Notes: a model not told the origin generated them from the sequence alone. DNA of 64,000 nucleotides from Candidatus Chlorohelix allophototropha (GCF_030389965.1 NZ_CP128399.1:1540934-1604933); one strand, 5' to 3'; shown: positions 1 through 64,000, counted from the first letter of the stretch. Numbers and translations: made by a program.

Positions 1-522
1 GTAGAGCGTATAGTCGAAAGTAAATAACACCGGATTCATAAAGCCGGATAGTAACACCCCACCTTTGCGCAACACTCGATAAGCTTCTTTCCAAACCGGG
101 CGTACATCCGGCACGAATACGTTCGAAACCGGATGGAAAACCAGCTCGAAACTTCCGTCCGTGAAAGCGGAGAGGTCAGCCATATCGCCCTGCACCGTAA
201 CGATTTCCAACCCCTCACGTTCGGCTACCTCACGATCGCGTGCCAGTTGGGCAGGTGAGTTGTCGAATACGGTCACTTTTGCGCCCGCCGCCGCTAAAAT
301 CGGCGCTTGTTGTCCCCCACCTGCCGCAAGGCATAGTACTTCGACTCCTTCCAGCTTTTCGGGAAACCAGTTTCGGGGTACAGCCTTTCCTGCTGTCAGT
401 ACCACCGACCACTCACCTCGGCGCGCTGCCGCAATTATTTCTGGGCTTACTGGTACTGTCCACGGGTTACCCGTTTCGACCTGTTTATCCCATGCCTTGC
501 GATTGTACTCAACAACATCCAT
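1..522 (-). CDS. SAM-dependent class I methyltransferase (3' end cut by window)
   Basis: This reading frame starts with ATG at 522 and is open to the window edge, giving 174 residues; the C-terminus lies outside. Residues 62-70 (VLCLAAGGG) are a glycine-rich SAM-binding motif I, followed by VTVFDNS, the acidic strand-2 end that normally contacts the SAM ribose, and by QGDMADL, motif II. It resembles the generic methyltransferase-11 type family; the substrate cannot be told. The start codon shares its A with the hisD stop (TAATG), so it is translationally coupled to hisD and is the last visible gene of the histidine cluster. Family assignment is firm, function unknown. Confidence 0.85.
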
Positions 523-1829
523 TAATGCTGTTCGTCCTCAAAGCGAATGTTGATGGCGCGACCATGCGCGGGCAAGCCTTCTGCTGCTGCCATCACTTCT
601 GCCGCTTTACGTAGATTCGCCAGCCCTTCGGCGGTCATGCGCTGCATTTGCATTTTCTTGCCAAAGCTCTCTACCGAGAGTGGACCAAACATTTTGGTAT
701 TTGCGCCGGTGGGCAGCACATGATTTAAGCCACTCACGTAATCGCCACTCGGTTCGGGCGTGAAATTGCCTACAAAAATCGTTCCTGCATTGCGCAACTT
801 TGGTAACACTTCGTCCACATTTTCGGTGCAAACTTCGAGATGTTCGGGCGCGTAGTCGTTGGCGAACTCGATTGCTTGCTCAATTGTCTCTACAATACCA
901 ATCATGCCATACTGTTCCAAAGAATTAGAAGCCCGGTCGGCAGTGCTAAGCAATGGCAACTGGCGGCGCACCTCGGCGGCAACCGCTATTGCCAATTTGG
1001 GTGAAGTGGTGAGCAACACCGCCGAACTATCATCTGCGTGTTCTGCCTGTGAGAGAAAATCGGCAGCAACATAGGCAGGGTTGGCGCTAGCATCGGCGAT
1101 AATCAGCACTTCGCTTGGACCGGCTGGCATGTCGATACTCACCATACCTTCGCTGAACGCCAGCACTTTAGCGGCGGTGACATAGGGGTTGCCCGCCCCG
1201 AAGATTTTATAAGTTTTGGGGATGCTTTCCGTGCCGTAAGCCATTGCCGCGATTGCATGCGCCCCACCCACTTTGAACAAGCGCAGGTTTGGCAGATTCA
1301 ATACCGCAACTGCCGCCAGAATCGAATAGTGTATCTTGCCTTCCTTGTTAGGGGGTGTACACACGATGATTTCATCGCATCCGGCTATTTCGGCTGGTAT
1401 GGCGGTCATGAGCAGCGAAGATGGCAATGGCGCTCTACCACCCGGCACATATAGCCCTACCCTTTCGATGGAACGCCACACCCGCCACACTTCTACGCCC
1501 GGCACCGTTTCGACATGCTCTTCCTCCGCTGTCACATGGGTGCGGTGGAATTTGCGAATATTGTCAATGGCGAATTTGAAAGCCTCAACCAGTTCTGGAG
1601 AGGCTTCGCGCAAGCCTTGTTCTATTTCTTCTCTGGATACTTCAAGACTCTCAAGCTGAACCCCGTCGAAACGGGCGGTGAAATCTCGCAACGCGGCATC
1701 GCCTCGCTCCCGCACTTCCTGCATAATGGCGCGCGCTTGCTCACTCACTTTTCCGAACTCACCGGCGGCGCGTTGCTTGATGCGCTTCAGGGTTTCGGGA
1801 TCAACTTCGCTCAACCTGACAGGTTGCAT
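522..1829 (-). CDS. hisD: Histidinol dehydrogenase HisD
   Basis: HisD is the zinc- and NAD-dependent enzyme that oxidises L-histidinol to L-histidine in two steps, the end of histidine synthesis. The 435-residue length is normal. The sequence carries the family hallmarks: a [10 protein letters not shown] segment, the [15 protein letters not shown] metal/catalytic region near residue 265, and a C-terminal [16 protein letters not shown] block. ATG at 1829 is preceded by AAAGGAG at good spacing. It lies 74 nt behind a small membrane-protein gene and overlaps the following methyltransferase by one base. hisG is two genes upstream on the same strand, so a partial his operon is likely. Confidence 0.97.
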
Positions 1830-1851
1830 GGCTCACTCCTTTAACTAAATA

Positions 1852-1871
1852 GGGCGCATTGCGCTGCGCCC
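1852..1871 (-). other. Intra-operon hairpin before hisD
   Basis: A perfect 7-bp stem (GGGCGCA/TGCGCCC, 6-nt loop) sits between the membrane-protein gene and hisD, immediately upstream of the hisD RBS. It is followed on the minus strand by only a weak T-rich stretch, so it could be a leaky terminator, an RNA-processing or stability element, or a structure affecting hisD translation. Confidence 0.4.
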
Positions 1872-1903
1872 CGTTACATTCGCTACGTGGTGGCAGATTC
1901 AAT

Positions 1904-2419
1904 TTATTCAATCATTTGTTTTCGATGCTCTTTTCCCTTTTCAGGGCTGCCTCCCTTGCTTTCACCAGCGCCACCGGCACGTTTCATCGCTTCTTTGAAC
2001 TCATCAGCGGAAGGCTTGGAAACTGCTTTGCTGTCACCCGCCGGACGTTTCGGGGCTTCTTTCGAGCCACCCGCCGGAGGTTTTGGGGCTTTCTGGCTAC
2101 CACCCTTTGCCGCTACCGCTTTCGGGGCTTTGGGAGTGCGTCGCCAGAAAAATATCAGGGCGAGCAGGTACATAGTTAGTATCGCGAAATAAACCACCAG
2201 TCCTGCTGTACCGCCAAAAATAGTGCCGAATATTCCCGGAATACCAGACAAAGGCAATACAAACAAACCCCCTCGGCGATGGTGATCCATTGCTCCCATA
2301 ATTTCTACAAAAGTTACCAGTGCCCACAACGACGCAAACACTACCAGTGCGGTAGTGCCACCCGCCAACGAGGTGAGCGCACCCAGTATCAGTAGAATTG
2401 TACCCCAGAAAAGATGCAT
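1904..2419 (-). CDS. Small membrane protein with Lys/Pro/Ala-rich cytoplasmic tail
   Basis: I do not recognise this 171-residue protein. Residues 1-90 hold about three hydrophobic segments (7-27, 29-45 and 58-90), with an MDHHRRGG loop between them. The remaining part is low-complexity, rich in Lys, Pro, Ala, Gly and Ser, with repeats such as KAPKPPAGGSKEAPKRP. The tail is strongly basic and probably cytoplasmic. The gene begins 10 nt after hisG and is co-oriented with hisD, so it is probably co-transcribed with the his genes, but nothing in the sequence links it to histidine synthesis. Low-complexity tails of this kind vary between relatives, so the membrane part is the better search query. 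Confidence 0.7.
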   Translation of the reverse strand: MHLFWGTILLILGALTSLAGGTTALVVFASLWALVTFVEIMGAMDHHRRGGLFVLPLSGIPGIFGTIFGGTAGLVVYFAILTMYLLALIFFWRRTPKAPKAVAAKGGSQKAPKPPAGGSKEAPKRPAGDSKAVSKPSADEFKEAMKRAGGAGESKGGSPEKGKEHRKQMIE

Positions 2420-2429
2420 TTTTACTACC

Positions 2430-3395
2430 TTATATCAAGATTTTCTCGACTGGTACTACCAAAATACCACCTGCGCCCGCTTCTTTCAGCCGTTCCATCA
2501 CTTCCCAGAAGGCTTCTTCGGTAACCGCTACGTGTACTGCCACCCAATCCGGGTCGTCTAGCGGCACAATGGTGGGGCTTTTCAAGCCCGGCACAGCTCT
2601 TTTGATATTTTCCAGTGCGGCTCTAGGGGCATTCATCACCACATATTTGTACTCTTTACCTGCCAGCGCGGCTTTAATACGCACCTGTAAGCGGTTGATA
2701 TTGCGCGCTTTGTAGGGATGCGCCAGCGATTCTCTGTTGGCTGCCAGCACCGCCTCGCTTTGCAGTATTTCCTCAATCGCGACTAGGTCGTTGAGAATAA
2801 GGCTGCTGCCGGTAGCGGTAATTTCCACAATCGCGTTTGCCAACCCCAGATTTGGGGCAAGTTCCACCGCACCGCTCAAGGTTATAATTTCCGCCTCAAT
2901 GCCGTACTGTCGCAGCAACTTGTGGGCGGATTTGGGATAGCTGGTGGCAATTTTCTTGCCGTGAAGCTGTTGCACATCGGTGATGCCGCTCTCTTTGGGA
3001 ACTGCTACTACCAGTGAGCAATGCCCGAAGCCCATCGGTAGCACCTGTTCCACATCTACGCCCTCTTCGTAGAGTAGGTTTTGCCCCACCACGCCGATGT
3101 CGGCAGTACCAGTGGCAACATACTCCGGGATGTCATCATCGCGGGTGTACATAATGTCCAGTTCAAAATTACTGACGGTGCTGAACAGACGCTGCTTGTA
3201 GCTATCAAATTCTAACCCGATACTCCGCAAAAGCGATAGAGTATGCTCGGTCAGGCGACCTTCTTTCTGGATGGCAAGGCGCAGGCGCGGTTTTTCTTGG
3301 TTATTCGAGTTTGAGGCTAACTTCACTTTGGCACTCCCGTTCAACATGGTCAGGTTGAGGGGCTTGTTCCTTAAACCCGCTTGCAGCTCAACCAT
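2430..3395 (-). CDS. hisG: ATP phosphoribosyltransferase HisG, long form
   Basis: HisG catalyses the first, feedback-controlled step of histidine synthesis, condensing ATP with PRPP. The 321-residue product has the long-form architecture: a catalytic bilobal domain starting at LRLAIQKEGRL, with DIGVVGQNLLYE and the PRPP-binding segment ATGSSLILNDL, followed by a C-terminal ACT-like regulatory domain (YKYVVMNAPRAALENI to the end). Long forms bind histidine directly and need no HisZ. The GTG at 3407 is in frame, but GGGAG lies 10 nt before ATG 3395, so I chose that ATG. The first roughly 35 residues are poorly conserved and the true start could be further in. Confidence 0.95.
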   Translation of the reverse strand: MVELQAGLRNKPLNLTMLNGSAKVKLASNSNNQEKPRLRLAIQKEGRLTEHTLSLLRSIGLEFDSYKQRLFSTVSNFELDIMYTRDDDIPEYVATGTADIGVVGQNLLYEEGVDVEQVLPMGFGHCSLVVAVPKESGITDVQQLHGKKIATSYPKSAHKLLRQYGIEAEIITLSGAVELAPNLGLANAIVEITATGSSLILNDLVAIEEILQSEAVLAANRESLAHPYKARNINRLQVRIKAALAGKEYKYVVMNAPRAALENIKRAVPGLKSPTIVPLDDPDWVAVHVAVTEEAFWEVMERLKEAGAGGILVVPVEKILI

Positions 3396-3504
3396 TTTTG
3401 TTATCACTCCCGGCGAAATAATATTGTTTGTACTACCCTAACACCTGAGCAATTTTACACTAATGGTAGCACTGCTTCAAGCCAGCCTCAACCACGATTA
3501 TGAA

Positions 3505-3535
3505 ATAAAACAAGGGGCGTAGGTGATGCCCCTTG
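3505..3535 (-). terminator. Rho-independent terminator after the DUF169 gene
   Basis: An inverted repeat (CAAGGGGC, 9-nt loop, GCCCCTTG) is followed on the minus strand by TTTTATTT. It ends 12 nt beyond the stop of the DUF169 gene and separates it from hisG. It belongs to the recurring CAAGGGG hairpin family seen elsewhere in the window. Confidence 0.8.
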
Positions 3536-3546
3536 TCCTAAAAAAT

Positions 3547-4350
3547 CTAAGAATTTTGGCTTACACCCGGCGGAGGACCGGCATGGCGCATACGGGCGTA
3601 CACACCGGGCATGACTTCTTTGCGCATATCTACCGCGTTTATCGCAAAGTTCTCGATCATCTCGATGATGTATTTCATATCTTTAGCTGGTACTACGGCG
3701 AAAAGCTCGCTTGGCTTCAGGCTGTTGTGGATGCGTCCGCCGCCATCCCCAATGGTAAAGATGCTACGGCGATTGTGGAAGGGCAGCGCGTAGAGCGAAC
3801 TACATACCGACCATCCTACCTCGCCAAAGGGCAAACTACCGGCACGGGCTAACGCTGCCCCCGAAATCATCATAGCGCGTTGTGGGTCGCAAATCACCAC
3901 CAGCAGATGCACTGGCACACCCTCCGGCACTTCGTTCAGGGGTGCTGCGGCAATCGCTTTGTACTGTCCTTGCGGCAGATTGGGGGTAGTCTCTTTGTTG
4001 ATACGCGCCCCTTCTGCCGTGAACATGCCCTGCGACATGGTGAGATAACTGCCATCCTTAATCATGTCCATGCCGGGGTGCATACCGGTGTGGTACAAGC
4101 CCACAAAGCAGGCGTTGTTGCTGCTATCCACATATACCTTGCGTCCGCTTGAGCCTTCCTTAATCAGGGTACAGGCGGGTTCGTTCAGAGCCTCGTAACC
4201 CTCTGGTGGTGCATCCTCGCAGAAGGTGATGGCAACCGGGCGACGTTCCACCTTCATCTTATCCATTATAATGTCATAGACGTACTTAAGGCTCACCGTT
4301 TCGCGATCCAACGCTTCGTAGGGCGCAGGCGTAGTATTTTCGACCCCCAT
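3547..4350 (-). CDS. DUF169 family protein
   Basis: This 267-residue soluble protein matches the DUF169 family, known from anaerobes, archaea and Chloroflexota and without established function. Typical features are the N-terminal RRPVAITFCEDAPPEGYEAL block, a cysteine in CTLIKEGSSGRKVY, the central CFVGLYHTGM segment, and GEVGWSVCSSLYALPF with IFTIGDGGGR towards the C-terminus. Conserved cysteines suggest metal or cofactor binding, but that is inference. A good RBS (AAGAAAGGA) precedes ATG 4350. It is divergent from pgi and separated from hisG by a terminator, so it is monocistronic. Confidence 0.85.
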   Translation of the reverse strand: MGVENTTPAPYEALDRETVSLKYVYDIIMDKMKVERRPVAITFCEDAPPEGYEALNEPACTLIKEGSSGRKVYVDSSNNACFVGLYHTGMHPGMDMIKDGSYLTMSQGMFTAEGARINKETTPNLPQGQYKAIAAAPLNEVPEGVPVHLLVVICDPQRAMMISGAALARAGSLPFGEVGWSVCSSLYALPFHNRRSIFTIGDGGGRIHNSLKPSELFAVVPAKDMKYIIEMIENFAINAVDMRKEVMPGVYARMRHAGPPPGVSQNS

Positions 4351-4504
4351 TATCTATATCCTTTCTTTACCATCGGGTGAAAATAAATTCGATAGTAGGG
4401 AAATGCTAATCCCATAGAGTAGCACGGTCAGTAGCAAGGACTACGGATTTGAAGTCGAATCGATTTTCCGCCCGAAGTCTGATAAACTCTGAGGCTGAAT
4501 GTTA

Positions 4505-4510
4505 TATAAT
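4505..4510 (+). promoter_or_regulatory. Candidate -10 element for pgi
   Basis: A perfect TATAAT lies 38 nt upstream of the pgi start. I see no good -35 hexamer at 16-18 bp, so the call rests on the -10 match and the position. Confidence 0.4.
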
Positions 4511-4548
4511 GCTTCAGGGCTTATAAATGGAACGAAAGGATACTGGAA

Positions 4549-6177
4549 ATGAGCACTAATCTAACTCAAACCCCTGCCTGGAAAGCGCTCGAAGCCCATT
4601 ACAGGCAGATAAAAGACACTCACCTGCGCGATTTTTTTGCCATTGACCCCTCACGCGGTTCTACCCTCACTGTTGAGGCTGAAGATATATATTTAGATTA
4701 TTCCAAAAACCGCCTGAACGCTCAAACTATCAAACTGTTGCTGCAATTAGCCGAAGATTCGGGCTTGAAAAAGCGCATCGAAGAAATGTTTACCGGCGAA
4801 AAAATCAATGTTACCGAGAAAAGAGCGGTACTGCATGTAGCATTGCGCGCGCCTCGCAATGCCACTGTGCTGGTGGATGGTGAAAATGTGGTGCCGCAAG
4901 TACATGCGGTGCTGGATAAAATGGCGGCTTTTTCAGAGCGAGTACGTAGTGGGGAATGGAAAGGTTTTACCGGTAAACCTGTTCGTAATGTGGTTAATAT
5001 CGGTATCGGTGGCTCAGATCTAGGACCTGTAATGGCTTACGATGCTTTACGCCACTACAGCGCGCGCCATCTCAATGTCCGTTTCGTTTCCAATATTGAT
5101 GGTACTGATTTCGCGGAAGCTACTCATGATCTTGACCCTGCCGAAACGCTGTTCATTATATCTTCCAAGACTTTCACCACCGTTGAATCTCTCACAAACG
5201 CGCATACCGCTCGCGACTGGGCGTTGAGAACGCTCGGTGACGAAAAGGCGGTGGCAAGCCATTTTGTGGCGGTTTCTACCAACGCGGCGGAAGTTGCCAA
5301 ATTCGGGATAGATACCGCCAATATGTTCGGTTTCTGGGATTGGGTTGGTGGGCGCTATTCCTATGACTCGGCAATCGGGCTTTCGCTAATGATTGCGATT
5401 GGAGCGGATAACTTCCGCCGTATGCTGGCGGGCTTCCACGCGATGGATACCCATTTCCGTACTACGCCATTTGAAAAGAATATGCCGGTGCTATTGGCTC
5501 TGATTGGTGTTTGGTATAACAACTTCTTCGGTGCGGAAACGGTGGCGATTTTACCCTACGACCATTATCTTGGTCGTCTAAGCGCGTATCTACAGCAACT
5601 TGATATGGAGAGCAACGGCAAGAGCGTTGACTTGGATGGAAACCGTGTTACTTACCAGACGGGTCCAATTATCTGGGGGCAGCCCGGAACCAATGGGCAG
5701 CATGCTTATTACCAGCTTATCCATCAAGGCACTAAGTTAATCCCCGCCGATTTCATCGGTTTCTCCCAATCATTGAATCCGATGGGCAATCACCACGACC
5801 TGCTGATGTCTAACTACTTCGCGCAGACCGAGGCGCTGGCTTTTGGCAAAACCGCCAGTGAGGTACATACTGAAGGTGTGCCAGCTTATCAAGAACCGCA
5901 TCGCATTTTCGAGGGCAACCATCCTACCAATTCGCTGTTGCTGCCGCGCCTGACTCCGGAGGCGTTGGGTGAATTGGTAGCGCTTTACGAGCACAAGGTG
6001 TTTGTGCAAGGCACTATCTGGCGCATCAACTCTTTCGACCAATGGGGTGTGGAACTGGGCAAAGCGCTGGCAAGCCGCATTATCTCGCAACTCACCAGTG
6101 TCGAAGAGCCGGAACTGCCACATGATAGCTCTACTAATACTCTGATTCGGCGCTACCGCGTACAAAAAAGGGTCTAA
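4549..6177 (+). CDS. pgi: Glucose-6-phosphate isomerase
   Basis: Pgi interconverts glucose-6-phosphate and fructose-6-phosphate. The 542-residue length is that of the long bacterial/eukaryotic form. Family signatures are visible: [12 protein letters not shown] near residue 150, the active-site segment [12 protein letters not shown] with the preceding FGFWDWV, and the C-terminal signature [10 protein letters not shown] near 500. Glu and His catalytic residues fall in [10 protein letters not shown] and QLIHQGTKL contexts. GAAAGGA precedes ATG 4549. It has its own terminator 32 nt downstream and no co-oriented partner, so it is a single-gene unit. Confidence 0.97.
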
Positions 6178-6208
6178 CCTTCCTCTGAAATTTATATACT
6201 GCTCCTTG

Positions 6209-6238
6209 ATTCCCGGTGACACCACCGGGAATTTTTTT
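6209..6238 (+). terminator. Terminator after pgi
   Basis: ATTCCCGGTG/CACCGGGAAT hairpin with a small loop, followed directly by seven T residues. Confidence 0.9.
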
Positions 6239-6298
6239 ACTGCCCAACTATTTCACATTATTAGTTAAACACGTATTAAAACAGGCATATAAGCTATC

Positions 6299-6320
6299 AC
6301 TATTAATAAACATTAATAGT
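6299..6320 (+). promoter_or_regulatory. Inverted repeat upstream of the first propeller gene
   Basis: A perfect 9-bp inverted repeat, ACTATTAAT/ATTAATAGT around AAAC, lies about 110 nt before the start. The paralogue downstream keeps the inner ATTAAT-AAAC-ATTAAT at 8543-8558. Conservation in both copies suggests a regulator site or promoter-associated element; no regulator is known. Confidence 0.45.
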
Positions 6321-6429
6321 ACAGTAATGAATTTTGTAATACTGGTTTAATAGAATTAGAAAGGTTAAAAGATTTGCTCATATTAACACCTTGATCAAAG
6401 TGCAATCAGAGCTGAAAGGAATTATGGCG
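6302..6429 (+). repeat. Duplicated upstream region, copy 1
   Basis: This AT-rich leader aligns almost end to end with 8543-8672 (shared blocks include AATAAACATTAATAG and TGGTTTAATA). The promoter region was therefore duplicated together with the gene it precedes. Confidence 0.75.
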
Positions 6430-8403
6430 ATGCTAGGCAGTAAATATCTGTCTCAGAGAAACGCTCTAGCAATAGCAATGGCGTTTCTACTAATGCTCAC
6501 GACATTTATGTCATGTTTTATCACTCCTGCTCGTGCTGAGAATTTGTACACCATCACCGAATACCGCACTCCCACCTCTATCTCTAGCCCTGAGTTCATC
6601 ACGGCAGGTACGGACGGGGCGATGTGGTTCACCGAGTATGAAGGTAACAAGATCGGCAGAGTTACTAATTCTGGTAATATTTTTGAATATGACATCCCGA
6701 CCGCAGGTTCTGAGCCTGAGGGTATCATAGCCGGACCGGACGGGAATCTGTGGTTTACCGAGTATGGTACTGCCCAAATCGGCAAGATTACGATAACCGG
6801 GGTCATTTCAGAATTCGCCCTTCCCACCACAGCCTCTGGTCCTTATGGCATCACTGTTGGGTCGGATAATAATCTATGGTTTACTGAGTATGATGCTAAT
6901 AAGATTGGCAAAATTACTACCACGGGCGACATCACCGAATATGATGCTCCCGCAGGTTCCGGTCCAACTAGAATTGTCGCTGGACCGGATGGGAATCTGT
7001 GGTTCGCTGAATATACCGCTGGTAAAATCGGTCAGATTTCGACTTCCGGCGTAGTCCTCAACGAATACATCATCCCCACTCCGAACTCCAACCCTGAGGG
7101 CATTACTGTTGGGATGGATGGGAATCTGTGGTTCACTGAGTTTGCGGGTAACAAAATCGGTATGATTACGCCCTACGGCGACATCACCGAATACAATATT
7201 CCTACTTTAAACTCAGGTCCTTATGGTATTAGCAAAGGACCTGATGGCAATGTGTGGTTCACCGAGGGTAGTAGTAACAAAATTGCGATGGTAGCCGCTA
7301 CCGGCGACATCACCGAATACAACGTTCCCACTGCGGCTTCGTGGCCTTATAGCATTGCTGCCGGTTCGGATGGGTACGTTTGGTTCACCGAAGCAGATGC
7401 TAGCCAAGTTAGTAAAATGAGGGTAATTCCGAAGAAATTTACTACCGCCGAAATCGTGCCGACCTTATCGCTTACTCCCGACCGCGTAGCCGGAACGGGT
7501 GTGGATAATCGCCTTACCCTGAGTATCAAGCTTAAGAATCTTGGACCGGGTGGGGCAGGCTACGCTTGGTTTGAAGTACCAATCGAACCTACTTACCTAC
7601 TCGATTACGCTAACTTCGGAAATAGCGGGTTGTGGGTTTCAAAGATTTCAGCCACCTCTGTTCGTGTAGAGTTACGGCAATTGGATTTTGGTGCAAGCGT
7701 ACTAGGTAGCCTAGTGTTGAAACCGAATCCGGAAAACCCGCCGATAGCAGGAACGGAACTGAGTTTCAAAATTCAGGTCAACTACTCGGATGAGGTGCAA
7801 TACGAACATAGCTTCAGCAACAAGGTGAGCGTAACCTTTGGGGAAAGCGACCTTGATGTGAACAAAGATACCCTTCAAACCCTTGCACCGATAACGGTCA
7901 ATGTGGGGGAGAAAGCAGCGATCAGCGCGGATGTGTTCCTCCCGAACGAGAAAGTAACAATGTGGTACACCAGTCCCGACGGCAATAGTGTGGATCTAGG
8001 TTACGTATGGGCGGATGAGAACGGTAAGATTGCCACTAACTTTGATACCACCGGGTTTGTGAGCGGTTCTTACTCGTTTGTGGCGCATGGGCTGAAAAGT
8101 GAGGTACGCTCATGTACTATTGTCACCATCACTGGACAAACCCTTACGTCTGTAACAGCAAAAGCGGGATATAAGGTAGCGATCAGCGCAAATGTGTTCC
8201 TACCCAGTGAAAAAGTACCGTTGTGGTACACTGGACCGGATGGCAAGAGCGTGGATTTGGGCTACGTCTGGTCGGATGAGCACGGCAAACTCGTAACCAA
8301 TTTTGATACTACCGGGCTGGCAAGCGGGTCGTACTCGTTTGTAGCGCAGGGGCAACGCAGTAACATTCAGGCTTGTACTATCGTGATTGTCACTGCCGAA
8401 TAG
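6430..8403 (+). CDS. Secreted 7-bladed Vgb-like beta-propeller with two C-terminal Ig-like modules
   Basis: The 657-residue product starts with a signal peptide ending at PARA-E. Next come seven repeats of the type GPDGNLWFTEY..NKIGKI with TEY(D/N)IPT linkers (to about residue 335), the pattern of virginiamycin B lyase-like (streptogramin lyase, NHL-related) propellers. A CARDB/DUF11-like domain follows (about 340-475), then two copies of a roughly 80-residue module containing F(L/I)P(N/S)EKV..WYT.PDGKSVDLGYVW. Most genomic Vgb homologues are not proven lyases, so binding or scaffolding outside the cell is as likely as enzyme action. AAAGGA is 9 nt before ATG 6430; ATG 6424 and TTG 6391 are alternatives. 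It is paralogous to the next gene. Confidence 0.9.
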   Translation: MLGSKYLSQRNALAIAMAFLLMLTTFMSCFITPARAENLYTITEYRTPTSISSPEFITAGTDGAMWFTEYEGNKIGRVTNSGNIFEYDIPTAGSEPEGIIAGPDGNLWFTEYGTAQIGKITITGVISEFALPTTASGPYGITVGSDNNLWFTEYDANKIGKITTTGDITEYDAPAGSGPTRIVAGPDGNLWFAEYTAGKIGQISTSGVVLNEYIIPTPNSNPEGITVGMDGNLWFTEFAGNKIGMITPYGDITEYNIPTLNSGPYGISKGPDGNVWFTEGSSNKIAMVAATGDITEYNVPTAASWPYSIAAGSDGYVWFTEADASQVSKMRVIPKKFTTAEIVPTLSLTPDRVAGTGVDNRLTLSIKLKNLGPGGAGYAWFEVPIEPTYLLDYANFGNSGLWVSKISATSVRVELRQLDFGASVLGSLVLKPNPENPPIAGTELSFKIQVNYSDEVQYEHSFSNKVSVTFGESDLDVNKDTLQTLAPITVNVGEKAAISADVFLPNEKVTMWYTSPDGNSVDLGYVWADENGKIATNFDTTGFVSGSYSFVAHGLKSEVRSCTIVTITGQTLTSVTAKAGYKVAISANVFLPSEKVPLWYTGPDGKSVDLGYVWSDEHGKLVTNFDTTGLASGSYSFVAQGQRSNIQACTIVIVTAE

Positions 8404-8425
8404 CTTAATAATAATCTGGTTCTTC

Positions 8426-8460
8426 AAGAATCCCGGTAGCAATGCCGGGGTTCTTTTTTT
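8426..8460 (+). terminator. Terminator after first propeller gene
   Basis: AAGAA.CCCGG/CCGGG.TTCTT hairpin followed by a T run, 23 nt after the stop codon. Confidence 0.9.
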
Positions 8461-8542
8461 GTGACAAATTTACCAACTCAAGACTAGAAAGATTAAACCT
8501 AAATTAATAAAAAACAAAAACCACAACTATTAATGCCAGTTA

Positions 8543-8672
8543 ATTAATAAACATTAATAGAGAGGTAATGGAATTAGTAATGTTGGTTTAATAAAATTAA
8601 TGAGGCTTCATTTGTGCTCAAATCTAAAATGCTTTGGTCATAGTGAGATCAGAGCAGAAGGGAGTTATGGCT
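8543..8672 (+). repeat. Duplicated upstream region, copy 2
   Basis: Second copy of the leader found at 6302-6429, including the ATTAAT-AAAC-ATTAAT inverted repeat and the stretch running up to the RBS. Confidence 0.75.
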
Positions 8673-10385
8673 ATGCAGAGCAGTAAATCCTTGTCCCAAC
8701 GAAACGCTCTAGCAATAGGAACTGTGTTGCTATTGCTACTAACTGCCCTAATGGCATGTTTTGCCACCCTCCGCACCGCCCGTGCCGAAAGTCTCTACAC
8801 CATCACCGAATACGATGTCCCAACAGCGGTTTCTGGTTCTGAAACCATCACACAGGGACCGGATGGAGCGATGTGGTTCGCAGTTTGTGACGACAACAAG
8901 GTCGTCAGGATTACTAATTCTGGCGTAATCACTGAATACGATATGCCAGCAGGCTCGTGTCCTGACGCTATCACGGCTGGACCTGACGGGAATATTTGGC
9001 TCGTCGAGTATGACGCCAACAAAATCGCCAAGATGTCAACGGCGGGGGTTGTGCTCGCCGAATATGACATCCCAACTTCGGGGGCTAATGTTTATGCCAT
9101 CACGGCGGGACCGGATGGGGCTCTGTGGTTCACAGAACATGAGGCCAACAAGATCGGCAGAATTACCACTTCGGGCGCATTCAGCGAATATAATGTCCCA
9201 TCTTCGGGGGCATTACCTTATGGCATCACCAAGGGACCGGATGGGGCGCTGTGGTTCGGAGAATATGATTACTCGAAGATTGGCAGGATTACCACCTCCG
9301 GCGATATCACCGAATATCCGCTTCCATCAGGTTCATATGCTATATTTCTTGTGACAGGTCCGGACGGGAATATCTGGTACAGCGACTATTACTATGGGGT
9401 GGCGAAGGTTAACCCTTACACCCACGAAGTCACCAAATATGATATCCCCGATGTGGATTCTGACACGTTTGGGCAAATCACGGTAGGGGCAGATGGGAAT
9501 TTGTGGTTTCCAGATTATTACGGCAACAAGATTTGGAGCATTACCACCGCCGGTGTTCTCAACTCATACGATATCCCCACCAAAAAATTTTCACCTTGGG
9601 GGATGGCGGCGGGTTCGGATGGCTACATCTGGTTCCCCTCGTATAATAGCGGTAAGGTTGACAAAATGCGGGTGGCAGAGGCAATACCTACCACCGCCGA
9701 AATCGTGCCGACCTTGTCACTTACCCCTGACCATGTAGCGGGGATAAGCGCGGATACTCGCTTGAACTTGAGTATCAAGCTGAAAAACTTTGGACCGGGC
9801 GGAGCAGGTTTCGTCTCGTTTGAAGTGCCAATCGAACCGACAATCTTGCTGGATTACGCCAACTTCGGCAATAGCGGGATGTGGGTCACAAAGGTCACTC
9901 CTACCTCGGTGAGAGTAGAGTTGCGACAATTGGACAATGGGTCGAGCGTATCGGGTAGCCTTGTGTTGAAACCAAACCCGGATAATCTGCCAACCGCAGG
10001 AACGGAACTGAGTTTCAGAATACAGGTGACTTATGCTGACGAAGTGAGAGGAGAGCAAGCTACCAGCAACAAGGTGAGCGTAATCTTCGGGGAAAGCAAC
10101 CTAGATGTGAACGAAGACACGATTCAGACGCTTACGCCTGCAACTGCAAAAGCAGGAGATAAGGTAGCGGTCAACGCGGAACTGTTCATCCCGAACGAGA
10201 AGGTAGTGCTATGGTACACGGGACCGGATGAAAAGAGTGCAGATTTAGGCTACGTGTGGGCGGATGAGAACGGGAAGATTTCTGCCAGCTTTGACACAAC
10301 AGGGTTGGCGAGCGGATCGTACTCGTTTGTGGCGCACGGGCTAAAGAGCGAAGTACGCGCTTGTACCATCGTGACCGTTTCCTAG
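8673..10385 (+). CDS. Secreted 7-bladed Vgb-like beta-propeller, paralogue with one C-terminal module
   Basis: The 570-residue product is a paralogue of the preceding gene: same signal peptide region (ending TARA-E), seven GPDGxxW-type blades, the same CARDB-like domain (from EIVPTLSLTPD), but only one copy of the Ig-like WYTGPDEKSADLGYVW module. Blades 1, 5 and 6 diverge from the consensus (FAVCDDNKV, YSDYYYG), so the two proteins may bind different ligands. AAGGGAG is 8 nt before ATG 8673; ATG 8667 sits too close to the RBS, and TTG 8634 is an in-frame alternative. It ends in its own terminator. Confidence 0.9.
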   Translation: MQSSKSLSQRNALAIGTVLLLLLTALMACFATLRTARAESLYTITEYDVPTAVSGSETITQGPDGAMWFAVCDDNKVVRITNSGVITEYDMPAGSCPDAITAGPDGNIWLVEYDANKIAKMSTAGVVLAEYDIPTSGANVYAITAGPDGALWFTEHEANKIGRITTSGAFSEYNVPSSGALPYGITKGPDGALWFGEYDYSKIGRITTSGDITEYPLPSGSYAIFLVTGPDGNIWYSDYYYGVAKVNPYTHEVTKYDIPDVDSDTFGQITVGADGNLWFPDYYGNKIWSITTAGVLNSYDIPTKKFSPWGMAAGSDGYIWFPSYNSGKVDKMRVAEAIPTTAEIVPTLSLTPDHVAGISADTRLNLSIKLKNFGPGGAGFVSFEVPIEPTILLDYANFGNSGMWVTKVTPTSVRVELRQLDNGSSVSGSLVLKPNPDNLPTAGTELSFRIQVTYADEVRGEQATSNKVSVIFGESNLDVNEDTIQTLTPATAKAGDKVAVNAELFIPNEKVVLWYTGPDEKSADLGYVWADENGKISASFDTTGLASGSYSFVAHGLKSEVRACTIVTVS

Positions 10386-10417
10386 TTTGGAGTAAGCAAC
10401 TCAACTAGGTGTTAAGG

Positions 10418-10442
10418 CAAGGGGTTGCGCCCCTTGTCTTTA
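10418..10442 (+). terminator. Terminator after second propeller gene
   Basis: CAAGGGG/CCCCTTG stem with a 5-nt loop, followed by TCTTTATTT. Member of the recurring CAAGGGG family. Confidence 0.8.
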
Positions 10443-10560
10443 TTTCAAACGCAACCCCTGAAATAGCTGTTTGTTAAAATAGATTGCAACACCCTAAACC
10501 CCGTGCTAAGATTGAATCAACCTAACCAAAAAAATTGAGAAGAAACGGAAGAATAGCCGT

Positions 10561-12129
10561 ATGCTTGCCAAAGTTTACACCTGCGCCTTGCTCGGTTTGG
10601 AAGGCATTCTGGTAGAAGTGGAAGTGGATACCGCTAACGGTAACCCCTTCTTTGCCATGGTAGGTTTGCCTGATACGGCAGTGCAAGAAGCACGCGAACG
10701 GGTGCGGGCTGCTATCAAGAATAGCGGTGGCTATTTTCCCGGCAACAAACGGGTAGTGGTAAACCTTGCACCTGCCGATGTTCGCAAGGAAGGTCCCGCT
10801 TACGACCTGCCCATCGCGGTGGGTATTTTGCTTTCTGCCACCGAAGGCGCCTATGGCGACCTTTCCGATGCTATTTTTCTGGGAGAATTGAGTCTTGACG
10901 GGTCGCTGCGCCACAGCGACGGCGTGTTGCCGATGGTATCGGTGGCGAAGGGACACGGTATCCGGCGTATCTTTGTGCCTGCGGTAGATGCAAAAGAAGC
11001 AGCATTGGTGGAGGGCGTAGCGGTTTACCCGGTGGCGACTCTAAGCGAACTGGCGGCGCATCTCGAAGGGCGGCATGCTATCATCCCACTCAAGAGTGAC
11101 TTCACTCTGCTGCAAAAAAATCATGAAGAGGATTCACGCTACGATTTCAGCCTCATCAAAGGGCAAGAACACGCTAAACGTGCGTTGGAAATTGCAGCAT
11201 CCGGTGCACATAATGTTTTTATGTCAGGACCTCCCGGTTCAGGCAAAACGCTGTTGGCACGTACTATGGTCACAATCTTGCCACCTATGACCATTGATGA
11301 GGCGCTGGAAGTGACCAAAATCTACAGCGTTTCCGGGTTATTGCCTTCTGATATGCCATTGGTGATACAGCGCCCTTTCCGCTCACCGCATCACTCGATT
11401 TCCTCGGCGGGTTTGGTGGGAGGGGGTCGCTTCCCGCGTCCGGGTGAAATCAGTCTGGCTCATCGCGGTGTGCTGTTTCTGGACGAATTACCGGAATTCG
11501 GACAGCAAATGCTCGACCAGTTACGGCAACCGTTGGAAGATGACCGCACCTTGGTGCTATCCCGTGCCTCTGGCAGCGTCAAATATCCGGCTAACTTCAT
11601 TCTAATTGGTGCGATGAATCCATGTCCTTGCGGTTTTCTTGGAGATTCGCAAAAAGCATGCGTCTGTCCGCCCGCTCGTATCCAGAATTACCAAAAACGT
11701 CTGAGTGGTCCGCTACTTGACCGTATTGATATTCACATCGAAGTGCCGAGAGTGGAATATGAGAAACTTGCTGATGCCCGCCTCGGCGAACCATCTACTC
11801 GCATACGTGCACGGGTAGCCCGCGCTCGCGAAATTCAACTACAACGCTTCGAAAGCTATCGTTCTCCTGCAATCGAGGAAGGCAAATCGCCACGTCGACT
11901 TTTTACTAACTCCGAGATGGGACCGGGCGAGGTGCGGGCGTTTTGCAAGACCGATGCTGCCGCCGAAAGTTTGCTTAAAGCGGCAACCCGCCAAATGGCG
12001 TTGTCTGCTCGCGCCTACCATCGTATCCTGAAATTGGCGCGTACTATCGCTGATCTCTCCGAAAGTGAAGCGATACAGGCGGCTCACATCGCCGAAGCTA
12101 TTCAGTACCGCCGCAAAGAGCAAGTGTAA
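10561..12129 (+). CDS. comM: YifB/ComM family Mg-chelatase-like AAA+ ATPase
   Basis: The 522-residue protein has the ComM order: an N-terminal ChlI domain (LLGLEG.LVEVEVDTANG, PAD.RKEGPAYDLPIAVGIL), an AAA+ core with Walker A GPPGSGKTLLAR near 222 and Walker B VLFLDELPEF near 305, the cysteine-containing AMNPCPCG segment near 355, and the C-terminal Mg-chelatase helical domain. ComM is a hexameric branch-migration helicase promoting homologous recombination during natural transformation. The family is widespread even in non-competent bacteria, so DNA processing is likely but competence is not shown. The RBS is weak (GGAAGAA). It stands alone. Confidence 0.93.
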   Translation: MLAKVYTCALLGLEGILVEVEVDTANGNPFFAMVGLPDTAVQEARERVRAAIKNSGGYFPGNKRVVVNLAPADVRKEGPAYDLPIAVGILLSATEGAYGDLSDAIFLGELSLDGSLRHSDGVLPMVSVAKGHGIRRIFVPAVDAKEAALVEGVAVYPVATLSELAAHLEGRHAIIPLKSDFTLLQKNHEEDSRYDFSLIKGQEHAKRALEIAASGAHNVFMSGPPGSGKTLLARTMVTILPPMTIDEALEVTKIYSVSGLLPSDMPLVIQRPFRSPHHSISSAGLVGGGRFPRPGEISLAHRGVLFLDELPEFGQQMLDQLRQPLEDDRTLVLSRASGSVKYPANFILIGAMNPCPCGFLGDSQKACVCPPARIQNYQKRLSGPLLDRIDIHIEVPRVEYEKLADARLGEPSTRIRARVARAREIQLQRFESYRSPAIEEGKSPRRLFTNSEMGPGEVRAFCKTDAAAESLLKAATRQMALSARAYHRILKLARTIADLSESEAIQAAHIAEAIQYRRKEQV

Positions 12130-12162
12130 CTGCTTCTTTTGCTACTCAATAGTGGAGTGCTA

Positions 12163-12187
12163 AAAAAAGCCCGGTATATTTTACCGG
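12163..12187 (-). terminator. Terminator of the 39-residue peptide gene
   Basis: CCGGTA/TACCGG hairpin with a 5-nt loop, followed on the minus strand by GGGC and seven T residues. It faces the minus strand and lies 53 nt after the small gene's stop. Confidence 0.75.
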
Positions 12188-12240
12188 ACCTTGCATATCT
12201 AATATTTTAATTTATCTGGATTACTATTACACTATTGAAA

Positions 12241-12360
12241 TTAACTACCCTTATAACCTGGTCTCCTAAAGAATGATAGGAAAGTTCGGAATATTCCCCG
12301 GTAGATATTGAGGAACCCGTTTACCACACCCTTGATTAGCTCACCTATTGTATTCCGCAT
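12241..12360 (-). CDS. 39-residue cationic amphipathic small protein
   Basis: A short frame starts at ATG 12360 behind a near-perfect RBS (AAAGGAGGGAG, 5 nt spacing) and ends at TAA 12241, with a rho-independent terminator facing the same way. The product begins MRNTIGELIKGVVNGFL, continues through a FRTFLSFFRR segment and ends PGYKGS. It is hydrophobic with basic residues spaced along a likely amphipathic helix. I know no family for it. Possible roles are a membrane-associated small protein, a type I toxin-like peptide or a regulatory peptide; no antisense RNA was identified. It lies between the convergent comM and drug-exporter genes. RBS plus terminator make a real gene likely. Confidence 0.65.
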   Translation of the reverse strand: MRNTIGELIKGVVNGFLNIYRGIFRTFLSFFRRPGYKGS

Positions 12361-12758
12361 ATTACTCCCTCCTTTTGGATTGAATAAGTTTATCTACAAT
12401 CTGAAAGAATCTCAAAAGAAAAACAAAGAGAATTGCTTCACTTTGTTATAATTTTTAAGTTGAAAGGATCAACTAACGGTATTATTATACCACTGCTTGT
12501 AAAAGCCACATCGACCAATTCAACAAAGGTCAGGTTAAGTTCTGTAATTTTTGTTAAGCACCCTTTTATTAGCTGCTTTCTAACAGTACTGGTTGTCTAC
12601 TATTCTTGTTGTAACTGGAATAGAAGAACTCCATTCACAGGTTGTCTCAAATTGGGGGTTTGCGATACTTTGTCACCTAATCTGTGTTTGGCTGCCTTAT
12701 CGCGGTTGGTAAAGTCGCCTCACCCCCATTTATCTCCGTTGTAACAACTCAGCTCAAA
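12361..12758. other. AT-rich gap, no convincing gene
   Basis: An open frame on the plus strand at 12433-12744 has no RBS and no recognisable protein features. The only structure seen is a long-range pairing, ATTGGGGGT near 12652 with ACCCCCAT near 12724, enclosing about 65 nt. Its meaning is unknown. Confidence 0.4.
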
Positions 12759-14501
12759 TCAGGAAAGTCCGGGCGAGACTTCTGCTTTATCCTCTGCTTC
12801 AGCAGTTATCGGTTGATTTTGACCGGAACGGGGCGCTTCTTTGAATAAGAAACAAATCAAGATTGTCGCCACGCTTATAATCAAAACCGCAAAAAAACCT
12901 TGCTGTAATGCTCCGGCAAAGGATGTTTTAACCGAAGCAAAAACCTGATTTAGTAGGTCAAGGCTTTGCTGCGTGTTTGGACCCGCAGAGCTTTTGACCA
13001 TTTGTATAACCTTATCCTGTGCGGCAGGATTAACCAGTACCTGCGGATTGGTGGCAAATTGCAAAGCCTGCGCTGGCAAATAACGCACTGCATCTGCCGG
13101 GAGATTGTTGGTTAAATTACTGGACATGGTGTTATTTACCACCGTTCCGACAATTGCAATTCCTAGCACTCCGCCTAGTTGCCCGAAGAATCGCACTGCT
13201 CCAGTACCCACGCCCAATTGCGAACGCGGCAACGAATTCTGTACCGATAGCGTCAGGATACTCCAGAACGGTCCCATTCCCAACCCCGCAATTATCATAA
13301 AGAATACAGCTTCGATTATTGCGGTGGTGGGCGACATCTGCGCGATCAGGAACACACCTAACGCCATAATCAGCCCAGCGATAATCGTTATTACCACGTA
13401 ACGCCCTAGGCGGCTCACCAACATACCCGCTACCATTGCGCCCACCACCGAACTTAGTGTCAGGGGCGTAATCAACTCTCCCGCGTTAGTAGCGGATTCC
13501 CCCAAAATGCCCTGTAGAAAGAGCGGTAGGTAAATAATCAAGCCGATTACTACCATCATCTGCAACATCGAGAGCAGTGAGGCTACGGTGAAAATGCGGT
13601 TGCGTAGAAGGTTTAGCGGTAAAATTGGGTCTGGCACGAATCGTTCTGCCACCACAAACAGCAAGTAAAGTACCCCGGCGGCTATCAAAATGCCTACCAC
13701 TTGTACTGAACCCCACTCAAAAGTTTGGTTGCTACCCCATGTTAGCCCTAGCAACAAACAGGTTGTAGCTGCTGCCACCAGAATTGCCCCTAGAAAGTCG
13801 ATGCGGCGAATTGCTGCCCAACCCGTGTGGATGGCGCTGCGTTCGGACAGATTTCCCGGTAGATAAAGCAACAGTCCTAGTAGGGCAAAGAATCCGATCG
13901 GCATGTTAATATAGAAAACCCAGCGCCAGCGGGTAGTTTCTGTTACCAAATCGCCCATAAGTAGTCCGTTATCGGTGAGCCAGCCACCTAGGGTAGGTCC
14001 AATCAGGTTGGCGATACCGTAAACCGAGCCGAATAGCCCTTGCCACTTGCCGCGTTCTGATGGCGGGAAAATATCGCCTACCACCGTAAAGACCAGCGCA
14101 ATACCTGTGCCTGCTCCGAAGCCCTGCAAGGCTCGGAAGACGATGAATTGATCCATTGTCTGCGCTGCTCCGGATAGCACCGAACCTAGCAAGAATATCA
14201 ACGAGCCGATTATTAGAAACCATTTGCGTCCGAATTGGTCTGAGAGCTTGCCTACGATCGGTATCACGGTGACAGATGCCAGCGCGTAAGCCGTTAACGA
14301 CCACGTGTAGCGGTCAAAACCTTGTAGGGTACTGATAATTCTAGGTAATGCGGTGCTGATAATAGTTTGATCTAGCGCCTCCAACAAGAGGGTCAGCAGC
14401 AATGCGCCAAGAACACTGAACAGTGCAAAACCATGCAACCGCCGCCCGATTCCGTCCGGGTGGACGGCTACTACAGCCCCTTTTGAGGTTGATTGTTCCA
14501 T
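12759..14501 (-). CDS. DHA2-family MFS multidrug exporter (14 TM)
   Basis: This 580-residue protein has the length and motifs of EmrB/QacA-type 14-helix drug:H+ antiporters: motif D1 LEALDQTIISTALP in TM1, motif A GKLSDQFGRKWFLI after TM2, and a motif C-like glycine-rich segment in TM5 (SVYGIANLIGPTLGGWL). The substrate cannot be predicted. It starts 17 nt downstream of a MarR-family gene on the same strand and its AAAGGA lies in the end of that gene, so the two are one operon. Repression by the MarR protein with relief by toxic compounds is the expected logic. Confidence 0.92.
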   Translation of the reverse strand: MEQSTSKGAVVAVHPDGIGRRLHGFALFSVLGALLLTLLLEALDQTIISTALPRIISTLQGFDRYTWSLTAYALASVTVIPIVGKLSDQFGRKWFLIIGSLIFLLGSVLSGAAQTMDQFIVFRALQGFGAGTGIALVFTVVGDIFPPSERGKWQGLFGSVYGIANLIGPTLGGWLTDNGLLMGDLVTETTRWRWVFYINMPIGFFALLGLLLYLPGNLSERSAIHTGWAAIRRIDFLGAILVAAATTCLLLGLTWGSNQTFEWGSVQVVGILIAAGVLYLLFVVAERFVPDPILPLNLLRNRIFTVASLLSMLQMMVVIGLIIYLPLFLQGILGESATNAGELITPLTLSSVVGAMVAGMLVSRLGRYVVITIIAGLIMALGVFLIAQMSPTTAIIEAVFFMIIAGLGMGPFWSILTLSVQNSLPRSQLGVGTGAVRFFGQLGGVLGIAIVGTVVNNTMSSNLTNNLPADAVRYLPAQALQFATNPQVLVNPAAQDKVIQMVKSSAGPNTQQSLDLLNQVFASVKTSFAGALQQGFFAVLIISVATILICFLFKEAPRSGQNQPITAEAEDKAEVSPGLS

Positions 14502-14518
14502 TAGATTTCAGAATCCTT

Positions 14519-15001
14519 TCAAGTTGTTTTATGATGTTCCGCCAAAGCATCGGCGTGTGGAGCATGGGTATCGGCTAAACGCACCAGCAGTTCATGAAAA
14601 AATCGCAGCTCTTCCGGGTTGAACACTCCAAAGTATTGGGCAGAGAAACACTTGACTACCTCTTCGGAGCGTTGCAACATCTCTTTTCCGGCTTCGGTAA
14701 GATGCACCAGCACTGCCCGCCGATCCTGTGGATGTGGCAATCGCTGCACCAGTCCCCGCTCTTCCAATTCATTTACAATCCCCACCATTTTAGCCTTATC
14801 AATACGAAGCGGCGGGCTGAGGTGTGCCTGAACCTGCGGACCAAAACTTTCCAACACTCCTAGCACTCCCAGTTGTTGTTCATTAATTCCTAGCGGCGTA
14901 ATTGCATCGGAAAAAAGGGTGCGTCCAATTTCTGCTACCTGATACAGGACAAAACCGGTAGAGCGCATTATAAAATCTGGCAGGTAATGGTTTCCTTCCA
15001 A
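14519..15001 (-). CDS. MarR-family transcriptional regulator
   Basis: The 160-residue product has the MarR winged-helix core (INEQQLGVLGVLESFG.QVQAHLSPPLRIDKAKMVGIVNELEERGLVQRLPHPQDRRAVLVHLT). I chose TTG 15001 because AGGAG lies 7 nt upstream and it gives the usual MarR length. An upstream in-frame start at 15109 would add a hydrophobic stretch encoded across the promoter itself. It heads the operon with the drug exporter. Three AAAACG(T/A)TT sites, evenly spaced across the promoter and leader, are probably its own operators. Confidence 0.9.
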   Translation of the reverse strand: MEGNHYLPDFIMRSTGFVLYQVAEIGRTLFSDAITPLGINEQQLGVLGVLESFGPQVQAHLSPPLRIDKAKMVGIVNELEERGLVQRLPHPQDRRAVLVHLTEAGKEMLQRSEEVVKCFSAQYFGVFNPEELRFFHELLVRLADTHAPHADALAEHHKTT

Positions 15002-15033
15002 TTTTATTCTCCTGTTTTTTGTTTGCCGAGCCG

Positions 15034-15106
15034 AAAACGTTTGAACTAAAAACATTATTAATAAAAACGTTTCTGTAAAAAATGCTATCATAAAAAACGA
15101 TTCTGT
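15034..15106. promoter_or_regulatory. Three phased operator sites of the marR operon
   Basis: AAAACGTTT starts at 15034, AAAACGTTTCTGT at 15064 and AAAACGATTCTGT at 15094: an exact 30-bp period. The upstream two sites flank the -10 element, with one between -35 and -10. AAACGTTT is itself palindromic. Confidence 0.7.
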
Positions 15107-15109
15107 CAA
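15082..15109 (-). promoter_or_regulatory. Sigma-70 type promoter of the marR-exporter operon
   Basis: TTGACA (15104-15109) and TAGCAT (15082-15087) are separated by 16 bp on the minus strand, about 75 nt before the marR start codon. Confidence 0.7.
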
Positions 15110-15270
15110 TTCTCATTTTATCGAGTGGTTATCTTAATCGGAGAATAAAGGTCTTGAAAATTCGCGATTTAAATCCTAAACTACTTCTATTCTTTTGGTT
15201 TGTTAAACAATCACAGCGCTTCGATTGTTTCATCGTTTGTACTTGCTCCTGTAGTGAAAGGAGGATAGTA

Positions 15271-15723
15271 ATGAAAAAAATTAGAACTCTCTTGATTGTG
15301 CTTCCAATTTTGATGCTCTTGCTGGTTGCCTGTGGCAATGAGAATGTCAATAGAGCCGTTCCGGCAGGGCTGGAAATCGTTAATAAATATCAGACCTTGT
15401 TTAATCAAGGAGATGTGGTGGGCGTTACTTCCCTTTTTGATGAGCGTTCTTACGTTTCGGTCAAAAATCGCTATGAGCCTGAAACCGGTGCGCTTTCTGA
15501 TGGTAGTTGGAATGTGTACATTGACATAGATAGCTGGATTCAGCAGCAGGTAAAAGATAATATGCAAATCGCCTTGTCTGATTGCAGCCTTGCTACCAAC
15601 CTGATTACCTGCAAGATTACGATGGATGCCGACAACCATGAGGTCGAAGGCGTACAGGAAATTGTGGTGATTGATAACAAGATCAAGGTTGTCAGGCTCA
15701 CTAACGATACCCTTACCCGTTAA
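15271..15723 (+). CDS. Small lipoprotein, NTF2/SnoaL-like fold possible
   Basis: The 150-residue protein has a lipoprotein signal with lipobox LLVAC, cleaved before Cys. The mature part starts with a helix (EIVNKYQTLFNQGDVVGVTSLFDE) resembling the first helix of NTF2/SnoaL-like domains, then mostly strands. Two cysteines (DCSLATNLITC) could form a disulfide. AAAGGAGG precedes ATG 15271; the frame is open further upstream to 15154, but that stretch has no RBS. No function can be assigned. It is divergent from marR. Confidence 0.8.
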   Translation: MKKIRTLLIVLPILMLLLVACGNENVNRAVPAGLEIVNKYQTLFNQGDVVGVTSLFDERSYVSVKNRYEPETGALSDGSWNVYIDIDSWIQQQVKDNMQIALSDCSLATNLITCKITMDADNHEVEGVQEIVVIDNKIKVVRLTNDTLTR

Positions 15724-15830
15724 AATTCTAACTTCCCATCGTTTGAAACAAAATAACAGCTTATTACGTAGAAAAAGTGAATTGAACGCAGCAAATTTGG
15801 AATATTCTTATGCAATTCCAAGCTATATAT

Positions 15831-15839
15831 TGTTATAAT
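15831..15839 (+). promoter_or_regulatory. Extended -10 promoter of the Bax inhibitor-like gene
   Basis: TGTTATAAT is a perfect extended -10 (TGnTATAAT), 48 nt upstream of the start codon. The -35 region is weak, as usual for extended -10 promoters. Confidence 0.55.
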
Positions 15840-15886
15840 AGAGCTTAATTAATTGCAAGCTAGACTAAAATCAGGAGTTAGAAATC

Positions 15887-16603
15887 ATGTGGAATAACCA
15901 AAATAACAACTATCAGCCTTCTTGGCGAGGACAACCCGTATATTCGGGCGCTACTACGCTGGATCGCAGTAGCCTAATCCAGAAGGTAATGTGGTTTACC
16001 ACTACCTCGATAGTAGCGGCAGCCGGGGGCGTATGGCTTGGCGTGAACGGTTTGCACAGCGCCTACAATATGAGCCGGGGTAGCTCGATTTTATGGATTA
16101 TTGCTGAAATTGGTTTCATGATCGGTGCAATGGTGCTGCGCGAGAGAACGCCCATCAACTTTATTCTATTATACGGTTTTGCTCTTTCGTCCGGTGTGCT
16201 GCTTGCCCCTACTATGCAAATTCTGTCAGATGCGGGCTATAGCGGCATCATCGTGCAAGCTTTACTGGTAACAGGTGCGCTTACCTTTGCCCTTGGCATT
16301 TACGCTTGGACAACTAAGCGCGATTTCAGCGGGCTTGCACCATACCTTTTCGTAGCCGTTATCGGGCTACTGATCGTAAGTATGCTGAATATTTTCCTGC
16401 ATAGTACAATGCTGTACAGCATAATAATGTACGCGGGGGTGATGATTTTCAGCTTCTATCTCATCTTCGATGTGCAGCAAGCTAAGAAGAGCCAGAACAC
16501 CATCGGTAATGCTATCGCGCTTAGCATCGGGATATATTTGGATATTCTGAACCTGTTCCTCTTTATTCTGCAAATCCTGATGTCGCTACAGGGGCGAGAT
16601 TAA
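15887..16603 (+). CDS. Bax inhibitor-1/YccA (UPF0005) family membrane protein
   Basis: The 238-residue protein has a short polar N-terminus and about seven hydrophobic segments. The last two loops carry the family signature, FDVQQAKKSQNTIGNAIALSIGIYLD, where Asp residues form the pH-sensitive di-aspartyl latch of TMBIM channels. Bacterial homologues such as YetJ leak calcium in a pH-dependent way, and YccA inhibits FtsH. Which applies here is open. RBS AGGAG lies before ATG 15887 and the gene ends in a strong terminator, so it is monocistronic. Confidence 0.9.
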   Translation: MWNNQNNNYQPSWRGQPVYSGATTLDRSSLIQKVMWFTTTSIVAAAGGVWLGVNGLHSAYNMSRGSSILWIIAEIGFMIGAMVLRERTPINFILLYGFALSSGVLLAPTMQILSDAGYSGIIVQALLVTGALTFALGIYAWTTKRDFSGLAPYLFVAVIGLLIVSMLNIFLHSTMLYSIIMYAGVMIFSFYLIFDVQQAKKSQNTIGNAIALSIGIYLDILNLFLFILQILMSLQGRD

Positions 16604-16632
16604 TTCCGAATAGAAGTATTAAAAATAGTTTG

Positions 16633-16660
16633 AGAGTGGCGGCGCTGCCACTCTTTTTTT
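16633..16660 (+). terminator. Terminator after the Bax inhibitor-like gene
   Basis: AGAGTGGC/GCCACTCT stem with a 6-nt loop and a seven-T tail. Confidence 0.92.
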
Positions 16661-16665
16661 GCGGT

Positions 16666-18003
16666 TTAACTTACTACTTTGCTAATCTTTTGTACTTTAC
16701 CTTGTGCATCCAGCACCACCACCAACTTTAGCGGTAATGATTCTGCCTGCATTTGAACTTTCACCTTATTTGTCGTATCCGCAAGCACCTCATTAGCCTT
16801 GTCATAAGTTTGTTTTGCCTCTACTTTTCCATTAGCAGCAAGCGTCTTAAACTGATCTTGAGTTTTAGAGTCGGCAAACCAGCCATCCATTTCAGGGATA
16901 CGCTTTTCTACTTCCCCATAAAATTTTATTTGCTCATCATACCAAGTTTTAAGATCCGTTTGTACTTCCTCAATTCGGCTAACTGCAAGTTCCCTGCTCT
17001 CCGGCAGTGCGCTTCTTACCTGTGCTGCCAACGCTCTGACACTCAAAGCTGCTAGATAAACCTGAGATTGGCGCTGATAGTCAGCTATACTTTTCTTAAA
17101 TTCGTTGATTTTGTCATCGCTCCGAAAAACGAATAGCATTTTATCAAGCTTTATTTGTTTGAATGCGTCGTAGGAACGGGCTACTTGCGTATGGTAAAAG
17201 CTGATCGTTTGCTGAGACTCACGCTCTACCGCTTCAAGTTGGGTGCGAAAACTTTCCAAGTCGGTTGGCGCAATTTTTCGCTGGTTCATAACCGTCTTGA
17301 TACCATTTAAGTATTTCAGATTTCCATCTATAATGCTGATTTCTTTGTCATCAAGAAATGATTTGATAGCATCCAGCTTTTTATTAACTACTTCGAATTG
17401 CTGATTAATCCCTTCCATAAACTGATCCAGCACTATGCTGCTTACCAGTGTAAATACTAGTACAGAAGGTGCTATTGAGGTTGGTTTGAATGGAGAAAAC
17501 CCAATATGCCCCACTATCTTACCTGTACTTTTCTCAGTTATTACGCTGCTGACTCCTCCAATTTTATAGTTCATTTGCTCGTAATTACCGTTCCTTAGAC
17601 CTTTGCAAATAGCTGGCTGGCAGATAACCGAATAGGTATTCTGGATTACGTTTGTAGGATTATTGACCGCAACCAGTGAAGGGGCTCCCTGAAAAAATGT
17701 ACCCATTCCATCAAGGGTACTTTGATTCATGGGCACTTCCTGCAACTGTTCGTTTACACCTTCATATAAACTGATTTCCATCCAGGGGTTATCTTCTCCA
17801 CCTACTTGCAACATATTCGGTTTTGGTACAGGTGTCGGGGAAGGCATAGGAGTGTTAGTAGTAACCTGCTCTACTGTATTTCCAGTTATTGGGCTTAGTG
17901 AAACAGTCCCGCTATTAACGGTTGCCGATGAACCGCCACAGGCAGACAAAATCAATGTGAGTAGTAAGAGGTAAACTACTACGAATCTTAGGCGTGGTTC
18001 CAT
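16666..18003 (-). CDS. Lipoprotein with long helical/coiled-coil domain
   Basis: The 445-residue product begins with a lipoprotein signal (lipobox LILSAC, then GGSS), a Pro/Thr-rich linker (PMPSPTPVPKP) and a domain of about 100 residues with a Cys pair (CQPAIC). A hydrophobic stretch near 175-195 (SIAPSVLVFTLVSSIVL) is followed by about 200 residues of charged helical sequence (QQFEVVNKKLDAIKSFLDDKE onward) likely to form coiled coils. That arrangement could anchor a rod-like domain at the membrane. I know no named family. Convergent with the preceding gene; nothing downstream in the same direction. Confidence 0.78.
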   Translation of the reverse strand: MEPRLRFVVVYLLLLTLILSACGGSSATVNSGTVSLSPITGNTVEQVTTNTPMPSPTPVPKPNMLQVGGEDNPWMEISLYEGVNEQLQEVPMNQSTLDGMGTFFQGAPSLVAVNNPTNVIQNTYSVICQPAICKGLRNGNYEQMNYKIGGVSSVITEKSTGKIVGHIGFSPFKPTSIAPSVLVFTLVSSIVLDQFMEGINQQFEVVNKKLDAIKSFLDDKEISIIDGNLKYLNGIKTVMNQRKIAPTDLESFRTQLEAVERESQQTISFYHTQVARSYDAFKQIKLDKMLFVFRSDDKINEFKKSIADYQRQSQVYLAALSVRALAAQVRSALPESRELAVSRIEEVQTDLKTWYDEQIKFYGEVEKRIPEMDGWFADSKTQDQFKTLAANGKVEAKQTYDKANEVLADTTNKVKVQMQAESLPLKLVVVLDAQGKVQKISKVVS

Positions 18004-18273
18004 GACTTGTACATATTCCTTTTCTGGTAAATCGTTTAATACTTGATTTATATCCTACCCCCAATTTTACATGCTATTAGTGCCTTTGACTACTATTATC
18101 TAATTTTGTTCGAACATAAAAACTCTATATAATTCCAAATCGTACAAATTCTCCACTTGTCATAATCAGGGTCTTTTCTTTTTACATAACATGTATTAAA
18201 ATAGCCTGTAGTAATCGTGTTATGTTAATTTCCCGCGTTTTCCGGCTCATACCCAAGGGAGGGGCTTTCCAAA

Positions 18274-19503
18274 ATGCGTCTAAACAATGCTTCGGACAGG
18301 AATTTTAGGCTAAACAGGCTGCGTCTATTGGGGGTGGTATTCCTTATACTGCTTACTCTCAATATGACCCTTACCGTAGAGGCAGGTTCTTTTGCGGCAC
18401 CCGCTTTCGAGAATACTTGGCGTCGCCCCGATTTGCCCGTTTTACAGCAAGCGGTCAAGCGCAGTTTTGTATATGGGGTAGAGAGCTTCTATTCCAGCTA
18501 CGAACCTTATGATGAATCGCCCAACGGGCAACGCCTCGTGCAATATTTTGATAAAGCCCGTATGGAAATTACCCGTCCTGATTTTGACCAGAATAACCTC
18601 TACTATGTTACCAACGGGTTGCTGGTTAAGGAGATGGTGCAGGGGAATTTGCAATTAGGCGACCGCCGTTTCCAGGCGCGCTATCCAGCATACGATATTC
18701 CGGTGGCTGGCGACCCGATTAATAATAATGCCGCTACTTACGGCAGTTTTACCGATCTTGCCAGTACACAGGTGAATCGTCCTCAAGAACCACACGTGGG
18801 ATTGCCGATTACGCAGACCATCAACCGCGTTGGCATAGTCGATAACAACCCGGCGTTAGGCGCGTTGACCACTTACGGTTATTACGAACCGGTGCTTGGT
18901 CACAATATCGCGAAGCCTTTCTGGGACTATTTTAATCAGAAGGGGCTAGTTTTTGAAGGGCAAAACCCGGCAGTGGGCTTAGTGCTGAACTGGGTTTATA
19001 CGGCTGGCTATCCCATCACCGAACCGATGTGGACTGTTTCAACGGTCAACGGCGCTAAACGTGATGTATTGGTGCAGCTTTTCGAGCGCCGTGTACTGAC
19101 ATGGACTCCTTCCAACCCGGATGATTTCAAGGTGGAAATGGGCAACGTTGGTCGCCATTACTACACATGGCGCTACGACCCCAAGTACGATGTGCCAGTA
19201 ACACCCGCCTCGCGTGCCACTATCAACCCGACCGCCGCTTTCCCGGGCGCAACCTTCGTGGTTAAGAGTGACAGCTTCATTCCGAATGAGGCAATCAAAG
19301 TTACGTTGGTAACACCCGATGGCAAAACTAACGCATCATTTGATACTTGGGGCGCTAATACCAAAGGTGAGTTGCTCTACGTTTTTACTACTACTGCTGG
19401 AGCTACAAAGGGAGTTTATACCCTTATCTTTGATGGACAGGTGAGCGGCAATCGTTCGATAGTGTACTTCAAGCTCATCGGCATACCCGGCGTAACCGAG
19501 TAG
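18274..19503 (+). CDS. Secreted protein: Chloroflexota-type N-terminal domain plus Ig-like module
   Basis: The 409-residue protein has an N-terminal signal/anchor (about residues 17-40). Residues 60-310 form a domain shared with the gene at 29813: QRLVQYFDKARMEI, TNGLLVKEMVQGNLQLGD, IPVAGDP, VLVQLFERRVLTWTPSNP and VEMGNVGRHYYTWRYD. The last 95 residues resemble the Ig-like C-terminal module of the two propeller proteins (SFIPNEAIKVTLVTPDGK). The domain has no name I can give. A clear RBS (AAGGGAGG) precedes ATG 18274. Cell-surface or extracellular location is likely; function unknown. Confidence 0.82.
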   Translation: MRLNNASDRNFRLNRLRLLGVVFLILLTLNMTLTVEAGSFAAPAFENTWRRPDLPVLQQAVKRSFVYGVESFYSSYEPYDESPNGQRLVQYFDKARMEITRPDFDQNNLYYVTNGLLVKEMVQGNLQLGDRRFQARYPAYDIPVAGDPINNNAATYGSFTDLASTQVNRPQEPHVGLPITQTINRVGIVDNNPALGALTTYGYYEPVLGHNIAKPFWDYFNQKGLVFEGQNPAVGLVLNWVYTAGYPITEPMWTVSTVNGAKRDVLVQLFERRVLTWTPSNPDDFKVEMGNVGRHYYTWRYDPKYDVPVTPASRATINPTAAFPGATFVVKSDSFIPNEAIKVTLVTPDGKTNASFDTWGANTKGELLYVFTTTAGATKGVYTLIFDGQVSGNRSIVYFKLIGIPGVTE

Positions 19504-19519
19504 GCTGTTACAGAACTTC

Positions 19520-19554
19520 GCCCCTTTTCTGGTTCGCCGGGAAGGGGCTTTTTT
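19520..19554 (+). terminator. Terminator after the secreted-protein gene
   Basis: GCCCCTT/AAGGGGC stem followed by a T run, starting 17 nt after the stop. Confidence 0.88.
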
Positions 19555-19777
19555 ATTGGCGCTTGATTCGCTCGACTAGCTTTAGCACAACATAGGTAAT
19601 GGTAGCTAGATATAGCGCCAACACTCCTTCAATTAGCAGATGTAGCCAGAAATGAGAATCGGTGAGGTAGGGTGAATATTCTTCACCCGCGATATGGGAG
19701 AAGTGCCAAATGAGCGCGCCAGCCAACCCGGTCAGTCCGGCAAAAGCCAGTCGCGCCCTTGAAAGTTGCCGTTTCAC
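19553..19777 (-). CDS. Small two-helix membrane protein coupled to rlmB
   Basis: A 74-residue frame starts with GTG at 19777, overlapping the rlmB TGA by GTGA, which indicates translational coupling. It contains two hydrophobic segments (LAFAGLTGLAGALIWHF and HLLIEGVLALYLATITYVVL) with a short acidic loop and basic ends (VKRQLSRAR, VERIKRQ). A longer in-frame start inside rlmB exists but would overlap that gene by over 100 nt. I recognise no family. Last gene of the cysE-cysS-rlmB operon. Confidence 0.7.
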   Translation of the reverse strand: MKRQLSRARLAFAGLTGLAGALIWHFSHIAGEEYSPYLTDSHFWLHLLIEGVLALYLATITYVVLKLVERIKRQ

Positions 19778-20529
19778 TTCTGAGCGCGGCGTTGTCGCAA
19801 GATTTCGTAGAGCGCCACCGAACCGGCTACCGCCGCATTGAGCGATTCTACTCTGCCAAGCATCGGTAACTTGATAAAGAAATCGCACTTTTCGCGCACG
19901 AGGCGGCTCAAGCCCGCGCCTTCGCTGCCCACCACCAGCCCGATTTTGCCAGTATAATCGGCGCGGTCGTAATCTTGCGCGTCCGGTTCATGCTCCAATC
20001 CTGCCACCCACACGCCGGATTCTTTCAACTCGTCTAGCGCACGCGGCAAATTCACCACCTGACAAATATGGAGATGCTCAACCGCACCGCTGCTGGCGTT
20101 GCGAACCGCCGGAGTAATCCCGGCAGCGCGCCGTTCAGGGATAATAAGCGCGGTTACGTCCGTTGCTTCGGCGCAACGAATAAGCGTACCCAGATTTTGA
20201 GGGTCTTGTAGGTAATCCAATATCAGAAAAAGCGCGTTAGGATTATCGGCAGCTTGCGCCAACACCTCATCAAGATTAGCGTAGCGATAATCTGAGACTT
20301 CGGCGGCGATGCCCTGATGGTTGGCGTTGGCAGTGCGCTTGTCCAGTTCAGGGCGGGGTAGTTTCTGCAAAGGAATTTTGCGGGTGGTTGCTTCCTTGAG
20401 GGCGAAATCCAACGTTCCGCCCGTTTTGGCTTCCGCGCCGTCAGCAAGATAAAGACGCAAAACTTTAGTGCCGGCTTTGGTACTACGCAATGCTTCGGCG
20501 ACCGCGTTTCGCCCGTAAATTAATTCCAT
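19774..20529 (-). CDS. rlmB: 23S rRNA 2'-O-methyltransferase RlmB (TrmH/SpoU family)
   Basis: This 251-residue SPOUT methyltransferase has the N-terminal substrate-binding subdomain (IYGRNAVAEALR) and a C-terminal knotted domain with all three SpoU motifs: FLILDYLQDPQNLGTLIRCAEA, GLVVGSEGAGLSRLV and LGRVESLNAAVAGSVAL. RlmB methylates the ribose of a guanosine in the 23S peptidyl-transferase region. It starts 3 nt after cysS. The cysE-cysS-rlmB order is also that of Bacillus and relatives, supporting this identity over a tRNA-directed TrmH. Confidence 0.93.
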   Translation of the reverse strand: MELIYGRNAVAEALRSTKAGTKVLRLYLADGAEAKTGGTLDFALKEATTRKIPLQKLPRPELDKRTANANHQGIAAEVSDYRYANLDEVLAQAADNPNALFLILDYLQDPQNLGTLIRCAEATDVTALIIPERRAAGITPAVRNASSGAVEHLHICQVVNLPRALDELKESGVWVAGLEHEPDAQDYDRADYTGKIGLVVGSEGAGLSRLVREKCDFFIKLPMLGRVESLNAAVAGSVALYEILRQRRAQK

Positions 20530-20532
20530 CGG

Positions 20533-21960
20533 TTAGCTTTCAAACTTCCAGTTTGTACCGTCCGGGCGGTCTTCCACCTTTACCCCCAACGCCTTGAGTT
20601 TGTCGCGAATCTGGTCGGCAAGCTGATATTGTTTGGCAGCTTTCAGAGCGGTGCGGGTTTCCACCAGCAACGAAATGAAAGGAGCAGCTTCCAGCCCACG
20701 TTTGGGAGAAGTATCACGGTCTAGGCGCAAACCTAGCACATTGCCGAGTTCCAGCAGAAGGGCACGCGCTTGGTGGAGGCTTTGGGGACTCGCGCCTTGT
20801 TCACGTCCCCGATTGAGTTCACGAGTCAGGTCGTATAAGGCGGCAATCGCAATGGCGCTGTTGAAATCGCTGTCCATCGCTTCGGTAAAGTTCGCACGCG
20901 CCTGTTCGGCGGCAGCATATAGCGTGGCGGTAGTGGCGGGATTGCCTGCGGTATCGTCAGGTTCGCCCCATTTTTCCACCGGGCTAAAAACGGCTTTCAA
21001 GCGTTCCAATCCGCGTTGCGCTGCGACAAAGCTTTCCTCGCTGAAACTCAGCGGGTTACGATAGACCGAACCGAGAATAAAAGCGCGTAAGGTATCGGCA
21101 TCATAGTTTTCGAGGATATCACCGACGGTTACAAAGTTGCCGAGTGATTTACTCATTTTGTCACTGCCCATTTGCAGCAAGCCGTTGTGCATCCAGTAGC
21201 GCACGAAAGGACGTTTTCCGGTAGCGGCTTCGCTCTGGGCGATTTCATTTTCATGGTGTGGGAAAATCAGGTCAGCGCCGCCCCCATGAATATCAATCTG
21301 TTCGCCTAGATGCTCAACTGCCATCGCGGTGCATTCGATGTGCCAACCGGGGCGCCCATCACCCCACGGGCTTTCCCAACTTGGTTCTCCCGGTTTGGCG
21401 GCTTTCCACAAGGCGAAATCCAGCGCGTTTTCTTTGGCTTCGTCCGGTGCAATGCGTGCGCCTACCTGTAACTCGTCAAGGCTCTGGTGTTTCAACTCGC
21501 CGTATTCTGGCTTGGCGTTGACTCGGTAATAGACATCTCCATTGCTGGCGGGATAAGCAAAGCCTTTTTCGATGAGGGTTTGAATTGTCGCAAGGATATT
21601 GCCTAACTCATTGGTGGCGCGAGGGTAAATGGTAGCACGTTTTACGTTGAGAGCGTCCATCCATTCCAGAAACTGGTTAATGTACTTTTCGGTCATCGGC
21701 TGCCAAGGTACGCCCATTTCAGCAGCGCGTCTGATGATTTTGTCATCAATATCGGTGAAGTTCTGGGCGTGAATCACCTTGTAGCCCTTGAACTCCAGAT
21801 AACGCCGTACAATATCGTAAACGAGCGCGCTCATGGCATGCCCGATGTGGCTGTTATCGTACACGGTAGGTCCGCACACATACATGCGAACCTCTCCCGG
21901 TACGATGGTCTCAAATTGCTCGATTTTACTACTCAGTGTGTTATATACCGTAAGCGACAC
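20533..21960 (-). CDS. cysS: Cysteinyl-tRNA synthetase
   Basis: CysS charges tRNA-Cys. The 475-residue class I synthetase shows the zinc cysteine in MYVCGPTVYD, the HIGH-type motif SHIGHA near 37, WHIEC..MA and PHHENEIAQSEA zinc/active-site segments, the KMSKS motif (DKMSKSLGNF) near 265, and the C-terminal anticodon-binding helices. Its start overlaps the end of cysE by 20 nt, so the two are translationally coupled: cysteine synthesis and its use are linked in one operon. Confidence 0.97.
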   Translation of the reverse strand: MSLTVYNTLSSKIEQFETIVPGEVRMYVCGPTVYDNSHIGHAMSALVYDIVRRYLEFKGYKVIHAQNFTDIDDKIIRRAAEMGVPWQPMTEKYINQFLEWMDALNVKRATIYPRATNELGNILATIQTLIEKGFAYPASNGDVYYRVNAKPEYGELKHQSLDELQVGARIAPDEAKENALDFALWKAAKPGEPSWESPWGDGRPGWHIECTAMAVEHLGEQIDIHGGGADLIFPHHENEIAQSEAATGKRPFVRYWMHNGLLQMGSDKMSKSLGNFVTVGDILENYDADTLRAFILGSVYRNPLSFSEESFVAAQRGLERLKAVFSPVEKWGEPDDTAGNPATTATLYAAAEQARANFTEAMDSDFNSAIAIAALYDLTRELNRGREQGASPQSLHQARALLLELGNVLGLRLDRDTSPKRGLEAAPFISLLVETRTALKAAKQYQLADQIRDKLKALGVKVEDRPDGTNWKFES

Positions 21961-22792
21961 TAGCCGCTGCCTCCTGTTCTAACAATGTTGGGTCGTAGAA
22001 ACCCCCTTTAGAGTAGTATGCGCCGTTCTTGCTGTGGTTGCCGAGCAATAATTTGCCAAGCCCCTGTTCGATGCGTTCCAACCGCGCTTCCATAGCCTCC
22101 AAACGGTTATCCAGTTGCTCAATATTTTCGTGTTCGTGTTCAACTTCATGCGTTTGTTCGGTATGCTCTGCCAGTAATTGGCGCAAGCGTGCTTCCAGTT
22201 CTTCCGCTTTCTCCTGTAGCGCGTCTATCATATCACCTTCTGGGTCGGGCAGGTTTTCTACTCTGCGGTTTTCGTCGTTATGTCCGTTTCGCATCGCTAC
22301 CACCCGCGCTGGTACACCCACTGCTGTAGTGTAAGGCGGCACATCTTTCAAAACTACCGCGCCGCCGCCGATGCGTGAGCCTTTGCCGAGAGTAATTGCG
22401 CCTAGCACTTTTGCGCCTACACCCACCAACACATCATCCTCGACAGTGGGGTGACGTTTGCCGCGCTGTTTGCCCGTGCCACCGAGCGTAACGCCTTGAT
22501 ACAAGGTTATGTTGTTGCCAAGCTCGGCGGTTTCACCGATGACTACGCCCGTACCATGATCTATGAACAACCCCTTGCCGATTGTTGCGCCCGGATGTAT
22601 ATCGATGCCGGTCAGGAAGCGTGAAAATTGGTTAATCAAGCGGGGGAAGAAAGGGACATTCATTTTATAGAGACGATGCGCCAACCTATGAAACAGGATG
22701 GCATGTAGGCTTGGATAGAGCAGTGCCTCAAACACATTGCGCGCTGCTGGGTCGCGCTCCATTATCGCTTTTATTTCATCTACAATTCCCAT
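21941..22792 (-). CDS. cysE: Serine O-acetyltransferase with long C-terminal coiled coil
   Basis: CysE makes O-acetylserine, the cysteine precursor. Residues 1-180 hold the short CysE form: helical N-terminus (IKAIMERDPAARN), then left-handed beta-helix hexapeptides with IDIHPGATIGKGLFIDHGTGVVIGET and the catalytic-loop region GGTGKQRGKRHP. About 100 extra residues follow, a charged coiled coil (EKAEELEARLRQLL and EHENIEQLDNRLEAMEARLERI), then a Gly/Tyr tail. Typical short CysEs stop near 230, so the tail is unusual and may mediate oligomer or partner contacts. AAGGAG precedes ATG 22792. A candidate attenuator precedes the gene. Confidence 0.95.
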   Translation of the reverse strand: MGIVDEIKAIMERDPAARNVFEALLYPSLHAILFHRLAHRLYKMNVPFFPRLINQFSRFLTGIDIHPGATIGKGLFIDHGTGVVIGETAELGNNITLYQGVTLGGTGKQRGKRHPTVEDDVLVGVGAKVLGAITLGKGSRIGGGAVVLKDVPPYTTAVGVPARVVAMRNGHNDENRRVENLPDPEGDMIDALQEKAEELEARLRQLLAEHTEQTHEVEHEHENIEQLDNRLEAMEARLERIEQGLGKLLLGNHSKNGAYYSKGGFYDPTLLEQEAAASVAYGI

Positions 22793-22859
22793 GTCTGGTT
22801 TTCTCCTTGCGGGAGTCGTTCCCGCTACTCCACAGCGTATCCATTCTCTTTCCAGAAAC

Positions 22860-22884
22860 AAAAAAGCCCGCCTTTCGGTACGGG
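22860..22884 (-). terminator. Candidate attenuator terminator in the cysE leader
   Basis: On the minus strand CCCG.CC/GG.CGGG pairs around GAAA and is followed by C and six T residues, 68 nt before the cysE start. Its 5' strand is shared with a competing longer stem (22882-22929). Confidence 0.6.
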
Positions 22885-22929
22885 ACATCGAAGCGCATGC
22901 TTGAAAAATGGCAACGCTAACGATGTCCC
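22882..22929 (-). promoter_or_regulatory. Candidate antiterminator stem in the cysE leader
   Basis: GGGACATCG and CGATGTCCC form a perfect 9-bp stem around a 30-nt loop. The CCCG at its 3' end is also the 5' strand of the terminator just downstream, so the two structures exclude each other. The region 22930-23106 contains further hairpins (TCGCGAA/TTCGCGC, TTCTGG/CCAGAA). It lacks the conserved T-box or SAM riboswitch motifs that I would recognise. Confidence 0.5.
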
Positions 22930-23106
22930 CAGCTACACAGGCAAGGCTCTCCCTCAACGCTTTGAATTGCAGCGATGGGGCTAAAGGCGATTCTGGTTTC
23001 CAGAACGGCGCGCTTTACGCTATTCGGATGTATTGGCGCGAATTTTCGCGACTGCCCAGAAAACATGGTTTTATCAAGTTATCTGACTAAAGGTTTCCTT
23101 AAACGG

Positions 23107-23445
23107 TTAAGCCGCAGATTCGGCTTTGCTGGAACTAGTACTGGTACTTTTGGAATCTGTACTCGTGCTGGTACTGGTATCGGTTTTCGCGCTGGTGGTG
23201 GTATCGGTCTTTACGCTGCTGCTGGTACTTTTACTGCTACCAGAATCTTCAGAACCGCTGCCTTTGCGACGATTATCATTAATATACCAGCCAGAACCCT
23301 TGAACACAATACCTGCCGGTGTAAATATCTTGCGAAGCTGATCCTGACCGCATTCGGGGCAAGTCTTCAACAGTGGTGCGCTGAAGCTTTGCATCTTTTC
23401 AAACCGATGCCCACACTCTTCACATTTGTAGTCGTAAGTAGGCAT
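23107..23445 (-). CDS. FmdB-family zinc-ribbon protein with Ser/Thr-rich tail
   Basis: The first 55 residues are the FmdB (CxxC_CxxC_SSSS) zinc ribbon: YDYKCEECGHRFE and KTCPECG supply four cysteines, followed by IVFKGSGWYINDNRR. The remaining roughly 50 residues are nearly pure Ser/Thr/Lys/Asp. FmdB proteins are small putative regulators of unclear target, named after the methylotroph fmdB locus. RBS AGGAGGAAG precedes ATG 23445. The 3' neighbour is the cysE leader; whether transcription runs on into cysE depends on that leader. Confidence 0.9.
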   Translation of the reverse strand: MPTYDYKCEECGHRFEKMQSFSAPLLKTCPECGQDQLRKIFTPAGIVFKGSGWYINDNRRKGSGSEDSGSSKSTSSSVKTDTTTSAKTDTSTSTSTDSKSTSTSSSKAESAA

Positions 23446-23822
23446 GAGTCTTCTTCCTCCTGAAAAACAATTTTGTTATAAAGATTTTTCTATATGGGCT
23501 GAGCCAAACTAAAAGCCGGCAATTTGCCAGCCATTTGAATTTTACAATAAGCGAAGCTATATGGCAATAAAGCTTGGGGAACGCTTGAGTATAGGTTCAG
23601 AGAATCTTGCTGTTATTTGAAGAATGGACATAAACTTAGAGAAAGCCTAAAGGGCATCAATAATTCTAAGTCAAAGTCCATGTAAAATCCTGGTTAAGTC
23701 CTATCAAAAGACGGTCGCTACCAAGCGTAGGTGCTGAAATTATCAAGGGCTTGCCGGACATAGCTCACCATATTTTGAGGCAAGCGGTTAAAGTTGAACC
23801 ATATCCTGGCTATCAAATCCAA
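23446..23822. other. Intergenic region without recognised gene
   Basis: I see no RBS-supported frame. A TTTATAAC stretch near 23478 (minus) could be the -10 of fmdB. The rest shows no repeat or structure that I can name. Confidence 0.4.
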
Positions 23823-24623
23823 TTATGGAGCTTTTGCAGGTAACTTACCACAGTCGTCAATTAAAAATCCTACGTGAACACAGGAATAGTCATAATCTTT
23901 AAAACCCTTCCAAGTCTGAATATATTCATCCCTTATTGGTATCATTAATTTTAAGTCAGCGAGAGTTGGACCGTAAACATCAAATTCCCCCAAAGTAATA
24001 TTTTCCTCTAAGACTAAAGGCTTTGTGGCTGTTGTTGCTAAGAGAAAACCTTTGTCAGCGAAAATAAATTCCAGACTATAGGTTTGAACATGATCCATTT
24101 GGGTATAGGGTATTATATATTGTAGTTCTCCATAGAATGCAATAGCCTCTTTGAGAGTAAAGTTTGTATAATAATTAGGGTTAATAAATCTAATTTTTTT
24201 CTCACCATCAGGGTAGGCTAATAGTGTACCTCCCTTTATATCTGCTCCCCAATTCCAGGTTGCAGCTTTTACTTCTTCTTCCCCTTCTTTTCCCTGAGGC
24301 CCAAAAACAGGGGAAAAATAAGTGGCAAATTGAATATTTGTTACACGTGGGATTTTTGAGAGTAGGTTAATTGCCTCATCAAAAGTAGTAATACCAGGGG
24401 TAATACCTTCCCAGCAAGGTAAGCGGCAGGGGATGCCTTGTAGCCATCTTTTCTGCAAATCCAGAGTGGTCAAGGTAGCAGTCGGAGAATTAGCAATAGG
24501 ACTATTGACGGGGCTAGTAGCTTTAGCAGCCGTTAGAGGTGTAGTAGTAGCATCTGAACAGGCTACGAGCGTTAATTGCACCAGTATAAAACCACATAAT
24601 ATTATACTTTTTTGTATTTTCAC
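23823..24623 (-). CDS. Lipoprotein with Cys-Pro-Cys type conserved motif
   Basis: The 266-residue product has a lipoprotein signal (lipobox LTLVAC), a Thr/Ala/Pro linker and a domain starting with GIPCRLPCWEGITPGITTFDEAINLL. I recall that C..PCWEGI(T/R)PG pattern as recurrent in Chloroflexota lipoproteins, but I cannot name a family. Two further Cys (SCVHVGFLIDDC) at the C-terminus may pair. GTG 24623 is the start, supported by GGGAGGG six nt upstream. Function unknown. Confidence 0.8.
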   Translation of the reverse strand: MKIQKSIILCGFILVQLTLVACSDATTTPLTAAKATSPVNSPIANSPTATLTTLDLQKRWLQGIPCRLPCWEGITPGITTFDEAINLLSKIPRVTNIQFATYFSPVFGPQGKEGEEEVKAATWNWGADIKGGTLLAYPDGEKKIRFINPNYYTNFTLKEAIAFYGELQYIIPYTQMDHVQTYSLEFIFADKGFLLATTATKPLVLEENITLGEFDVYGPTLADLKLMIPIRDEYIQTWKGFKDYDYSCVHVGFLIDDCGKLPAKAP

Positions 24624-24744
24624 GCTACCCTCCCAACATCTCTATGCTAAAAACCCCTCCGTTATTTTCGTGGAAGGTTCAGCGGAGGAGGTGCAAGTAT
24701 TTCACCTATCTTGTTCCAGGGAGAATTCCCGGGTTCAGACTTCG

Positions 24745-25251
24745 CTATTTGGGCATTTTAAGCCGAATTGTATCTTTTAGCTCGTTGGGAGCAACAAGCA
24801 ACGCCGCATCGGTCATGGGTTTAACCAGTTGGTTGGAGATAACCGAGGTCTTGAGTTGCTGATTTGTCCAATCCGGCTGGATTAGCAAAACCCCCACTAA
24901 GAATACACCTACCGCCAACACGCCCTGTATGAAGCCCAGTACCGCGCCTATGAGGTGATCAAGCCAGCCCAGAAAGAGCAAGCCGACTACAAAATAAAGG
25001 ATGCTGGCAATTACGCTGGCGGTGAGGCTTAGCACTATCACAATTGCCAGAAACGCCGCCCCCCGCGCCGCTTGCGGGTTATCAATAAAGCCAAAAAAGG
25101 ATTTGGCGACCTGTTCGCTGAAACTACCCGCCAGAATCAAACCCAGAATCAGTCCACCCAGTGCAATTGCCTGCCGCAATACGCCCCAAGCTGCGCTAAC
25201 TACCGTAAAAGAGATCAGAATTGCAACTACCACTATGTCAAGAAAGCTCAT
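24745..25251 (-). CDS. CvpA family membrane protein
   Basis: The 168-residue protein has four hydrophobic helices in the CvpA arrangement: LDIVVVAILISFTVVSAAWG, a second helix ending GLILAGSF, then ARGAAFLAIVIVLSLTASVIASILY, and GWLDHLIGAVLGFIQGVLAVGVFLV with the family's conserved LD..G...G. CvpA is needed for colicin V export and for bile/envelope stress resistance in enterobacteria; its molecular role is unsettled. Promoter regions here are divergent with the next gene. Confidence 0.88.
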   Translation of the reverse strand: MSFLDIVVVAILISFTVVSAAWGVLRQAIALGGLILGLILAGSFSEQVAKSFFGFIDNPQAARGAAFLAIVIVLSLTASVIASILYFVVGLLFLGWLDHLIGAVLGFIQGVLAVGVFLVGVLLIQPDWTNQQLKTSVISNQLVKPMTDAALLVAPNELKDTIRLKMPK

Positions 25252-25361
25252 CTTTTTGCTCCGGCTAATCCTTTACGTCATCTTCTGCTATTATAACTCT
25301 TATAGAAGGTAATAGTTTCACTGTTAAAATTAATTTAATTCTGAACTATAGTAAGGTGGGT

Positions 25362-25367
25362 TATAAT
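25362..25367 (+). promoter_or_regulatory. Candidate -10 of the B12-fold gene
   Basis: TATAAT, 54 nt upstream of ATG 25422; the -35 region matches poorly. Confidence 0.35.
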
Positions 25368-25421
25368 TGAATCTAGCTAGATGAATTATTTTTTAAAGTG
25401 AAAATTCTAGGAAAAATATAG

Positions 25422-26255
25422 ATGTCACAGGAAGAAGCCCAGCAATTTCCCGATAACGAGATGCTGGCTAACGAGATTCTCGATAGGTTTAGGGGTTTGT
25501 ACCATCTTTTAAGGTTGAGTGCGCCCAGCGAGGCGGTTTCGCTGGAGTTCCATCGCCAATTTGATTTGATGGGTCATTCTCTGCGCGAGTTATGCGCCCG
25601 CGCTATCACCACGCCCGGATTTGAACATCTGGTGAACGGTTTAACCGAACTACAAAAGAGTTTTGCGGTATATTTGCCTTCCGAATCGCTCTTCCACGAT
25701 TCCCCTGTTGCCGATACAGTTGCGCCAAATGTACTTTCACGTCTGCATCACCGCTCTGAAAGCGACCAACCTCCTTTGAAGGTTATGTTGGCAAGCCTTG
25801 AAACGCGCGAGGCGGTATTGGAGGAATTGGGCTTTGCTTCGCTCAGTTTCGACCCGGCGCGCTGGCAGATTGTGGATTTGGGTACACGTGTGCCGATTCT
25901 GGTGTTGGCTAACCGCGTGGTGGAAGAAAGACCGAACGTGCTGGTGTTGGTCATGTCCACCGGCAGATTAATACCGGAAACCTTGAAATTTATTGAAGAA
26001 GTCAAACCACGCTTGGCAGGGTTGCGGTTGGTGGTGGTTGGCTCGGCGCTTACGCGAGTGGAACACCTGACCTCGCGCCTTAGTGGAGTAGCTTACAGCC
26101 CCGACCCTTTACAGGCTGCCGAACTTGCCACGCTTTCGCTAGGACCGCTCACAGGTATGAACAATGTGCCACTGCGGTTGGAGTTGAGCCAATCGGAAGA
26201 AGATATGGATAGTCCTATCAAATCCGCCGATAGTAAGCCTGAAACTGAAAAGTAG
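25422..26255 (+). CDS. Protein with degenerate cobalamin-binding-like (Rossmann) domain
   Basis: The 277-residue protein has a helical N-terminal half (about 1-120) and a C-terminal domain with the sequence rhythm of B12-binding domains: KVMLASLETREAVLEELGF, WQIVDLGTRVPILVLANRVVEERPNVLVLVMST, then LRLVVVGSAL. In true cobalamin proteins the first loop carries DxHxxG; here that position reads LETREA, with no His, so base-off B12 binding by the usual ligand is not expected. This is the layout of MerR/CarH-type or photoreceptor-linked sensor domains without the HTH. The C-terminal 30 residues are acidic and disordered. Confidence 0.7.
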   Translation: MSQEEAQQFPDNEMLANEILDRFRGLYHLLRLSAPSEAVSLEFHRQFDLMGHSLRELCARAITTPGFEHLVNGLTELQKSFAVYLPSESLFHDSPVADTVAPNVLSRLHHRSESDQPPLKVMLASLETREAVLEELGFASLSFDPARWQIVDLGTRVPILVLANRVVEERPNVLVLVMSTGRLIPETLKFIEEVKPRLAGLRLVVVGSALTRVEHLTSRLSGVAYSPDPLQAAELATLSLGPLTGMNNVPLRLELSQSEEDMDSPIKSADSKPETEK

Positions 26256-26260
26256 TGCTT

Positions 26261-27145
26261 TTAGAAAAAGCCCCATGGAACTTGACGGCGCGAGTTGAGT
26301 TGGGGAAAGCGCGGGTTTTGCGCTAGGCTCTCCAACCGCTTGAAAAAGATTTCAACCTCGCTAGGGTCAAGCATCTGGTTTAGTTGCGCCTCTAGCTTTT
26401 TGGTTTTCACATGGTTGGTGGCAAGTTCCTGTAAATCCTGCGCAATATCTTCCGGTATGTCCATCCCGGCATAATCCCATACTACGGTGCGAAGCTTCGG
26501 CACGCTGTTAAAGCACAGCCCATGATCGATGCCCCAAACGAAGCCGTCCATTCCTAGCAGGAAATGACTGGGTTTGCGGTCGGCGTTGTTGGTAATCAGG
26601 TCAAATATAGTAATGCGCTGAATTTCAAATTCATGTTCATCGCGAAAATCGTAAAGATTGCGGCTTTCGTCAGTATCGATGAAAAGCTGCATCGTACCTA
26701 TCCCATGCGGGCCGTCACGAATAACGGTGGGCGGGATAAACGACCAACCTAACGCACGACAAACCACGTAAGCGGCGCACTCACGTTGATAGAGTGTACC
26801 GTTCGGAAAATCCCAAAGAGGCGCTTCGCCGCGCACCGGCTTATAAACCGCTGCGTACTCCTTGCCCGTTTCCGGGTTGCACAGCATCGCCATAAAAGTG
26901 TAATTCGAGCCGGTAGGCATCAGTTTTAGCCCCCGTACCTCCGCACTTTCTAGCATCGTCATCGCTTCTTCTTCGGTTTGTTTCAGTCTCCATGCTTTGC
27001 TGGCTTCAGGGTTAGGTGGGGTATTGCTGCGCTTTGGTCGCATGCGCGCAATTTTAAAAACCGTACCCTGCGGCAAATACACCGGGTGGACGCTATCATC
27101 GCCCTGCGGTTGTTCTTGTTCGTCATTATTACTGCGCTTAACCAT
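26261..27145 (-). CDS. SCO1664 family protein (PI3/4-kinase-like fold)
   Basis: The 294-residue protein matches the SCO1664 family: an N-terminal GLKLMPTGSNYTFMA segment, AAVYKPVRGEAPLWDFPNGTLYQRECAAYVV, and the kinase-like core RITIFDLITNNADRKPSHFLLG and VWGIDHGLCFN, equivalent to the DxxxxNxDR catalytic and DHG metal-binding motifs of phosphatidylinositol-kinase-like enzymes. In actinomycetes the family sits near a histidine phosphatase gene; here its neighbours differ. ATG 27145 has GAGGG 8 nt upstream; a TTG at 27238 is an unlikely alternative. Substrate unknown. Confidence 0.85.
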   Translation of the reverse strand: MVKRSNNDEQEQPQGDDSVHPVYLPQGTVFKIARMRPKRSNTPPNPEASKAWRLKQTEEEAMTMLESAEVRGLKLMPTGSNYTFMAMLCNPETGKEYAAVYKPVRGEAPLWDFPNGTLYQRECAAYVVCRALGWSFIPPTVIRDGPHGIGTMQLFIDTDESRNLYDFRDEHEFEIQRITIFDLITNNADRKPSHFLLGMDGFVWGIDHGLCFNSVPKLRTVVWDYAGMDIPEDIAQDLQELATNHVKTKKLEAQLNQMLDPSEVEIFFKRLESLAQNPRFPQLNSRRQVPWGFF

Positions 27146-27366
27146 ACGGTAAACCCTCGCCGCTACTCCATCAGTTCCGGTATGGGCGATTGTATTAAGC
27201 TTCGGGCTATGTGTCAATGCTACAGAGATGTAGCTCAACTAATTCGTCTCGTTTTGCCTAATTTGACGGGCTATTTTATACTTCCGCTTGAAGGTGATTT
27301 CAGTTCTCGAATCGGACAAATCGCGAGAGCAAGGCAATTAATTTTCAAAGGCGAAAGGACACATAT

Positions 27367-28230
27367 ATGAGTGAAAACGTTGTCGCTTCTTCGCAGCATG
27401 ACATCGAGCTTAACGGTATCAATCTGCACTATGCTACGTGGGGTGAGTTTAGCGTCCCTGAGAAAGCGGTGATACTGGTGCATGGTTTGTCGGCAAACGG
27501 GCAAAGCATGGCTGAACTGGGAATAAATTTGGCGCAACAAGGCTATTTCGCGATTGCGCCGGATTTGCGTGGACGTGGTTTAAGTGCGAAACCGCCGCAC
27601 GGTTACGGTGTTCCTTTCCATGCCAACGACCTTCTTTCGCTATGTGATGCGCTAGAACTTCCAAAGGTGAATCTGGTAGGACATTCGTTAGGGGCAGTTA
27701 TCAGCCTGTTCACGGGCGCAATACACCCAAAGCGGATTGGTAAAGTGGTGCTAATAGATGCAGGCGGCAAAGTACCGCCGGAGACGGTCAATGCCATTCT
27801 TGCGGCGATATTCAGAATCGGGCAGGTTTATCCCTCAATGGCTGAATATCTTGACACTATGTTTCAACACGCTATCTACCCCCGCACCCCTTTCTGGGAA
27901 AACTATCTGCGCTACGACTCGGAAGTTTATCCGAATGGCACAGTAAGTTCTCGCGTACCAAGAGCAGCGATTGACGAAGAACTCGGCGCAAACAGCACTT
28001 TGAACGGAGAGCTTTTGTTGACTTTTCTCAAACAACCCACCCTAATAGCGCATGCTACTGTGGGTATAGTAGGGCCGGATACGGCGTATGTGCTACCGCG
28101 GGATGAAGCCTTGCGTATTAGTGAGCTTATCACCGGAAGTCGGGTAGTGGCAATTCCCGATTCAAACCACTACACCATCGCCACTTCTGAAGTGCTGAAA
28201 CAGGAAATAGCGGCTTTCCTAGCAGAGTAA
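27367..28230 (+). CDS. Alpha/beta hydrolase
   Basis: A 287-residue alpha/beta-hydrolase-fold protein. ILVHGLSANGQSM is the oxyanion-hole region, APDLRGRGLS follows, and NLVGHSLGAVIS contains the GxSxG nucleophile elbow near residue 107. The catalytic His is likely in IPDSNHYTI near 266. It most resembles the general esterase/epoxide-hydrolase-like branch; the substrate cannot be read. RBS AAAGGA precedes ATG 27367. The 0.2-kb gap to the divergent SCO1664-family gene should hold both promoters. Confidence 0.9.
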   Translation: MSENVVASSQHDIELNGINLHYATWGEFSVPEKAVILVHGLSANGQSMAELGINLAQQGYFAIAPDLRGRGLSAKPPHGYGVPFHANDLLSLCDALELPKVNLVGHSLGAVISLFTGAIHPKRIGKVVLIDAGGKVPPETVNAILAAIFRIGQVYPSMAEYLDTMFQHAIYPRTPFWENYLRYDSEVYPNGTVSSRVPRAAIDEELGANSTLNGELLLTFLKQPTLIAHATVGIVGPDTAYVLPRDEALRISELITGSRVVAIPDSNHYTIATSEVLKQEIAAFLAE

Positions 28231-28376
28231 GCGAGTAGGGGGTTAAGGTTGTACTACAGTTCGTGCATCCGGGCGGTGGTTTCTTGCCCCATTAACCTCA
28301 ATTATGCGCTGATAATCTACTATGAGGATTTCGCTCATATATGTAAACTTTCTTTTTTAGGGCTTTCTTTTTTAGG

Positions 28377-28402
28377 CAAGGGGTTTAAGCCCCTTGTTTG
28401 TA
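28377..28402 (+). terminator. CAAGGGG-family hairpin after the hydrolase
   Basis: CAAGGGG/CCCCTTG with a TTTAAG loop and TTTG tail, 146 nt after the hydrolase stop. Confidence 0.6.
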
Positions 28403-28557
28403 ATCTAGGCTCATTTTTACTGTTCCAAGCGAATGTTCTATTTTTGAAAATATCAGAGGATATAATTAATTTCTATTATTTTGCGCTACTTTGGGCAAAG
28501 TATAGCTGCTACTCCGCTTCAATATTTGCATAGCCCACAATATGATTTCATAAAATT

Positions 28558-28566
28558 TGTTATAAT
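28558..28566 (+). promoter_or_regulatory. Extended -10 promoter of the 73-residue gene
   Basis: TGTTATAAT, a perfect extended -10, 57 nt before the start codon. Confidence 0.5.
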
Positions 28567-28622
28567 ACTTTAAAGGTAGTATTTGCACTACTCAAAGAGT
28601 ATAGTTTTAAAAGAGAGTAATG

Positions 28623-28844
28623 ATGCGTACCTACTGGAATACTGACCATTTCCGCCAGAGTCTGATGGTGGTGAACCTTGCCACCAAGGGATTTAACCCG
28701 GAAGAACTAAAAGTGTTTTTCTACTACTTTTTTGATACTAGCGCTGACCATTGGACATTGAGCGACAAATACACATGGGCGAAACTGCACGTGGATAATT
28801 TCCGCGCCGGTACTCTTGAAATGGACGACGACGAAGTACGCTAA
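28623..28844 (+). CDS. Small hypothetical acidic/aromatic protein
   Basis: The 73-residue product is soluble, with many aromatic residues (VFFYYFFDTSADHW, KYTWAKLHVDNF) and an acidic end (EMDDDEVR). I do not recognise it. The tandem ATGs at 28620 and 28623 follow AGAGAG; the second has the better spacing. It has its own promoter-like element and lies 30 nt before the following hydrolase gene, with which it could be co-transcribed. Confidence 0.6.
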   Translation: MRTYWNTDHFRQSLMVVNLATKGFNPEELKVFFYYFFDTSADHWTLSDKYTWAKLHVDNFRAGTLEMDDDEVR

Positions 28845-28874
28845 TACGGGCGCAGTGTAGCCTCGTATTCATGA

Positions 28875-29717
28875 ATGGAAAATATGAATAGCGAACAAAT
28901 TCTAGATACCACTCCACCGCCGTCTGACTTTCGTCTTAGCTATGGTACTGATGCAAACAATTTTGGCGATTTACGCCTCCCTTCTACCACCGGTCCGCAT
29001 CCGGTGGTTATTTTCGTGCATGGCGGCTTTTGGAGAGCGCGTTATGGTTTGGAGTACGCCGGGCATTTATGCGCCGCGCTAACCGCTGCCGGGATCGCTA
29101 CTTGGAATATTGAATATCGTCGTCTCGGAAACGAGGGTGGCGGCTACCCCGGTACATTGCTGGATGTAGCACGCGCCGCCGATTTCCTACGCGAAATTGC
29201 TCCCACCTATAACCTTGATCTGTCGCGGGTAGTGGTAACCGGACATTCGGCGGGGGGACATCTCGCCGCATGGTTGGCAGGTCGGCAACATATTCCGGTT
29301 GGAGACGAGCTATATACTCGTAATCCGTTACGTTTCAAAGGAGTAGTGCCGTTGGCAGGCGTGTTGAACCTGCGCCGCGCTTGTGAATTACATCTTAGCG
29401 ACAATGTAACCGAGCAATTTATGGGCGGTACTCCGGCGGATTATCCTGATCGCTACGCCTTTGCCTCGCCGGAAGAAATGTTGGCGTTGGGTGTGCCGCA
29501 GATTATTATTCATGGTACTGAGGATAGTTCTGTACCCTACGAAATCAGCCTCACTTATTACGATACCGCCGTTGCACTAGGGGATGAGGCTACCTTGATT
29601 ACGTTAGAAGGGGCAGGACATTTTGAAATGGTTGATCCAAACTCGTCGGAGTGGCAGCAGGTATTTGCCGCTATCACCGGGCTGTTAGGTAATAAATCGC
29701 AGGATATTGAACCTTAA
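28875..29717 (+). CDS. Alpha/beta hydrolase of the kynurenine formamidase-like/esterase type
   Basis: The 280-residue protein contains VIFVHGGFWRARYG, the HGG(F/Y)W oxyanion motif of BD-FAE/kynurenine-formamidase-type hydrolases, VVVTGHSAGGHLAAWLAG with the nucleophile Ser near 130, IIIHGTEDSSVPYEIS with the acid Asp, and EGAGHFEMVDP with the His near 256. The catalytic triad is complete. No kyn gene lies nearby, so a general esterase or formamidase is all that can be said. The RBS is poor; an in-frame ATG at 28884 is possible. Confidence 0.88.
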   Translation: MENMNSEQILDTTPPPSDFRLSYGTDANNFGDLRLPSTTGPHPVVIFVHGGFWRARYGLEYAGHLCAALTAAGIATWNIEYRRLGNEGGGYPGTLLDVARAADFLREIAPTYNLDLSRVVVTGHSAGGHLAAWLAGRQHIPVGDELYTRNPLRFKGVVPLAGVLNLRRACELHLSDNVTEQFMGGTPADYPDRYAFASPEEMLALGVPQIIIHGTEDSSVPYEISLTYYDTAVALGDEATLITLEGAGHFEMVDPNSSEWQQVFAAITGLLGNKSQDIEP

Positions 29718-29812
29718 TTTGTGGCGAGGGGTTGAAGTGTTATTCCTTATGTCCGAGGGTTCTAATAATAGCGCCTACATATGAAAATTTTAGCAGATTA
29801 GTTTGAAATGCT

Positions 29813-31213
29813 ATGAGAACGAAAATAATTCCACTCATTTCTGTGGTTCTGTTACTGTTAACTACAGTTACTACGCTTTTAACCCCGTCTCAAACTGCGT
29901 TGGCGGCTCCGGTTTTCGGCTCTTGCCAATTTCGCCAAATGTGGAATTATAGCGATAAGGTGGTGGATGAGGTTCCCGGGTCGGGGCGCGGTTTTACATG
30001 GGGTTCAAACACCTTTGGCGTGTTTACCGAACCTTACTTACAAGCGCCACAGGGCAAGCGTATAGTCCAATATTTTGACAAGAACCGAATGGAATGGAAC
30101 GGTTCGAGCCTTACCAACGGTTTGCTGACCAAAGAACTGGTGACAGGTCAATTGCAGGTTGGCGATTTTTCTTATAGTCAGCGCGGCTCATCTGAAATCC
30201 CGGTGGCAGGCGATAATAACGTGAACAACCCTTCGCCTACATACGCCTCCTTCAAGAATTTAGTAAGCCTTTTCCCCGGTGCGTATTCCGCTCCAAATCA
30301 AATTGGAAAACAATTAGTCAATGCGCTGGATCGGAACGGGCAGGTTTATCAGTTGGTAGTGTTGCCTGCCTCACTGACCATTGCTGCTTACGACACTGCC
30401 TTGAGTCATAATATCCCCTCGGTTTTCGTGGATTACCAGCATCGCAAAGGTCAGATCTGGAACGGCAAGCGTTTCGTGGAAGGAAACATTTTCACCGATA
30501 ACCCGGTTGCCAACGTTTTTGGTTTGCCGATTAGCGAAGCATACTGGGTGCGGGCTACTGTTGGCGGCAAAGAGAAGGATGTGTTGGTGCAGTTGTTCGA
30601 GCGGCGCGTCCTGACTTACACTCCTTCCAACCCGTCCGAATTTCAGGTTGAGATGGGCAATGTGGGGCAGCACTATGTAAACTGGCGGTATGAGGGTAAG
30701 CTAGGTATCATGAGTGAATCCTGCCCTGCTAGTGCAATGCCTGTGGTGGTTTCCAATCCGCGCATTTTTGCGGTTGGCGATTCGGTGATGCTTGGCGCTT
30801 CCGCCGCATTAGAGAGTACATTTCCCAATATTGTAATAGATGCAGCGGTTAGTCGTCAGGCTTTTGTAGGGATTAATATTCTCAATACACAGCGCGCTCG
30901 TGGCGCTTTGGGAGACGTGGTAGTGGTACATCTCGGCAATAACGGCACTTTTAGTCAAGCTGATTTCGATGACTTGATGGATGTGCTATCGGATGTGGGC
31001 GAAGTGGTTATCATAAATAACAAAGTGCCGCGTTCGTGGGAAGATTCGAATAATGCTTTGCTTGCTGCCAATGCCAAACGCTATTCCAATGTAGTGCTGA
31101 TCAACTGGCATGATTTCGGTTACGCCAACCCCCAATTCTTCTGGGATGACGGTATTCACCTGCGCCCGGATGGGGCAAAAGCCTACGCTCAACTTATTGC
31201 AAGTAAGATTTAG
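29813..31213 (+). CDS. Secreted protein: shared N-terminal domain fused to SGNH hydrolase-like domain
   Basis: The 466-residue protein has a signal peptide (cleavage near TALA-A), then a domain of about 260 residues homologous to that of the gene at 18274 (GKRIVQYFDKNRMEW, TNGLLTKELVTGQLQVGD, IPVAGDN, VLVQLFERRVLTYTPSNP, VEMGNVGQHYVNWRYE). Residues 315-466 are an SGNH/GDSL-type domain like that at the C-terminus of OatA-type acyltransferases: FAVGDSVMLGAS (nucleophile Ser), VVVHLGNNG (block III Asn), and the Asp-His pair in DDGIHLRPDGAKAYA. Deacylation or acyl transfer on surface glycan is plausible, not shown. Confidence 0.87.
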   Translation: MRTKIIPLISVVLLLLTTVTTLLTPSQTALAAPVFGSCQFRQMWNYSDKVVDEVPGSGRGFTWGSNTFGVFTEPYLQAPQGKRIVQYFDKNRMEWNGSSLTNGLLTKELVTGQLQVGDFSYSQRGSSEIPVAGDNNVNNPSPTYASFKNLVSLFPGAYSAPNQIGKQLVNALDRNGQVYQLVVLPASLTIAAYDTALSHNIPSVFVDYQHRKGQIWNGKRFVEGNIFTDNPVANVFGLPISEAYWVRATVGGKEKDVLVQLFERRVLTYTPSNPSEFQVEMGNVGQHYVNWRYEGKLGIMSESCPASAMPVVVSNPRIFAVGDSVMLGASAALESTFPNIVIDAAVSRQAFVGINILNTQRARGALGDVVVVHLGNNGTFSQADFDDLMDVLSDVGEVVIINNKVPRSWEDSNNALLAANAKRYSNVVLINWHDFGYANPQFFWDDGIHLRPDGAKAYAQLIASKI

Positions 31214-31244
31214 ACCATAACATTATCGCTTTAGGAAGATTTCG

Positions 31245-31273
31245 GACAAGGGGTTAATATCCCCTTGTCTTTA
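31245..31273 (+). terminator. Terminator after the SGNH protein gene
   Basis: GACAAGGGG/CCCCTTGTC 9-bp stem, 7-nt AT loop, then TTTAT. Member of the CAAGGGG family; nearly symmetric, so it could also serve the convergent pseudogene. Confidence 0.85.
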
Positions 31274-32365
31274 TCCCTTTTCCTGTACACCACCTATTAC
31301 TTGCTGTAATTCATCGAGGGTAAAGGGTTTTTTGATTATACCTGTAAAACCATAATCACGATAGGTTGCTATTACTAGGTCATTTGAATAACCACTGGAT
31401 ACAATAGCAGTAACCGCAGGATCAATCTCTCGAAGTCTTGCAATAGTTTCTTTGCCGCCCATTCCCCCCGGAATTGTTAAATCTATGATTACCAGCAAGA
31501 AAGGAGTTTCTTTCTCCAGAGCTTCGCGATAGAGCTTTATCGCCTCTCGTCCATCACAGGCTAGTGTAACTGTATAACCTAATCTTTCCAGCGCAAAGCG
31601 AAGGGTTTTTTGCACCAGTATTTCATTATCCATAACCAGAGCCGACCATTTTGCAAGCGGTAGGGTTGTTTTCTCTTTTTCTTTGGCTTTTTCGATAAAT
31701 CGGCTTGCCGGAATAACTACATTAAAGGTTGTACCTTTGTACAACTCCGTATCTACAGTAATTGTTCCGCCGTGTTTCTGGATTATAGAGTAGCAAATTG
31801 CTAACCCCAAGCCATAACTCTTTTCTTTGGTACTAAAGTAGGGGTCAAATATTTTGACGAGCATAATCACGATATTGTTCTGGAATAAGCTCAAACATGT
31901 TCATGCCTATTAGTTCAGCTTGCTGATAACCGAACATACTCTCAAACCCGATATTGGTATCTATCAAAACGCCCTTTTGATGTATTGCGACACCTTCAAA
32001 GGTCGTTTCAAGGAGTATTCGGTATATATTCTCCTTTTTTTCCTGCATCAACTGTCGGTCGTGTTCAACTTGGGTACGATGATACGTGCTTGAAATTATT
32101 GCGATAGAAACTATAAACACAAAAGGTATCGGATCTACAAAGATTTGCTCATAAGAGATTTGATGGAAAAGTAAGGGGAAAATCAACAGACCGCTAAAGA
32201 TAGCGATTAGAAAGCCTATTAGTTCCCGAACTGAGAGCAGTATACTACCGATAAAATTGCCAACAAACGTGATTGGCGAATACGATCGAGTTCTTTGATA
32301 GAATCAGAAGGCTTTATAAGCAAAGACCAAATTTGTATGAGTGGATTAATCACGTTTGCGATCAT
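31271..32365 (-). pseudogene. Broken hybrid PAS sensor histidine kinase with receiver domain
   Basis: Three successive frames carry parts of one kinase. From ATG 32365: IWSLLIKPSDSIKEL..RRQ-like start, stopping near 32237. A second frame (from about 32280 to 31845) has two hydrophobic segments, then a PAS domain (IYRILLETTFEGVAIHQKG to MFELIPEQYRDYARQ). A third frame (to 31271) begins inside the HATPase domain at IFDPYFSTKEKSYGLGLAI, then KHGGTITVDTE and a receiver domain (LVIIDLTIPGGMGGKETI, IVSSGYSND, KPF). The rest of PAS, the whole dimerisation/phosphoacceptor helix and the ATPase N-box are missing, a deletion of several hundred bp. Signalling activity is not expected; the REC half might still be expressed alone. 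Confidence 0.82.
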
Positions 32366-32657
32366 TAGTCTGCGCTATGTACAGATTTTTATTTGTCTTT
32401 CTTACTCATTTAGCTTTACCCATATAATTATAAAATATATTAAATACAAAAGGAATAGAATTACTTGATGGACTTATGAACTTTTCATCTCAGTTGAAAT
32501 GCCTAATAAACGATTTGAATCCAGCTAAGTAGAGGTATGGATTGGTCATCTATGAGAGGTGTGCCAACATTATTTGGCTTGAATGGGTGATAAGGGAAGA
32601 TGACTAGGGCAGTTCAACGGCACTCAACGTGAAGTTAAACTACCCTTCAATAATTCG

Positions 32658-33293
32658 TTATTTTCGCACCAGTTTGATGCCGTGCTGCCAGTTCTGGGTT
32701 TTGACCATATATTTAATCCAGATCATTGCCAGCGGTTCAAGCAAGCGCGATTCCTCGATGCCGCCCAAATCTACCACGCTCCAGCCGAAATCCTTGAGTA
32801 ATCCGGTGACGGTTTCTTTAGCGGCGGCATCGTTCCCGGCAATGAACATATCAAGCTGTTCGCCCAACAAGTCGGCTTGTATCATAACAGGGGCGGTGAT
32901 GATGTTAAAGGCTTTTACCACATGCGCATCCGGTATCTGGCGTTGCACAATCTCGCCCGCCGAATCGCTGAAGCCGATGGCTAACGATGGTCCGGTAGCG
33001 CCAAAGTTAAGCGGATTGGTAGCATCTATCACCACTTTGCCCGCGAGGTTTTGTGCACCCGCCAGTTGCAGGGCGTGTTCGAGTCCACCCCAGTTGATCG
33101 CCACTACCACCAACTCGCCGAATTTTGCCACTTCCTCGAAAGTTCCGGTTTTGCCGCCGGTTTTAGCCGTCCATTCTTGCAACTTTTCGCTGTTGGGTTC
33201 GCGTGAGCCGAGCAATACCGCATGTCCTTTTTTGATAAAGCCCTCGCCTAGGGTTTGCCCGACTACGCCCGACCCGATTATACCGATTTTCAT
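32658..33293 (-). CDS. NADPH-dependent F420 reductase-like NAD(P)-binding oxidoreductase
   Basis: The 211-residue protein starts with a Rossmann fingerprint (KIGIIGSGVVGQTLGEGF) followed by the NADP-type LLGSREPNSEKL, then VVVAINWGGLEHAL and VIDATNPLNF, as in the F420-dependent NADP oxidoreductase / 'NADP oxidoreductase coenzyme F420-dependent' family. Many bacterial members do not use F420. ATG 33293 lies 5 nt after GGAGG; the GTG at 33305 would overlap that RBS. It is divergent from a TetR gene and has a consensus promoter containing palindromes, so it is very likely the TetR target. Confidence 0.9.
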   Translation of the reverse strand: MKIGIIGSGVVGQTLGEGFIKKGHAVLLGSREPNSEKLQEWTAKTGGKTGTFEEVAKFGELVVVAINWGGLEHALQLAGAQNLAGKVVIDATNPLNFGATGPSLAIGFSDSAGEIVQRQIPDAHVVKAFNIITAPVMIQADLLGEQLDMFIAGNDAAAKETVTGLLKDFGWSVVDLGGIEESRLLEPLAMIWIKYMVKTQNWQHGIKLVRK

Positions 33294-33347
33294 GCTTGCC
33301 TCCACTGCTTAAAAATCTTGAAATATATCTATTACTATGCTAAAATG

Positions 33348-33365
33348 ATACAGACCTGTCTGTAT
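33348..33365. promoter_or_regulatory. TetR operator O1
   Basis: Perfect 18-bp palindrome ATACAGAC-CT-GTCTGTAT between the divergent reductase and TetR genes, just downstream of the reductase -10 element. Confidence 0.75.
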
Positions 33366-33373
33366 TTGACTTA

Positions 33374-33402
33374 ATTATATATACAGGTCTGTATAGTGTC
33401 AA
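33374..33402 (-). promoter_or_regulatory. Consensus sigma-70 promoter of the reductase gene
   Basis: TTGACA (33397-33402), 17-bp spacer, TATAAT (33374-33379): both hexamers perfect. Operator O2 occupies the spacer. Confidence 0.85.
33380..33395. promoter_or_regulatory. TetR operator O2
   Basis: Perfect 16-bp palindrome TATACAG-GT-CTGTATA lying entirely in the spacer of the reductase promoter; centre 31 bp from O1, about three helical turns. Confidence 0.75.
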
Positions 33403-33420
33403 GGGGGAAATTGATAAATA

Positions 33421-34011
33421 ATGAAAGAGACGACAAGGGGCGCAGGTACTGCCCGACAACAAATTCTGGATACTGCCAGCGTACTGTTCTATCACAACGG
33501 CTTCCGGGCGGTGGGTATTGATACCATCGTAGAGCAATCGGGTGTGGCGAAGATGACGCTTTACCGCTATTTCCCCTCCAAAGACGACCTAATCGTGGCT
33601 TATCTAGAGCGTTCAAACCTTAGCTTTTGGGAATGGTTCGAGCAAGCGATTGCTCCGGCAGGGGACGATCCGCGCCGCCAGCTTTACGCTCTTTTTGAAG
33701 GGGTTGCTGCGCTATGTGCCAGCCCGCAATGTTTGGGTTGCACTTTCCAGCATGCCGCCGCCGATTTTCCCAGCCTAGACCATCCGGGGCATCGCCTCGC
33801 CCTTGCTCACAAACGTCAGGTTTTGGAACGCTTGCGCGAGATGGCAGCCAATGCAGGTGCGTCTGACCCCATCGCTTTGGCAGCGCAGTTGCTGTTACTG
33901 ATGGATGGGGCGTTCGTGGCGAGCCGCATGTTCGGCAAGGATAGCCACGCTCGTCAGGTGACGCAAGCGGCGGCGCTGCTGCTGGATACGCAATTGCCCT
34001 CGCTTCACTGA
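33421..34011 (+). CDS. TetR/AcrR-family transcriptional regulator
   Basis: The 196-residue protein has the TetR HTH at residues 10-58 (ARQQILDTASVLFYHNGF, GIDTIVEQSGVAKMTLYRYFPSKDDLI) and a ligand-binding C-terminal domain with CASPQCLGCTFQHAAADFP, three cysteines close together, which could sense oxidants, electrophiles or metal (inference). Divergent from the reductase, with two operator palindromes in the gap, so autorepression and reductase repression are expected. The RBS (AAGGGGG) is 13 nt from the ATG. Confidence 0.92.
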   Translation: MKETTRGAGTARQQILDTASVLFYHNGFRAVGIDTIVEQSGVAKMTLYRYFPSKDDLIVAYLERSNLSFWEWFEQAIAPAGDDPRRQLYALFEGVAALCASPQCLGCTFQHAAADFPSLDHPGHRLALAHKRQVLERLREMAANAGASDPIALAAQLLLLMDGAFVASRMFGKDSHARQVTQAAALLLDTQLPSLH

Positions 34012-34111
34012 AATTACACCTGTTTCAACCTGCCAATTCACCCTTAAGCGTTACAATCGCTAACGGCGCGCTAAACGGATTTTGTTCGTTTGGTTGTTTT
34101 GTTATGATTTA
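33990..34111 (+). repeat. Duplicated segment, copy 1 (tetR 3' end plus downstream spacer)
   Basis: About 120 bp, similar at roughly three of four positions to 35179-35299, covering the last codons of the TetR gene and the spacer. Shared blocks include CACTGAAA.TACACCTG, CGCGCTAAA.GGATTTT and TTTTGTTATGATTTA. Confidence 0.7.
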
Positions 34112-34203
34112 TCGTTAAGCGATCAGGAACTAAACAGTCTCGTTTCTTACATTAACACCATTAAAAAAGTGGTGAGATAGGCTTAAAACAGGAGGGCAAT
34201 AAC

Positions 34204-35058
34204 ATGCTTGAAACAAACTTAGCCGGGAAACAGGCTGTATTGATTACCGGTACTTCCAGCGGTATCGGGCGAGGATGTGCCTTATATCTGGATAAAATGG
34301 GTTACAGGGTTTTTGCGGGCGTTCGCAATGATGATGACGCCACCGCAATTAAAAAAGAAGCTTCACCCCTTCTAACTCCCGTGTGTCTGGATGTAACCAG
34401 CCCAAGTTCTATCGCTTCCGCCAAACAGTGTATTATGGAGAAAGTCGGTGACACTGGCTTGTATGCGCTTATTAACAACGCGGGAATCAGTTCAAACGGT
34501 CCGCTGGAGTATTATCCTCTCGAACAGGTTCGCCAGATGTTTGAGGTAAATTTATTTGGACTACTGGCAGTTACTCAGGCATTTTTGCCGTTAATCAAGC
34601 TAGGGCATGGACGAATTATTAATATAAGCTCGGTTTCGGCAATGATGGCTTTTCCCTTCTCAGCGCCCTATTGTGCTTCAAAGTATGCGGTGGAGATTTT
34701 TAGCGAGTGCTTGGGGATGGAACTTTCCTCAGTTCCGGTTTCGGTGATTGAACCGGCAAATATTGCTTCTGCTATTTGGGACAAATCGGGACAAACCAAT
34801 CGGCAAATACTTGAAAGTTTCCCGCCCGAAGCTCAAGCTATTTACGGGGCAGCCATAACCAAACTCAACGAGGCAAATTCCCAGCAGGTTAATAAAACCG
34901 ACTCGCCGGAACGAATTGCGAAATTAGTCGTGAAGATATTAACTGTAAAGAAACCGGGAGCCCTTTATCGGGAAGGGCGGATGGTAAATCTCTTGCGCTT
35001 GTTGCGAATTTTACCGCGCGGTCTACGACACAAAATGATATTATCCCAGCTAAAATAG
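34204..35058 (+). CDS. Short-chain dehydrogenase/reductase
   Basis: A 284-residue classical SDR: cofactor motif VLITGTSSGIGRGCALYLDK near residue 14, structural NNAG (LINNAGISSNGP), catalytic Ser in IINISSVSAMMAF, and YxxxK in APYCASKYAVEIF near 160 with SecE-like VIEPANIAS after it. Lacking an acidic residue after strand 2 (AGVRNDDDATAIKK has Arg), NADP preference is likely. The C-terminus (LLRLLRILPRGLRHKM) is basic. RBS AGGAGGG precedes the ATG. Substrate unknown. Confidence 0.92.
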   Translation: MLETNLAGKQAVLITGTSSGIGRGCALYLDKMGYRVFAGVRNDDDATAIKKEASPLLTPVCLDVTSPSSIASAKQCIMEKVGDTGLYALINNAGISSNGPLEYYPLEQVRQMFEVNLFGLLAVTQAFLPLIKLGHGRIINISSVSAMMAFPFSAPYCASKYAVEIFSECLGMELSSVPVSVIEPANIASAIWDKSGQTNRQILESFPPEAQAIYGAAITKLNEANSQQVNKTDSPERIAKLVVKILTVKKPGALYREGRMVNLLRLLRILPRGLRHKMILSQLK

Positions 35059-35178
35059 AAAGTTGGCAGTATTCGGTTTTCGATATTTAGCCTGTCAATA
35101 GGAATATTTGCCGGAGATAAGGTGGTTTCCTGCAAGCTTATTAGCCACAATATTTTCTATTGTAGAGGTTGTCTCGGC

Positions 35179-35299
35179 GCAATTACCTGTCGTTCACTGA
35201 AAATACACCTGAATCAACCACGCAGTTTACCCTGAAGCGTTATCATATTTAATGACGCGCTAAATGGATTTTCCCGTTTGGTCGTTTTGTTATGATTTA
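35179..35299 (+). repeat. Duplicated segment, copy 2
   Basis: Second copy of the element at 33990-34111; it ends immediately before the RBS of the CoA-binding protein gene, whereas copy 1 lies 92 nt before the SDR gene. Confidence 0.7.
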
Positions 35300-35313
35300 A
35301 GGAGGTTGGTATT

Positions 35314-35799
35314 ATGGCAGTTGCAACAGATCGGAAAGGCTCGCTGGCAGTCATCAACGAATTTCTGGCGTGCAAACGGTTGGCGATAGTGGGTATTTCA
35401 CGCACCGAAACGGATATTAGTCGCGCCCTGTGGAAAGAGTTTCGTACGCGCGGTTATGAGGTTGTTCCGGTGAACCCTGCCCTTAACGAAATCGAGGCTG
35501 AAAAGTGCTACGCTAGCCTACGCGATTTGCCGCAAGCGGTGGATTGGGTGCTGTTAGCTACCGCTCCCGCTGTTTCCGAGCAAGTGGTGCGCGAGTGCGC
35601 CGAACTGGGCATCAAGCGAGTGTGGTTTCACAAGGGTAGCGGTGCGGGCGCGGTCAGCGAAAACGCGCTTGAATTTTGCGCCGCGCAGGGCATCGAGACC
35701 GTACCGGGACAATGCCCTTTCATGTTCCTACCCGAAACCGCGTTCTTCCACCGTCTGCACGGCTTCGGCAAGAAGCTCACGGGCAAGTATCCCAAATAG
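35314..35799 (+). CDS. CoA-binding domain protein
   Basis: The 161-residue protein is a single CoA_binding_2 Rossmann domain (YccU-like): KRLAIVGISRTETDISRALWKEFRTRGYEVVPVNP, then DWVLLATAPAVSEQVVRECAELGIKRVWFHKGSG and ETVPGQCPFMFL. Such stand-alone domains bind CoA or related nucleotides; the role is not established. A very good RBS (AAGGAGG) precedes the ATG. Confidence 0.88.
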   Translation: MAVATDRKGSLAVINEFLACKRLAIVGISRTETDISRALWKEFRTRGYEVVPVNPALNEIEAEKCYASLRDLPQAVDWVLLATAPAVSEQVVRECAELGIKRVWFHKGSGAGAVSENALEFCAAQGIETVPGQCPFMFLPETAFFHRLHGFGKKLTGKYPK

Positions 35800-35833
35800 T
35801 TCAGCCACACAACAGCACACGTTAAAATACGGC

Positions 35834-35861
35834 AAGGGCGGCGCAATGGTCGCCCTTTTTT
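35834..35861 (+). terminator. Terminator after the CoA-binding protein gene
   Basis: AAGGGCG/CGCCCTT hairpin with T tail, 35 nt after the stop; convergent with the lipoprotein gene. Confidence 0.85.
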
Positions 35862-35865
35862 CTAT

Positions 35866-37359
35866 TTACTTTTTAACTTCGGCTGGCGCTTCAATCTTCA
35901 GACTCGGATTATTATATTCCAGAGCCTCCCAATCCAGATAGCTCTTCCCATCACTATAATCTATCCTAACTTTTAAAGGTAGCATACTCGTTTTATCATA
36001 TCGAATCACCGCTTTTTGGGTTATTGTAGTAGATGTATCGCCATTATTTGGTAGGGGCGCTTCATAAGACAAAACCCCCACAGTGCGTTCGTTCAATTGC
36101 TCATCCGGCAAGATTTTGAGCGTTGGCGAACTACTCTGAGCCAGAGACATGGGATTAGCAAACATCGTAACACCCATTCCCCAACCTTCCGCATCTAGTG
36201 AGGATATAATACGCCAGCCGTTGGCTTCATTGTAGTCGTAGTAAACTTTATCAAGCGCTACACCACGAGTAATTTTACCTTCCTGTATCATTTCGGCTGA
36301 ATACGCTTCAGGATTTCCGCTTGGGAGTACCAAAACCACCGCTTTGAAGTTAATATCATTGTCACTTTGTTTACCGATTAACTTGAAACTGATGGAGCTA
36401 AATTTTCCAGTTGTATACAACAGCTTATTGTACAGGGCTATTGCTTCCGGGCTGGAGGTATTTACACCCATCGGAGCTTCGACCTTTAGAGTGGTGCTAT
36501 TATAATCATAGGCTCTCCACTCGGTAGCACTATTACCAGAGTCTTTGATGAACTCCCTAACCATTTTTACCGGGCGCATATTAGCCTTGTCAAAGTAAAG
36601 CCGGGCAAGCTTTAAAGGCTTATAAGTGGTAGTAGTTCTATCAACCAGCACAACTCCAACTTTTATCCCATCTAATTGCTCATCCGGCATACGTTTGACC
36701 CCAATATTGCCCATATTTTCAACCTCACTGACTTGGTAGTCCGGCAGATCATAAGAGAGGTTATCCCAGACAGTATCTACCCAACTATTGGTGATTTCAG
36801 TCACCCAGCCTTTCCCGTATTCATCTCGATACACTACCCCATCAACCAGAACAGTTCGGCTTGTTGTACTGCCAGTTTTATGTTCCTCATAAAAAGCTTC
36901 TGGAGGCGAGGTAATCACTACCGCTTTATAGTAATCACCATTTACCTTACCCTCTGTAAGGTAAGTTGCCTCAACCCTGACCGAGTCAAAATTGCTTGCT
37001 GCCTGCCGCAACTTTCGGTAAAGATAGGTTGCCTCCTGCGCTGTTAATACCACTTCGGAGCCGTATGCAGTTGTTAGCTCGTTCATTTCAGAAATAGCAA
37101 TCGTAGCTTCAGGCGTACCACCCAGATAAGGTTGGTTACCAGTATTGATAATGGGACGTTTAGTGGCTACAGTCGTAGTAGGAGTAGCAGTACTGGTGGT
37201 TGTTATAGCGGCGGTAGTTACTGTAGGAACAGTAGTAGATATGGATGTGGTAGGAATGTCAGTAGCAGGTACAACCGTAGCAGTATTATTACCACAAGCT
37301 GTCAAAAGCGCACCCAGCGCCAGTAATACGATACAAATACCACTAATCTTGTTTTTCAT
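35866..37359 (-). CDS. Lipoprotein with two tandem LolA/LppX-like domains
   Basis: The 497-residue product has lipobox LLTAC and a Thr/Val/Ala-rich linker of about 50 residues. Two homologous halves follow, each starting with EA.YLY.KL..A..NFDS/KFSSI, containing a PDEQL(D/N)...VGV..(Y/D) segment and ending in YDYN.TTLKVEAP (about 310) and LEYNNPSLKIEAP (about 490). Strand-rich sequence and the lipid anchor suggest lipid- or hydrophobe-binding half-barrels of the LolA/LppX kind; the homology is my inference. GGAGG precedes ATG 37359; a GTG at 37374 would overlap the RBS. Confidence 0.8.
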   Translation of the reverse strand: MKNKISGICIVLLALGALLTACGNNTATVVPATDIPTTSISTTVPTVTTAAITTTSTATPTTTVATKRPIINTGNQPYLGGTPEATIAISEMNELTTAYGSEVVLTAQEATYLYRKLRQAASNFDSVRVEATYLTEGKVNGDYYKAVVITSPPEAFYEEHKTGSTTSRTVLVDGVVYRDEYGKGWVTEITNSWVDTVWDNLSYDLPDYQVSEVENMGNIGVKRMPDEQLDGIKVGVVLVDRTTTTYKPLKLARLYFDKANMRPVKMVREFIKDSGNSATEWRAYDYNSTTLKVEAPMGVNTSSPEAIALYNKLLYTTGKFSSISFKLIGKQSDNDINFKAVVLVLPSGNPEAYSAEMIQEGKITRGVALDKVYYDYNEANGWRIISSLDAEGWGMGVTMFANPMSLAQSSSPTLKILPDEQLNERTVGVLSYEAPLPNNGDTSTTITQKAVIRYDKTSMLPLKVRIDYSDGKSYLDWEALEYNNPSLKIEAPAEVKK

Positions 37360-37418
37360 ATAGCCTCCTTTCACTTGGCAATCCCAACATACAATTTTGA
37401 GGACTGTATATCATAGGG

Positions 37419-37439
37419 TTTTTACTGCCAACTACTGTA
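37419..37439. repeat. Short dispersed repeat, copy 1
   Basis: TTTTTACTGCCAACTACTGT plus A, identical at 20 of 21 positions to 44327-44347. Both copies lie upstream of minus-strand genes (60 and 187 bp). Confidence 0.5.
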
Positions 37440-37628
37440 AGGCTTCCTGCCTTGATACCTGTAAATGAAGGCTTTTAGAAAAGGTATCAAGCAAGATTGC
37501 GGTGGTGGAGTGTGTGAGTGACGTAACCATTTCCACCGCAGAGACGGCGAAATAATAAAGGTAGTTTACTCACCCTTACTACTTATATTATACGATGTTG
37601 ATAAAAGTAGTTTTATGAGGCGAACATT

Positions 37629-37670
37629 AAAAAAGCGGTTCGTCCCCTCTCATAAGGTTGCACGAACCGC
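37629..37670 (-). terminator. Terminator of the acyl-CoA dehydrogenase gene
   Basis: GCGGTTCGT/ACGAACCGC 9-bp stem, followed on the minus strand by a run of six T residues. Confidence 0.85.
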
Positions 37671-37682
37671 CTTTTATAAAAA

Positions 37683-38903
37683 TTACTCCGCCTTTGCCAG
37701 CGAGGCTTGCTTGATGAGCGAACGCGCCAACGCCCGGATGTGAACCTCGTCCGGACCGTCCACCAAATGCATCATGCGTCCGGTAGCCCACATGTGCGCC
37801 AACGGCGTATCTTGGCTGATGCCCTCGCCCCCGTACACTTGAATAGCGCGGTTGACCACGTTGGTATGCACTCGCGGCGCGACCACCTTAATCATGGCAA
37901 TCTGGTTCATAGCAGCTTTCTTGCCGATGGTATCCATCGTCCAAGCGGCTTTGAAGGTTAGCAGACGCGCTTGCTCGATTTCGATGGCGGATTCGGCGAT
38001 GTAATTCTGGATAACGCCGTGTTCGGCAAGTCGGCTACCGTAGGTGGAACGCTCGGTGGCGCGTTTAATCATCAGTTCCAACGCAAACGAAGCCGCCCCG
38101 ATAGAGCGCATGCAATGGTGGATACGTCCGGGACCAAGACGTGCCTGCGAAATGGCAAAAGCGGCGTTCTCATCGCCCAGACGGTTGCTGACAGGCACGC
38201 GCACATTCTCAAAAACCAGTTCGGCATGCCCGTCATTGTGGGTATAGCCCATCACGCTCAAGTTGCGCAGCACCGTCAGACCGGGAGTATTGCGCGGAAC
38301 TAGCACCATCGTGTGGCGTTGATGCTTAATCGGGTTGTCCGGGTTCGTTAGCCCCATCACGATGAATATTTGGCAACGCTCACGGCTTGCTCCGGTAGTC
38401 CACCACTTGCGCCCGTTCAGCACATACTCATCGCCCTCGCGCTTGATGGTAAATTGCAGGTTGATAGGGTCAGAACTAGAAACGCCCGGTTCGGTCATGG
38501 CGTAACCTGAGCGAATTTTGCCTTCCAGCAAAGGCTCAAGCCACTGCTTTTTTTGTTCCTCTGTGCCAAACTGCGCGAAAATCTCCATATTGCCCGTATC
38601 GGGCGCATTGCAGTTAAATATCTCCGAAGACCATTCCACCCGCCCCATAATTTCAGCCAGCGGGGCATATTCGAGGTTCGTTAGTCCTGCCCCGTACTCA
38701 TCATCGGGCAAGAACAGGTTCCACAAGCCCTCGGCGCGTGCTTTCGCTTTTAATTCTTCCAAAATAGGCGGGTAAAAATGGGGGTCGCCCGATTCGGCGA
38801 TTTGCTGCTCGAAAGTCTCCCGGTTGGGAATGACATACGCATCCATAAACGCCTGCAATTTGCGGCGCAACTCATTCACTTTGTCTGAATACTCAAAATC
38901 CAT
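37683..38903 (-). CDS. Acyl-CoA dehydrogenase, ACAD10/11-like
   Basis: The 406-residue FAD enzyme fits the ACAD family: N-terminal helical domain, YAMTEPGVSSSDP and WWTTGASRERC in the FAD/substrate beta domain, then the C-terminal helices with ATERSTYGSRLAEHGV and IQVYGGEGISQDTPLAHMWATGRMMHLVDGPDEVHIRALAR. The NCNAPDTGNMEIFAQFGTEEQK segment is typical of the ACAD10/11 branch, linked to long-chain, branched or 4-hydroxy acids. It is isolated from the enoyl-CoA hydratase by surE but may serve the same fatty-acid oxidation. Confidence 0.93.
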   Translation of the reverse strand: MDFEYSDKVNELRRKLQAFMDAYVIPNRETFEQQIAESGDPHFYPPILEELKAKARAEGLWNLFLPDDEYGAGLTNLEYAPLAEIMGRVEWSSEIFNCNAPDTGNMEIFAQFGTEEQKKQWLEPLLEGKIRSGYAMTEPGVSSSDPINLQFTIKREGDEYVLNGRKWWTTGASRERCQIFIVMGLTNPDNPIKHQRHTMVLVPRNTPGLTVLRNLSVMGYTHNDGHAELVFENVRVPVSNRLGDENAAFAISQARLGPGRIHHCMRSIGAASFALELMIKRATERSTYGSRLAEHGVIQNYIAESAIEIEQARLLTFKAAWTMDTIGKKAAMNQIAMIKVVAPRVHTNVVNRAIQVYGGEGISQDTPLAHMWATGRMMHLVDGPDEVHIRALARSLIKQASLAKAE

Positions 38904-39081
38904 TGCGGTTCACCCTTGAACGACTGCTAAACTTGCCCTGTTGTCGATTAAAAACGCCTGTAGCCCCGGCGCAAAGGGTTGGTGAGGAAAAGGTGATGCA
39001 GTACAAATAACTCGTCAATAATACAACAAAATAAACCGCCCTCAAAACCAATTCTCCAATTAGTGATTTCGCCCTGCACGG

Positions 39082-39110
39082 TTGAATTCGCTTCCCGTGC
39101 GTGCTATCAT
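39082..39110 (+). promoter_or_regulatory. Promoter of the surE operon
   Basis: TTGAAT (39082-39087), 17-bp spacer, TATCAT (39105-39110), 44 nt before ATG 39155. Confidence 0.6.
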
Positions 39111-39154
39111 CTCTACCCCTGATGAATAAACATAAACTGTAGAAAGAATCATTA

Positions 39155-39922
39155 ATGCACATATTACTAACCAATGATGATGGTATTGATAGTCCGGGCT
39201 TGCGCGCTAACTATGATGCGCTGGTGAAAATCCCCGGTGTACAGGTTTCGGTGATTGCGCCCGACCGCAATTGGAGCGTGAGCGGGCATAATAAAACGAT
39301 GGATCGCCCCCTGCGAGTACGTGAGGTGAAATGGTGGGGCGGCGAGGGTGTGGCTTTCTCTACCGATGGCACGCCTGCCGACTGTGTGAGCATTGCCAGC
39401 CTCGGCTTTCTCGAAACTCCGCCCGATTTGTTGGTCAGTGGCATCAATACCGGACCAAACTTGGGCGATGATGTTACCTACAGTGGCACGGTGGCGGCAG
39501 CGATGGAAGCGCATATTGCCGGATTTGCCGCGATTGCCGTTTCGCTGGATGCCTATTCCAACTGGCATTTTGAAACCGCTTCAAATTTCATTGCCGATCT
39601 GGTAAGGCGTTTTCAGAGCGGCGCGCTAAAGCTACAACCGGATAACTTCTGGAATATTAACGTACCGAATTTGCTGCCCGAACAAATAAAAGGCGTGACG
39701 CTAACCCGGCAAGGGCGGCGCATCTATACCGATGAACTGCACAAGCGCACAGATCCACGTGGCAGCGCTTACTACTGGATTGGGGGAGAGCGTCCAGGTG
39801 GCATTCCCGGCGAAGGTACTGATATTGAAGCGATAACGCAGGGCAAAATCTCAATTACCCCTTTGATGCTGGATTTGACCAACTATAAATTGTTGGAAGA
39901 AATGCAAGGCTGGGAATTTTAA
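39155..39922 (+). CDS. surE: 5'/3'-nucleotidase SurE
   Basis: SurE dephosphorylates nucleoside monophosphates and short polyphosphates in stationary phase. The 255-residue protein begins with the metal-binding MHILLTNDDGIDSPG, with APDRNWSVSGHNKTM and VSGINTGPNLGDDVTYSGTVAAAMEA supplying the other conserved Ser, Asn and active-site residues. It probably shares a transcript with the enoyl-CoA hydratase 15 nt downstream. Confidence 0.96.
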   Translation: MHILLTNDDGIDSPGLRANYDALVKIPGVQVSVIAPDRNWSVSGHNKTMDRPLRVREVKWWGGEGVAFSTDGTPADCVSIASLGFLETPPDLLVSGINTGPNLGDDVTYSGTVAAAMEAHIAGFAAIAVSLDAYSNWHFETASNFIADLVRRFQSGALKLQPDNFWNINVPNLLPEQIKGVTLTRQGRRIYTDELHKRTDPRGSAYYWIGGERPGGIPGEGTDIEAITQGKISITPLMLDLTNYKLLEEMQGWEF

Positions 39923-39937
39923 GAGAGGAGCGGAGCA

Positions 39938-40720
39938 ATGGAGTACCAGAATGTGCTGCTGCAAATCGAAGGGGCGCGCGCCGATGTAATCATCAACCGT
40001 CCAGAGCGGCGCAACGCCCTTAATTCTGCCACTATCTCCGAACTGGTGGCAGCATTTGAAGAATGTCGCGATAATCCGGCGGTACGGGTGGTAGTGTTGA
40101 GCGGCGTGGGCGACAAGGCATTTTGTGCGGGCGCAGATTTGGCAGAAACTCAGCAAAGCATGAGTGAATACGCTCGTTGGAAAGGGCGCGAACCTTTCGT
40201 GTACCTGTGGGAGTTACTAGGCAAACTCGGCAAGCCTATCATCGCACAGGTACAGGGCGCAGCGTTGGCGGGTGGCATGGGTTTGGCGCTCAACTGTGAT
40301 TTTGTAATTGCGGGAGAGCAAGCGCGTTTTGGTACGCCCGAAATCAACGTGGGCATGTTCCCCATGATGATTTCGGCGATTCTCATTCGCAATCTAGGGC
40401 GCAAGAAAGCCATCGACCTGATGCTGACCGGACGACAGATTGACGCACACGAAGCGGAACGCATCGGGGTGGCAACGCGCGTGGTGGCGCAGGTGCAGTT
40501 AAAACAGGAAGTGGACACTTTAGCAGCCGAACTGGCAGCAAAAAGCCCTGCTATCATGAAGTTGGGCAAGGACGCGCTCTACAACGCCACCGACTTACCT
40601 TTTGAGCAAGCGCTAGATTATTTGAGTTCGATGCTCTCATTGTGCATCCTCACCGAAGACTCCAGAGAAGGATTAACCGCTTTCCTTGAGAAGCGCAAAC
40701 CCATCTGGAAAGGGCAATAA
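39938..40720 (+). CDS. Enoyl-CoA hydratase/isomerase family protein
   Basis: The 260-residue crotonase has the two oxyanion-hole segments, KAFCAGADLAE and QGAALAGGMGLALNCDFVIA, and FGTPEINVGMFPMM. One of the two hydratase glutamates (GTPE) is present, but the other, normally in GGCELA, is Gly here (GGMGLA). Hydration may therefore be altered; isomerase, hydrolase or another crotonase reaction is possible. RBS GAGAGGAG precedes the ATG; the gene follows surE by 15 nt and ends in a terminator. Confidence 0.9.
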   Translation: MEYQNVLLQIEGARADVIINRPERRNALNSATISELVAAFEECRDNPAVRVVVLSGVGDKAFCAGADLAETQQSMSEYARWKGREPFVYLWELLGKLGKPIIAQVQGAALAGGMGLALNCDFVIAGEQARFGTPEINVGMFPMMISAILIRNLGRKKAIDLMLTGRQIDAHEAERIGVATRVVAQVQLKQEVDTLAAELAAKSPAIMKLGKDALYNATDLPFEQALDYLSSMLSLCILTEDSREGLTAFLEKRKPIWKGQ

Positions 40721-40727
40721 CTGGCAA

Positions 40728-40749
40728 AGAGCGGCATCCTCGCCGCTCT
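40728..40749 (+). terminator. Terminator after the enoyl-CoA hydratase gene
   Basis: AGAGCGGC/GCCGCTCT stem with a 6-nt loop; the tail is short (GTTT). Confidence 0.7.
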
Positions 40750-41106
40750 GTTTAAACCCCCCGCATCTTATAAAACAATAGTTCTACAACTTAATGTGAA
40801 ATTATTAACGCTAACCAAATTGAGCTTGTACATTATAATTTGACAGAAATGAACCACATATAATTATATCTGTTGCGCTAATTAATTGTGATAGATTCAG
40901 CATGGATTGACTATTAGGTTCAAATATATAAATACTATTGTCACAATTATATTTATAAAGATTTATAAAATAGTATAAAAGAAAGCTCTATATTTCTGAA
41001 ATACTATGGTAATTTTGTAAAATTTGGGTTATTATATTAATCAGCATAGTCGTTTTAGAAACGGCTAATAATTTCAATAGCAGTGTATAATAAAGGGAGT
41101 GGGTTT
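40750..41106. other. AT-rich regulatory region before the HTH-TPR gene
   Basis: Very AT-rich, with several promoter-like sequences (TATAAT at about 40834, TTGACA at about 40840, TTGACT at about 40907, TATAAT at 41086). None has a convincing partner at 16-18 bp. No gene seen. Confidence 0.4.
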
Positions 41107-42483
41107 ATGGTTGCGGAAAGAAGCCTGAGTATTCTTGAAGGGCTGGCGCCGATAATCGGTTTACGCATTCGCGAGTCACGTACCGATAAAGGGATGAGCC
41201 AGAAAGAACTGGTCGGTGAGCGGTTTTCCAAAAGTTACATAAGTTCAATTGAGCGTGGGAAAATTACCCCCTCCCTTAAAGCGCTTGAGTATATTGCTAA
41301 ACAATTGGGAGTGACCGTTTCTTACCTCCTTACCGGAATACAGCCCGGTCAACTGGCATCAACTATCACTCCGATGGATGACGAGCAAGAATCACCCGCC
41401 CGCTGGGATTTGCTGATTACCGAAGCTAAAATTTTAAGAGAGCAGCGCCGCTACGAACAAGCCCGGAACTTGCTTGCTACTAAAGTGCGTATCCGCCAGC
41501 TAAACGTTGAGCAACTTAAGAATTATCATTTCACGCTTGCTACTATACTGGTCGATCTGGATAATTCATCGCTGGCTTTGCCCGAACTTGATGCTGCTCG
41601 TGAACTGGCTGAAAAAACCGTTGACTTCGAGATGCAGGCGAAGGTACGCCAGCTTACCGGAATCGTTTACATGCTCCAATCCAAGCCCGTGTTGGCAATC
41701 GAGCAATTGCGGGCAGCAATTCAATCAGTTGAAAGTGGGCAAATCAAGGACATTCAGTTCCAGTTGAGCATCTATAGTAATCTCGGAATCCTGCACTACC
41801 AGCTTGGCGACCTGAAAGAAGCAATTTCGATGTACCGTGAGGCGTTGCGTTTGGCAGAAAACGCCGCCAGTCCCGACAAACTAGCTAATCTTTATGCGGG
41901 TCTCGGCGCACTTCATCGCGAAAATGGCAACCTGAACGCTGCCCGTAACTTTGCTAACAAGGCGTTGGCATTATACGAATGTGCCAGCAATCAGCGCGTT
42001 CTTGCCCAACTTCGCGCCGGGTTCGGGGTGTTGATGCGAGAAACCGAGCAATTTGATGAAGCCGAAACTCAGTTTGAGGAAGCATTGCGGATTGCTTCAT
42101 TCCAGCGCAATGAAGAAGCAGTCACTCATGCCCATATGAATCTGAGCGATCTGTTTCTGGAGAAGGGTGAACTGGAGAAAGCGCGGGCGCATAGCGATGC
42201 CATGCTTGCTACTATCGACAGTGTGGATATTACCGCTAAAGGTCAGGCATTTGCCAGCCGCGCCGGGTTACTTTCTTCCCAGCAAGATTTAGATAGCGCG
42301 ATTCGTTTCTTCGAGCAAGCGGTGGAATTGCTAGAACAGGCTAATGCGCGTGATTTGCTTAGTAAAATCTATTTTCGTTACGCCGGAACGCTACGCCAGA
42401 AAGGTGATACTGCTCGTGCTGCCGAGATGTACGAACGCGCCTATCGCCAGTTGAATCGCGCCGGTCTAGCAGTCGAACGTTAG
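41107..42483 (+). CDS. XRE-type HTH regulator with TPR repeats
   Basis: The 458-residue protein has an N-terminal lambda-repressor-like HTH (GLRIRESRTDKGMSQKELVG, then SYISSIERGKITPSLKALEYIAKQLG) and about eight helical TPR-like repeats from residue 90 on (for example YSNLGILHYQLGDLKEAISMY, ANLYAGLGALHRENGNLNAA). This is the layout of RRNPP peptide-sensing regulators and of their many uncharacterised relatives, in which the TPRs bind a peptide or protein partner. No peptide gene sits beside it. ATG 41107 follows AAAGGGAG; a GTG at 41083 is less likely. Confidence 0.9.
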   Translation: MVAERSLSILEGLAPIIGLRIRESRTDKGMSQKELVGERFSKSYISSIERGKITPSLKALEYIAKQLGVTVSYLLTGIQPGQLASTITPMDDEQESPARWDLLITEAKILREQRRYEQARNLLATKVRIRQLNVEQLKNYHFTLATILVDLDNSSLALPELDAARELAEKTVDFEMQAKVRQLTGIVYMLQSKPVLAIEQLRAAIQSVESGQIKDIQFQLSIYSNLGILHYQLGDLKEAISMYREALRLAENAASPDKLANLYAGLGALHRENGNLNAARNFANKALALYECASNQRVLAQLRAGFGVLMRETEQFDEAETQFEEALRIASFQRNEEAVTHAHMNLSDLFLEKGELEKARAHSDAMLATIDSVDITAKGQAFASRAGLLSSQQDLDSAIRFFEQAVELLEQANARDLLSKIYFRYAGTLRQKGDTARAAEMYERAYRQLNRAGLAVER

Positions 42484-42496
42484 AATGAATTGAAAA

Positions 42497-42516
42497 CAAG
42501 GGGCGTAAGCCCCTTG
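42497..42516 (+). terminator. CAAGGGG-family terminator, convergent
   Basis: CAAGGGGC/GCCCCTTG stem with GTAA loop, 13 nt after the HTH-TPR stop and between convergent genes; T tail poor on the plus strand, TTTTC on the minus. Confidence 0.65.
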
Positions 42517-42565
42517 CCTGAAACGCTAGTTCTTCTAATAACCTCGCCCCATCTGAGTATTTAAT

Positions 42566-44140
42566 TTATGTTATATTCATAGGCGCATTTTTCAGGGCTT
42601 CCAATTCCTTGATAACTTCGCGCTTCTTGATTTTCAACGTGTGAGTCTGTGGAAATTCCGGTTCGTGCCATACGGTAAAGCCCTTGATATATTGGTAAGG
42701 GGCAAGCATCTTGTTAGCTTCTTTTACCAACGCTGCCGGATTACCTGTTTCAGGTTCACAAATCAGCACCGCGTGTACTTGCGGTTCGGGCTTCTCAGGG
42801 TATGCTACCACCACCGCTTCTTTGATGCCGGGAACTTGCTTTAGCGCATGCTCTACATCTTCAGGATAGACGTTTTTACCGTTGGAGAGTACAATCATAT
42901 CCTTCTTGCGACCGCGCAGATATAAATAGCCATCTTTATCGAGATATCCCAAATCGCCGGTTCTAAACCAACCCTCTTCGAAAGCGTCACCAGTGGCTTT
43001 CTCATTGTGCCAATAGCCGCCTGTAATGTTTGCGCCTCTTAGCAGGATTTCACTATCCTCGTTGAATTTTATCTCTATTCCCGGCAACACTTTCCCAACC
43101 GAAGTTGGGTCTTTCTGGTATAGAGGAGTGCCGGTGACAATCGGTGCGGCTTCGGTCAAGCCGTAGCCTTGCAACACCTGAATACCCAACAAATTCCACT
43201 TGCGTGCCAGTCCGGGGTCGAGGTATGCGCCCCCGGCTACGAAATAGCGCAAATGTCCGCCCAGCCGTTTGTGTACGGTTTTGAAAACAAGTCGGCGTGC
43301 CTTGAGCGGCAAAAACTTTGCTATAGCCAGCATACGCTGCCAAATTTTCTGCCTGCCCTGCTTTTTAACTTCGCGCTCCATCCCGTCCATAAAAAGCTGC
43401 AAAACTTGTGGCACTAGAATTATGATAGTTATATGCTGTTGCTGCATTGCGCTAAACAGCGTATTTGGCTGCAAACTGGCAGGATAATAAACGCTTGCGC
43501 CTTGATATAGTGGCTGTAAAAGACCAAGCGTTTGCTCCAGCATATGACTTAACGGCAGTAGCGACATAAGGCGATAGTTCGGCAGAAATGGCACAATCCC
43601 GTTGGTGGCTTCCACGTTTGAAAGCACATTGCGGTGGGTCAGGATAACCCCTTTAGGGTCTCCGGTTGTGCCGGAAGTAAACATTAGCAAAGCGATGTCA
43701 TCGGCTTGGGTGGGGCATTGCGGCAAGGGTTTACCTGTATCCGGTAGCTTTTCCAGAGCTTCAAGCAGGGTTGACGGTATATTTGCATTCCAACTTTCCT
43801 GAGTCTGCGTTGAGAGTATCGCTAGGGTGGCTTCGGAATGTGCCAACACCTTGTTTACAAAATCCTTGCTGCTGCGAATATCAATAGGAACTAGAATTGC
43901 GCCGACCTGATGGCAGGCGAAGTAAGTTGCTACCCACCAAGGGCTATTCGGCGCCCAGATTATAACTCGATCCCGGTTTTTAACACCCTGTTCTGTTAGC
44001 CAGTTTGCGATGATTCTGACTTTATCCAACAACTCCTGATAGCTCCACTGCTCTACCTTTGCGCCCTGCCCGGTCAACAGGGCGGGGCGGGCGCTATAAC
44101 GCTCAACCCTGTTCATTAGAAACGAACTCAACGTTTGCAT
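42566..44140 (-). CDS. Long-chain fatty acid-CoA ligase-like AMP-dependent synthetase
   Basis: The 524-residue adenylate-forming enzyme has the P-loop-like core LLMFTSGTTGDPKGVILTHRN, YGLTEAAPIV, the aspartate-containing GWFRTGDLGYLDKDGYLYLRGRKKDMIVLSNGKNVYPEDVE and the C-terminal lysine region TLKIKKREVIKE, so both catalytic domains are complete. It belongs to the acyl-CoA synthetase branch. I start at ATG 44140 with GGGAGG 8 nt upstream; the frame is open to 44242 without RBS support. Probably monocistronic. Confidence 0.92.
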   Translation of the reverse strand: MQTLSSFLMNRVERYSARPALLTGQGAKVEQWSYQELLDKVRIIANWLTEQGVKNRDRVIIWAPNSPWWVATYFACHQVGAILVPIDIRSSKDFVNKVLAHSEATLAILSTQTQESWNANIPSTLLEALEKLPDTGKPLPQCPTQADDIALLMFTSGTTGDPKGVILTHRNVLSNVEATNGIVPFLPNYRLMSLLPLSHMLEQTLGLLQPLYQGASVYYPASLQPNTLFSAMQQQHITIIILVPQVLQLFMDGMEREVKKQGRQKIWQRMLAIAKFLPLKARRLVFKTVHKRLGGHLRYFVAGGAYLDPGLARKWNLLGIQVLQGYGLTEAAPIVTGTPLYQKDPTSVGKVLPGIEIKFNEDSEILLRGANITGGYWHNEKATGDAFEEGWFRTGDLGYLDKDGYLYLRGRKKDMIVLSNGKNVYPEDVEHALKQVPGIKEAVVVAYPEKPEPQVHAVLICEPETGNPAALVKEANKMLAPYQYIKGFTVWHEPEFPQTHTLKIKKREVIKELEALKNAPMNIT

Positions 44141-44492
44141 ACTACTAACCTCCCTGTTACATACTTGCGCGAGTTGAAGGGCGTTTCCCCTTTGTTTCGC
44201 AAATGGCGCTAATCCTGTAGGTTTACTATTTGGCAGGTACATTGGCAGGAATTTTTTTCAAATTACAGGTGTTCTTTATTTACTTTCAATTTTATTGTAT
44301 CCCTAAAATAGCTTCCAAAACCAGTATTTTTACTGCCAATTACTGTACTTCTGGTAGCTCTCCCACGAAATAAAGTAGCTGCTAATCTTCAAAAGTTCTT
44401 ATCTGAGCTTAATCCTCTAAAATAAAGCATAGGTTACAATGTGTCATGAAAAGTTGGGTTAGTTATATATATCCCCTAATAAGGCTAATATT
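44141..44492. other. Intergenic region with short dispersed repeat
   Basis: No RNA gene or convincing frame. It contains the second copy (44327-44347) of the 21-bp repeat found at 37419-37439. Confidence 0.45.
44327..44347. repeat. Short dispersed repeat, copy 2
   Basis: TTTTTACTGCCAATTACTGT plus A, one mismatch to 37419-37439. Confidence 0.5.
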
Positions 44493-44870
44493 ATGGATCT
44501 CACTCTTTTGATAATTGTGGTTCTAGCAGTGGCAGCAGTATTTATCGTAGGGCGTATCCTGTTGCCGGTAGATAGTGAGTCGGTGACAACCGATCAAGCG
44601 CATAAAATATTTCAGAGTGCGTCTGCACTTGTGACCAACATTATCGTAACCGGGCATCACTACGGGACAACCGCATTGCTGCTTGAGGTGGAAGTATTTC
44701 CGCAAAAACAGCAGCCGTTCAAAGCGGAACTGCACGAAGAATTTTCAGCGCCGCAAGCCGCCAAACTTGTTCCGGGCGTAATGATAGAGGTAAAATACGA
44801 TCCTGCTAACCATTCTAAAGTTCTATTTGTCAAATTTGTCCATTCCAATAACATATACTCCACGCTATAA
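44493..44870 (+). CDS. Membrane-anchored single DUF3592-like domain protein
   Basis: The 125-residue protein has one N-terminal membrane helix (LTLLIIVVLAVAAVFIVGRIL) and a small strand-rich domain ending GVMIEVKYDPANHSKVLFVKF. The domain matches those repeated twice in the protein at 50583 (PGQMVEVKYDPNDTSKVAL), so the two are related. Similar domains occur in DUF3592-like or nodulation-competitiveness-like membrane proteins; function unknown. It lies just before the Trm112-like gene. Confidence 0.75.
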   Translation: MDLTLLIIVVLAVAAVFIVGRILLPVDSESVTTDQAHKIFQSASALVTNIIVTGHHYGTTALLLEVEVFPQKQQPFKAELHEEFSAPQAAKLVPGVMIEVKYDPANHSKVLFVKFVHSNNIYSTL

Positions 44871-44945
44871 AACGCCCGCCTGAAAATATGGTAAAATTCT
44901 CCCGATAACAGACTAAATTATGCTTTATATACCGGAGGATAAACT

Positions 44946-45143
44946 ATGTCGCAGGATAGCACAAAAGAAAGCCCCATTAGCGAAGATTTGTTGGCAATTC
45001 TGGTGTGCCCTCGTAGCAAGAAAAAAGTGGTATTGAGCGAAGATAAAACCAAACTCGTTTGCACCGATAAGTGCGATGACCCGAAATGCCCACGTGAATA
45101 TCGCATTGAGAACGGTATCCCCGTTATGTTGATCGAGGACTAG
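44946..45143 (+). CDS. Trm112/UPF0434-like zinc-finger protein
   Basis: The 65-residue protein has the Trm112 layout: LLAILVCPRSKKKVVL, then LVCTDKCDDPKCPREYRIENGIPVMLIED. In standard members the first motif is CPxC; here only one Cys remains (CPRS), while the second half has three (CTDKCDDPKC), so the metal site, if present, is rearranged. Trm112 activates methyltransferases; UPF0434 members are uncharacterised. The stop codon shares a base with the GTG of the glycosyltransferase, indicating coupling. RBS CGGAGGA. Confidence 0.85.
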   Translation: MSQDSTKESPISEDLLAILVCPRSKKKVVLSEDKTKLVCTDKCDDPKCPREYRIENGIPVMLIED

Positions 45144-46369
45144 TGCATTTCGTCTTTTTGTACCCGCAACTGAAAAACTTAACCGGCGCGCAGCGGCTAA
45201 TCCTTGAATTGGCAGGGGCAATTGCTGCTACGCCCGGAGACCGCCATCGTGTGACTCTTCTGACCCATACCGTCAGCCCGGCATGTCGTGCTGCCATACC
45301 CGCGGGGGTGGGTCTGTGCGAAGGCGGCTTTAACCTCAACCGCACTCCTAACCATTATCTTAATTCGCTGTTGGAATATTTTTCCACGCCTTTTTTGTTG
45401 AAACAACTATCGCAGCTTGAACGAGAAAGCGGCGAAAAGATAAGTGCGTTGTGCTTTTTCGGACCGCCAAGTTTACCGGGATTGTGGTGGGGTAAGCATT
45501 TGCGCCGCCTAAAAACACCCCTTTTCTATTTTTGTTACGAACCACCCCGCGCTGCCTATACCGATATTAGCGAAGTCAGTCGGGCGTGGGCAGGGCGAGT
45601 TAATGGGCTGGTGAAACCGCTCTTTCGGCTGTATCGCCCGGTAGATCGCTATCTGACTCGGCAAGCTTCGGCGGTGTTAGTGAATGGGCGCTACGGGCAG
45701 AGCTTGATTCGCGAAACTTACGGCTTACCTTCAATAGTTATCACACACGGGGCAGAGCTACCCCAACCACCAGACCCTATAACAGCCGCTAACCAGATTC
45801 GCGCCCGTTTCGGGCTGGCAGGCAAGCGCATTATCCTAACCGTCAACCACCTTCACCCACGCAAACGAGTCAACTTGCAATTGGAGGCGTTGTCACTGTT
45901 GCTGCCAAAATATCCTGATGTAGGTTTATTGGTTGTTGGTTCGGGACCGGAAGCGCAAAATCTCAGAGATTTGGCAGCACAGCTTGGTATCGGTGATAGC
46001 GTGGTATTTGCCGGATTTGTGTCGGATGAAGAACTTGCCGCCTGTTATGCCGTTGCCTCTGTTTATTTACACTCCGGGCGCGCCGAGAGTTTTGGGTTGT
46101 CGGTGCTGGAAGCTAGCGCGGCGGGTTTACCGATAGTGGCAGCGGACGAAGGTGGTCCTCGCGATATTATTGTGGAAGGGCAAACCGGATTTCTAGTACA
46201 GGCAAACCCGGCAGCGTTCGCAGCAAAGCTGGAATGGCTGTTAACCCATCCTACCGAGGCGCATGAAATCGGGCGGAAAGGGGCGGTACGAGTGGTGCAG
46301 CATTTCACATGGCAACAGGGCGCACAGGATTTCCTCTCTGCTTTATCATCGCTTTCGCCGGAGAAATAA
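45143..46369 (+). CDS. GT4-type glycosyltransferase
   Basis: The 408-residue GT-B enzyme starts with GTG overlapping the preceding stop. The C-terminal nucleotide-sugar domain shows KRIILTVNHLHPRKRVNLQLEAL, VGSGPEAQNLRDLA, VVFAGFVSDEEL and the EX7E region SGRAESFGLSVLEASAAGLPIVAADEGGP. The N-terminal acceptor domain has AQRLILELAGAI. Retaining transfer onto a lipid or glycan is expected; acceptor unknown. It ends before a terminator shared in space with hpf. Confidence 0.92.
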   Translation: MHFVFLYPQLKNLTGAQRLILELAGAIAATPGDRHRVTLLTHTVSPACRAAIPAGVGLCEGGFNLNRTPNHYLNSLLEYFSTPFLLKQLSQLERESGEKISALCFFGPPSLPGLWWGKHLRRLKTPLFYFCYEPPRAAYTDISEVSRAWAGRVNGLVKPLFRLYRPVDRYLTRQASAVLVNGRYGQSLIRETYGLPSIVITHGAELPQPPDPITAANQIRARFGLAGKRIILTVNHLHPRKRVNLQLEALSLLLPKYPDVGLLVVGSGPEAQNLRDLAAQLGIGDSVVFAGFVSDEELAACYAVASVYLHSGRAESFGLSVLEASAAGLPIVAADEGGPRDIIVEGQTGFLVQANPAAFAAKLEWLLTHPTEAHEIGRKGAVRVVQHFTWQQGAQDFLSALSSLSPEK

Positions 46370-46399
46370 AAACCCCCTACCGAAATTTGCGGCAGGGGG
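46366..46399 (-). terminator. Terminator of hpf
   Basis: CCCCCT.CCG/CGG.AGGGGG hairpin followed on the minus strand by TTTTTATTT. Confidence 0.8.
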
Positions 46400-46418
46400 C
46401 AAAGACTATCTATAAGAA

Positions 46419-46973
46419 CTATACTTCCGGCTTAAGCAAGCCGTAACCGCCCTCCTTCCGGCGGTAAACCACATTTATCTGCTTGGATTCTGAATCCATA
46501 TACATGTAGAAATCGTGACCAACATACTCGAGTTCTTCTATCGCCTCCTCGGCTACCATTGGAATGATCGGGAAGGTTTTAACCTTGACCGGAGAGATAA
46601 ATTCTACTGACGCGCTTGGTTCTTCGGCAGGCTCCAGCGGTGTGGCAACATCACTCAATTTGGTTCTACCACGCCGGGCGACTTGTCGCTCTTTGTAGCG
46701 CACCATCTGTCGTTGCATCTTGTCATGCACCTTGTCAAGGGCGGTAGCCAAGTCGCTATCTTGTTCTTCCGCTCGTAGAATTGTGCCGTTTACCCGTAAG
46801 GTCAATTCTACGCCCAGCCGTTCAGCCAATTTGTGAGAGTGTTGTGCGGTTAGTTCGACCGTGGCATCGTGTACTGCTTCAAGGTAATGATTAAGTTTGC
46901 CCAGCTTAGTTTCGATAAGCTCTCTGCGCTCATCACTGACCTTTACATTTTTACCCCGGATAGTTAGTTCCAT
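46419..46973 (-). CDS. hpf: Ribosome hibernation promoting factor, long form
   Basis: The 184-residue protein has the S30AE domain at 1-105 (MELTIRGKNVKVSDERRELI, KLGKLNHYLEAVHDATVEL, DLATALDKVHDKMQRQM) and a linked C-terminal dimerisation domain (VKVKTFPIIPMVAEEAIEELEYVGHDFYMYMD...YRRKEGGYGLL). Long HPF pairs ribosomes into inactive 100S dimers during starvation. RBS GGAGGAAG. It is monocistronic, with its own terminator. Confidence 0.96.
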   Translation of the reverse strand: MELTIRGKNVKVSDERRELIETKLGKLNHYLEAVHDATVELTAQHSHKLAERLGVELTLRVNGTILRAEEQDSDLATALDKVHDKMQRQMVRYKERQVARRGRTKLSDVATPLEPAEEPSASVEFISPVKVKTFPIIPMVAEEAIEELEYVGHDFYMYMDSESKQINVVYRRKEGGYGLLKPEV

Positions 46974-47129
46974 AGTCTTCCTCCGTCTAGATAGCTGCTG
47001 GAAAATACTCCGTTGTTTATAATTTTGTCAAAACGGAGTTCCCCTTACCCTAATTATACCATTGTCAGCAAGAAGAAAGGTAATGTCATATACAATGTTT
47101 TACTAAAATCTTGTTAAAATTTCAGCTTG

Positions 47130-47639
47130 TTAGGCGAGTTGCCAGCGAGTAGCGCTGTTTACGAAATCCTTTTCTAACCAGCCGAACGCCACTCGCGGGA
47201 TAAGCTTTAAATATAGGTTAGCCGGGTCGTAAGTGGGTTTGAAGCCGTTGTATTTTTGCCCGTAAGCTTCGGCGAAACGCTCGAACAGTGCCGGGTCGGT
47301 GAATTCTTCCACTCTGCCCTCAAAAATTACCACCTCGTCTCCGCTCTCCAAATGTACCACCACTTCCGGGTTTTGCAGCAGGTTGCGCCCTTTCCGAGAA
47401 GAGCGCCCGGTGGCAAAATAAAACGCGTCCTCCAACCACAAGCCCCATACCGGCATGGCGTGCGGTTTTCCATCCGGGCGGGTGCTGCCAATCCAGTAGT
47501 TATGCGAAAGGGTCATTTTTTCAATGACCCACTCCCATTCCAACAGCTTGACCTCATTCGCTTGATCCAACCCGTAATCAGGCGCGAAACTGGGTCGTCC
47601 TGCTATCGGACGGATTATTACTTCTTGCTCATCAGCCAT
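47130..47639 (-). CDS. Pyridoxamine 5'-phosphate oxidase-family (flavin/F420-binding split barrel) protein
   Basis: The 169-residue split-barrel protein has SHNYWIGSTRPDGKPHAMPVWGLWLEDAFYFATG, RKGRNLLQNPEVVVHLES and VIFEGRVEEFTD, typical of the PNPOx-like superfamily including F420-dependent reductases and haem-binding members. The cofactor cannot be read. It is separated from the alpha-galactosidase stop by 18 nt on the same strand and could be in one operon with it, but a functional link is not evident. Confidence 0.85.
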   Translation of the reverse strand: MADEQEVIIRPIAGRPSFAPDYGLDQANEVKLLEWEWVIEKMTLSHNYWIGSTRPDGKPHAMPVWGLWLEDAFYFATGRSSRKGRNLLQNPEVVVHLESGDEVVIFEGRVEEFTDPALFERFAEAYGQKYNGFKPTYDPANLYLKLIPRVAFGWLEKDFVNSATRWQLA

Positions 47640-47657
47640 CTATACACCTCATACTAC

Positions 47658-49784
47658 TTATATTTTGTGTAAGGTAATCAACGCGCTGTTCAAGGCGCGT
47701 TCTAATTTGGGGACAAGACCACGCCGCATCAACGCTTTGCCGCTCAGCAAGTGTGGTTCGCCTTCCATCAAATCCCCCTCTAATTGGTAAAGCGCCTCCG
47801 TTTCCAGTCCGTAAAGACGCAAGCGGTTCAGGAACTTCCAGAAGTGATAGCGTTGCCCGAATGCCAGTATCACTCCTTCGCCTTCGCGTTGGTACTGATA
47901 AGCCAGCACCTCCTCTTCGCCTAGCGGGGTAAGGCGGTAGAAATTGCCTTGCTGGATTATTGGGCGTAACTGTTTATATTGTGCTACCAGTGCAGCGGCT
48001 TCTGCTAAATCCTGTTCACTCATGCTGTTGAGATCGGTGCCGATTCCCAGCGCGCCCATAAAAGAGGAGTGAAAGCGGTAGCGTATGGGGTAATTCCCCC
48101 GATTCCAGTCGGTGGAAGTAACCCAGCAATACATGGTTTTGGGGGGATACACCAGCGAATAACCCTGTTGGATGAGCAAGCGGTCGAGCGGGTCGGTGTT
48201 ATCGCTCGTCCAAACGTGGTCGAAGTGCGCCAACATCCCCATATCGGCGCGACCCCCACCGCCCGAACAGGCTTCAAACAGCACTTGAGGATGTTTCGCC
48301 CGCAATTGTGCCACGATACGGTAGAGCGCATGTACATGGCGCACCGGAATTTCGCTTTGCGCTCCTTCAACCCAGCCCATTTCACTGATCGCGCGATTGT
48401 AGTCCCACTTGACATAACGTATATTATGTTCGGAAAGTAGCGCATCTAGCCAACCCAACATCCATAGCTGCACATCTTCGCGGCACAGGTTTAGCATTAG
48501 CTGATTGCGCCCGGTGATTGGTTCACGGTTGGGATAGTGATATGCCCATTCCGGGTGCGCTCGGTACAAATCGCTGTCCGGGTTTACCATCTCTGGCTCA
48601 ACCCACAATCCGAAATCCATCCCAAGCTCGTTTACCTTTGCGATCAGGGGCTTCAAGCCGTTGGGGAATTTAACCGGATTGGGCTGCCAGTCGCCAAGTG
48701 CGGCGTGATCGCTATGTCGTTCCCCAAACCAACCGTCATCCACCACAAACACTTCTGCGCCTAGTTTTGCCGCTTTCTCCGCCAGCGAAATTTGGGCTGC
48801 CTCGTTTACCTCGAAGAACACCGCCTCCCAACTGTTGTACAGTACCGGGCGTAACTCATGGGCGAATTGCGGCGGTAATAGCTGTTCGCTAACGTAACGG
48901 TGCAGGTTGCGGCTCATTTTCCCAAAACCGGCATCGCTATAGCCTAACACCAGCCACGGAGTCTCGAAACTTTCGCTTGCGCCCAACTGCCAAGAAAACT
49001 CGAAATCGTTTATACCACCCGCTACTCGCGTTCTTTTTCCGGCAGCGCGTTCTTGCTCTATCACGATTTTCCAGTTTCCGCTCCATTGCAACGCCCCGAA
49101 ATACACTTCGCCTATGTTCTCCCCCGCGCCTTGCCCGGCGCTATCTACCAAATCTAGCGCGAAAAAGGGGTTGGCAGCATGTCCCGAATAGTTCAGGCGA
49201 CCTTCCAGCACTTTGCGCCCCGGCGTGATGGCGCATCTTTCCAGCAGCGTTTCGCAAGCCCATGCTCCCGCCAGATGAGTGAGGCGATACTCGCCCCGGT
49301 CGAGCGCAAGCGGCAGGCTCGCGCTCAACACTTGTTCCAATGTGAAAGGCGCTTGTCCGGCGTTATAGACCGTGACACGCCGCGCCAGCATGTCGCATTC
49401 CGGTATAACCCGGTATTCCAACGTCAGTTCTAGCGTATAGTAAATATCCGCCAACTTGACGCTAAGGCTTTCCCCCTCAATCCGATGCGAAAGGTATTTC
49501 AGGCGTATATCGCGAGTGCCATCTGCGAAGGTAACGCGCAATGCCGGTTCATATTCGGCAATACTGTTACGGCATAAATACTCGCTCATATTCTGGTGTA
49601 GGGTAGCGTTAAAGCTGGAATGCTGGCGGTCAGGTGGGGCAAGCGGGTAATCCTCAATACGTGGCAATTTTGCACCCCAATAGAGGTGTAGCGGCTGCTC
49701 GTTTGGGCTAATTTGAAACAGGTACGCGGTAGTGGCGGTGGTCAGGCAAAACAAGCGGGTTTCTTCAAAATATTGTATAGGCAT
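47658..49784 (-). CDS. Alpha-galactosidase (GH36)
   Basis: The 708-residue protein has the GH36 three-domain plan: an N-terminal beta-sandwich (1-320), TIM barrel and C-terminal beta domain. Active-site segments are complete: VFVVDDGWFGER, MDFGLWVEPEMV, RYVKWDYNR with the nucleophile Asp near 465, FEACSGGGGRADMG, and TSDNTDPLDR with the acid/base Asp near 527. It hydrolyses alpha-1,6-galactosides such as melibiose and raffinose. No signal peptide, so cytoplasmic. The sugar ABC transporter and LacD aldolase of this window could use its products. Confidence 0.95.
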   Translation of the reverse strand: MPIQYFEETRLFCLTTATTAYLFQISPNEQPLHLYWGAKLPRIEDYPLAPPDRQHSSFNATLHQNMSEYLCRNSIAEYEPALRVTFADGTRDIRLKYLSHRIEGESLSVKLADIYYTLELTLEYRVIPECDMLARRVTVYNAGQAPFTLEQVLSASLPLALDRGEYRLTHLAGAWACETLLERCAITPGRKVLEGRLNYSGHAANPFFALDLVDSAGQGAGENIGEVYFGALQWSGNWKIVIEQERAAGKRTRVAGGINDFEFSWQLGASESFETPWLVLGYSDAGFGKMSRNLHRYVSEQLLPPQFAHELRPVLYNSWEAVFFEVNEAAQISLAEKAAKLGAEVFVVDDGWFGERHSDHAALGDWQPNPVKFPNGLKPLIAKVNELGMDFGLWVEPEMVNPDSDLYRAHPEWAYHYPNREPITGRNQLMLNLCREDVQLWMLGWLDALLSEHNIRYVKWDYNRAISEMGWVEGAQSEIPVRHVHALYRIVAQLRAKHPQVLFEACSGGGGRADMGMLAHFDHVWTSDNTDPLDRLLIQQGYSLVYPPKTMYCWVTSTDWNRGNYPIRYRFHSSFMGALGIGTDLNSMSEQDLAEAAALVAQYKQLRPIIQQGNFYRLTPLGEEEVLAYQYQREGEGVILAFGQRYHFWKFLNRLRLYGLETEALYQLEGDLMEGEPHLLSGKALMRRGLVPKLERALNSALITLHKI

Positions 49785-49859
49785 GGCTCATTCCTCTCCA
49801 AAATATTTCTGGTGCTGTATTATAGCGCATGTATTTTTAGAGAGGAAAGATCGAAAATG

Positions 49860-49885
49860 AAAAAGAGCGGCTCGAAAGCCACTCT
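49860..49885 (-). terminator. Terminator after the 115-residue hypothetical gene
   Basis: AGAG.GGCT/AGCC.CTCT stem with a tetraloop and TTTTTC tail, minus strand, about 50 nt past the stop. Confidence 0.8.
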
Positions 49886-49936
49886 CTTAGCGTTTTTCTT
49901 CAGACTAGCAAAAGCGAATGATAATCAGCGTAAGAA

Positions 49937-50284
49937 CTACTCGGCTGCTTTATCTTTCTCAAGGCTGCTAACGACAATCTCTTCGAGGTCGTCAGTTACT
50001 CTGTCGGTGAAAGACCGGATAGTGTTGAAGAAATCAACCGTGGTCTGCTTGGCAAGCACGCGGGTTTTCTTAGGGAAAAGGGCGAGCGGCGCAGTAATCA
50101 GGTTGTATTCCAATCTTACTAGATTGATCACGGTTTTGCCGACATTGAGGTTAGCCAAGTTCACGGTAGGAAGGCTTGGAAGGGTGATACCAAAGAGACT
50201 GAGGGAACGACCACCATCTACATCGAGGTCTTCCAAAGCATCAATTTCGGCATCTTTTACTTTTACTTTAATGTCATCCGCCAT
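49937..50284 (-). CDS. Hypothetical small protein, possibly helical/granule-associated type
   Basis: The 115-residue product starts at ATG 50284 (GAAGGAG, 8 nt spacing); the longer frame to 50353 lacks an RBS. It has an acidic N-terminus (ADDIKVKVKDAEIDALEDLDVD), a hydrophobic proline-rich middle (LFGITLPSLPTVNLANLNVGKTVINLV) and an amphipathic helical end (TTVDFFNTIRSFTDRVTDDLEEIV). That composition recalls phasin-like proteins, but the resemblance is only general. Its own terminator indicates a discrete unit. Confidence 0.7.
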   Translation of the reverse strand: MADDIKVKVKDAEIDALEDLDVDGGRSLSLFGITLPSLPTVNLANLNVGKTVINLVRLEYNLITAPLALFPKKTRVLAKQTTVDFFNTIRSFTDRVTDDLEEIVVSSLEKDKAAE

Positions 50285-50582
50285 AGCATTGTCTCCTTCT
50301 AGATAAAAATTTGTTGGTTGGAGCAGAAGCGCCTCTATGACGCACTGCGTCATAACTTCATTATAGGGCTACCTGTTCCGGCTGTCAAGATGATTAATCT
50401 GCTTTATTTGAAAATTGATATATAAATTTTTTTAAGAGCCAAATCATAAAGAGTGTAGAGTTGTCTTTTGTCGGTGTGACCTGTTTAACATACGCTTGGG
50501 TTGTTTAGCGTTATGATTTAGCAAGTGTGCTTGTATTCTCGTAACGTTGTGTCACCTATTCTCAACTTAGGAGTATTGATTT
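50285..50582. other. Divergent intergenic region
   Basis: AT-rich; no gene found. It includes a TTATGATTTA stretch like that at the end of the 34111/35299 repeats, possibly a -10. Confidence 0.35.
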
Positions 50583-51320
50583 ATGGGCAATAATATCGGC
50601 ATAATTATCGCGCTTTCCGTTGCGCTACCGATTGCTATTATCTTGATTGTATTTATCCCTATTTTACGCCGTAGCATGCGTAGTCGGCAGCTTTTAAATA
50701 CTGGCATGTCTGCTAACGGTACGATTGTTAAAGTTTGGCAAACCGGGCTATATGTGAATGAGCAACCCGAAATCGGAATGACTATTCAGGTTATGCCGCC
50801 AGATCGTCCCCCTTTTCAGGCGGAAGCACGCAAGATTGTGCCGATGATTCAGTTAGCGCAGGTGCAACCGGGGCAAATGGTCGAAGTAAAATATGACCCG
50901 AACGATACCAGCAAGGTCGCTTTGAGCGCGATTTTAAGCGGTGGTATGCCGGGTGGTATGGGCGGTATGCAAATGGCTGGTATGCAGATGAACGCACAGA
51001 TGGCTGCTCTTAGTCAGATTCCACCTGAACTTCAGCAGATTGTGATGCAGCAGAATACCCTCAGCGCTATGCTGTTTCAGAGCGGGCAGCCCGCTACCGC
51101 TCGTATTTTGGGCGTGCGCGATTACGGTGCGCCTTTGCCGGACGGCACCTCTCCCAAGATTTTTTCGTTGGAAGTGCAACCGTTTGGACAGCCTCCTTTC
51201 CAATCCGAGTCCTTTGCGCTCGTTTCTTACGCTTCACAGGCGAAATATAGCAGCGGTGCAATTATTCAAGTCAAGTTTGACCCCTCTAACTATAGCCGAG
51301 TCGCCATCGTTCCCTCCTGA
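50583..51320 (+). CDS. Membrane-anchored protein with two DUF3592-like domains
   Basis: The 245-residue protein has one N-terminal membrane helix (IGIIIALSVALPIAIILIVFI), then two related domains: GTIVKVWQTGLYV...PGQMVEVKYDPNDTSKVAL and ARILGVRDYGAPL...GAIIQVKFDPSNYSRVAI. They are joined by a Met/Gly-rich linker (GGMPGGMGGMQMAGMQMN). The domain also occurs singly at 44493. The gene lies 131 nt before a four-helix membrane protein and binding-protein pair, and may belong with them. RBS AGGAG at 9 nt. Confidence 0.78.
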   Translation: MGNNIGIIIALSVALPIAIILIVFIPILRRSMRSRQLLNTGMSANGTIVKVWQTGLYVNEQPEIGMTIQVMPPDRPPFQAEARKIVPMIQLAQVQPGQMVEVKYDPNDTSKVALSAILSGGMPGGMGGMQMAGMQMNAQMAALSQIPPELQQIVMQQNTLSAMLFQSGQPATARILGVRDYGAPLPDGTSPKIFSLEVQPFGQPPFQSESFALVSYASQAKYSSGAIIQVKFDPSNYSRVAIVPS

Positions 51321-51450
51321 AATGCTTTATAATAGGGGCTAATCTGGAGTAAGTTTGAGAATCGGGCTTTCGCTTAAGATTAAGTGCGGAAGCCCTGAAA
51401 ACTTTTCCCGCTTTCGTGTTTATTACCCCTCGAATTCAGGAGGACAGAGC

Positions 51451-52953
51451 TTGGCTGTCATTGCACCTCAGGCATCCGGAGCGCCTGCACCCGTAAAACC
51501 AGCCCGGACTGTAAAAAAGCGAAATCGAACACTGCGTCGCCAGATTTTATGGTTTCTGGGAGCTTGTGCGGCGCTGGCAGTTATCGCTTTTCTGGCAGTA
51601 ATCAGCGCGACCACCGCCCGTATCTCTACTTTCAACGAAATAGCCTCAATTGCAGTGCCTAGTATCAATGCCACCAACGATGCAACTCAGTTGCTTGCGG
51701 GTGAAGTTGAGAATACGGGCGAATATATTCTGGCGGATCAAGGCAAAGCTACTAGTTCCGCTCCCGGTGCGTCGGCTCCGGCTACTAACAAACAGTCCAT
51801 TCTTGCCAAAATCGAAGAGCAACGCGCCGCTTTTGATCTTGCCTTACAGCGCGGCTACAGCGCTCTGAGCAATTACAGCGGTTCGATTAAGCCCGATGCT
51901 TCTAAAGCATTGCTCTATATCAGCACTCGCTATGGGCGCTTACAGGATGCATTGGCGCAGGCGCGCGCCCTAACCGATAAAGGCGACCTTACCACTGCCA
52001 TTCAAGCTTTTCTGAACGGGCAAAATGATAACTACGAGCCGCTTTTTGCCAGTCTCTACTTCCTGCGTAGTGTTCACCAATCGCGCCTTGAAGAAGCCGA
52101 AAGCAGCGCGGTCTATTCTGCCGAGTTGCAGCAATATTTGGCGGTGGCGGCTACCATCATTTTTGGAGTCGGGCTGGTAGTAACTAACCTGTGGGTTACC
52201 TTCCGGGTGAAGCGTGTATTTGTGCCGCTGCTCAATCTGGCGCTGCTAATCGTGTTGATCTATTCGATTTTCCTATGGTCGGTGCTGTCCAATAGTCGCC
52301 GCGACCTGACGCAAGTGGTAGCTACCTATAACCGCACTGCCCTGCTCAGCGATTCCTTGACTTATATTACCGACGCTTCATCAGATCAGGTGCAATGGGT
52401 CATCAGCGGCAAGCAATTAGCGGGACAAACCGGGCTTGGTACGGGTGCACGAGACGAGATTTACAATCAAGATTTGAAAACACGGCTAGAGTTGCTGCTA
52501 TCCTTGCGCGCAAAAGACGGTACGTTATCGGTTGACCCTACGCAATTGGTAGATTGCCCCGCTTCTGCCACTTCACGTGCCAATTATAATTTCGAGGGAA
52601 ATATTGCTCAGTTGTGCCGCGAATTGCCTGCTTCATATAGCTCCAACAACCTGAACCAGTTTATCAAGGCGTACCGCGATTGGCTGACCATGCAGAGTCG
52701 CTTTAGCCCCTTAGTCACCTCTGGCAAAATTGATGAGGCGCTCACGCTTCGTTCTGGCGATGGGGCGAAAGCCTATACCCTCATGGCTGATAGTCTGAAC
52801 AAGGAACGCAACCTCAATATTCAAGATTACCGCAATCGTAGTCAGCAAGGCACGGACGGTTTGAGTTTCGCCACTCAACTTGCCTGGATTATCTATCCGG
52901 CGGCGTTGGCATTAGTGGCGGGTGGTTTGCTGGTTTGGCGCAGGGAATTTTAA
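51451..52953 (+). CDS. Four-TM protein with two extracellular four-helix-type loops (GlnX-like)
   Basis: The 500-residue protein starts with TTG 51451, 7 nt after AGGAGG (a TTG at 51355 is open but unsupported). After a basic N-terminus comes TM1 (about 28-52), an extracellular helical domain of about 175 residues (INATNDATQLLAGEVENTGEYILAD is 4HB/CHASE3-like), a TM2-TM3 hairpin (about 230-285), a second helical extracellular domain and TM4 at the C-terminus with only five residues beyond. No cytoplasmic output domain exists. It is followed 16 nt later by a binding-protein lipoprotein. Architecture and pairing resemble GlnX of the actinobacterial GlnH-GlnX-PknG sensor. Confidence 0.72.
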   Translation: MAVIAPQASGAPAPVKPARTVKKRNRTLRRQILWFLGACAALAVIAFLAVISATTARISTFNEIASIAVPSINATNDATQLLAGEVENTGEYILADQGKATSSAPGASAPATNKQSILAKIEEQRAAFDLALQRGYSALSNYSGSIKPDASKALLYISTRYGRLQDALAQARALTDKGDLTTAIQAFLNGQNDNYEPLFASLYFLRSVHQSRLEEAESSAVYSAELQQYLAVAATIIFGVGLVVTNLWVTFRVKRVFVPLLNLALLIVLIYSIFLWSVLSNSRRDLTQVVATYNRTALLSDSLTYITDASSDQVQWVISGKQLAGQTGLGTGARDEIYNQDLKTRLELLLSLRAKDGTLSVDPTQLVDCPASATSRANYNFEGNIAQLCRELPASYSSNNLNQFIKAYRDWLTMQSRFSPLVTSGKIDEALTLRSGDGAKAYTLMADSLNKERNLNIQDYRNRSQQGTDGLSFATQLAWIIYPAALALVAGGLLVWRREF

Positions 52954-52969
52954 GGGAGCGGAGGAATTT

Positions 52970-54280
52970 ATGGCAATGAAAAATCTGAAAAAACTTTCTC
53001 TGCTGTTTTTGCTATTACTGGTATTGCCGGGTTGCGGTGCGGCGGTTGGTAACGATATAACCCCCTCGAAGCGAGTTGAGGCTGTGGTTGCGCCTGACGT
53101 TGCGGTAAATTACGCGCCTGTCCAGCAAAACAGCGGGACTATTCGCATTTATTCCAGCTTACCTCTTACGGGCAGCAGTAAAGACCAGAGCCTGACTCTG
53201 ACTAATGCTATGCAAATGGCGTTGGAAGATGTTGGGGGACCTGATAAAACTATTAACGGGTTTAAGATTGACTTTGTAAGCCTCGATGATGCTACCGCGC
53301 AACGCGGGCAATGGGACGAAACCACCGAGAAAGCCAATGCTACACAAGCCGCCAATGACCCAGATGCGATGGTATATCTTGGACCTTACAATAGTGGCGC
53401 GGCGCAGGTGTCAATTCCGATTCTTAACCGCGCCGGGTTGCCGATTATTAGCCCTTCCAATACCTACCCCGGTTTGACGTTGGCAGTTGACGGTATCACC
53501 AAAGCAGGCGAGCCTGATAGCTTTTATCCCACCAAAACCCGCAACTATTTTCGAGTGGTAGCGCGGGACGATTGGCAGGGACCTGCAATTGTGCTGTTCG
53601 CCAGCGAAGTGCTAAAGGTAAAACGATTGTATCTGGTCAGCGAACCAGACCTCTTTGTTTACGGCAAGGGGCTAACCGATTCGGTAGAACGAGAAGCTCC
53701 CAAACATGGTATCTCTATCGTGGGACGCTCTACCGTTCAGGAACGTGCTGCGGATTATCGCGACCTCGCCCGCAAGATTCGCGATACCAACCCCGATATG
53801 GTTTTCTTTGGTGGAACTGCCCAGAACCAACCCGGTCGGTTACTGGCAGATGTGCGTGCTGCCGGAGTGACTGTCCCCTTTATGGGTGGCGATGGTCTCA
53901 ATAACCCCGCTTTCCTGAAAAGCGCCGGTGTTGCCGGTGAGGTGGAAACCTATAGCTCTATCAGCGGCGTGCCGGAAAACCTATTACCCGCCAAAGGTCA
54001 GGATTTTCTTAAACGCTATCGCGCTCGTTTCGGTGCCCCCACCAACTACACCTTGCACGGCTACGAGGTGATGTCGGTGGCGTTGAATGCTATCAAGAAA
54101 GCAGGGAAAAAAGATCGGAAGGCGATTCTGGACGCTATTGCCACTACTAAAAACTTTGATGGGGTGTTGGGGCGTTGGAGTTTTGATGCAAACGGCGATA
54201 CCGACTTAACCGATTTCGCCATCTATCAGATTAAGGACGGGCTTTTCGTTTACCAACGGCAGATCAAGCCGGGCAAATAG
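52970..54280 (+). CDS. LivJ-type substrate-binding lipoprotein without ABC permease
   Basis: The 436-residue protein has a lipoprotein signal (lipobox LPGC) and a Peripla_BP_6 (branched-chain amino acid/amide-type) fold: IRIYSSLPLTGSSKDQSLTLTNAMQMALE, then DATAQRGQWDETTEKANA, YLGPYNSGAAQVSIPILNRAGLPIISPSNTYPG, and NPDMVFFGGTAQNQPGRLLADVRAAG. No liv permease or ATPase follows; instead it is coupled to the four-TM protein. GGAGG precedes ATG 52970. A sensing role with the four-TM partner is more likely than import; ligand unknown. Confidence 0.88.
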   Translation: MAMKNLKKLSLLFLLLLVLPGCGAAVGNDITPSKRVEAVVAPDVAVNYAPVQQNSGTIRIYSSLPLTGSSKDQSLTLTNAMQMALEDVGGPDKTINGFKIDFVSLDDATAQRGQWDETTEKANATQAANDPDAMVYLGPYNSGAAQVSIPILNRAGLPIISPSNTYPGLTLAVDGITKAGEPDSFYPTKTRNYFRVVARDDWQGPAIVLFASEVLKVKRLYLVSEPDLFVYGKGLTDSVEREAPKHGISIVGRSTVQERAADYRDLARKIRDTNPDMVFFGGTAQNQPGRLLADVRAAGVTVPFMGGDGLNNPAFLKSAGVAGEVETYSSISGVPENLLPAKGQDFLKRYRARFGAPTNYTLHGYEVMSVALNAIKKAGKKDRKAILDAIATTKNFDGVLGRWSFDANGDTDLTDFAIYQIKDGLFVYQRQIKPGK

Positions 54281-54281
54281 A

Positions 54282-54303
54282 CAAGGGGCTTTTAAGTTCC
54301 TTG
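54282..54303 (+). terminator. Imperfect CAAGG-type terminator after the binding-protein gene
   Basis: CAAGGGGCTT/AAGTTCCTTG with G-T pairs; weaker member of the CAAGGGG family, directly after the stop. Confidence 0.55.
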
Positions 54304-54347
54304 CCTGAAATAAATAGGTTCAAAGTAAAGTAATTTGTAAAAATTTC

Positions 54348-55577
54348 TCAGGAGGATTGTCCCAATCCTGCCAAACGAGGGGTGTAGATTTCGTGCAACA
54401 CCAGCGCCGCTGCGCCCACTGCTCCGGCAAATTCGCCAGCCATCGAGAGTTCAACCGTTACCGGCTTTACATTGCGGGTGATTAACCGTTCGTTCAAGGC
54501 TTTGTCGACTTCGCTTTGGTAGATGTGGCGTAAAGGGTGCAACTTATTGCCGCCCAAAATCACCAGCCGAATATCCAGCAAGTTTACCAGACTGACGATG
54601 CCAGCCGCCAGAATACGCGCCGATTCTTTTACTACTGAGAGCGCCAGTGCATCGCCTTCCAGCGCCGCTTTACTCACTGCCTCAAAATCAATTTTACCCC
54701 TGCCTTTGCTCAACAAACTGGGCTTGTTTTCCTCCAGCAGCGCTTTAACTTTTGTGACCATTGCTACGGGGGAGCAATAAGTTTCTAGACAACCCCGATT
54801 GCCGCAAAAGCATGGCGGACCCTCAAAGTTTATAGTAATATGCCCGAACTCCCCGGCGTTGGTAGTATCGCCCCGGTAAATCTGATCCTGTAGAAAAATA
54901 CCCGCGCCGATGCCCGCGCCCATAAAAATGTAGGCGTAATTTGTGGCGTTTTGTGCACCGCCCACCCAATGTTCGCCAATGGCGGCGGCGGTAGCATCGT
55001 TATCTACCAGTACACGCAAACCTGTGCGATCTTCTAGCGCTTTTTTCAGGTTTAGTTCTTTCCAATTTTGCCCGAATAAATCCAGCGGTTCATACACAAT
55101 ACCCCGTTCGTGATCCATTGGACCGGGCCAGCCCACTCCTACTCCCAATATTTTATGCTCAGGTATCTGAGAATTTTCGATCATTTCGCCGATGCAGCGT
55201 GCTACCATATCAATAATCGCACCGGTTTCATGCGCGGGAACAGTTAGCGGCTGTGAAGAACTCGCCACCACGCTGCCATCCAGCGCCAGCAACGCCAGCG
55301 AAATCCCGTCACGATCCATCAATACGCCCACGGCATAGCGCGTTTCAGGATTGATGCGTAACTTAACACGAGGTTTGCGTCCAGAAGGGTCAACGCCCGC
55401 TTCAACTACCAACCCTTCTTCCAGAAGGCGGCGCACGATATTAGAAACGGTCTGCGCAGTTAGTCCGGTATCCTCCGCGATTTTAACCCGGCTGATTCCA
55501 TCACCAATCCGAATCGCTTCTAACACTACCCCTTGATTGTAGTCGCGAATGCGCGGTAGATTTGTACCTCCCGGCAT
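54348..55577 (-). CDS. ROK-family transcriptional repressor
   Basis: The 409-residue protein is a ROK regulator: N-terminal winged HTH (GISRVKIAEDTGLTAQTVSNIVRRLLEEGLV), then an ASKHA kinase-like domain with VGVGWPGPMDHERG, VDNDATAAAIGEHWVG, GAGIGAGIFLQDQIYRG and the zinc site GHITINFEGPPCFCGNRGCLETYCS. It lies divergent from a sugar ABC transporter whose promoter has two palindromes, so it most likely represses that operon and releases it on binding sugar. The kinase ligand residues look present but activity is not expected. Confidence 0.92.
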   Translation of the reverse strand: MPGGTNLPRIRDYNQGVVLEAIRIGDGISRVKIAEDTGLTAQTVSNIVRRLLEEGLVVEAGVDPSGRKPRVKLRINPETRYAVGVLMDRDGISLALLALDGSVVASSSQPLTVPAHETGAIIDMVARCIGEMIENSQIPEHKILGVGVGWPGPMDHERGIVYEPLDLFGQNWKELNLKKALEDRTGLRVLVDNDATAAAIGEHWVGGAQNATNYAYIFMGAGIGAGIFLQDQIYRGDTTNAGEFGHITINFEGPPCFCGNRGCLETYCSPVAMVTKVKALLEENKPSLLSKGRGKIDFEAVSKAALEGDALALSVVKESARILAAGIVSLVNLLDIRLVILGGNKLHPLRHIYQSEVDKALNERLITRNVKPVTVELSMAGEFAGAVGAAALVLHEIYTPRLAGLGQSS

Positions 55578-55760
55578 GCTGCCTCCGATTAATCTAATGC
55601 GTTTACTATTTACACTTCGTGTTGTACAGGTTATAATCAGTTATTAATTAACCAATCTTGAGAGCAATTTGCCGTATTAATTTTACTTATTTGGTGGGAA
55701 AGTTTCTGTCTTATCAAGGATAGAATCTTTTTACAAAATATGCAATAGGTTTCCAATTTA

Positions 55761-55779
55761 ATAAATCAAATTGATTTAT
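55761..55779. promoter_or_regulatory. ROK operator O1
   Basis: Perfect 19-bp palindrome ATAAATCAA-A-TTGATTTAT upstream of the sugar operon promoter. Confidence 0.75.
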
Positions 55780-55791
55780 AGAAAAAACCTA

Positions 55792-55820
55792 TTGACAAAT
55801 AAATCAAAATGATTTATGAT
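55792..55820 (+). promoter_or_regulatory. Promoter of the sugar ABC operon
   Basis: TTGACA (55792-55797), 17-bp spacer, TATGAT (55815-55820). Operator O2 covers spacer and part of the -10. It implies a leader of about 295 nt before ATG 56123. Confidence 0.8.
55799..55817. promoter_or_regulatory. ROK operator O2
   Basis: 19-bp palindrome ATAAATCA-AAA-TGATTTAT, differing from O1 only in the centre, offset exactly 38 bp from O1. Confidence 0.75.
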
Positions 55821-55826
55821 TTTTCT

Positions 55827-56122
55827 AGTTAACTATAATTAAGTTAAACAACTACACCTTTCAGCAGACCAATCTCTCGCAAATCGCATAGGTTATAACA
55901 AAAGCTGCAATGATAAAATCCCATGTTTTAAGCATGGTTAGCAGTTCAGATTAGTTCAATTCCCAGTTTTTTTGGGAATAAATGAGCGGGTATGACTTTG
56001 CCCGGAAATTTAATGACTTTTCCAAATCATCGGCTGAAGTCTGCAAATTTCTGGCTTTGTAATGTGCCCCCGTCCTTAAGAAGCGTAACATTGCTGTTCA
56101 CTTACCTACCAAGGAGGCAAGG
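55827..56122 (+). other. Long 5' leader of the sugar ABC operon
   Basis: No gene seen. Hairpins include CCATG/CATGG near 55930 and ATTCCCA/TGGGAAT near 55962, the latter enclosing a T run. Function unknown. Confidence 0.4.
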
Positions 56123-57328
56123 ATGAATCTTACCAAGTCCCTGTACAAAAAGTTCGGTCTTGGATTGGCGGTTGTGATGGGTTCTGCCATGATGCTAGGC
56201 GCTTGTGGCGACAACACTGCCACTCCTGTCCCGGCTGCTACCACTGCCGCTGCTACCACTGCCGCAGTCGCTACTACTGCTTCTGGCGCTACCGGAGCAA
56301 AAGCCGACCTCTCTGCGGCTAAAGGCTGCAAGAACGTTGCAATTCTGCTGCCTGAGACCGATTCTTCATTCCGCTGGGAAGCCTTAGACCGCCCACTGCT
56401 TCAGCAGGAAATTGCTGCCGCTATCCCCGGCGCTACCATTCAATATTCCAATGCCAGTAACAATGCTGATACTCAGCAGAACCAAGCTGAAGCTGCACTA
56501 ACCAAAGGCGCTTGCATTTTGGTAGTAGGCGCAAAAGACGGTGACAAAGCTTCCGCCATCGTGCAGAAAGCTAAAGCCGCCAAAGTGCCGGTTATCGCTT
56601 ACGACCGCTTGATTCAAGACAATGACCTCGCTTACTACGTCTCCTTCGACAATGTGAAGGTGGGCGAGTTGCAGGGTCAGTGGCTGGCTGACCAATACAA
56701 AGCCGGTAACTACGGTCTGAAAAAGGGCGCGAAACTGGCGATGATCAACGGTGGTCAGACCGACAACAACGCGCTGCTTTTCCGCCAAGGCGCTCTCAAT
56801 AAGCTGAAACCTCTGGTTGACAGCGGCGACTTGACCTTGGTTTACGATCAGTACACCCCGGATTGGGACAATGCCAAAGCCCAAACCTTGATGGAAGGCG
56901 TTTTGACTGCTCAGAAGAATGACCTCCAGATCGCTTACGTTGCTAACGACGGTATGGCTAACACTGTTATCGCCGCGCTACGTGCCCAGAAGTTGAACGG
57001 TAAAGTACCTGTTACCGGTCAGGATGCTTCTGATGATGGTATCAAGAATATCATCACCGGCGATCAGGGTATGACTGTTTACAAAGCCATCCCGCTAGAA
57101 GCCAAAGCGACAGGTCAATTGGTAGCCGCTCTTGCCGCTGGTACAGACCCCGGTAGCATTATAAATGGCAAGACCAAGACCAAAGGTGGCGTAGATGTTC
57201 CGTCCGTGCTAGCGGTTCCTGTAACCGTAACTAAAGACAACATCGTCTCCACTGTGTTCAAAGACGGTTTCGTCAAGAAAGAAAATGCCTGCAAAGGTCT
57301 TCCCGCTGGTACCGGTGGTATCTGCTAA
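56123..57328 (+). CDS. Sugar ABC transporter substrate-binding lipoprotein (CUT2)
   Basis: The 401-residue protein has lipobox LGAC, an Ala/Thr/Pro-rich linker and a periplasmic-binding fold like XylF: KNVAILLPETDSSFRWEALDRPLL, ALTKGACILVVGAKDGDKASAIVQKAKAAKVPVIAYDRLI, and QIAYVANDGMANTVIAALRAQKLNGKVPVTGQDAS. A xylose/aldose specificity is suggested by this resemblance but not shown. Followed by its ATPase and permease after a terminator-like hairpin, which would give more binding protein than membrane parts. RBS AAGGAGG. Confidence 0.92.
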   Translation: MNLTKSLYKKFGLGLAVVMGSAMMLGACGDNTATPVPAATTAAATTAAVATTASGATGAKADLSAAKGCKNVAILLPETDSSFRWEALDRPLLQQEIAAAIPGATIQYSNASNNADTQQNQAEAALTKGACILVVGAKDGDKASAIVQKAKAAKVPVIAYDRLIQDNDLAYYVSFDNVKVGELQGQWLADQYKAGNYGLKKGAKLAMINGGQTDNNALLFRQGALNKLKPLVDSGDLTLVYDQYTPDWDNAKAQTLMEGVLTAQKNDLQIAYVANDGMANTVIAALRAQKLNGKVPVTGQDASDDGIKNIITGDQGMTVYKAIPLEAKATGQLVAALAAGTDPGSIINGKTKTKGGVDVPSVLAVPVTVTKDNIVSTVFKDGFVKKENACKGLPAGTGGIC

Positions 57329-57343
57329 TTCCGGTAAACAAAT

Positions 57344-57375
57344 GCCCCCATTCCCACAAGAGTGGGGGCAATTTT
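57344..57375 (+). terminator. Hairpin after the binding-protein gene (attenuating terminator)
   Basis: GCCCCCA/TGGGGGC stem with internal loop and ATTTTAT tail; expected to reduce read-through to the ATPase gene. Confidence 0.7.
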
Positions 57376-57683
57376 ATCCGAGTCTGTTCACACCTATGCC
57401 ATCCTGAGTAAAACAGCGTGAGTATCCTGATTGCAGGGGTGTTTCATGTCTGCTCCGTGTAGCAAACCAACGTACTACAGAACTTCAGAGATATTTCACC
57501 TCATCAGGTTGGCATAATTTCTCAACGTAATGTTGAGGAAAACCAGAGTGTATAAGTCTTAACGCTAAACCATTCATATAAAATATAGTGGTATATTTCG
57601 AAAGTAAGCCTGACTGCTTGCAGATTTGTCTATAACCAACCGCCCAGAAACACTCCTCTAGGGGTAGAAGATGAGAAACAGGA
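57376..57683. other. Intergenic stretch inside the sugar operon
   Basis: A 308-nt gap with no convincing gene. A minus-strand frame (57485-57748) overlaps the ATPase start and lacks an RBS. Confidence 0.4.
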
Positions 57684-58481
57684 ATGAGTGAGAAAGTAAC
57701 TGCTACAACTGCCGGTATGGGGGTACCGCGCTTGCAGCTAAAAGGCATAAATAAAACCTTCGGTGCGGTGCGCGCGCTGATGAATGTAGATTTTGAAGCC
57801 TATGCCGGGGAGGTGGTGGGGCTTGTTGGTGACAACGGCGCGGGCAAATCCACCCTCATTAAAGTAATTTCAGGTGTCTATATCCCGGATTCCGGCGACT
57901 ATTTTATAGAAGGAGAAAGTGTTCATATAACTTCTCCTCAAGATGCCAACCACCATGGGATTGAAACGGTGTACCAAGACCTAGCGCTTTGCGATAATCT
58001 CGACGTGGTGGCTAATCTCTGGCTTGGTCGCGAAGAGCTACTGATGGGTACTCTTAATGAAGTAGAGATGGAACGGCTCACCCTTAATGTATTGCGCACA
58101 CTGGATGTGAAAATCCCTTCGGTGCGAGTGCCGGTTGCGGCACTCTCCGGTGGGCAGCGTCAATCTATCGCTGTTGCCAAGACCATCCTGCGCAAGCCCA
58201 AAGTGGTTTTGCTGGATGAGCCTACCGCTGCGCTCGGTGTCGCTCAAACCAAACAGGTTTTGAACCTGATCCGTCGCTTGCGTGAGCAAGGTCTGGCGGT
58301 AGTGGTTATCTCCCACAACCTCCATGATGTATTTGAGGTAGTGGATCGGGCGATTGTGATGCGCTTAGGACGGCGCTCTGCCACCTTTGATATTAAGAAC
58401 ACAACCCCTGAAAAAGTGGTGGGAGCAATTACCGGAGCCGAATTCGGTGATATTCCGGCGGGTACGGAGGCAGAGGTATAA
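57684..58481 (+). CDS. Sugar ABC transporter ATP-binding protein, single-domain type
   Basis: The 265-residue protein is one nucleotide-binding domain: Walker A GDNGAGKST near 46, Q-loop VYQDLALC, signature LSGGQRQ, Walker B VVLLDEPTAALG and the H-loop VISHN. CUT2 systems usually use a double-domain ATPase of about 500 residues (XylG, RbsA); the single-domain form is like FrcA and should act as a homodimer. It is coupled to the permease by a 2-nt gap. Confidence 0.93.
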   Translation: MSEKVTATTAGMGVPRLQLKGINKTFGAVRALMNVDFEAYAGEVVGLVGDNGAGKSTLIKVISGVYIPDSGDYFIEGESVHITSPQDANHHGIETVYQDLALCDNLDVVANLWLGREELLMGTLNEVEMERLTLNVLRTLDVKIPSVRVPVAALSGGQRQSIAVAKTILRKPKVVLLDEPTAALGVAQTKQVLNLIRRLREQGLAVVVISHNLHDVFEVVDRAIVMRLGRRSATFDIKNTTPEKVVGAITGAEFGDIPAGTEAEV

Positions 58482-58483
58482 CT

Positions 58484-59716
58484 ATGAGTAATGAACTCAA
58501 AACCGAAAGTGCGGTAGTAGAAAAATTACCCGGTCTTGCCGGAACAGTGCCACCGCCACCGGCGGAAAAATTTAGCATAAAAGCGTTGTTGCGCCAAGAT
58601 TTAGGTTTTCTACCGGTGCTGTTTACCTTACTGATTATCATAATCTACTTCCAGATTTCTACCAACGGTATCTTCCTCGATCCACGTAATATCTCGAACC
58701 TGATTCAACAGGTGGTCTCGGTCGGTATTATTGGTATCGCCGCGATTCTGGTACTGTTACTCGGTGAAATCGACCTAAGCCTTGCGGCGGTTTCACAGGC
58801 TTGTGCGGCAGTAACGGCAGTGCTGTCGGTTTATCAAGACTGGAATCCTTGGCTGGCAATTCTCGCTGGCTTGGTGGCGGGCGCTGTTATCGGGTTAGTC
58901 AACGGCTTCTTTATCGCAGTGCTGCGCGTCCCCTCCTTCATTGTCACTCTTGCCGGTTCTATTTTCTACGCCGGTATCCTGTTGCTGGTAATGGGTCGCC
59001 AAACTACCCTAACGGTGCGCGATCCGGTTATTCGTGACCTCGCTCCTAACTATATGGATACTATCGCCGGTTGGTTGGTTCCTTTAGTTGGTATTGGCTT
59101 GTATATCGGGTTTGTCCTTTTGGAACAACGCCGCCGCGCTACAATTGGTTTAAAAACCAAAGCCCCCATACGGTTAGGCATTCAGTTTGGGGTGGCTATA
59201 GTAATACCGGTAGGTATTATCTGGCTACTTCAGTCTTATAATGGTGTACCGATTGCCGGTTTAATCTGGATTGGGCTGGTTGTTGCTATCTGGGTATTAC
59301 TAACTAGAACTACCTATGGGCGACACCTTTATGCGGTGGGTGGTAATAGTGAAGCGGCTCGCCGCGCCGGTATCAATACCACTATGATGAAGCTTTCCAT
59401 TTTCGCGTTGGCTTCTACGCTGGCGGCGTTCGCTGGAATTATGCTGTTGTCGCGTAGCACCGCTGCTGCCACCCAGATAGACTCTACTTTGTTGTTGCGC
59501 GCTATTGCGGCGGCAGTAATCGGGGGGGTTAGTTTGTTCGGTGGACGCGGCTCAATCTGGGCAGTTGTATTGGGCGCGTTGGTAATCGGCAGCCTTGAAA
59601 ATGGTTTGACTTTGCAAGATCAAGAACAAAGCATAAAGAACGTTGTAGAGGGCACAGTCTTGATCTTGGCGGTAACTGCCGATGCGTTGGCACGGCGTTC
59701 TTCCAATCGTCGCTAA
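58484..59716 (+). CDS. Sugar ABC transporter permease (XylH/RbsC-like)
   Basis: The 410-residue protein has about ten hydrophobic helices and the CUT2 permease pattern: NLIQQVVSVGIIGIAAILVLLLGEIDLSLAAVS, GLVNGFFIAVLRVPSFIVTLAG, and the EAA-like loop YAVGGNSEAARRAGINTTMMKLSIFA. GGVSLFGGRGSIWAVVLGALVIG follows. It should form the transmembrane channel as homodimer with the ATPase. About 45 cytoplasmic residues precede TM1. RBS AGAGG. Confidence 0.93.
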   Translation: MSNELKTESAVVEKLPGLAGTVPPPPAEKFSIKALLRQDLGFLPVLFTLLIIIIYFQISTNGIFLDPRNISNLIQQVVSVGIIGIAAILVLLLGEIDLSLAAVSQACAAVTAVLSVYQDWNPWLAILAGLVAGAVIGLVNGFFIAVLRVPSFIVTLAGSIFYAGILLLVMGRQTTLTVRDPVIRDLAPNYMDTIAGWLVPLVGIGLYIGFVLLEQRRRATIGLKTKAPIRLGIQFGVAIVIPVGIIWLLQSYNGVPIAGLIWIGLVVAIWVLLTRTTYGRHLYAVGGNSEAARRAGINTTMMKLSIFALASTLAAFAGIMLLSRSTAAATQIDSTLLLRAIAAAVIGGVSLFGGRGSIWAVVLGALVIGSLENGLTLQDQEQSIKNVVEGTVLILAVTADALARRSSNRR

Positions 59717-59740
59717 CCTCAAGAATCTAATCAGCTTCAG

Positions 59741-59767
59741 GCAAGGGGTTTAAGCCCCTTGCTTTTT
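59741..59767 (+). terminator. Terminator of the sugar ABC operon
   Basis: GCAAGGGG/CCCCTTGC 8-bp stem with TTTAAG loop and six-T tail; the strongest CAAGGGG-family member here. Confidence 0.92.
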
Positions 59768-59936
59768 TAATACTAACTAAAAATGAACTGAACTTTTGTG
59801 CATTTAATACTAATAAATTGGCATTCTTGGTTTCAAAGTGCTAAAATATACGCATGTGAAAGAAGCTTTAACCCAAAAGCTTAATACTCTGCACCAACCA
59901 CTTGAACTAACCAAATAATTTGTGAAGAGGGGTTTC

Positions 59937-60962
59937 ATGAGTAAAGTAAAAATGACAAAGGGTAAATTTACCCGTATCCAGAATTGCAGTGATAGTAATG
60001 GTATCATCGCTGCTGCTGCTATGGATCAGCGCGGTTCGCTGAAAAAGAGCATTGAAAAGGCGCGTGGTACTGCTGTTGCTGACGATGTTCTTACCGAGTT
60101 TAAAACTATCGTTACCAAGGTATTAACTCCCTATTCTAGCGCCATCCTGATGGATCCCGAATACGGCTTGCCTTCGCTGGAAGCGCGCGCTCCCGGCACC
60201 GGCGTTTTGCTGGCTTATGAAAAAACTGGCTACGATGTTGGTGTAAAGGGTCGCTTGCCCGACCTGTTGCCTGAGTGGAGCGCCCGTCGTTTGCTCGAAT
60301 CTGGCGCAGATGCGGTCAAAATCCTGCTGTATTACAATCCTTTTGACGATAAGGCTATTAATTCCGTAAAAACCGCTTTTATCGAGCGTATCGGCGCGGA
60401 ATGTGCGGCAGTAGATGTTCCTTTCTTCCTCGAACCCCTTGCTTATGACGACAATTATGACGAGAAGGGTCTGGAATTTGCCAAGATAAAACCGAAATAT
60501 GTCACTGCCTATATGGAAGAATTTTCCAAAGACCGCTATGGCGTGGACATTTTGAAGGTAGAAATTCCTTTCAATGTGGAATTTTTGGCGGGTAGCCGAG
60601 CCTTCAAAGGTGGCGAAGCCGCTTACGACAAGCAAGCCGCGCTGGGATTCTTCCATTCCTCCGCCGCAGTTGCCAAAAGACCTTTCATTTACCTGAGCGC
60701 AGGTGTGGACGATGATGTGTTCCGCGAGAGCCTCGAACTCGCTGCCGAAGCGGGCGTGGGCTATAGCGGTGTGTTGTGTGGACGCGCAACTTGGAAAGAG
60801 GGCGTTCCAGTTTTCGGTGAGAAGGGTGGCGCTGCTCTGGAAGAATGGTTGCTAGATCGAGGCGTTAAGAACATCCAGGCGCTCAATGAAGTGCTTGCAA
60901 AGGGCGGCAAGCCTTGGTATTCTGCTTACGGTGGACTGGATAATATCGAAGTAGTGGGTTAA
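59937..60962 (+). CDS. lacD: LacD-type tagatose-1,6-bisphosphate aldolase
   Basis: The 341-residue class I aldolase resembles LacD: AAAMDQRGSLKKSI, SAILMDPEYGLP, DAVKILLYYNPFDD with the probable Schiff-base lysine region, ECAAVDVPFFLEPLAYD, DILKVEIPFNV and PFIYLSAGVDDDVF. LacD splits tagatose-1,6-bisphosphate and can accept fructose-1,6-bisphosphate, so it may also be the organism's glycolytic aldolase. GAGGGG precedes ATG 59937 (GTG 59922 would overlap it). It has its own terminator and lies beside, not within, the transporter operon. Confidence 0.9.
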   Translation: MSKVKMTKGKFTRIQNCSDSNGIIAAAAMDQRGSLKKSIEKARGTAVADDVLTEFKTIVTKVLTPYSSAILMDPEYGLPSLEARAPGTGVLLAYEKTGYDVGVKGRLPDLLPEWSARRLLESGADAVKILLYYNPFDDKAINSVKTAFIERIGAECAAVDVPFFLEPLAYDDNYDEKGLEFAKIKPKYVTAYMEEFSKDRYGVDILKVEIPFNVEFLAGSRAFKGGEAAYDKQAALGFFHSSAAVAKRPFIYLSAGVDDDVFRESLELAAEAGVGYSGVLCGRATWKEGVPVFGEKGGAALEEWLLDRGVKNIQALNEVLAKGGKPWYSAYGGLDNIEVVG

Positions 60963-60988
60963 TTTCCCTGTCATTTGAACAAATTGTG

Positions 60989-61029
60989 GTGGGTTACTTC
61001 TTTAGCTTGAAGTAACCCACCTTTTTTTA
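60989..61029 (+). terminator. Terminator of the aldolase gene
   Basis: 13-bp perfect stem (GGTGGGTTACTTC and its complement), 8-nt loop, seven-T tail; it lies directly against the end of the convergent CDF gene. Confidence 0.95.
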
Positions 61030-62250
61030 TTTGCTTGCGTTGTTGGCGCGTAGATGATGTGCGGTTGAGTCGTGGTGGCTATTTGAGCCATCAATATAAG
61101 GGTCGACATGTACCACTGCATCTTCCAGTGTGGTTACGCTATGCCACAGACGATGGCGCACTTCCTCACCAATATCATGACTGGCGGAGGTGGTCAATGC
61201 CCCGTCCACCTCAATCGAAAGCTCGGCGAAAATCTTATGACCATGCCAGCGCGCCCGTAGATTATCCACCAAACGCACTCCTTCTACCGCTTTTGCCTCG
61301 CGCTCGATTTTATCCAGAATGGCGGGATCAATCGCATCCATTACCCGATGGTACATTGCCTTAGCCGAATCTTTCAAAATCAAGATGATTGCACCCGTAA
61401 TCAACAAACCTACTATCGGGTCTGCCAACGGGAAGCCCAACAAAACGCCCACTGCTCCTGCCAATACCGCGAGGCTGGTTAAACCATCGGCACGCGCATG
61501 TTGCCCATCCGCGATTAATGCCGCGCTATTGATTTCGCGTCCAACAGTGATGCGGAAGAATGCCACTGCCTCATTGCCTATAAAGCCGATAATTGCTGCC
61601 GCCATCACCCAACCGATATTGGTGATAGGTTGCGGGTTAACTATCCGATCTATTGATTCGTAAAGCGCCACTACTACGCTGATAAAGATTATCAACACCA
61701 CAAACAGACCAGCAATATCCTCGGCGCGTCCGTAGCCGTAAGTATAGCGACGGTTCGCAGCCCTCCGACCTATCACGAAGGCAATCCACAGCGGAATAGC
61801 GGTAAGCGCATCGGCAAAATTGTGAATTGTATCTGCTAACAAACCCGCGCTACCACTTATAATGACTATTACTACCTGAAAAAGAGCGGTTAGTGCCAAC
61901 CCACCCAACGAGATTTTGATAGCCCAAATGCCGCGCGCGCTTTCCTGCATATAACGCGCCGGACCACCTTCGCCTTCATGCGCGTGGCTGTGTATTAGTC
62001 CTCCAAAAATGCGTCCGAAAAAGCCCTTGTTATGGTCGTGGTCATGCCCATGTTCGTGATCATGGTCGTCGTGGTCATGTTCGTGATCATCGTGATTGTG
62101 TTCCAGATTCAGCGTATGGGCGCGCGAATGCTCATCTTCGTGGTCATGCTCGTGATCGTCGTGGCTATGTTCGTGATCATCGTGATCATGCTCGTGGGGT
62201 TCAACCACTTCGTTTTTCAAACTTGCTAATGTTTTGGGCTTCTCGGACAT
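61027..62250 (-). CDS. Cation diffusion facilitator metal exporter with long His-rich N-terminus
   Basis: The 407-residue CDF transporter has a cytoplasmic N-terminus of about 95 residues dominated by His, Asp and Glu (repeated HDHDDHEH units), which should chelate metal. Then come six TM helices with the family active-site pairs: the LLADTIHNFADALT segment in TM2 (His and Asp) and ALIADGQHARADGLTSL in TM5 (DxxxHxxxD-like site). The C-terminal domain (VEGVRLVDNLRARWHGHKIFAELSIEVDG) is the cytoplasmic dimerisation fold. Zn, Co, Ni or Cd export is expected. Start ATG 62250, RBS GGAGG. Promoter and operator are described separately. Confidence 0.93.
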   Translation of the reverse strand: MSEKPKTLASLKNEVVEPHEHDHDDHEHSHDDHEHDHEDEHSRAHTLNLEHNHDDHEHDHDDHDHEHGHDHDHNKGFFGRIFGGLIHSHAHEGEGGPARYMQESARGIWAIKISLGGLALTALFQVVIVIISGSAGLLADTIHNFADALTAIPLWIAFVIGRRAANRRYTYGYGRAEDIAGLFVVLIIFISVVVALYESIDRIVNPQPITNIGWVMAAAIIGFIGNEAVAFFRITVGREINSAALIADGQHARADGLTSLAVLAGAVGVLLGFPLADPIVGLLITGAIILILKDSAKAMYHRVMDAIDPAILDKIEREAKAVEGVRLVDNLRARWHGHKIFAELSIEVDGALTTSASHDIGEEVRHRLWHSVTTLEDAVVHVDPYIDGSNSHHDSTAHHLRANNASK

Positions 62251-62298
62251 TTTTTACCTCCATAAATTAACTACACTAATGTTTTATATGATAACATG

Positions 62299-62327
62299 AT
62301 TATACAACTATTTGAATACTTGTTCAA
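62299..62327 (-). promoter_or_regulatory. CDF promoter
   Basis: TTGAAC (62322-62327), 17-bp spacer, TATAAT (62299-62304) on the minus strand, about 42 nt before the start codon. Confidence 0.75.
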
Positions 62328-62330
62328 ATA
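62309..62330. promoter_or_regulatory. ArsR/SmtB-like operator at the CDF promoter
   Basis: TATTTGAA-6 nt-TTCAAATA palindrome across the -35 and spacer, of the kind bound by SmtB/CzrA metal-sensing repressors. No such regulator is encoded in the window. Confidence 0.6.
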
Positions 62331-62457
62331 AACATATAGATATATAAAATGCTGTGATGTATAGCACCCTGACGATGTGAAATGGTTTATAAAAAATAAG
62401 CAAGGGGACAGATATTATGTACTTATCAACAATTAGACTTTAAAAAGGAGAAATAAA

Positions 62458-62667
62458 ATGGATAAAGCGCAGAAAACCGAACACGAAGAAGTTCTCTCAG
62501 ATGAAGCTCTGGATAATGTGAGCGGCGGTAGAGTGAATATTGCATACAAGCCAAACAATTTTGAAATTCAGGACTGTATGTCGCAGTATAACCAAGCGCA
62601 ACATCTGGCTTCGCGCGTTTTGAAAAATAGAGATGATACCACTAACTCTATAATCGGCAAATTTTAG
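62458..62667 (+). CDS. Double-glycine-leader peptide precursor
   Basis: The 69-residue product starts at ATG 62458 behind AAAAAGGAG. Residues 12-24 (EEVLSDEALDNVSGG) match the double-glycine leader consensus LSxxELxxIxGG recognised by PCAT-type C39-peptidase exporters. Cleavage after GG leaves a 44-residue core beginning RVNIAYKPNNFEIQDC, with one Cys, several Asn/Gln and no recognised motif. Identity as bacteriocin, modified peptide or signal is unknown. No exporter, immunity protein or modifying enzyme is visible nearby; the next gene is an MbtH-like protein 122 nt downstream. Confidence 0.7.
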   Translation: MDKAQKTEHEEVLSDEALDNVSGGRVNIAYKPNNFEIQDCMSQYNQAQHLASRVLKNRDDTTNSIIGKF

Positions 62668-62789
62668 GCTGCCTTGCGCTGTTTGATTTGCTCCAAGTTC
62701 TGGTAAGATATATTCAGCGTGCTACTATCGTTGTTTTGTAGTACCAAAATATATTTTGAATGATTCAAGCTCGAACGAAGGAGTTTACG

Positions 62790-63011
62790 ATGAGTTGGGA
62801 TGACCGTGAAGATAACACTATATATAAAGTAGTAATGAACCATGAAGAGCAGTATTCAATTTGGCCTGCCTACCGCGAAAATGCTTTAGGCTGGAGCGAT
62901 GTTGGGAAATCGGGTACTAAACAGGAGTGCCTTGATTATATCAAGGAGGTGTGGACGGATATGCGTCCGCTTTCATTGCTTCAGAAGATGGAAGAACAAA
63001 CCGAGGGCTGA
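62790..63011 (+). CDS. MbtH-like protein
   Basis: The 73-residue protein has the MbtH signature almost complete: [26 protein letters not shown] and [17 protein letters not shown]; only the proline of the usual P.GW is replaced. MbtH proteins bind and activate nonribosomal peptide synthetase adenylation domains. No NRPS gene is in the window, so this copy is an orphan or acts in trans. AAGGAG 6 nt before ATG 62790 decides the start; ATG 62760 is in frame. It ends before a terminator. Confidence 0.92.
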
Positions 63012-63042
63012 TAAGCCCATAAACAGATATAAATATAAAAGA

Positions 63043-63066
63043 GGGGCGCTACAAACGCCCCTTTTT
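63043..63066 (+). terminator. Terminator after mbtH
   Basis: GGGGCG/CGCCCC stem with 7-nt loop and TTTTT tail; convergent with the peroxiredoxin gene. Confidence 0.88.
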
Positions 63067-63073
63067 GGTTGCT

Positions 63074-63610
63074 TTAATTAATGGTTTTTTGACCGGGCTT
63101 CCAGTTTGCGCCGCAGCGTTCGCCGGTTTGTAGGGCTTCCAGTACGCGCAGGATTTCATCCACATTGCGCCCCACGCTCAGGTTATGTACCACTTCGTAT
63201 TGCACTGTGCCATCCGGGTCAATCAGGAACAAACCGCGTAACGATACTCCCTGATCCTCAATCAATACGCCGTAATCGCGGCTGACACGTAAGGTTTGGT
63301 CGGCGGCGAGCGGATAGTTGATCAAGCCGATGCCGTTGTTAGCTGGCGCGGTTTCAATCCATGCTTTGTGGGTGTATTTGCTATCGGTGCTGACACCTAC
63401 TACTTCTGCATTAAGGGCTTTGAAATCGGCAATTCTTTCGCTGAAAGCGGTCACCTCAGTAGGGCATACATAGGTAAAATCCATCGGATAGTAGAACAAT
63501 ACCAACCATTTTCCGCGATAATCGGATAGTTTCACATTTTCGTCAAGGGTATCAAGATTTTTGGTGCTGGGCATATTAAAATCGGGCGCTGCTTTACCTA
63601 CCAGTGACAT
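63074..63610 (-). CDS. 2-Cys peroxiredoxin (AhpC/TSA family)
   Basis: The 178-residue protein contains the peroxidatic site FYYPMDFTYVCPTEVTAFSE near residue 50 and a resolving Cys near the C-terminus (GERCGANWKPG). It is shorter than AhpC and has the typical 2-Cys layout, reducing hydrogen and alkyl peroxides with thioredoxin- or AhpF-type donors. No donor is adjacent. Start ATG 63610 has GGGAGG upstream. A consensus promoter and a Fur/PerR-like box precede it. Confidence 0.95.
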   Translation of the reverse strand: MSLVGKAAPDFNMPSTKNLDTLDENVKLSDYRGKWLVLFYYPMDFTYVCPTEVTAFSERIADFKALNAEVVGVSTDSKYTHKAWIETAPANNGIGLINYPLAADQTLRVSRDYGVLIEDQGVSLRGLFLIDPDGTVQYEVVHNLSVGRNVDEILRVLEALQTGERCGANWKPGQKTIN

Positions 63611-63636
63611 TTTTATAACCTCCCATAAATATTAAC

Positions 63637-63648
63637 CCCCAATTGGGG
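63637..63648. promoter_or_regulatory. Palindrome in the peroxiredoxin 5' UTR
   Basis: CCCCAATTGGGG, a perfect 12-bp palindrome between promoter and RBS. Possible operator or short RNA stem. Confidence 0.4.
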
Positions 63649-63677
63649 ATAGTTTTAATTTTTATCTTACAGAGGCT

Positions 63678-63705
63678 ATTATAGCAAATATTAAATCGTT
63701 GTCAA
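63678..63705 (-). promoter_or_regulatory. Peroxiredoxin promoter
   Basis: TTGACA (63700-63705), 16-bp spacer, TATAAT (63678-63683), both hexamers perfect, minus strand. Confidence 0.85.
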
Positions 63706-63711
63706 TAGTAA

Positions 63712-63728
63712 TTAGTAATCATTATTAG
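63712..63728. promoter_or_regulatory. Fur/PerR-like box upstream of the peroxiredoxin
   Basis: TTAGTAATCATTATTAG, a 17-bp imperfect palindrome just upstream of the -35. AT-rich with TAAT-C-ATTA core, reminiscent of Fur-family sites. Confidence 0.45.
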
Positions 63729-63739
63729 TTAAGATTGTG

Positions 63740-64000
63740 TCAAAGTATATTTACAGCTCTCGAAGCCAACACTGCCAGTACCACTAGCGAAATGGAAGCC
63801 TGCGCCATCACCAGTATTTTAGCCTTTGCGCTCAATACCGCCGTATCGGTGGGACTGAAAGCCGTACTGTGGTTGAAGGCTAGAAAGATGTAATCTATAA
63901 ACATCGGTACCCAGTTATCCCAATCATCCTCATGCATATTCATTTGAGGGAACAGAAAATCTGGGCGTGTGTCGCAGTGGGTGTGACGCGCTACCGGCCC
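63740..64000 (-). CDS. Membrane protein, C-terminal part (5' end cut by window)
   Basis: The frame enters from the right edge and ends with TGA at 63740, giving 86 residues without the N-terminus. It reads RHTHCDTRPDFLFPQM, then WVPMFIDYIFLAFNHSTAFSPTDT, LSAKAKILVMAQASISLVVLAVLASRAVNIL. The FxFxxSTAFSPTDTxxLS...QAxISL pattern is that of a family of integral membrane proteins (DUF1345-like) of unknown function. The upstream end lies outside, so location relative to its promoter cannot be seen. Confidence 0.75.
   Translation of the reverse strand, partial: GPVARHTHCDTRPDFLFPQMNMHEDDWDNWVPMFIDYIFLAFNHSTAFSPTDTAVLSAKAKILVMAQASISLVVLAVLASRAVNIL

Follow-up and report, generated by a model that had tools for sequence, protein, structure and literature searches.

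A LivJ-type lipoprotein paired with a divergent GlnX relative in Candidatus Chlorohelix allophototropha: a putative sensor-swapped GlnX-PknG signalling module

What does a binding-protein lipoprotein do when its gene adjoins that of a four-transmembrane (four-TM) protein and no gene for an ABC permease or ATPase? The question is raised by positions 50583-54280 of a 64,000-nucleotide window (the whole stretch of DNA analysed, contig C1:1540934-1604933) from Candidatus Chlorohelix allophototropha, whose 6.09-Mb genome lies in five contigs, the two largest of 2.96 and 2.45 Mb. In mycobacteria and corynebacteria PknG acts as a central switch of metabolism, and an earlier note on this DNA had likened the two genes, on anatomy alone, to the GlnX-GlnH pair that signals to it. 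The known system is the GlnH-GlnX-PknG(-OdhI/GarA) cascade of Corynebacterium and Mycobacterium (PMC6069109, PMC9769921, PMC8546545), for which it has yet to be demonstrated how GlnX senses its binding protein and how it passes the signal to PknG (PMC9769921). The best explanation of the present locus, to which we assign a probability of roughly two in three, is a sensor-swapped GlnX-PknG signalling module, a variant of the GlnX-PknG system. The GlnX homology, the class and ancestry of the solute-binding protein (SBP), the conserved pairing of the two genes, the presence of one PknG orthologue and the co-occurrence of GlnX with PknG are well supported.

Genes of the locus

Three plus-strand ORFs had been described in this region and all three are present (50583-51320, 51355-52953 and 52922-54280). 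The features assigned to them are as follows.

50583-51320, + strand: protein with one TM segment, matching DUF3592 below threshold; lies upstream of the pair and probably does not belong to the module
51438-51443, + strand: AGGAGG, likely ribosome-binding site of the glnX-like gene, read from the DNA, 7 nt before TTG 51451
51451-52953, + strand: GlnX-like four-TM signal-transduction protein, 500 aa; start TTG 51451, ORF open from 51355
52956-52965 (approximate span), + strand: GGAGCGGAGG, likely ribosome-binding site of the SBP gene, read from the DNA, within the 16-nt gap
52970-54280, + strand: LivJ-type (Peripla_BP_6, type I) solute-binding lipoprotein, 436 aa; start ATG 52970, lipobox LPGC

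TTG 51451, with a good ribosome-binding site in front, is most likely the start of the GlnX-like protein and gives the 500 residues claimed earlier, and ATG 52970, lying behind GGAGCGGAGG and 16 nt past the GlnX-like stop, is most likely that of the SBP. A likely ribosome-binding site within so short an intergenic gap suggests a single transcript for the two genes; promoter and terminator scans gave no signal above chance level.

The earlier note had counted the DUF3592-like gene as part of the module. Its ORF is real, but the label is weak because the match spans 24 residues and scores 23.7 bits against a Pfam cut-off of 25.3, and no homologue adjoins the GlnX-SBP pair in G083, G084 and G085, the three genomes from a sister genus; the gene was rejected as a third component. 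The claimed absence of an ABC permease or ATPase next to the pair was borne out. The ABC genes at 57684-59716 come after a binding protein gene of their own (56123-57328), and a ROK regulator gene on the opposite strand stands between them and the pair. A liv permease next to the SBP was considered and rejected.

The four-TM protein and GlnX

By hydropathy the GlnX-like protein has four TM segments. On the extracytoplasmic side lie two domains, one of about 175 and one of about 190 residues, and the cytoplasmic parts are limited to an N-tail of about 30, a loop of about 9 and a C-tail of about 9 residues. The AlphaFold2 model of the protein alone, a prediction that the earlier note had called for, was of moderate confidence (pLDDT 62.9) and contained two helical bundles, each framed by TM helices (helices 58-133, 140-173, 182-208 and 212-285 in the first; 291-355, 363-381, 431-455 and 459-531 in the second). 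Hydropathy and model thus agree with the description of a four-TM protein with two extracellular helical domains and essentially no cytoplasmic output domain, and the predicted fold is the GlnX layout of tandem extracytoplasmic four-helix bundles with hardly any cytoplasmic part.

Neither a single-protein query of the PDB (no match) nor Foldseek with the AlphaFold2 model (no significant match) identified a relative. Structural re-alignment (VIA) placed four-helix-bundle (4HB) structures mainly on the first bundle at Z of about 15. The MCP2201 LBD scored Z 15.2, and LytS-N, the sensor domain in the XylFII-LytS complex, scored Z 15.3, with 121 residues superposed at an rmsd of 1.9; such matches are supportive only, since helical bundles align easily. 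In published work on C. glutamicum GlnX the same two structures came up as matches, and XylFII-LytS served there as a model for GlnH docking (PMC9769921). The comparison is apt in that the binding protein of XylFII-LytS (Clostridium beijerinckii, PDB 5xsj; PMC9769921) docks on an extracytoplasmic four-helix bundle and the first GlnX-like bundle matches LytS-N, whereas LytS, a histidine kinase, carries an output domain itself and has a single bundle per chain, and the ligand there is a sugar and not an amino acid.

Against the NCBIfam GlnX model NF058618, the protein scored E 5.7e-13 and 48.8 bits, below the curated cut-off of 250 bits, which makes it a divergent homologue outside NCBIfam's membership line for GlnX. 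With the same model, E was 1e-13 to 1e-14 for the three sister-genus orthologues of the protein and 7e-29 for the GlnX of G086, a genome from a third genus of the same family. A family profile built from the window protein and the three sister-genus orthologues was tested on a set of 564 ORFs, among them 4HB receptor-type look-alikes with weak matches to the GlnX model. Beyond its training set it found 14 matches down to E 2.5e-5, 13 in loci of a second family (f30) and the G086 GlnX, all of them GlnX proteins, and matched none of the look-alike controls at E 10 or below. On sequence evidence, then, the four-TM protein of the window is a divergent but genuine GlnX relative; sequence homology, fold and gene neighbourhoods agree on the likeness. 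Its full-length identity to f30 GlnX proteins, at 15-19%, counts against the module reading, as does its score below the NCBIfam cut-off.

The binding protein and its linkage to GlnX

The SBP matches Pfam Peripla_BP_6 at E 4.5e-41 and pneumococcal LivJ (PDB 4gnr) at E 4.3e-25, with no SBP_bac_3 match at E 1 or below in Pfam. The SBP of a canonical Chloroflexota GlnX-GlnH locus (G484) is of the SBP_bac_3 class, so the earlier statement that the present one is Peripla_BP_6-type, unlike GlnH, stands. XylFII is a type I binding protein, as is the SBP here. Residues S158, S179, T181 and D324 (ORF numbering) are kept at the positions that contact the ligand backbone in LivJ structures; their retention makes an alpha-amino acid the likely ligand. 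An AlphaFold2 model of the SBP from four sequences was poor (pLDDT 50) and was set aside. The sister-genus SBPs have no lipobox cysteine at the expected place, which also counts against the module reading.

The nearest paralogue of the SBP in its own genome, at 58.5% identity, is the LivJ of a complete liv operon (C1:285.6-291.5k) that has orthologous operons in relatives. This closeness to a transporter protein is a further point against the module. In the tree, the four GlnX-linked SBPs form a single clade (support 94/97, not starred) apart from the transporter SBPs. The simplest reading is that the SBP is a duplicated LivJ taken over by GlnX. The earlier note had looked to a liv permease/ATPase set elsewhere that might use this lipoprotein: each liv-type permease set found in the genome, none of them in the window, has an adjacent binding protein gene, but the closest paralogue of the SBP is a transporter LivJ, so that a transporter may use the lipoprotein as well.

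The neighbourhood survey that had been suggested found the SBP gene directly after the GlnX-like gene in 3/3 sister-genus genomes, at identities to the window proteins of 49-50% for the GlnX-like protein and 56-57% for the SBP. There the pair has one shared context, with HtrA-type protease and MgtC-like neighbours (named by eye from sequence), which differs from that of the window; the GlnX-SBP linkage thus outlives general synteny, and its retention in three genomes of another genus excludes chance. The two genes are linked wherever the SBP clade is found, and from this linkage we infer their partnership. The GlnX of G086, missed by a single-sequence query (P0002) and found with a 15-row alignment, has no SBP adjoining it, and no SBP gene was seen adjacent to GlnX in the f30 operons, which indicates that the SBP is not essential to the GlnX-PknG axis; this too counts against the module.

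An unlikely alternative is that the lipoprotein is a second LivJ feeding the LivHMGF transporter of C1:285.6-291.5k, with its place by the GlnX-like gene secondary and GlnX sensing directly or without an SBP. E. coli LivJ and LivK use one common transporter, and the SBP belongs to the same sequence family as the binding protein of the LivJ/LivHMGF importer (HAAT family); its 58.5% identity to the operon's LivJ, the retained ligand-contact residues and the GlnX genes without an adjoining SBP in G086 and f30 would all suit this reading. However, the SBP here lacks an adjacent permease/ATPase, is linked to a signal transducer in two genera whose surroundings otherwise differ, and falls in the separate clade, and in the f1 genomes examined (f1 being the family of the window genome) the transporter has its own LivJ gene already.

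PknG and the proposed signalling route

GlnX homologues lie directly inside pknG operons in at least a dozen Chloroflexota loci. About a dozen f30 loci have the order PknG-VWA-GlnX, G286 has GlnX-PknG-PP2C-VWA, and G484 and G363 have PknG-PP2C-VWA-GlnX-GlnH, the G363 SBP being called GlnH by similarity to that of G484. Among 400 Chloroflexota genomes, 16 contain GlnX, 14 full-length PknG and 13 both, at cut-offs (GlnX > 40 bits, full-length PknG > 300 bits) set after looking; the Fisher p of about 9e-21 ignores kinship, uses these post-hoc cut-offs and draws on only a few top-scoring candidates from each genome. The mismatches come from fragmented sequences or contig edges: the G373 contig ends at PknG, that of G391 begins in VWA, G363 has a PknG fragment on the same contig as GlnX, and G300 has a broken GlnX on a 5-kb contig. 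Each protein occurs in at least four Chloroflexota families, and both occur in 5/5 f1 genomes, which answers the co-occurrence survey proposed in the earlier note.

In the genome under study the PknG orthologue is encoded at C2:570607-572865, the GlnX-SBP pair being on C1, the other chromosome. The protein carries kinase and TPR domains (Pkinase 115 bits, PknG_TPR 83.7 bits), has M. tuberculosis PknG as its best PDB match (2pzi, E 1.6e-54) and scores 1169 bits against a PknG profile that itself includes this protein. The N-terminal rubredoxin module PF16919 has no match in the genome; in its place the kinase has three zinc ribbons. It contains two CxxCG motifs, and it was found by the TPR model and missed by the rubredoxin model. 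Corynebacterium PknG is likewise without the rubredoxin module. Two CxxCG motifs have been accepted as the PknG alternative to that module (PMC8546545).

The kinase belongs to a cassette encoding a PP2C, PknG, a VWA protein, a zinc-ribbon FHA protein and a 403-aa protein, which is kept in 5/5 f1 genomes, each having one GlnX and one PknG cassette. glnX is absent from the cassette in all five, pair and pknG being unlinked; that they are so in the window's own genome counts against the module. The earlier note had named no output partner; PknG, with its PP2C, VWA and FHA neighbours, is now proposed as a strong candidate, contact between it and GlnX being presumed. An OxoGdeHyase_C domain was not found in the genome, so that OdhA is probably absent and the FHA protein, if a substrate, must act elsewhere. 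The lack of this usual target is another observation that counts against the module.

Candidate contact sites lie in the loop and C-tail of GlnX. The termini of actinobacterial GlnX have been proposed to contact the TPR domain of PknG (PMC6069109). R287 (ORF numbering) in the loop is invariant in 15/15 proteins. The C-tail ends WRREF in the window and f1 proteins, R-x-[KRN]-[DE]-F in f30 and PRI-x-EY in canonical Chloroflexota GlnX, so that an acidic-aromatic end, [DE][FY], is common to the same-family, f30 and most canonical proteins. In a small sample comparing the window protein with f30 GlnX, the scores of loop and tail are slightly higher than elsewhere in the protein, TM3 excepted. These conserved residues are direct candidates for contact with PknG.

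For the contacts of SBP with GlnX and of GlnX with PknG, the ligand, the direction of regulation and the target, we infer the following route. The LivJ-type lipoprotein, anchored outside the cytoplasmic membrane, would bind a small ligand, probably an alpha-amino acid, and dock onto the GlnX-like protein encoded next to it, at the paired four-helix bundles. The ligand state would travel along helices that continue unbroken from bundle into membrane, and so reach the short loop in the cytoplasm and the acidic-aromatic C-tail, which may bind the PknG-type Ser/Thr kinase and switch it through its TPR domain. PknG would then phosphorylate a target, for which the zinc-ribbon FHA protein from the kinase's cassette is a plausible candidate, and the neighbouring PP2C phosphatase would reset the switch.

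That SBP and GlnX cooperate with an output other than PknG, the tail being re-wired to another kinase, to the cassette VWA protein or to chemoreceptor-type machinery, appears quite improbable. In its favour, no f1 genome has the pair linked to pknG, several other Ser/Thr kinases are encoded in the genome and VWA lies between PknG and GlnX in the f30 operons, where GlnX may act on VWA first. Against it, the co-occurrence of GlnX with PknG across the phylum is nearly perfect and extends to 5/5 f1 genomes, and loop and C-tail are among the better-conserved parts between the window protein and f30 GlnX. Strongly disfavoured, with very little probability left to it, is an ordinary four-helix-bundle membrane protein that resembles GlnX at fold level and has an unrelated SBP as its neighbour. 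This reading is favoured by the frequency of 4HB domains, the ease with which helical folds match and an NCBIfam score far under the cut-off, yet the family profile selects GlnX proteins and not the look-alikes, the gene is single-copy beside a single PknG in each f1 genome and its linkage to the SBP is conserved.

The proposed sensor-swapped module resembles the GlnH-GlnX-PknG cascade in that its GlnX has four TM helices, a pair of extracytoplasmic 4HB domains and very little cytoplasmic sequence, that an SBP gene adjoins glnX, and that the same genome encodes a PknG with kinase and TPR domains and an FHA protein. It differs in that the SBP is Peripla_BP_6 (type I) and not SBP_bac_3 (type II), glnX-SBP and pknG are on different chromosomes, the PknG cassette has PP2C, VWA and zinc-ribbon proteins with OdhA not found, and the N-terminal metal module of PknG is not the Pfam rubredoxin. 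A binding-protein fold replaced while GlnX and PknG are retained separates what GlnX needs outside from what it needs inside. At about even odds, GlnX would be a general membrane adaptor through which unrelated binding-protein classes (SBP_bac_3, a recruited LivJ, or none) drive PknG, a duplicated transporter LivJ having been captured as sensor in the phototroph lineage and the kinase target being other than OdhA. Described as largely actinobacterial, the GlnX-PknG axis here gains several families of Chloroflexota and a phototroph that has its parts, apparently without OdhA, the usual target of the pathway. The f30 operons, with GlnX inside the pknG operon and no adjacent SBP gene, differ from the arrangement here and share with it a GlnX homologue and orthologous PknG and VWA proteins. 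Family f30 is probably Ktedonobacteria, and a PknG homologue of Ktedonobacter racemifer has been noted (PMC8546545).

PknG genes and an adjoining VWA protein

The PknG gene of the source organism lies in a conserved five-gene cassette, three of whose five products carry zinc ribbons:

L074:4151-11225 (chromosome C2, ~567.2-574.2k), genes for a PP2C phosphatase, PknG, a VWA protein, a zinc-ribbon FHA protein and a 403-aa protein

Genomes G460, G470 and G475 of family f30 each contain two PknG-GlnX-type loci (L080-L092), the majority of which are PknG-VWA-GlnX operons lacking a solute-binding protein (SBP) gene. The VWA gene is flanked in these operons by those of the kinase and GlnX, and its product may be an additional component of the GlnX-PknG axis.

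2-Oxoglutarate dehydrogenase

The E1o C-terminal domain (PF16870) was found in 7 of 14 control genomes and not in that of the source organism, suggesting from sequence that the latter lacks a conventional 2-oxoglutarate dehydrogenase.

Other Peripla_BP_6 proteins and a predicted single-chain receptor kinase

Two further Peripla_BP_6 lipoproteins are encoded on chromosome C1, neither with an adjoining permease or ATPase gene:

L037:6537-7907 (~366.5k), Peripla_BP_6 lipoprotein
L038:6976-8226 (~1278k), Peripla_BP_6 lipoprotein

Two proteins of genome G086, from a third genus of the organism's own family, have in common an 'FxxLWxRTDxxVA'-like extracytoplasmic stretch:

L157:5767-7836, SBP with an additional N-terminal region
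L118:13292-14482, separate protein without a Pfam match, encoded near the GlnX gene

Chromosome C2 additionally encodes a single 1124-aa polypeptide in which a Ser/Thr kinase is combined with a TM segment, WD40 repeats and a Peripla_BP_6 domain:

L039:5944-9318 (~273.9-277.3k, minus strand), predicted from its domain content to be a receptor kinase whose sensor is of the LivJ type

This protein is a possible covalent counterpart of the proposed SBP-GlnX-kinase arrangement.
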